Made by a program: the position numbers and the translations under genes
Notes under the pieces: model-generated
What the model saw: the letters and a program-made list of their open reading frames with translations, nothing else
Told to the model about the DNA's origin: nothing
Database searches by the model: none
Part shown: piece by piece, positions 1-24,682 of the stretch
Layout: each line of letters opens with the position of its first letter
How positions within the stretch are numbered: the stretch's first letter is position 1
Virus record (IMG/VR): IMGVR_UViG_3300041964_000035
Location: 1-24,682 of that record
Length of the DNA stretch: 24,682 nucleotides
Strand: one strand, 5' to 3'
Source of the DNA: a virus

Positions 1-253
1 GACGCCAGCCGAACAAGCGAAGCGGCCCAGCGAGAGGGGAAGCCTCGTCAGTGCGACACGGGACAAGACTGACGGCGGTGACCTCGGAAAGTCCGCCAGC
101 TCCTGATAAGAAAGCCAGCCCCAAAGAATTATCCCCCTACATCACGAAGCTAACGCTTCGTCGATGCCCCAGCGGGGGCCGCCGACGAGAAACCGAACTT
201 GGCTTCGAGAACGAAACAGCGTCGGCCGCGAGCGGGCAGCCGATTGCAAGTGA

Positions 254-613
254 GTGGCACCGCCACCGCCGATCAACTTTCGCAGCCGTGCAACGATCGT
301 CGCCCAGTGGCCCGCCGGGGCCTACGAGACGTTGCCCTCGCCTTCGGAACCACTGGTTGAGCGAGGCCGCGCGATCGGAGCAAGCGCGACTGCCTCGAAC
401 GTGGGAGAATTGGCTAATCCGCGAGCGCCAACCGTGATGCGGGCCGCGGCCGGGTTTCCCTACCGCTAGCGCGGCGAAGAAGCCCTGCGACGCGACGGAG
501 CGGATTGCTCGTCTCGAGGATGCGGCAGCGCTGTTTCGAGCGCATGGGCGCGACGACGAAGCGGCGGACTTCAGACGGCGCGCCGAGAAGCTGCGCGAAC
601 CTGATCCACCGTG
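254..613 (+). CDS. Frameshifted C-terminal part of a possible phage replication protein
   Basis: Coding signal switches frames here, so the span is approximate and the true start is unknown; bases 1-253 give no supported start. One frame around 346-437 reads RNHWLSEAARSEQ followed by RTWENWLIRE, a pattern like the C-terminal F-R-x-Y/H-W ... TW-x-NW segment of phage replication/helicase-loader proteins of the DUF1376 kind. Restoring one C near 347 would give FRNHW. From 471 another frame gives a charged helix (ERIARLEDAAALFRAHG, then DDEAADFRRRAEKLRE) ending at TGA 611-613. Seen: the two segments and the stop. Inferred: that they belong to one protein and that it acts in replication. It could instead be two small hypothetical genes. 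Confidence 0.35.
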
Positions 614-962
614 AGGATTCTGTTGAGGGTGGAGCGTTAGTTGCGTTGAAGGCAAGAGTGGTGGCGGAGCAGGCGAAGAGGTAAGACATGTGCCGGCGCG
701 CACCTGGTGCCTGCTGCGACGAACGTCGTGCCACCTTCGCCTGGCCGCCGCGCACAACGAGCCGGTATCGAGGCGTGGACGCCCAGCTGTGTCATGCCGC
801 ATCGGTTGCCACGTCACGCGCTCAGCGTGAGAACCGTGCCGCTGATGCGACCTACATCTTTGCCAGCGCGAACGCTTGCCGGACCTGCTCGCGCTTTCCA
901 TCGGCCTGGGACCTTAGAGCTTTCTCGGTTTCCGGTACAATGGGCGCGTGCGCTGTTCAGCG
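614..962. other. Stretch without a supported gene
   Basis: No frame here stays convincingly coding. A GTG overlapping the preceding stop (611) could open a tiny frameshifted peptide ending in EQAKR near 681, but it has no recognisable features. Long overlapping ORFs in several frames on both strands are typical GC-rich shadows. The only signal I would keep is the promoter-like box listed separately at 914-941. Confidence 0.4.
914..941 (+). promoter_or_regulatory. Possible sigma70-like promoter
   Basis: TACAAT at 936-941 matches the -10 consensus at 5 of 6 positions. A weak -35-like TTAGAG lies at 914-919 with a 16-base spacer. It would fire toward the small genes and the HNH/terminase cluster. 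The -35 match is only 3 of 6 and the surroundings are GC-rich, so this is a weak call. Confidence 0.2.
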
Positions 963-1217
963 ATGCTGGAATAGAACGCTGCGCACGAGAGCGTCGGCTA
1001 TCCGAAGCGCAAGCAGAGCAAGTTCCGCCCAGGCCAGCATGTCCGTTGCCGAGGCAGCTTCGGAGGGATGACAGGGATCGTCGAGCGCAGCGATGTGGGG
1101 TACACCATGGTCGCATCGGCGGCGCTATCAGGTCAAGGTCGCCACTTTCCTTTTAGTCGACGTGAGATAGAAGACGGATCAAGGTCGTATGGCTTATGCG
1201 CATGCGGCTTGAGGTGA
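963..1217 (+). CDS. Small hypothetical protein with a KOW/SH3-like look (interrupted)
   Basis: One frame is open from 975 to TGA 1215-1217 and reads as a small basic beta protein: KRKQSKFRPGQHVRCRG, then MTGIVERSDVGYTMV, then GRHFPFSRREIED. The FRPGQxVRCRG ... GxVxxR ... YTMV order resembles small phage or bacterial proteins with a KOW/SH3-like barrel, but I cannot name a family. An in-frame ATG at 963 is separated from this stretch by a TAG at 972-974, so either that codon is a sequence error or the start lies elsewhere (an internal ATG is at 1068). The function is unknown. Confidence 0.3.
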
Positions 1218-1308
1218 GCATAGGACCGCGGGCCAAGCGGCTTGCTGCCTCGCCTCGCCGGGCGCCACGTTCGGTGTATGACCGACGGCCGAAGCGCGAC
1301 CTGCGTCA

Positions 1309-1613
1309 ATGTGCCTGGACCGTTTTCCAGAACTTGCCCTCGCAACCGCCCCTCCGATGGGCGCGCCTACGCGAAGGAAAGCTATACCGCTGAGAGAAGC
1401 CTTCCGAAGCGGAGATCGCTGCCGCGCGCAAGCTGCTGACCGAGCGGGCGACTGCCGGACGCCGATGCGCCCCGCGCGCCTGATCGCGCTTGTGACCATG
1501 CCGAGTTCACTCCGTCTGGACGCGTCCGCAAGGCCCAGACGCTCAACCCGGCGACACAGAGGTCGCTTACACCCTGTCCATGCTGGAGCGCCTGCGGCCG
1601 CCCACGCCCGCCT
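1309..1613 (+). CDS. Hypothetical small phage protein (frameshifted)
   Basis: Coding-like segments in neighbouring frames suggest one small helical protein upstream of the HNH gene. Around 1401-1460 one frame reads SEAEIAAARKLLTERATAG; a second frame gives APDRACDHAEFTPSGRVRK; a third near 1560-1613 gives EVAYTLSMLERLRPPTPA and a stop. The final segment ends just before the HNH gene, the normal place for a short gene in a packed phage cluster. I do not recognise a family. At least two frameshifts are needed, and the start is not determined. Confidence 0.3.
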
Positions 1614-1619
1614 GACGCG

Positions 1620-1926
1620 ATGGGCGAGCGCATACGGGCAGGGCTGGTCAACGCGCCAGGGCGCGCCGCTTGGCCCGCACCGACGGCCTATGCGAGCGCT
1701 GCCTGGAGCGAGGCATTGTTCGACTGGCGGACGAGGTGAACCACAAGGTCCGCTCGCTCAAGGCGGCGAGGATGTGGACGAGAACACCGAGAACCTCTGC
1801 ACGCCCTGCCATCTCGAAGCGACAGCCGAGCAGTTCGGACATGCTGAGCCGATCAGAGGCAGAGGCGTGGGGCGAGATGGCCGGCCGACCAGTGGGGATC
1901 ACCCATGGAACCACGCCAGCCGCTAA
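1620..1926 (+). CDS. HNH endonuclease, terminase-associated (one or more frameshifts)
   Basis: This is a small phage HNH nuclease of the zinc-binding type. The first part reads RTDGLCERCLERGIVRL then DEVNHKV, supplying a CxxC pair and the H of the first HNH position. After a frameshift at about 1750 (CC where CCC would restore frame) it continues PLAQGGEDVDENTENLCTPC and HLEATAEQFGH, supplying the N and the CxxCH of the HNH core. The gene sits directly upstream of the terminase genes. In HK97 and related phages such an HNH protein stimulates terminase cleavage, so a role in DNA packaging is the likely job. The start is uncertain: ATG 1620 lies in a third frame, and a reading RWASAYGQGW upstream resembles the usual N-terminus, so another frameshift near 1650 is likely. 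Confidence 0.8.
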
Positions 1927-2084
1927 CCGTGCGCGAGTTCCTGTACGGCCGACCCGGCGACGAGGCTCACGGCATCTGGCCGAAGCCGCCAGGCCAGCAC
2001 GAGCACTGCCGGGCAGGTCAACGAGGCAACGAAGGCGAGCAGCGGAGCGCGCGAAAGCGCCGTCACCCCCCGTCGAAAGTCTGA
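1905..2084 (+). CDS. Small hypothetical protein, 59 aa
   Basis: An uninterrupted ORF runs from ATG 1905 to TGA 2082-2084, overlapping the end of the HNH gene by about 22 bases. It starts MEPRQPLTVREFLYGRPGDE and is rich in charged residues, with HEHC near residues 32-35 and a basic C-terminal tail (RKRRHPPSKV). Its position between HNH and the small terminase gene is typical for a short packaging-cluster gene. I do not recognise a family, and no function is assigned. Confidence 0.4.
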   Translation: MEPRQPLTVREFLYGRPGDEAHGIWPKPPGQHEHCRAGQRGNEGEQRSARKRRHPPSKV

Positions 2085-2153
2085 GGGGCGCCCCCCGGAC
2101 ACCGAGCCTGCCCTCCGTGCGCAGCGAGAGTAGTTTTTGAGGGGGGAGAGTTT

Positions 2154-2168
2154 CGGCGCGAGGCGCCG
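2154..2168 (+). promoter_or_regulatory. Small hairpin beside the terminase small subunit ribosome site
   Basis: A perfect 6-bp GC stem (2154-2159 with 2163-2168, loop GAG) ends at the first base of the GGAGAA ribosome-binding site at 2168-2173, ahead of ATG 2179. It could modulate translation of the small terminase gene. Such short GC hairpins also arise by chance in this base composition. Confidence 0.2.
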
Positions 2169-2178
2169 GAGAAGCGTC

Positions 2179-2606
2179 ATGAGCAACCTCGTCCAGCTTG
2201 GGGCGGCGATGGCGTTCCGCCTGAGCCGAACTGGCGCACCATCTTCGGGCGCGCCGCCGACCGCGAAGCCGCGGCAACCTATTGGCGGACGATCATCAGC
2301 GAACTCCGGTCGTCCGAGACGTTGGCGGTCGCCAATGCGCATTCGATCAAGGCCTGGTCGTCGCCTACGTGACTTTCGACATCTCGGCGCAAGGAGGTGC
2401 TGAATCGGGCCCCGTGATGAAGGCCAAGAAGACCCGGGTGCCGACGCATAAACCCGTGGTGGACGACGATGTCGAACGCGTCATCGCAGCGCCGGCACTC
2501 GAAAGGAGCTGTGTGTAAGCCCGCGCGACCGCGGCGCCGGGACAAGATCGAGAAGAAGCAGCGTCGCGCCACCGGTCGCGCGGCATATCTGAAGCACCGT
2601 GGCTAA
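2179..2606 (+). CDS. terS: P27-family terminase small subunit (several frameshifts)
   Basis: This subunit recognises phage DNA and delivers it to the large terminase for packaging. ATG 2179 follows GGAGAA by 5 bases. Segments in successive frames reconstruct the family order: MSNLVQLG, then EPNWRTIFGRAADREAATYW and RTIISELRSSETLAVANAHS, then VVAYVTFDISA, GPVMKAKKTRVPTH, NPWWTTMSNASSQ and finally KKQRRATGRAAYLKH. The P27 hallmarks are the YWR..I.EL...L...NAH.I block, the VxKxxKTxVPxHNPW block and the C-terminal helix ending in YLK. At least three or four indels are needed, the first in the G run at 2199-2202. It ends at TAA 2604-2606, overlapping the large subunit start by 8 bases. Confidence 0.8.
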
Positions 2607-4374
2607 TCGCTTCCTGAGCGATCCTGATCCCACCACCGCGTGGGCCCGGGCTGCCGTCGAGGGCAAGCTGTTCACCGCGGGCGAGCTCGTTCGGCACGCA
2701 GCCGAGCGCCACTTGAAGGACATCGCGACGGCGAGCGCCGCGGCCTCTTCTGGCGCCCGACGAGGCTGCGCACTTCCTGAATTTCCTCCGCAGTGTTCCA
2801 GGTCACCGACGGCCCCTCAGCCGGGCAGCCCTTCCATCCGCTGGATGGCACACGTTCGTCGGCGGCAGCCTGTTCGGCTGGCGCACGGCCACCAACCGGT
2901 TGGCGCTTCAGCGGCTGGCTGGAGACCGGCAAGGGACAGGCCAAGTCGCCGCTCATGGGCGCGATCGGCGTCTACATCATGGGCTGGTGCGACATCCCGC
3001 GCCCAGTGCTTCGCAATCGGCGAGGACAAGGCGACGGCGAACGTGCTCTTTCAGACGCGGTCGCGATGTGCCGGGCCACATCCCGGGCATGAACCCGGCG
3101 AGAGCCTGGAGTCCCTTGGTGAGGTCGTGATCCGCGGCGAGCTGCGAAACGCTGGAAGATCGAGCACCCGACAGCAGGTCGTTCTTCCAGCCGATCGCCA
3201 GCGGCGATTCTCAGTCGGGGCCCGCCCGGCCTATGTCGCGGGCGACGAGATCCACGAGTTCGCAGCGACTATCGATCGAGACGTGGAAGCGCGCGATCGA
3301 CAAGGTGGCCGGCAACGCGCTGATGCTGCTCGGAACAACACCCGGCGACGTCGCAGCATGTCGGCACGTCTATTCGACCATGTACAGAGATCGCGCGGGG
3401 TGAGGCGCGCGACGACACGGCCTTCGCCTTCATCGCGCGGGTGGACAAGGCCGACCGCGAGAACGTGCTTGAGAATGAGAAGTGCTGGCAGAAGTCACTG
3501 CCGGCGTTGGGCGAAACCTTCCGATCGAGAACATCCGCGAGACCGTGGCCTCCGCGCTGCTCGTCCCTCGACCAAGTCGAGCGTCAAGCGCCTATATTCG
3601 GCATCGACACGGCCGCCGCGGACTTCTGGATCGACGAGGAAAATGGGCGGCGGTCAGGGCTCGGTCGACAGCGTCGACTTCGCACCAACTGTGCTGGCTC
3701 AGTCTGGATCTATCGCAGAAGAACGATTTGACTGCGCTTAGTGCCGCTGGCAGCCGATTGGCGATGAGCCGTTGTCGGTGAAGACTGGTACTGGACGCCC
3801 ACGGACGGTCTCCGTGATCGAGCGAAGCAGACAAAGCGCCTTACATGGAGTGGGTAGAGGACGGTTACCTCGTCGCCACACCGGCGCGGTGATCGACTAT
3901 ACATTCGTGCGCCGAACAGGTGGCGACCCTCACTGCCGAGCAGAACGTCCAGGAGCTGGTGGTCGACCCGCGTTCATTGCCAGCTTCATGGACGCGTGTG
4001 GCGAGGTTGGTCTGGCCGTCTGGCTCTATGCGGACCCGACAAACCCGGGGACGGGGCCTGAGATCGTCGCGCACGCCCAGGCAAGCGCGTTATGTTCGAG
4101 GATCGGCAGCTGTGCATGCCGCACTCGATCACGCGAACTGAAGACAGGATCCTCGAGCAGCGGATCGTGATTGACGCATCGCCGGTGACCTACAGCTGCG
4201 CTGCGAACGCGGCGATCGACTTCGACGGCAGGGCAACCGTGCTTTCGACAAGAAGCGCTCGCGTGGCCGCATCGATGGAATGGTGACGGTCGCGATGGCC
4301 GTGGCGCCGCGACCGCGAACGAGAAGCCGAAGAAGAGATCGGTTTACGCGAGCCGCGGCATCATCCGGGTCTGA
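2599..4374 (+). CDS. terL: Terminase large subunit (frameshifted)
   Basis: This is the packaging motor ATPase and nuclease, about 595 residues. It starts at GTG 2599 (MANRFLSDPDPTTAWARAA), overlapping terS. Pieces in different frames align in family order: FHPLD ... FVGG.LFGW, Walker A-like ETGKGQAKSPL (about 2923-2955), Walker B YVAGDEIHEF at 3232-3261, the C-motif region ALMLLGTTPGDVA, a linker RENVLENEKCW, then the nuclease half with RLYFGIDTAAADFWID, ELVVDPR near 3955-3975, and IDGMVTVAMA near 4271-4300, where the Asp is likely metal-binding. It closes SVYASRGIIRV at TGA 4372-4374. More than five frameshifts break it, with conserved blocks intact on both sides of each, so they look like sequence errors. 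The portal gene follows, as in HK97-type phages. Confidence 0.9.
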
Positions 4375-4385
4375 GAGGAGGGTGC

Positions 4386-5727
4386 ATGGCATCTCCGGAT
4401 GATTATCGGCGCGCGTCCGGCTTTCCGCCGGTCCACCAGCGCCGGCATCGTGATAGCGCCACCCGCCTCGGTAGGTCACAACGGCGGGCCGGCACTGGTC
4501 GACCGGACTGGTCCCGTCCAGCGTGGCAGTCGCTGGATCTCGACAGCCCGGTGCTCGCCGAGTCCTGAGGGACGGCAGGGAGACCGTCAGCGGCGTGCAC
4601 GTCAGCGAGATGACGGCGCTGCGGAACAGCACCTATTTTCGCGGCGAGAACCTGATCGCGAGCTCGATCGGGATGTTGCCGACCTTTCTGATGCGGCGGA
4701 CGGTCGACCGGAGCGGTCGCGAGACGACGGTGAAGGCAACAGATCACCCGCTTTATCGGCTGCTGAAGAAGCGGCCGAACAGCTTTCAAACTGCGTTTGA
4801 ATTCAAATCCTACATGCAGCAGATCGTGCTGCGCGACGGCAATGCCTACGGCTTGATCGTTCAGGATTATCGGGGCCGGCCAGCGCAGATCATTCCCCTG
4901 CCCGCGGCTCGTGCACCCCGAAGCTGTCGGACGACTGGGTTTTGAGCTTCGAATACCGACGGCCGAACGGGGGCAAGGTCATTCTGGAACAGCGGCAGGT
5001 GTTCCACTTCCGCCACCCGATGACGAGGGACGGCCTGTCGGGCTTAGCCTGCGGGACATTGCCCGCGAGACGCTGGGTACGGCAGCGCAGGCCGAGCGAG
5101 CGGCGGGCAAGATGCTCAAGGGCGGCGTCATGGCCGGTGGCGCGCTCGAAACCGACGATGATCTCGCGAGGAGGCGATCAACAACCTCAAGGAGAGCATG
5201 CGTGAGCGGTCCGTCGAGGCGAGCATGCCGGCGAGTGGTTGGTACTGGAGGCGGGCTGAAGGCTAAGCCTTTCATCACGAGCGCGAGGATGCTCAGTACG
5301 ACGACTCCGCAAGCGGACGGTCGAGGACATCGCACGCTACATGGACGTCCCGCGACCGCTCTGATGATGGACGAGACGTCCTGGGGCACGGGCATCGAGC
5401 AGCTCGGCCTGTTCTTCGTCACCTACTGCTTGATGAAGTGGTTCGTAGCCTGGGAGCAGGCGATCGAGCGGTCCGTCTTACCCAAGCGGAGCAGGATGCC
5501 GACGAGCTCTACGTCAAGTTCAACGAGGGTGCGCTGCTGCGCGTTCGCTGAAGGAACAGGCGGAATTCTTCAGGCGGGCCTTGGGGCCGAACCAGCATAT
5601 CGCTCGGTCAACGAGTGCGCGGCGCCTTCGATCTCAATCCAAAGACAGGCGACGAAACAGCGCCGACGCCATCCCACAGCCGAGCGCCGCGCTCGCTCCT
5701 ACCCCGAAGGAACCCGCCGATGACTGA
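4386..5727 (+). CDS. HK97-family portal protein (frameshifted)
   Basis: The portal is the dodecameric ring at the head vertex through which DNA enters. ATG 4386 follows GAGGAG at 4375-4380. The N-terminal segment includes GHNGGPALV, then LDLDSPVLAE joins FLRDGRETVSGVHVS if one T is restored near 4561. The core is MTALRNSTYFRGENLIASSI, DHPLYRLLKKRPNSFQTAFE, MQQIVLRDGNAYGLI, QVFHFRHPMTRDGLSG and AERAAGKMLKGG. After more breaks come KPFITS, EDIARYMDVPRPLL, TSWGTGIEQLGLFFVTYCL and AEFFRRALG. These match the phage portal family order, including the GIEQ..L.F.. segment. The C-terminus PTPKEPADD ends at TGA 5725-5727, overlapping the next ATG (5720). A GTG at 4523 is an alternative start. Confidence 0.88.
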
Positions 5728-6681
5728 TCACCGTTGGCCGCCCGCCCGCGATCAAGACCATGGAGGCAAGCCGCTGCCTGGCGGCAAGCCCAAGGTGGTC
5801 AGCGCGGGCTTCCACGGCAGGTCCTCGGAAAGGTTAGGCTAAGGCCCGCCCCGCCGCCCTGCCGATGTCCACACGACGTAATGTGTCGGCCTTCACGCCC
5901 ACCGACGTGATGGAGCGCTGGGGGCGAGGAGTCCGCCGGCATTCGGCCGGCTGCGCTTGAGCGTGGCGACAACGTCATCACCATGTTCGACGAAATCGGC
6001 GAGGATTTCTGGTCTGGCGGCGGCGTCACCGCGAAGAAGTTGCCGCGCAGCTCCGTGCGATCGGCGAACGCGCCGTCGAGGTGCAGATCAACTCGTTCGG
6101 CGGCGACATGTTCGAAGGATCGCGATCTACAACGTGCTCGTGAGCATCCGCAGCCGATCGCGGTGAAGTGATGGGCATGGCCGCATCAGCGGCCTCGATC
6201 ATCGCCATGGCCGGCGACACGATCGAGATCGGCGCTGCAAGCTTCCTCATGATCCACAACTGCTCCGTCGTAGCGGCGAAATCGCCACGATTTTGCGGAG
6301 GTTGCCGCCTTTCTGGCTCCTTTCGACACTGCGATGTCTGACGTTTACGCCCACGTAGCGTAAGGCTGCCGCTGATTGCGCGAAGATGATGGACGCAGAG
6401 ACCTACATGTCCGATCCGTGGCGATCCAAATGGGCTTCGCGGATGCGCTCCTGCCGGCCGATCAATGATGGTCGACGACAAGGCGAGGCGCAGGATCGCA
6501 GATCAACGAATTGCGCGGGATGGAACGCGCCGTCATCCAGGCTGGCCTCAGCCGGATGACGCGCGAGCCCGTCGAAAGTATTCGGGGCAAGCGTGATGCG
6601 GCTCCTGAACCAGCTGTCGAGCGAGATGCAGCAGCGCCGAACTGCTCGGCCCCTGGCCGGCTTCTCGAAGAATTCCGCTAG
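5720..6681 (+). CDS. ClpP-like prohead maturation protease (frameshifted)
   Basis: This serine protease trims the prohead during head maturation. The ClpP core is clear: NVITMFDEIGEDFWSGGGVT, AAQLRAIGERAVEVQINSFG with GDMFEG, MGMAASAASIIAMAGD with the likely catalytic Ser at 6186-6188, SFLMIHNC with the likely catalytic His at 6255-6257, then VYAHVA, MMDAETYMS and GFADALLPADQ with the expected acidic residue. A helical tail (MERAVIQAGLSRMT) runs to TAG 6679-6681. A GG at 6117-6118, where GGG would restore AIYN, shows the error type. The start is uncertain: ATG 5720 overlaps the portal stop and has AAGGA upstream, but its frame stops at 5842 (40 residues), so either a frameshift follows or that is a separate tiny gene and the protease starts near ATG 5865. 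Confidence 0.87.
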
Positions 6682-6691
6682 AGACATCACC

Positions 6692-8059
6692 ATGAAGTTC
6701 ACCACCGCACCGCCCTGGCGGCGGTGGCGACCCTGCTCGCCAGCCCTTCCGTGCCATCGCCAGCTCTCCTGAGCCGGCCTCGCCCTTCGTTGCGCCCACG
6801 CTCGACACGCTGGCAGTTGCGTCGCTGTTCCGCGCGCCATCGCCGGCGCCCGCGTCAAAATGGATGCGTCCGATCCGAAGGCTCTGATCGCCCAATCCAT
6901 GCCGCGGTGAAAGAGATGCGCGAAACGAATGATCAGCGGCTCGACAAGATGGAGTCGAGGTCGACCCCTCGACGTCCGAGCAGTTCAACAAGATTAGCGC
7001 ACGGTCACCGACCTGGAAACGGCGCTGAACGAGATCAACGCCAAGATCGCGGCCGCGGCGCTGACGCGCGCAGCGGGCGCAGCCGGTGGACGCGGCTACA
7101 CCGATAAGTTCACCGGCTTTATCCGGGACGGCTCGAACGAAGGCGACCTCAAGGCCGCTCACCGCCTGGCCAGCCCGGGCGGCATGACCGAGGGCAGTAA
7201 TGCCGACGGCGGCTTCACCACGCCGGTGGAGTGGGGACCGCACGATCGAAGGGCGCTTAAGTTGATCTCCCCAATGCGCCAGAACGCGCGGTTCAGGTCA
7301 CGTCGCGCGCCGGCTTCACACAAGCTGTTCACTGACCGGCGGTCGGCAGCGGCTGGTGGGCGAGACGGCGTCGCGCCCGCGACCTCACGCCGCAGTTCAC
7401 CGCGCTGACCTCGGGCACGGCGAGATCTATGCCAATCCCGCCGCGTCTCAAACGCTGCTGGAAGATAGCGAGATCGACGTCGAGCGTGGCTGGCCGGAGA
7501 AGTCGACACCGAGTTCGAGCGTCAGGAGAGCATCGCCTTCCTGTCCGGCGATGGCGTGAACAAACCCTACGGGCTGCTGACCTATGTCACCGGCGGCGCC
7601 AACGCCGCTCGTCACCCTTGGGGTGCGATCGAGGTCATCAACTCGGGGCACGCGACGCTGTTCACTGCCGATCCGATCATCGACCTCATGTACAAGCTCC
7701 CCGCGGCCTATGCTCCCAACGCGAAGTTCTATTCGAATCGCTCGTCGCTGGGGCGCTGCGCAGCTGAAGGACGGCCAGGGCAATTACCTCTGGCAGCCGA
7801 CGTACGCGGCCGGTCAGCCATCGACCCTCGGCGGCTATGCCCTGATCGACATGCCCGATCTTCCGGCAGTCGGTGCTGGTGCATCCCGCTGCTCTTCGGT
7901 GACATGGAGCGGACCTACATCATCATCGATCGGCGCGGCACGATGATGCTGCGGGACCCGTACACCAACAAGCCGTTCGTGAGCTTCTACACCACGAAGC
8001 GCGTCGGCGGCGGCGTCCAGAACCCCGATGCCATGAAGGCGATGAAGATCGGCGCCTAA
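6692..8059 (+). CDS. Major capsid protein, HK97 fold (frameshifted in the first half)
   Basis: The main head subunit, about 455 residues, starts 10 bases after the protease gene. The N-terminal third is the scaffold-like delta region with coiled-coil content (AAVKEMRETNDQRLDKME, then TDLETALNEINAKIAA). Next comes the junction typical of HK97-type capsids, SPGGMTEGSNADGGFTTPVE (about 7165-7230), where the ClpP-type protease would cut nearby. The body includes ALKLISPMRQNARFR, GEIYANPAASQTLLEDSEID, FERQESIAFLSGDGVNKPYG, ADPIIDLMYKLPAAYAPNAK and MERTYIIIDRRGTMMLRDPY, all hallmarks of the phage_capsid family. It ends KAMKIGA with TAA 8057-8059. The last 500 bases need only one or two corrections, near 7752 and 7885. 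A strong hairpin follows. Confidence 0.92.
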
Positions 8060-8067
8060 CCCACCCT

Positions 8068-8094
8068 GAAGCCGGCGCTTTCGGCGCCGGCTTC
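8068..8094 (+). terminator. Strong hairpin after the capsid gene
   Basis: A perfect 11-bp inverted repeat (8068-8078 with 8084-8094, 5-base loop TTTCG) begins 8 bases after the capsid stop and is followed by CCCCTCTTCC. The T tract is poor, so it may act as a partial terminator or mRNA-stabilising hairpin rather than a strict stop. It lies between the most abundant virion protein and the next gene. Confidence 0.55.
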
Positions 8095-8115
8095 CCCTCT
8101 TCCTGGAGAAAGAAC

Positions 8116-8601
8116 ATGGATAATTCCAAGCTGCTCGATGGCACCGTCGAGGAAGTGAAGGCGGGCCTGGCCGGCCTCGACGCCGCGACGCTCGGCGACC
8201 TGCTTGCCACGGAGCAAGCGGGCAAGAACCGAAAGGGCGTGATCGACGCGATCGAAGAAGCCCAGACTGAAGCCCGCAATCCCACGGGCCGCGCGACGAC
8301 CTACACGTCCACCACGGACCGTGGTGGACGGCTCCGCGGCGACGCGCACCGTCAACATCGCGCCCGCGGTGCTTGGGACCGCCGCGTCGCTGGACACCTC
8401 TGGCCCGGCCGACATCGCGCCAGTCACGGCGTTCAGCACCAGCGGCGCGCCTGTCCAGACGGTAGGCATCGAGCCGGACCATGTCGCCGTCGACAACATC
8501 CGCGTGCGAACACGACCGTCGACATGAACCGGATCGACTTCAACGACCCGGTCAAGAACGGCGCCGAGATCGTCGCCGAGAACCTGAAGGCGCAGGGCTG
8601 A
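8116..8601 (+). CDS. Hypothetical virion protein with an N-terminal helical HeH/LEM-like or FluMu-like module
   Basis: The gene follows GGAG and starts MDNSKLLDGTVEEVKAGLAG. The first ~50 residues (LDAATLGDLLATEQAGKNRK then GVIDAIEEA) have the helix-loop-helix pattern L..TV.EV...L..L....L..LL..E..GKNRKGV..AI seen in small phage modules of the HeH/LEM or Mu-like FluMu N-terminal kind. The rest is beta-rich: VDGSAATRTVNIAPAVLG, VTAFSTSGAPVQTVGIE and a C-terminal NGAEIVAENLKAQG. The middle (about 8325-8505) is in another frame, so two compensating indels are present. Placement right after the capsid suggests a head-associated or head-fibre role; that is inference. It ends at TGA 8599-8601, just before a hairpin. 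Confidence 0.65.
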   Translation: MDNSKLLDGTVEEVKAGLAGLDAATLGDLLATEQAGKNRKGVIDAIEEAQTEARNPTGRATTYTSTTDRGGRLRGDAHRQHRARGAWDRRVAGHLWPGRHRASHGVQHQRRACPDGRHRAGPCRRRQHPRANTTVDMNRIDFNDPVKNGAEIVAENLKAQG

Positions 8602-8607
8602 AACGGG

Positions 8608-8630
8608 GGAGCGAGGGCCAGCCTCGCTCC
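8608..8630 (+). terminator. Hairpin after the post-capsid gene
   Basis: A perfect 9-bp stem (8608-8616 with 8622-8630, loop GCCAG) starts 6 bases after the stop codon and is followed by TTCC. Like the preceding hairpin it has no long T tract, so attenuation or mRNA 3' end protection is as likely as full termination. Confidence 0.5.
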
Positions 8631-8727
8631 TTCCATCCGCTTGATCATGACCAGGACGGCCGGAAGGGCGGAAGCCTGCCTCGTGGCCAGCACCATCGCT
8701 AGGCGGAAGTCATCCAGGAGACGGTGA

Positions 8728-9322
8728 ATGCCCGACAAGATCATCTCTCCGGCGGAATACATCCCAATCACCGGGCTCGCTTTTGGAGCGGAAGGGGTGG
8801 ACGCGACGCCGGTCGACCGCGCCAACCTCTGCCGTCGCGGCGGGCATCACGCCCGACCGTCGGCCACCTTCACCCGCTGCGGACACGACGCTTATGCTTC
8901 CGGCGACCTGGTCGCGAACAGCACGGCGGCGGGGCGCGGTGGTCGCCCTGTCATTCCCCGGAGCGATCGGCGGCGGGGCTGGGGGCGATGATCCGGCGGG
9001 CGCGGATCCGGAAGACGGGTACGTCGATCGTCAACGCGTCCTTCCGGCTGCACCTCTACAATAGCGCGCCGACGCCATCGAGCGGCGACAATGGCGCGTG
9101 GCTGACGAGCGGGGCGGCCGACTATATCGGCGCGATCGACATCACGCTCGACCGCGCCTTCACGGACGGCGCTGCGGGCAATGGCGTGCCGGTGACGGGC
9201 GGCGAGCACATCATCAAGCCGGCATCGGGCACGACCATCTTCGGGCTGCTGGAGGCGCGCGCAGCCTATGTGCCGCGAACGCCGAGCAGTTCACCGTGTC
9301 GCTCGAGGTTCTGCAGGACTGA
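8728..9322 (+). CDS. Hypothetical virion-associated protein, about 198 aa (frameshifted)
   Basis: ATG 8728 follows an AGGAGA-type site at 8715-8720. It begins MPDKIISPAEYIPITGLAFG. Later segments are TFTRCGHDAYASGDLVANST, VVALSFPGAIGG, then MIRRARIRKTGTSIVNASFR with LHLYNSAPTPSSGDNGAWL, DYIGAIDITLDRAFTDGAAG, HIIKPASGTTIFGLLEARA and EQFTVSLEVLQD. It looks like a compact beta-sandwich virion protein without transmembrane segments. I recognise the style from phage gene neighbourhoods but no named domain. It sits between the post-capsid protein and the SGNH-like gene, and its stop (9320-9322) overlaps the next ATG (TGATG). At least three frameshifts lie between 8810 and 9290. Confidence 0.6.
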
Positions 9323-11190
9323 TGATTGGGGCGCGCCGGGCGGCGACACTTGCGCGGAGGGCGACCTTGCCGTCGCCGGCGGCGGCGGCCTTCACCTCGC
9401 CGCGCGCTGGAGCGTGGCGGGAAGCGGCCGGCTTCGGCTTCCGAGCTCGACCCGCACAGTCAATTCGGGCAGCGGCGCTACCGGCGGGCACGTCTCACGC
9501 GCTCTGCATGAACCGCGTTCACGTTTCCGCGCCGGATTACGAGACGACCGATTGGCGCTTCGCCTTCGCCACCTTCTCGGCCGCGAACAATGCCGAGACG
9601 ACGATGACGGCGGCGAAGTCGATCATCCCGCAGTCGTACTGCTGCGCTTCTCAACCAATGCGGGGCGAGCTGGTCGGCGTGGTTCGAGTGCGACGGCGCG
9701 GCGAGGCGGGCATCGCCGGTGCTGTGTTCGACAGCACGGTGCCCTGCTGGATCAGCCCACGCATCCAGGCGACGGTTCGGCCAATGCCCTGCTCGAAGTG
9801 AGGCTGGTCACCAAACAGCCGTTCGGGGCGACCTACCCGCATCACACGCTGGGCATTCCCACCAACTTCGTGCCGGGCTCACCACGCTCAACGAGGCCTT
9901 CTATGCCCTGAGCGACAGCAACGACGGACCGCCAGCTCGATGTGGGCGCAGCGGATGACGGCCAATGCCGTGCCGACCGGGGCGTCGACCGGCTCCAGCG
10001 CCGGAGCGAACCTTCATCCGTTCCTGGGCTTTGCGAAGGGTGGTGACGGCCGCGCCGCGATCCTCACGATCGGAGACAGCGGGCAGGGCTTCGGCACGTC
10101 CGACAGCTCGGTTGTCACCATGCTCGGCAAGGCCAAGGACGGCTCCAACAGCGGGCGCCTGGTCTTCGGCTATGTCGAGCGCGGGTTCGACGACAACACG
10201 GACACCAAGCGGATCGCGACTGGCAACATGGCGGTCGCGGGCTCCGACCCGGTCCAGTTCGCGAAGGACATCCTGGCCGGAACGAGCAAGAAGTTCGGCG
10301 CGCTGCAGCACATCAAAACCGTGCTCGGACATGCCGGCTTCGACCTGCTGTTCAACGCCCATTTCGGCAACAGCGCGTCGAACACCTATGACGATGGCAG
10401 CGCGGTCGGCACGATGAACCCGACGACGCCGGGCACCTACAATGCGATCGGCTACATCAACACGCGCTTCAACGCCGAGCTCGGCGTCAAGGTAATCGCC
10501 AACACGAGCATCGTCGTCGCCACCTCGACCGACGCCTTCGCGACCCTTGCTGGCCAGACGCCCGCGGCCTCCTTCACCTATCCGAGCGGCACGTCGTTCG
10601 CGAGTGTCGCCCAGGGCAACGCGGCCTACAACTCGCTCGGGAACAGCTGGAAGTGGGTCTACGACACTACGAAGTTCGGCTCGATCTTCGGCAGTGCGCC
10701 TGATGCCACCGCCCGGATCAGGAGCGACTATCCCAATATCGTGGTGGACGTGACCGAGCTCTACGTGCTCGACCTGTTCGACAAGACCGAAGCCAATATC
10801 GACGCGATCAAGCTGCTGCACACCGGCATCGGTGAGCCCGGCTATACAGGCGGAGAGGCGGTCAGCGGGACGCTCGCAGCGGCCTATGTCAGCGGGACCT
10901 CGATCTCGCTCGACTTCAAGCCGCGGATCGGCGGCTCGCTGGTCTGGGTCGACGACGCCGGCAACACCTGCGGCGTCTATGTTCACACGGTCACTGGCAC
11001 CGGCCCCTATACGGTGACCTGGGCGCTCGCCCACCGGAACCCGACCGCGACGGCGGCGGGCCGCGCGGTTCGGGAAAGCCATGCGGCACATGACGGCGTC
11101 CACCGCTCGCCTGCGATTCACACATATCGCTACCCGGCGGCGGTGATCGCGAGCAAGAAGCGCCTGGCCGCCTACGGTATGGCAGCGTGA
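9322..11190 (+). CDS. Virion-associated protein with an SGNH/GDSL-hydrolase-like domain
   Basis: The start ATG 9322 overlaps the previous stop. The first 200 codons are frameshifted; readable segments include DYETTDWRFAFATFSAANNA, VLLRFSTNAG and LLEVRLVTKQPFGATYPHHT. From 9940 the frame is clean. Residues after that start show AAILTIGDSGQGFGTSD, a GDS nucleophile block; then FNAHFGNSASN, a possible block III with G-x-N; and NIVVDVTELYVLD. Two candidate C-terminal His blocks exist: LLHTGIGEPGYTGGEA near 10815-10860 and HDGVHRSPAIH near 11089-11121, the latter having the DxxH form. Known family role: esterase or deacetylase on carbohydrate substrates. Inferred here: a particle-bound enzyme acting on surface polysaccharide. 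A beta-domain (about 10870-11030) lies between the two His candidates. The call rests on motifs only and could be a non-catalytic relative. Confidence 0.6.
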
Positions 11191-11202
11191 CCGAGGTGAG
11201 CC

Positions 11203-11723
11203 ATGGCTGATCCGATCACCCTCGAGCAGGCCAAGGCGCAGCTGCGGGTCACCGGCACGTCCGAGGACGCGCTGATCCAAGACCAGATCGCAGCCGCCGC
11301 CGCTTGGGTCGAGGATTACACCGGCCTCGTGCTGACGCAACGCTCGGTGACTGAGCGGGTGAGCGCCCTTTGCGGAGGCGCTCGGCTGCTCGCCTGGCCG
11401 GTGGCTGCCGATCAGCCGGTGTCGATCTCCTACCGGGATCACCTGGGCGGAAGCTACGAGATCGCTGGCGCCGTGATCCGCGCAGCGACCCGCCCGGCGG
11501 TGGTCTACCCTGCTGCGGGCACTCGCTGGTCGTGGGCGGGCAGTGCCGAGGTGACGTTCACGGCCGGTTTCGCTGCGGCGAGCGACATCCCCAAGGGCCG
11601 CGACAGGCGCTGCTGGTGATGCTCACCGCCTATTATGAGGACCGCGAAGGCGGCGACCTGTTCTGCAAGGCTGAAGCCAGCGCCCGCCGGCTTTGCAGGC
11701 GCCACCGGCGGTGGTCGCTGTGA
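11203..11723 (+). CDS. Head-tail connector protein, gp6-like
   Basis: This is the head-completion adaptor that forms a ring under the portal. It starts ATG 11203 after GAGGTGAGCC and reads MADPITLEQAKAQLRVTGTS, EDALIQDQIAAAAAWVEDYT and GLVLTQRSV, the classic N-terminus of the HK97 gp6/YqbG-type connector family. The middle includes RLLAWPVAADQPVSISYRD and EVTFTAGFAA. The original frame would stop at 11619, but after one base near 11600 the next frame gives ALLVMLTAYYEDREGGDLF and RRLCRRHRRWSL, the expected family ending, with TGA 11721-11723. This is one of few breaks in the otherwise clean 9.9-17.4 kb segment. The stop overlaps the next gene's GTG. Confidence 0.85.
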
Positions 11724-12076
11724 GGCCCACCCGCTCGCTTGCGAGCCGGCTCAAGGACCGCATCCGCATCGAGCGCCCCGCTCACGATACGAGCCTGGAC
11801 GGTGCAGGCTCCGGCTCCTGGGAGCTGGTGCAGGACGATGTTCCGGCGGAAGTCGAGGACATGCTGCCGAGCCGCGGTGAGCGGCTGGCCGGCGGGATCA
11901 ACGTCGCGTCCCGGCCAGCGCGGGTGCGCCTGCGCTATCGTGACGACATCACGCCGAGCATGCGCTTCGTCATGGGAGCGCGGATCATGCAGATCATCGC
12001 CGGTCCCGCCAAGCTCGGCCGCGACGGAGTCGAGTTCATGGTCGAGGACTACAGCACCGCGGGTGGCGGCGCCTGA
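11720..12076 (+). CDS. Head-tail adaptor (phage head closure) protein
   Basis: The protein has 118 residues, starting at GTG 11720 in a GTGA overlap with the connector stop; the frame is open further upstream but the overlap fits coupling. It reads RSLASRLKDRIRIERPAHDT, SWELVQDDVPAEVEDMLPSR, RPARVRLRYRDDITPSMRFV, ARIMQIIAGP and EFMVEDYST. The L.DRI.I.RP opening, W......V.AEV....R...., the R.RYR.DI.P.MR and the I..I block are typical of the SPP1 gp16-like/phage head-tail joining family. It closes the head by binding the connector ring. Its stop overlaps the next start as TGATG. Confidence 0.85.
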   Translation: MRPTRSLASRLKDRIRIERPAHDTSLDGAGSGSWELVQDDVPAEVEDMLPSRGERLAGGINVASRPARVRLRYRDDITPSMRFVMGARIMQIIAGPAKLGRDGVEFMVEDYSTAGGGA

Positions 12077-12606
12077 TGCCGACCGTGCGCGGCAGCAGCG
12101 ATGTGCGACAGTTCATCGCCAAGCTGCCCGGTGAGATCGAGCGCAAGCTGCTGCGCGGCGCGGGCCGGGCTGCTGCAAACGTAATCGCCGACGAGGCGAA
12201 AGAGCGGTCGGTCTCCTCGGAAGTCTCCGGCGCGATCAAGGTCAAGGTGAGCGAAGGCGACGGCCGGATCGTCGCCAGGGTCCAGGTCAAAGGGAAAGGC
12301 GCCTACATCGCGCCCTGGCTCGAGTACGGCACCTCGCCCCACTTCATCAGCGTCGACGACTCCCAGCGGCGGGGCATGAGCGTCAGCAGGATCAACAAGG
12401 AGACGAAGGCCGGGTCGCTGGTGATCGGGGGCAAGTTCGTCGGGTCAACTGTCTTCCACCCTGGTGCCCGGCCGCACCCGTTCCTCCGGCCGGCGCTCGA
12501 CGTGAAGGGAGATGCGGCGTTTGCGGCTGCGCAGGGCTTCATCAATAGCCGCGTGACCCGCTCCGGTATCGTCGGCTCAGCGGAGCCTGATGGAGACGAC
12601 AGGTGA
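12076..12606 (+). CDS. HK97 gp10-like tail completion/neck protein
   Basis: The protein has 176 residues, coupled to the preceding gene (TGATG). It reads RQFIAKLPGEIERKLLRGAG, AANVIADEAKERSVS, GAYIAPWLEYGTSPHFISVD, then FHPGARPHPFLRPALD. The N-terminal helices, the central A.WLEYGT.PH and the C-terminal HPG.RP.PFLRPA are the signature of the HK97 gp10 family, which sits at the head-tail interface or tail terminator region. There is no interruption. It overlaps the next GTG start by 4 bases (12603-12606). Confidence 0.9.
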   Translation: MPTVRGSSDVRQFIAKLPGEIERKLLRGAGRAAANVIADEAKERSVSSEVSGAIKVKVSEGDGRIVARVQVKGKGAYIAPWLEYGTSPHFISVDDSQRRGMSVSRINKETKAGSLVIGGKFVGSTVFHPGARPHPFLRPALDVKGDAAFAAAQGFINSRVTRSGIVGSAEPDGDDR

Positions 12607-12998
12607 CCGGCGTGGACATCGTCGGCTCGCTGCTGCGCGCCGACGCGGCCCTCAGCGTTCGCGTTCCACCGGAGCGGATCAAGGCGGGGATCCTGCCGGA
12701 CGCCGTGTCGCTGCCAGCGCTGCTCGTTCGGCTCGTCAGCTCGGTCGAGCGGCAGTCACTCAAGCGAGGTGTCGCCACCCGCACGATCGATCGCATCGGC
12801 GTTACGGTTCGCGCCGCTAGCTATCGTGAGCAGGTCGAGCTGATCAAGCTCGTGAGGGCGAGCTGCGCGGGCCTGACGGGCAACGTGGCTGGCGGGTCGT
12901 CGGTGTCGATCCTCACCGCCGGCACGGGACCCGACGTGATCGGCCCGGCCTCGAGCTTCGAACAGACCCAGGACTTCCGCGTCACATACGACGCCTGA
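12603..12998 (+). CDS. Tail terminator/completion protein, gp17-like (DUF3168 type)
   Basis: The protein has 131 residues and starts at GTG 12603 in an overlap with the gp10-like stop. It reads MTGVDIVGSLLRADAALSVR, IKAGILPDAVSLPALLVRLV, RIGVTVRAASYREQVELIKL and FRVTYDA. The short N-terminal helix, the P.ERI..G.LP....PAL.V motif and the V.V.A.SY.E...L span match the phage gp17/DUF3168 tail-completion type. Position after gp10-like and before the tail tube gene supports the call. Confidence 0.75.
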   Translation: MTGVDIVGSLLRADAALSVRVPPERIKAGILPDAVSLPALLVRLVSSVERQSLKRGVATRTIDRIGVTVRAASYREQVELIKLVRASCAGLTGNVAGGSSVSILTAGTGPDVIGPASSFEQTQDFRVTYDA

Positions 12999-13033
12999 CG
13001 CCCTCCGCCCCGGAGACCACCAGGAGAACCACG

Positions 13034-13210
13034 ATGAGCAAGAAGACGGGCTATGTCCCGAAGACGTTTCGCGACGCCGGAACCGAAGAAGTGTTCGAAG
13101 GCGGCAAGGACCACAGCTTCGAAGCTGGCGCCTTCGCCAATTACGAGGCCGCGGGCCTGATCGGCAAGCCCGAGACCAAGACCAAGAGCGACGGCAAGGC
13201 CGACGCCTAA
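13034..13210 (+). CDS. Small acidic/lysine-rich structural-region protein, 58 aa
   Basis: ATG 13034 follows AGGAGAA at 13022-13028 with good spacing, and the frame runs to TAA 13208-13210. It reads MSKKTGYVPKTFRDAGTEEV, FEGGKDHSFEAGAFANYEAA and GLIGKPETK with a charged tail. The GTEEVFEGGKDHSFEAGAFANY pattern resembles the short proteins often found just before tail tube genes in alphaproteobacterial phages; no function is known to me. The clean ribosome site and codon pattern make it a real gene. Confidence 0.7.
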   Translation: MSKKTGYVPKTFRDAGTEEVFEGGKDHSFEAGAFANYEAAGLIGKPETKTKSDGKADA

Positions 13211-13278
13211 GCATTCCGCCCGGCCTGTCGGGCTGAATAACCGCCGGCCAGCCCGGCTCGCCACCAAGGAGAAGTACC

Positions 13279-13728
13279 ATGGGTTCAACGACTGCGGCGG
13301 GCTCGGCGCTCGCCATCTCGGCCGGCACGCCGGCCACCAATGACGCTGCGGGTTTCGCGGCGCTGACCTACACGGAGATCGGCCAGATCGATAAGATTGG
13401 CGCCGTCGGCGCGGTCTTCGCGAAGGTCGAGTTTCAGCCGCTCAAGGGCGCGAAGCAGAAGCACAAGGGCAGCCGCGACAACGGCTCGCTCAGCCCCACG
13501 CTCGCGCACGATGAGAGCGACGCTGGCCAGACGCTGCTGCGCACCGCCGCCGACGACGCCACCTCGAAGCTGTACGCCTTCATGGTGACGTATCCGACCG
13601 GCGCGAAGCGGTACTTCCAGGGCCGCGTGTTCGGCTATCCGGAGACCACGGACGGCGCCGACACGATCCTCACGGCCGCGCCGACGATCGAGATCAGCAC
13701 GGACATCGTGAAGGTCGCAGCCGCCTAG
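13279..13728 (+). CDS. Major tail tube protein
   Basis: The protein has 149 residues; ATG 13279 follows AAGGAGAA. It forms the stacked rings of the tail tube. It reads MGSTTAAGSALAISAGTPAT, ALTYTEIGQIDKIGAVGAVF, KHKGSRDNGSLSPTLAHDES and YFQGRVFGYPETTDGADTIL with APTIEISTDIVKV. The opening S.LAIS...P......GF..L.Y..IG.I...G.VG, the H.GS...GS....LA.D..DAGQ.LL, and the ending I.I.T.IV are typical of TP901-1/lambda V-like tube proteins of siphoviruses. There is no frameshift. A hairpin region and the chaperone gene follow. Confidence 0.85.
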   Translation: MGSTTAAGSALAISAGTPATNDAAGFAALTYTEIGQIDKIGAVGAVFAKVEFQPLKGAKQKHKGSRDNGSLSPTLAHDESDAGQTLLRTAADDATSKLYAFMVTYPTGAKRYFQGRVFGYPETTDGADTILTAAPTIEISTDIVKVAAA

Positions 13729-13740
13729 CCCACCCCCGAC

Positions 13741-13800
13741 ACCGGCGCCAAGCCGGTCAACTTGCATCGGCCCGCCCCGCGCTCTCTCGGGCGGGGCGGG
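13741..13800 (+). terminator. Two hairpins after the tail tube gene
   Basis: The first has a 6-bp stem (13741-13746 with 13752-13757). The second is a perfect 10-bp GC stem (13771-13780 with 13791-13800, 10-base loop). The second is strong but followed by TCGGTGC rather than a T tract, so it may attenuate transcription or protect the highly expressed upstream message. Confidence 0.45.
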
Positions 13801-13832
13801 TCGGTGCACCAATCCGAGAGAGGTTCAACCCC

Positions 13833-14264
13833 ATGTTCGACATCACCACCCAGGCGGTCGACGATACCGCAGCCATCCACCTCAAGAATGCCGCCGGCGA
13901 GCCGCTCTACGCTGACGGCGACGCGCGCGCGAAGCCCGTTCGGATCGTCGTCTATGGCCCCGGCAGCAAGGCTTTCGGAGCGGTGGAAACCCGCCAGTCG
14001 GCGCGGGCGCTAAAGCGCATGCAGGACAATGACGGCAAGATCACGGCCCCGACGGCCGAGGAGCGAGTCAAGGAGACGGCTGAAGACCTGGCTGCGCTCA
14101 CCGTCCGGTTCGAGAACTTCACCTATTCCCCCGCCGGCGATGCGCAGGGCGCCGAACTGTTCGAAGCCGTGTATCGCGACCAGAAGCTCGGGTTCATCGC
14201 CCGGCAGGTGACGAAGCACCTGGCAGACTGGGGAAACTTCAAACCCGGCTCGGCCGGGAACTGA
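13833..14264 (+). CDS. Tail assembly chaperone, G-type (zero-frame product)
   Basis: The protein has 143 residues with GAGAGAGG upstream of ATG 13833. It reads MFDITTQAVDDTAAIHLKNA, RIVVYGPGSKAFGAVETRQS, ENFTYSPAGDAQGAELFEAV and FIARQVTKHLADWGNF. The order (short N-terminal beta segment with 'G.P L', YGPGS..F, then F.....GD) and placement between tail tube and tape measure mark it as the gpG-like chaperone that binds the tape measure during tail assembly. The heptamer GGGAAAC near its end (14231-14237) is in the right phase for -1 frameshifting into the T frame, giving a G-T fusion. The zero frame ends at TGA 14262-14264. Confidence 0.8.
   Translation: MFDITTQAVDDTAAIHLKNAAGEPLYADGDARAKPVRIVVYGPGSKAFGAVETRQSARALKRMQDNDGKITAPTAEERVKETAEDLAALTVRFENFTYSPAGDAQGAELFEAVYRDQKLGFIARQVTKHLADWGNFKPGSAGN
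14231..14237 (+). promoter_or_regulatory. Candidate -1 programmed frameshift slippery site
   Basis: In the zero frame of the chaperone gene the codons are TGG GGA AAC, which presents G GGA AAC, a perfect X XXY YYZ heptamer, 25 bases before the stop (TGA 14262-14264). Slipping back one base enters the frame of the 14282-15121 ORF without meeting a stop. That downstream ORF has no good ribosome-binding site before its first ATG (14282). A single-base sequencing deletion in this G4A3 stretch would mimic the same arrangement. Confidence 0.65.
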
Positions 14265-14281
14265 CGCTCTTCGTCCGGTAC

Positions 14282-15121
14282 ATGGCGTGGCTCAACGCCA
14301 CGCCCAAGCCGGACGAACGCAGCAAGGCGGCGCGGCCGGAGTTCGCCCGGCCCAAAGCGAGCCGGATCGATCGTCTGAAGCGCGACCGTATCCCAGTGAT
14401 TATGCCGCCCAATCCGGCGCCGGCCATCATCAACCGGCTCATGGAAATCGGGTTGAACGAGGCCGCCGGCATGGGGCTCGCGCCATTGAGCTGGCGGGAG
14501 ATCGACGCCTGGTGCAATCGAACAGGCGTCAATCTGCCGCCTTGGGAAGCCCGGCTAATCCGTCGACTGTCCGTGGAGTATCTCGCGGAGAGCCGGCGCG
14601 CCGAAAGCGAGAATTGCCCCCCTCCCTGGCGCGCCGAAGTGACGGAGCGGGAGAAGGAGGTCGAGCTGGCGCGGCTGGAGATGTGCTGGGGTGACGGGGC
14701 TGATACGGACGAGCCAAGATCTTCGCCTGGGGAGGCTGGCTTGTTTGAAATGGGCAACGTCACCGTCGACGACCGGTTTGCGCGGTTCGGCGCCAAGAGC
14801 TTTGCGATCAACAAGATCAATTCCGTCGAGGTGCGCTCCTCCACCAAGCGCGGCAGCAAAGGCTATTTTCTCTGGTGGGCCATTGCGGGGCTGATCGCGT
14901 TGACGGTGTTTCGTAGTCCTGACCCGGGGGTGACAATCTTGCTCGCAGCTCTCCCCGCCTTCATTGGCTGGAGATCCTGGCTGCGAAGGCGGGACGTGAT
15001 CACCTACGCCCTCTTCCTCGTGACCTCATCGAGCGAAGCGCAGGCGTTCACCTCACGAGACGCTGAAGAAGTGCGGCAGCTGCGCAGTGCGATCGAAGAC
15101 GCAATGGCGCGGTCGAGTTAG
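14282..15121 (+). CDS. T-type tail chaperone extension, in frame with a DUF6232 domain
   Basis: The ORF from ATG 14282 extends upstream in frame to the slippery site at 14231-14237. The first ~150 residues (MAWLNATPKPDERSKAARPE, NPAPAIINRLMEIGLNEAAG, SWREIDAWCNRTGVNLPPWE, RRLSVEYLAESRRAESENCP) are the T-like part of a G-T chaperone; the W.EI.AW....G..L..WE....R.LS..Y......A block is typical of this gene in alphaproteobacterial phages. Then, without a stop, it continues into a DUF6232-like membrane domain described separately. A stop would appear (TGA 14692-14694) if the G4 run at 14688-14691 were G5, so the fusion may be real or a one-base error. Most likely product: the chaperone via frameshifting from 13833. 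Confidence 0.7.
   Translation: MAWLNATPKPDERSKAARPEFARPKASRIDRLKRDRIPVIMPPNPAPAIINRLMEIGLNEAAGMGLAPLSWREIDAWCNRTGVNLPPWEARLIRRLSVEYLAESRRAESENCPPPWRAEVTEREKEVELARLEMCWGDGADTDEPRSSPGEAGLFEMGNVTVDDRFARFGAKSFAINKINSVEVRSSTKRGSKGYFLWWAIAGLIALTVFRSPDPGVTILLAALPAFIGWRSWLRRRDVITYALFLVTSSSEAQAFTSRDAEEVRQLRSAIEDAMARSS
14741..15121 (+). CDS. DUF6232-like membrane protein (probable internal start; moron)
   Basis: A strong Shine-Dalgarno-like GGGGAGG at 14729-14735 lies 5 bases before TTG 14741 (ATG 14750 is the alternative), suggesting this domain is translated on its own. It reads LFEMGNVTVDDRFARFGAKS, FAINKINSVEVRSS, then two hydrophobic segments (GYFLWWAIAGLIALTVF; VTILLAALPAFIGW), then VITYALFLVTSSSEAQAFTS and RDAEEVRQLRSAIEDAM. 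The G.V.V...R...G...A...I.SV start, paired membrane helices and A..S.D...V..L...I..A. ending match DUF6232, a family of unknown function. It is not needed for virion assembly as far as known, so it is likely cargo. Its last 4 bases overlap the end of the reverse-strand nuclease gene. Confidence 0.65.
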   Translation: MFEMGNVTVDDRFARFGAKSFAINKINSVEVRSSTKRGSKGYFLWWAIAGLIALTVFRSPDPGVTILLAALPAFIGWRSWLRRRDVITYALFLVTSSSEAQAFTSRDAEEVRQLRSAIEDAMARSS

Positions 15122-15480
15122 CGGCCTCGGCAGAGCCGTCGATCTTGGTCGTAACGTGCGAGCCGGACAGCGTGTCCGGAGCGGACCATGGCGCAGCTGA
15201 GGTCTCGCCCACCAGCGGCGCAGAAAGCAGTGACCCTGTCCCAGCTGGTGCCCGTGCGCCGGCAGGTCAGGGTCTTCCCGAGCGCCAGAGCGCGGAGGGC
15301 CCGGCGAGCGGCGTAGGGATCGCCGGGTGTGCACCGGCGGCCGGTTCGGCAAGCGCCAGGCATCTCGGGGCTGTCGATGCCGTGCAGCCGGATGCGCTGG
15401 CCGTCGGCGCAGCGCAGCGTGTCGCCGTCGTGAACGGACGCCACGGAGCAGGTGAAGAGGGCGGCGGCGAGAAGTAACAT
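15118..15480 (-). CDS. Secreted thermonuclease-like (SNase family) protein
   Basis: The protein has 120 residues and is the only convincing reverse-strand gene. It reads MLLLAAALFTCSVASVHDGD, TLRCADGQRIRLHGIDSPEM, RALALGKTLTCRRTGTSWDR and LSCAMVRSGHAVR. The DGDT, the R-L-x-G-I-D-x-P-E block (metal-binding and catalytic Arg/Asp/Glu of staphylococcal nuclease), and the W-D-R followed by the D-L...MVR.G.A segment are all present. A hydrophobic N-terminus implies export; upstream codons encode basic residues (RSPRTELIL) but no clear alternative start. Six cysteines suggest disulfides. It points against the tail operon between the chaperone and tape measure genes, so it is an accessory gene with its own expression. 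I saw no convincing promoter for it. Confidence 0.85.
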   Translation of the reverse strand: MLLLAAALFTCSVASVHDGDTLRCADGQRIRLHGIDSPEMPGACRTGRRCTPGDPYAARRALRALALGKTLTCRRTGTSWDRVTAFCAAGGRDLSCAMVRSGHAVRLARYDQDRRLCRGR

Positions 15481-15544
15481 GAGGATCAGCTCGGTGCGGG
15501 GCTGCGGCTGAAATAGACCGATCCGACGGACTAAACATCACCCA

Positions 15545-15570
15545 GGCCGCCCACGGGCGCCTTTTCTTTT
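15545..15570 (+). terminator. Rho-independent-like terminator before the tape measure gene
   Basis: A GC hairpin (15545-15561, about six to seven pairs with one bulge) is followed directly by TTTTCTTTT (15562-15570). This is the best terminator-like structure in the window, yet it lies only 12 bases before the tape measure ATG, with the ribosome site GGAGG at 15571-15575 right behind it. It could act as an attenuator between the chaperone/moron unit and the tape measure. Confidence 0.6.
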
Positions 15571-15582
15571 GGAGGTGCGGGC

Positions 15583-18500
15583 ATGAACGATGGCAGTCCG
15601 ACTCTCGAGGTCGGCTTCGCGATCGAGACGGGCGGCTCGTTTGAGCAGCTCCTCCAACTGCAGCGGGTCATGGACTCGGCCGAGGCGAAGATCGTCGCCG
15701 ATGCCGCAAATATCGAGCGCGCGACGGGTGGGATGGTGAAGCTTGGCGGCGCGACCGCGCAGGTGACGGTGTTCGGCAATGCCGCCACTCGGGAGATGGC
15801 CAACGCTACTCGCGCCACCAACCAGGCCGAGCGCTCGGGCGAGGCCCTGGTTCGCCAGATGCAGCGGCAGGTCGACACCTTCGGCAAGACGGCGTCCGAG
15901 GTCCGAAACATGCGCGCCGAGATGCGGGCGCTGGCGGCCGAGCAGCGTGGCCTGACCGAGCTGGCGGGCCGCATCCGCTCGTTGAACGCCGAGATGAACC
16001 GGCTGGAGAGCGCAGGCGGGAGCGCCGCGGGGGCGGTGGACCGCAACCTCGGCGCGGTCCGCACGAGCGGACGGCTCGCCGGATCGGACATTTCGAACCT
16101 CGCCTTCCAGTTCCAGGACCTGGGCGTGCAGATGGCGGCTGCGGCGGGCAGCTCCGCCCCGCTGAAGATGGCGTTCATGGCGCTGTTGCAGCAGGGCTCA
16201 CAGATCCAGGGGATCATGAGCCAGGCCGGTGTGGGCATCGGCGAGGTGTTCCGACAGTTCGGCCTCATGACCGGCATTCTCCGAGAGGTCGGCACTGCGG
16301 AGAAAGCGATCGCAGGCGCCAAGGAGGCGACCGCGGCTGCGAATGGATCGGTGACGACCAGCAACATCGCGGTCGGCGCGACCGCCAAGAGCGCAGCGGT
16401 AGCGGAGCGGGAGCTGGCCGCCGCATTCGCAGCCGCAGCTGGCGGTGCTCAAGGCGCCGCCGCGGCGAACGCCCAAGTCGCCGCATCGAACGGTGCCGCC
16501 GCGGCAAGCGCCGGACGCCTAGCGGTGGTGATGACGCCGCTCGGGATGACCGCCGCTGTCGCCGCAGTCGCGCTGGGCGGCTTCGCTCTGGGCGTGAGGG
16601 CGCTCCAGGAGGAGGCGAACGAGGGCGCGCCGATGAAGGCCTATGCGGCCTCGCTCGGCCTGACGGCCAAGGAAATCCGCAACCTCGACGATGTTACCGT
16701 CACCTTCGGCGACACGACGAAGGCGGTGTTTCAGGTTGCTGGCGCGGCGATCTGGGGCTCAATCGGTCCAGCGGTGACCTCGACATGGAAAGTCATGCAG
16801 GAGTGGCTCGCCGCAATCGGCAGCGAGACCAAGCGCGCGGTCAATCATCTGATCGGGCTGTGGGTGGGCGGCTTCAACGCGGTGCGTGCGACCTGGTCGA
16901 TGCTGCCTGCCGTGATCGGCGATGCCTTCTTCGGCACCGTCAATGCCGGCGTGGACGCGATCAATGCGTTGGTTCGCACGTCCGTCAGCGGGCTCAATAT
17001 GCTCGTCGAGCAGGCAAATCGGATCCTGCCCAACGCCCTGCAACTGCCCACGGTCAAGGCCGGGCAGGTTGACCGAGTGAAAAACGAGCACGCCGGAGCG
17101 GCGGCCAAAGCGGGCAAGGCGTGGTCGAGCGCGATCAAGGAGGCGGTCAAGGTCGACTATCTCGGCGACTTCGCGGCTAAGGCGAGTTCCGCGATCGACG
17201 CCCAAGCTGAAAAGAACGCCCGCACCCGCCTCCGCAAGCAGATGGAGGAGAAGGGCTATCTCGACCCTGAAAAAGGGAAGGAGGACGAGGCGAAGGTGGA
17301 TCGCCACGCCGAGCGCCTGGCGCGCGAAGCCGACGCGGTCGAGGCGCAGATCCGGAACCTGTATGCGCTGGCGGCGGCATACAAGGTCTCCGGGGCCGAG
17401 GCTCTGATCGCCGAGGCGCGGTCAAGGCAGAGTCTGAGGCGATCAAGAAGCGGGCCGACATCGAGGAGCTGGTGAGCCGGCAGATCCGGCTCGCGATCGC
17501 GCAGCGAGTCTCGGACGCGGCCAAGGCAACCGCCGGCGTCCGCGAGCAGGCTGATGCGCAGGGGCGGGTCAACGCCATGGTAGTGGCTGGTCTCGTGCCG
17601 GCAGAGCGCGCGGGGGAGCTGATCAAGGATCAGATTGCGGACCTTCCGCTGCTCGCGGCGCTCCAGGCGGCCCAGCAGCGCGGGCTTGCGACCGAAGCGG
17701 CGCGGGCGACCAGCGCGCTCGCCGATCAACGTGCCGAGCGGGAGCGACTGCGCCGGGAGGAGGAAGGCGGCCGTTTCAACGCCGACATGCAGGCCGGCGA
17801 CAATCGCTTGGCAGAGCTGCGGGAGGAGCTGCGTCTGGTGGGCGCGACCGACGCCGTCCGCAGCCGTGGCCTGGCGTTGCTCAAGGCGACGCAGGAGGTA
17901 GCGACCAAGTACGAGGATCCGGCGCGCCGAGCCGAGTGGGTCGCCCAACAGATGCAGATTTTCGAGCTCACTCAGCGCACGGCAGCCGCGCAGCGCGATC
18001 TGAACGACGCGCTCAGCTTCACCGCCGACAAGTGGGACCTGATCGCCGGGAACGTCCGGAACGCCGCGCAGGGCATGGCGGACGCGTTCGGCGGCGTCGG
18101 CCGCGCGATCGGCGACATGGCGAGCATCTACGCCGACTATCGGCGCAGGAGGAGCGGGCCCGCGTCGTCCACGAGGCCAATCTGAGAGCGGCGACGACAG
18201 CGGCAGCGCGCGAGCGGGAGAACGTCAAGTTCGCGCTCGCCAGCTCCACGGCCCAGATCGGCGCTTTCGGCGACATGGCCGCGGCTGCGAAGGGCTTCTT
18301 CAAGGAGAAGAGCAAGGGCTACCAGGCCATCATGGCTGCGGAGAAGGTGTTCCGCGCCTTCGAGTTCGCCATGTCGGTGCGCGCCATGGTGCAGGACGTC
18401 GCCGAGACGATCTCCTCGGTCGCGAACAGCGGCGCGCGCGCGACCGCGGCCGGGGCGGAGGGCGTGGCGAACCAGTCCAAGCTGCCGTTCCCGTTCAACA

Positions 18501-20438
18501 TCGCCGCCATGGCGGCCACGGCCGCGGCGCTGGTCGCGGCCGGCATCGCCATCCTCGAGGCGGAGGAGGCGGCACCGCCAAGGCGGCCCGTCCAAACAGC
18601 GGGACGGGCACCGTCTTCGGCGATCCCGCGCGCAAAGCGAAAGCCATCAAGCGGTCGATCGATGCCGTCCGGGAGGTGGACACGCTGACGACACACCTAC
18701 GCCGCGCCAGATGGCGTCCTCGCTGCGCTCGATCGAGAACCAGGTCGGTGGCATTGCCGCCCTGGTCGTTCGCGCCGGCGACATCAGCGCGTCGGCCGGG
18801 TGAAGGAGGGCTTCAACAAGAACGTCATCGGCTCGGCCTTGAGCAAAATCCCGCTCATCGGTGGCCTGCTCGGCGGCCTGTTCGGGACCAAGACCACGGT
18901 GCTGGCGAGCGGCCTCTACGCCTGGCTCGCAGTCGCTCGGGCGACATCCTCGGCGGCGGCTTCGACGCGTCCTATTACAGCGACGTGCAGCGCAAGAAGA
19001 AGTTCTTGGGCATCACGCACCAGCAGCAAGACCTCGACACGGTTCGCCGGCGCCGACGGCGCGCTGGAGACGCAGTTCGCGCTGCTGCTCCGCTCGTTCA
19101 ACGACGCGATCCTCGCCGCGGCCGGCCCGCTCGGCGCCGCCACCGTCCGACATCCAGAACCGGCTGAACAGCTTCGTCGTCAACATCGGCAAGATCGATC
19201 TGAAGGGCCTGACCGGGCGAGCAGATCCAGGACAAGCTGAGCGCGGTCTTCGGCGCCGCCGCCGACAGCATGGCGAACGCAGCCTTCCCCGGCATCGCGC
19301 AGTTCCAGAAGGTCGGCGAAGGCGCTTTCGAGACGCTTGGTCCGGGTGGCGTCAACTGTGAGGCGGTGACCAACACGCTCGGCCTGCTCGGCCGGAGCGT
19401 CACCGACCTGGGCATGGCGGCGAAGCTCGGCCTCGCGGACCAGTTCGACAGCGTGTCCGGCCTTCACCGACGCGGTCGACGCCTACTTTCCAGGCTTTCT
19501 ACTCGAAGGAGGAGCAGGCCGCCGCCCGGAGCGCGCAGATGCTCGCGGTGTTCGGGAGCCTCGGGCTCGCCATGCCGGCGACACTGGCCTCGTTCCGCCA
19601 GCTCGTCGAAGCGCAGGACCTGACGAGCGCGGCCGGGCGGGAGACTACGCCACGCTCCTGAAGCTCGCCCCCTGCGTTCGCGGACCTCAAGGCGTCCATG
19701 GACGGCGCCAAGAGCGCCGCCGACATCGCCGCGAGCGGGCCGACCTGGAGCGGCAAGCTGCTCCAGCTCCAGGGCAACACGGCTGCGCTTCGGGCGCTCG
19801 ACCTGGCGAAGGTCGACGCCAGCAACCGCGCCCTCCAGCAGCGCATCTGGGCCATGCAGGACGGCCAGGAAGCCGCCAAGGCCGCAGACGAGCTGCGCAA
19901 GGCGTGGACCAGCGTGGGCGACACGATCATGGACGAGGTGAGGCGCATCCGGGGCCTGAACGGCATCGGCGGCGAGGGCGGCTTCGCGACCCTGATGGGC
20001 CGGTTCAACGCCGCGACGGCCGCGGCGCGCGGCGGCGACATGGCCGCGGCCAAGAGCCTGCCCAGCTGTCGCAGGCGTTGCTCGCGCGGCGGCCGACGCG
20101 GCGACGAGCCGCCAGGAGCTGTCCCGCGTGCAGGCCCAGACCGCGGCCAGCCTGGAGGCGACCTTCGGCGTGATCGGCAGGCTCGGGGCCGCTGCGACGG
20201 CCACGAGCAGCGCGGCGCTGGTTTGCGCCGCGCCGAGCCGGCGCCGGCCAGCAATGACAACGCGGCGACCTGGCCGCCGAGCTGCGCGGGTTGCGCGAAT
20301 GAAGTCGCCGAGCTGCGCAGCGAGAACGTTGCCGGCCATGCCGCCAATGCGACGCGAACAACAAGCCGCACGATCCTCGCAGCTCGTGTGACCGGGCCGA
20401 GCGGCGGCGATGCGATTGCAACGGTGGCGGCGGCATGA
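15583..20438 (+). CDS. Tail tape measure protein (frameshifted after 17.4 kb)
   Basis: The protein has about 1,620 residues, GGAGG 7 bases before ATG 15583. It sets tail length and helps DNA ejection. The clean first 612 codons show MNDGSPTLEVGFAIETGGSF, long helices (MRALAAEQRGLTELAGRIRS), FQFQDLGVQMAAAAGSSAPL with LLQQGSQIQGIM, an Ala-rich stretch (residues ~245-315), a hydrophobic segment MTPLGMTAAVAAVALGGFAL (~316-335) and AVNHLIGLWVGGFNAVRATW. At 17420-17421 GG should be GGG to continue into KAESEAIKKRADIEELVSRQ. Similar breaks occur near 18143, 18565, 18700 and at many points to 20330. The C-terminal half includes SKIPLIGGLLGGLFGTKTTV, LGRSVTDLGMAAKLGLADQF and TWSGKLLQLQGNTAALRALD. Its stop overlaps the next ATG (20435). 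Confidence 0.9.
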
Positions 20439-23400
20439 AGGTCGAGCTCAGTGGCGGCGAGGTGGTCGACCTCGGCACGACCGAGACGGGGCTGACGCTC
20501 GCAATCACCGACTACAGCCGGCGCGTCACAGACGACTTCGGCGTCACGACCGTCGTGGAGCGCGGCTTCGCTCGCCGGCTATCCACGCGCCTGTCGCTGG
20601 CCTTCGACGCGGTTGACGCGCTCCAGCGCCGCCTGGCGGACCTTCGCGCGACGCCAGCGACGTGGATCGCGGACGATCGCTTCTCCAGCTTGGCCGTGGA
20701 GGGCTTCTACAAGGAGTTTTCGCTGGATCTCGCGGTGCCGCCGCTGAGCTACTGTACACTGACGGTCGAGGGACTGACGGAAGCCGCGCCGGCTGCGGAT
20801 CCCGGCGGCGACCCGGCGCCAGACGGCAAGGTTTCCACGCTGCGGCTGCTCCAGCCCGTCACGATCACTTCGGCCGTCCTCACCGCCACGAACGTGCCCG
20901 AGACCGACTACCCCGAATGGTCCGCTGGAACGACCTACGCGGCCGGTGCCCGCGTCATCAGGGCGACGACGCACCGGGTATATGAAAGCACCGTCGCCGC
21001 GAACCTGGGCAACGATCCGGCTGCTGGAGCCGGTAAGTGGGTCGATGTCGGGCCGACCAACCGCTGGGCGATGTTCGACCAGGCGCTCGGCACCGCAACG
21101 GCACGGGCCGGCTCGATCGAGCTCACGCTGGCGCCGGGCGTGGTGAACGCGCTGGCGCTGCTGGACGTCGAGGCCACCACGGTTCGCGCCCAGGCCAGCG
21201 GCTACGACCGCACGATCGCCGTCGATGCCGGCCCAGTCCTGTTTCTCGATCTGCCCGGCTCGGGCGGTGCGGTTACGGTCACGATCACAGGCCCCGGCAC
21301 GGTCTCGGTTGGCACGCTGCTGATCGGCCGGCTGGTGGCGCTCGGCATCACCGAAGCTGCGCCCTCGGCCGGCATCACCGACTACAGCCGCAAGGAGGTA
21401 GATGACTTCGGCGAGGCCACAATCGTGGAGCGAGCCTGGGCGGAGCGGATGACGGCCCGCGCCATCGTCCGCACGGACGCGATCGACGCGGTAGTGAGCC
21501 GCGTCGCGGCGGTGCGCGCCCGGCCCTCGCTGTGGATCGGCGACAGCGCGCTCGACAGCCTGACCGTCTACGGCTTCTTCAAGGAGTTCTCGGTCGAGGT
21601 CGGCGAGACGGTGAGCACCATCGCGCTCTCCGTCGAGGGACTGAGCAAGGCCACCCCACTTGCCGATCCGGCGCCGCCGACATTCTCATGGGCCGGCGAC
21701 TGGGCGAACGACCGCAGCTACCAGCGCAACGAGATCGTGCGCCACGATGGTCGGCTCTTCGGTTCCAAGGTGCACTTCATCCTCAACCATCAGCCGCCCT
21801 CGAGCGCGGCCGACGACGACTACTGGTTCTTTTTCGTCGACAAGGGCAGCAACGGCACGCCGGGTGCCCCGGGCGCGAACGGCAGACGACCTACGTCCAC
21901 ATCGCCTATGCCAACGCGCCGGACGGCTCGAGCGGCTTTTCCACGACGGACTCGGCCGGAAAGCTTTACATCGGCGTTTATACCGACTTCACGGAAGCGG
22001 ACTCGACCAACCCAGCGCTGTACAGCTGGTCGAAGATCAAGGGCGAGGACGGGCTGCAAGGAACCTCCGGGCGTACCGGACCACCCGGACGAGCGGCCAA
22101 TCCACCTACGTCCACTTCGCCTACGCCGACAGCGCAGATGGGCAGGTGAACTTCACGACCGGCGCGGCCGATGGCCGGACCTATGTCGGCGTTTATACCG
22201 ACGCTGCGAGGCGGACAGCACCAACCCGGCGACATACTCATGGTCTCGCCAGCGGGCGTGGACGGGACGAACGGCACTCCCGGCGCTCCGGGGCGAACGG
22301 CCAGACCCCCTATTCCATGTGGCCTACGCGAACAGCGCCTCCGGCGTCGTGGGACTTCCACCTCTCTCGACCCGACGGGCGCATCTACATCGGCGTCTAT
22401 ACCGACTTCACCCTCGCCGACAGCCTTGACCCTGCGAGCTACACCTGGTCGCTGATCAATCTAACCGACCCGACCGAGACAAGCTGGGGGGGATCGAAAG
22501 TGGCGCGACGAAGAACGAGCTCGATGGCTGAGCACTGGCGGCGGGCGGTCAACCAGAACCCCAGCGGCAAACTCCTCGCCTCCGACAAGCGTCCACTGGA
22601 CTGGTATGTCCACTGGAACGGAGGCAAAGGCGACTTATTCATCGACGCCGACGGCGACATGGCGTTCGATTGCGCAAGCATCGCCTCGGGCGCGTTCGAG
22701 GTAACGCCGGGCACCGAATATCTGATTACGATTGAACACCACAGCAGAGGCGGCGTCGGCGTCGGCCTGGCGGCTGAGATATACGAGCACGACGGCGCTT
22801 TACTGGACGCTGGAAAGCGCTGGATCGGTTTCCACTCGAACGGTGGCGACAACGACAGCAAGCAGTTTCTCGACCGAAACATCGGGCTTGGGGCTTTCTA
22901 TGTTCACAACGCCCGATCACGACGACCCGACATATACGCCGAGCGCCACGGCAAAACGCGCGAGCGTGTTGTGTTCTACGACTTTTTTTCAACCGATCGC
23001 CTCAAGATCAAGCGCGCCCAGATCATCAACAAGTCCGACGTGACGGCGAACAATCAGGTCGTGGTGATCCGCCCGCCCGATCAGGAGTTCAAGCGCGACA
23101 CCGACGGCACGTTTTCGGCGAACACATTTCCGCGCACCTCACGCTTCCCAAGGTCACGAGGGCGCGGCCACGTGCGGACGGCCGCCGGAACGTCCTACGC
23201 GATCACGACTAGCGCTGGCATGGTAGGGCAAGCGACCGTCGACAACACGCCGGGCAGCGCGACGAAGGGGGCGGTGACATCACCGGAGGCGGCGCAGGCT
23301 TGTCGACCTCATCGTGACGGTCGACGGCAAAACGCAGCCGGCCGAGCGGATCACTCTCACGAAAAGCGTTGCGACCGCCCCGCAAGTTCAGACAGGGGGA

Positions 23401-23851
23401 CTCGGGCAGCAGCGGCGGAACGAGCGGCTCGACCGGGAACAAGTCCGGTGATCTTGACCTGAGCGCGGAAAGCCGGAGCGGAACAACGCTCGCTCGAGCA
23501 GGCGTCGCGATCCGGGTCACGAAGGCAGCCGGCGAGACGATCCGTTGCACGGCAGCTGGGACTTACAGCGTTCCGGCACTCGGCGGAGCGGACATCAGCG
23601 CCGCCGGAACGGGCAAGTTCAGATACTCGCCAGCGGGCGCGAACAGTTGGACGGACTTCGCCGCAACCGTCATCGGCTCGGCCGCGAACTATTACTCGGC
23701 CGACCTTTCGAGCGATCCGGGAATCCTGTCGATCTCGCAAAGCGCCGCACCCGCCGACGGCGATTATGACGTCGAGCTTGTCCTCGGCGTCTCGAACTCT
23801 GGCGCGATCTTCGGTTTCGATGGCAGCGCCTCAATCAGGGTCGGCGCATGA
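20435..23851 (+). CDS. Giant modular tail fibre / receptor-binding protein
   Basis: The protein has about 1,140 residues and is coupled to the tape measure gene (ATGA). Module A occurs twice: ITDYSRRVTDDFGVTTVVER ... GFYKEFSLDLAV at 20504-20785 and ITDYSRKEVDDFGEATIVER ... GFFKEFSVEVGE at 21374-21655. Two segments look like small carbohydrate-binding (CBM5/12-type) folds: YPEWSAGTTYAAGARVIRAT and WAGDWANDRSYQRNEIVRHD. Then come collagen-like linkers (GSNGTPGAPGANG) alternating with three copies of a ~50-residue unit (THIAYAN-like ... YIGVYTDFT.ADS). The C-terminal part has DWYVHWNGGKGDLFIDADGD, a Gly/Ser linker (GDSGSSGGTSGSTGNKSGDL) and a beta-domain ending FGFDGSASIRVGA. Frameshifts begin near 21885. 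Role in adsorption is inferred from architecture and position. Confidence 0.8.
20504..21655 (+). repeat. Duplicated fibre module A (two copies, 870 bp apart)
   Basis: Two copies of a ~95-residue module lie at 20504-20785 and 21374-21655. A 17-base stretch is identical at 20504-20520 and 21374-21390. Shared protein landmarks are ITDYSR, DDFG, T.VER, DA.RP or ATP..WI.D, SL.V.GF.KEFS and L.VEGL. A CBM-like segment and a beta-domain lie between them. Confidence 0.8.
21889..22466 (+). repeat. Three tandem fibre units separated by collagen-like linkers
   Basis: Units begin near 21889, 22104 and 22306. Common pattern: T/PY.H.AYA.S..G...F......G..YIGVYTDFT.ADS.NPA.Y.WS. Each is preceded by a Gly-X-Y run (for example GSNGTPGAPGANG). 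The units lie in shifting frames because of single-base indels, so copy borders are approximate. Confidence 0.75.
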
Positions 23852-24215
23852 GCGAACAGAAATGGCTTCTGATCGACGACAAGGGGAAGGTCGTCGGACA
23901 GGTCGTGACGGACGGCCGGACGCGACCGAGGACGGCTCGACCGGACGGCTTGCGCGAGCGCAAGGCCGCGAGCTTCGGGGACCTCGCCGCTGACACGTTC
24001 AACGAAGCGACGGGGCGATGGAGCAGGGCAGCGGGCCGGGAGATCGCCGCGCGCCGGGCGCGGGGCGCTCGCGCGGCGTCTCTCCCTATGCCGGAGCTTG
24101 TTGCCGAGGCCGTGATTGTCGCGCTCGGCGTCTTACTCCCGGATCGCACTGCCAAAGAAGACGAGCGCGCCGCATCTACGAGGCGCTTGGAATTGAGTGG
24201 ATTGGGAAGGAGTGA
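23848..24215 (+). CDS. Hypothetical small protein, about 122 aa (frameshifted)
   Basis: ATG 23848 overlaps the fibre stop (ATGA). It starts MSEQKWLLIDDKGKVVGQVV and continues with a helical stretch ASFGDLAADTFNEATGRWSR, a hydrophobic segment LVAEAVIVALGVLLPD, and, after a frameshift near 24168, RIYEALGIEWIGKE with TGA 24213-24215. The N-terminal LIDDKGKVVGQVV beta hairpin resembles short phage fibre-adjacent proteins; the hydrophobic segment could be a single membrane helix or just a buried helix. I do not recognise a family. It lies between the fibre and the PAS-domain gene and is probably co-translated with both. Confidence 0.55.
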
Positions 24216-24218
24216 TCG

Positions 24219-24682
24219 ATGGCTGACCTCACCACGATCGGCGTGGCTGGCCTCTCAGTCCTTACCGGGGGGGCGGGCTATGGGCGCTCATATCGGAGCG
24301 CCTGAAGTCCAAGGACGGCAAGGAAGAGCGAGAGATCGACCGGCTTCGGGCCGAAGTGCGGGAGCTGAAGGAGTCGGACAAACAGTGCAAGCTGGACGTG
24401 GCCGAGCTTCAGCTTCGGCTCCAGGCGGTCGAGCACAGCCACGAAAGCCACCTGGCCCGCTGGATCAAGGACGCGAACAAGAAAATCGTTTGGCTGAACA
24501 GCAAGGCTTATCTGACCATCTTCGCCCCGCTCGGCTACGCGAAGGACGAGATCGACGGGCGCACCTTCCGGAGTTGCTTGATCCGCAGGCAGCGCTTGAG
24601 ATCGACCGGCTGGACCGGATCGCGTTGGGGATGCCGGGCGCGGCGAACAGCAACCTCATTCAGCTCCATCCCGACATCGCCG
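24219..24682 (+). CDS. Membrane-anchored coiled-coil protein with a PAS-like domain (partial, runs off the end)
   Basis: ATG 24219 follows AAGGAGTG. Residues 1-22 (MADLTTIGVAGLSVLTGGAG) form a hydrophobic N-terminal anchor; a one-base break in the G/C-rich stretch near 24270-24285 joins it to ERLKSKDGKEEREIDRLRAE with VRELKESDKQ, a coiled coil, and then LDVAELQLRLQAVEHSHESH. From about 24465 the sequence DANKKIVWLNSKAYLTIFAP with LGYAKDEIDGRTF fits a PAS domain (the V.W.N..A...F...GY...E..G..F pattern). After another break near 24572: ELLDPQAALEIDRLDRIALG and NSNLIQLHPDIA to the window edge. Topology suggests a membrane-tethered cytoplasmic or periplasmic PAS protein. Its role is unknown; a sensor, lysis-related or superinfection role would be speculation. 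Confidence 0.7.

Follow-up and report, generated by a model that had tools for sequence, protein, structure and literature searches.

A predicted G/GT programmed -1 frameshift site with a distal covarying hairpin in the tail module of a tailed phage or prophage of Sphingomonadaceae

Programmed -1 frameshifting between the tail chaperone genes G and T is classical, as in phage lambda (gpG/gpGT, heptamer G_GGA_AAG), and the heptamer GGGAAAC has already been reported at G-T junctions. A -1 frameshift at GGGAAAC was predicted for the pre-tape-measure chaperones of the Caulobacter phage Colossus (PMC3556154) and for gp18/gp19 of the Burkholderia phage KL1 (PMC3483164). The haloviruses HCTV-1, -2 and -5 have g-t frameshift sites too, that of HCTV-1 being G_GGA_AAC, and the same work is the basis for the lambda-like roles in tail assembly used below for G and T (PMC5009743). 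These haloviruses differ from the case described here in that their hosts are archaeal.

We have analyzed a stretch of 24,682 nucleotides of viral DNA (IMG/VR record IMGVR_UViG_3300041964_000035), called the window throughout, in which an earlier note had proposed a new slippery site at a G-T junction. The site is real, but GGGAAAC at G-T junctions was already in print in the three papers cited above. The features of the junction and of the genes that frame it are the following:

13279..13728, + strand: major tail protein gene (phrog_158, E 3.4e-19)
13833..14264, + strand: G-like tail assembly chaperone gene of 143 codons, zero-frame product gpG (from the ORF, homologues and position)
14231..14237, + strand: slippery heptamer G_GGA_AAC, in exact zero-frame X_XXY_YYZ phase, near the 3' end of G
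14237..14694, + strand: T-like coding region, predicted to be read after a -1 shift (from frame conservation, PF23812 and the fusion sequence)
14262..14264, + strand: stop codon TGA of G
14282..14284, + strand: first ATG in the T frame, without ribosome site; the inner stem described below begins with its G
15583..17475, + strand: tape measure protein gene, first part (phrog_3336, E 5.5e-14)

The gene order (major tail protein, G, T, tape measure) is the one found in lambda, with which the window also shares a heptamer near the 3' end of G, a T gene in the -1 frame and the GGGAAA core. It differs in the A-site codon, AAG in lambda and AAC here, and no protein homology was detected between lambda and the window proteins. 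The KL1 products (142 and 264 aa) are similar in size to those of the window, although the KL1 heptamer lies immediately upstream of the stop, whereas here 24 nt separate the last heptamer base from the TGA of G. Neither KL1 nor Colossus appeared among the matches of the T protein to phage records. The T product matches the Pfam family PF23812 (Phage_TAC_18; cut-off 27 bits) at 31.2 bits, the scores for T being 31.1-36.9 bits, and the PDB search with T gave nothing meaningful. For G there was no convincing chaperone family match above the cut-off in Pfam, PHROG or NCBIfam, nor any tblastn match in phage records, and it is assigned as a chaperone by its position and its linkage to T.

The codons of G around the heptamer read ...GAC TGG GGA AAC TTC AAA CCC..., and GGGAAAC occurs a single time on the + strand of the window, at the junction itself. 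From a point 178 nt ahead of the G stop, the -1 frame stays open across the junction and into the T-like ORF. The first ATG in this frame is found 17 nt past the G stop codon and lacks a Shine-Dalgarno-like match of at least 4 bases, both in the window and in all 43 representatives of its relatives (0/43). An in-phase heptamer at 14231-14237, a -1 frame open into T and an ATG devoid of a good ribosome site had all been claimed before from the letters of the window, and codons and coordinates bear these claims out. Most ribosomes would end gpG at 14262-14264, while a minority, with GGA in the P site and AAC in the A site, would re-pair on GGG and AAA and continue with CTT CAA ACC... to make gpGT, predicted as residues 1-135 of G followed by LQTRLGRELTLFVRYMAWLNATPKP... 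By analogy with lambda, G would bind the tape measure protein and T would recruit the major tail protein. The sequence comparisons show that heptamer, phase, frame and fusion-encoded residues are conserved, with a conserved RNA hairpin further on; we infer that slippage takes place in cells, as well as its efficiency and the roles of both proteins.

Searches were carried out with G and with T, giving 208 related loci, of which 118 are distinct over 150 nt. The homologues of G are 55-78% identical and come from 80 viral and 15 genome loci. The related loci were sequenced independently, 15 of them coming from GTDB genomes, and the named hosts are Sphingomonas, Sphingobium and Sphingosinithalassobacter (Sphingomonadaceae). 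T lies in the -1 frame relative to G in all 118 distinct junctions, and an in-phase X XXY YYZ motif is present in 115 of them, mostly GGGAAAC and next GGGAAAG. At position -31 from the G stop, 76 of the 118 carry GGGAAAC and 24 GGGAAAG; the other junctions with X XXY YYZ have it at shifted positions or have GGGAAAT, AAATTTT or TTTTTTG. Where GGGAAA has been lost a substitute heptamer is usual, such as TTTTTTG in two loci (L006 and L130) and AAATTTT in another (L128). Only three of the 118 (L052, L145 and L198) have nothing but degenerate motifs (G_GTT_TTC, C_CGT_TTT and C_CGT_TTC), with the -1 frame retained. The T-based searches, which are independent of the heptamer-containing peptide, agree with the G-based result, and the peptide-pattern searches were back-translated degenerately and so cannot favour GGA or AAC.

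This alignment of the same junction in related phages, proposed as a check in the earlier note, also bears on its caveat that a one-base deletion at this spot would look identical; such a deletion in the G/A-rich run, by sequencing error or mutation, might have split a single gene. Other genes of the window do look broken by length differences, the end of T among them, and the caveat was correct in that respect, since a one-base length difference is found some 450 nt further on. However, the 118 distinct junctions, from other assemblies, share the frame relation, the heptamer-to-stop distance of the window is the commonest one among its relatives, and the synonymous codons at the heptamer are conserved. 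As the relatives have the same frame relation, the window has no indel at the G-T junction; the probability of a deletion there is close to nil, and the caveat can be set aside for the heptamer.

The end of T is a different matter, as can be seen from the features located downstream:

14680..14694, + strand: end of T with a one-base length difference from the relatives (relatives ...RMVLG-stop, window EMCWGDG...)
14750..15121, + strand: DUF6232 gene (PF19744, 62.4 bits), artificially joined to T in the window

In the relatives T ends about 431 nt past the G stop. In the window, because of the one-base length difference near 14680-14694, it runs on in frame into the DUF6232 gene, up to 857 nt. 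DUF6232 follows T also in three relatives (L025, L086 and L080), all with a T of the usual length, and intact copies of T are present in the relatives. T is damaged at its end in the window, by error or by mutation. Between T and the tape measure gene the window contains the DUF6232 gene and a minus-strand ORF (15118-15480); this ORF, inside the tail module, resembles by eye a thermonuclease-like protein (..HDGDTLRCADGQRIRLHGIDSPE..). The tape measure frame ends at 17475 and coding-like ORFs go on in other frames (15583-18700), suggesting further length differences in the window.

Constraint on the shift site is apparent at the level of synonymous codons. The glycine codon at the site is GGA in 83 of 84 sequences, when GGA makes up 6% of the glycine codons in these genes, and the asparagine is almost always AAC (same-codon identity of 98% vs 54% expected). 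Of the 25,410 remaining zero-phase positions in the G and T genes of the relatives, not one carries GGGAAAC or GGGAAAG. Besides, the heptamer marks the point where the coding signal of G gives way to that of T. Upstream of it, variability in the aligned set is highest at the third positions of G (1.24 bits), and from the heptamer on it is the third positions of T that vary most, overlap included (1.00 vs 0.69 and 0.64). Conservation of the T-frame block GKLQxRLxRELTLYVRQMAWLHATP begins at the heptamer, before any start codon that could be used. Ahead of the heptamer, the column profile shows no conserved stretch at a spacing that would suit a Shine-Dalgarno-like stimulator.

These patterns are hard to reconcile with T being a separate gene that starts at the ATG at 14282, its translation coupled to termination at the G stop, with a heptamer that is there by chance. 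An ATG is indeed present there in 63 of 83 aligned relatives and only 17 nt after the stop. However, about a quarter of the relatives are missing it, none of the 43 representatives has a Shine-Dalgarno match at the site, the T-frame protein is conserved upstream of it and back to the heptamer, its last base pairs within a conserved hairpin, and the codons GGA AAC would not be kept in a chance heptamer. We consider a separate start of T extremely improbable. Frame, heptamer, synonymous codons and fusion-encoded protein are all kept in independently sequenced relatives, and we conclude, with high confidence for a prediction from comparative data, that a programmed -1 frameshift at the junction, as had been proposed, is very probable. 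The site would be of the lambda G/GT type and would belong to a tailed phage, or a prophage, with a host in the Sphingomonadaceae.

A similar arrangement is found in more distant relatives. At the corresponding junction of the Salicola phage CGphi29 and the Acinetobacter phage Effie, T again occupies the -1 frame and AAATTTT lies in phase:

CGphi29 (HQ634153), L211 1315-1321: AAATTTT site
Effie (MW176033), L210 1324-1330: AAATTTT site

Both records annotate two separate hypothetical proteins at the G-T junction and overlook the predicted GT product.

Downstream of the heptamer we have found, in addition, a conserved RNA element that the earlier note does not mention, with the following parts:

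14270..14317, + strand: conserved two-part RNA element (outer and inner stems) at the start of T
14270-14279 / 14308-14317, + strand: outer stem (core 14273-14279 / 14308-14314)
14284-14291 / 14297-14304, + strand: inner stem GGCGTGGC-N5-GCCACGCC, loop TCAAC
14244..14258, + strand: candidate proximal hairpin CCCGGC-TCG-GCCGGG, 6 nt downstream of the heptamer, no more than suggestive

The element has up to 18 bp, its stems are separated by an asymmetric internal loop, and its energy in the window is -34.4 kcal/mol. With the first stop base of G taken as position 0, synonymous codons are conserved at +14 (CGG), +35 (GCC), +38 (ACG) and +47 (CCG), all of them within the two stems. Against a codon-preserving null, the inner stem had a mean z of -2.44, with p<=0.05 in 78% of the sequences (0-10% in control stretches), and the whole element a mean z of -2.56 over 43 sequence clusters (controls -1.0 to +0.1). 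The threonine at +38 is ACG in 78 of 78 sequences for a background usage of 26%, and by parsimony, on a tree built from the remainder of T, two base pairs (+25/+39 and +13/+50) have 7 inferred compensatory double changes each. Base pairing is kept in 97.5% of the inner-stem cells (79 sequences), with 12 both-side changes vs 2.0 in shuffles, and for the two-stem structure in 43 diverse sequences the figures were 22 vs 8.5, although these shuffle tests are inflated by relatedness and the structure was chosen after seeing the same sequences. The outer stem is less uniform, with 74% of the cells paired. The conserved peptide encoded there (MAWLHATPKP) and the GC-rich codon usage of the genome could by themselves leave such a hairpin as a by-product. 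The codon-preserving null largely refutes this, and the invariant ACG and the compensatory changes inferred on the tree also go against it, making a by-product very unlikely.

A covariance model of the element was run on 27 sources. In 23 of them the top match was the element itself, on the coding strand and at the junction, scoring 57-77 bits against at most 16.7 bits for any other match; the sources are mostly relatives of the training set, so that these figures speak for uniqueness and not for independent discovery. The model did not find the element in lambda, Effie, CGphi29 or locus L116, and the same T stretch of lambda differs in having no comparably significant structure (best z -1.4). 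Rfam gave no match in the window (4227 families, gathering score), and a distal covarying hairpin of this kind was found neither there nor in the literature searched, of which coverage was partial.

The inner arms make up a perfect inverted repeat of 8 bp, its halves 5 nt apart, to which a DNA-binding protein could attach as a dimer, and the palindrome might accordingly be an operator or some other signal at the DNA level. RNA fits better, as one position shows three Watson-Crick pair types (plus wobble), G-U wobbles are tolerated and the outer stem comes with an asymmetric internal loop; besides, the element lies inside T, beside the frameshift site. A DNA signal is thus an unlikely reading of the element, which we take as RNA structure. 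A role as terminator was rejected as well, with no terminator-like site in 13200-15700.

E. coli dnaX and the IS3 family also combine a slippery heptamer with downstream RNA structure. In these systems the structure begins about 5-10 nt past the slippery site. The outer stem of the present element begins at 32 nt and the inner stem at 46 nt, and the relatives show no conserved upstream Shine-Dalgarno stimulator, two differences from dnaX and IS3. At 46 nt the inner stem is too far for a textbook stimulator. The proximal hairpin at 14244-14258 is possible in many relatives and could bridge the gap between heptamer and element, but its codon-preserving mean z is only -0.6, not significant, which makes it a weak candidate for the main conserved stimulator. 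Since the ATG abuts the inner stem, it is plausible that the hairpin blocks the own start of T. Occlusion of the ATG as its only role was rejected, given that representatives without ATG retain a similar stability (mean -27.6 vs -29.7 kcal/mol). The strength of the hairpin does not differ between AAC and AAG heptamers (-29.4 vs -29.8).

Most likely the element at 14270-14317 acts on translation around the junction, tuning the G:GT ratio or preventing independent initiation of T. More tentatively, and with confidence a little short of evenly balanced, we propose that it is an undescribed cis-acting RNA element that sets this ratio or silences independent T initiation through a mechanism unlike that of the classical adjacent stimulator.

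Ordinary ORF calling would present G and T of these phages as two unrelated hypothetical proteins and miss the GT product. The many relatives amount to a natural experiment in the evolution of a slippery site and its surroundings, and the covarying hairpin offers a concrete target to ask if phage frameshift ratios are tuned by structures beyond the textbook distance.
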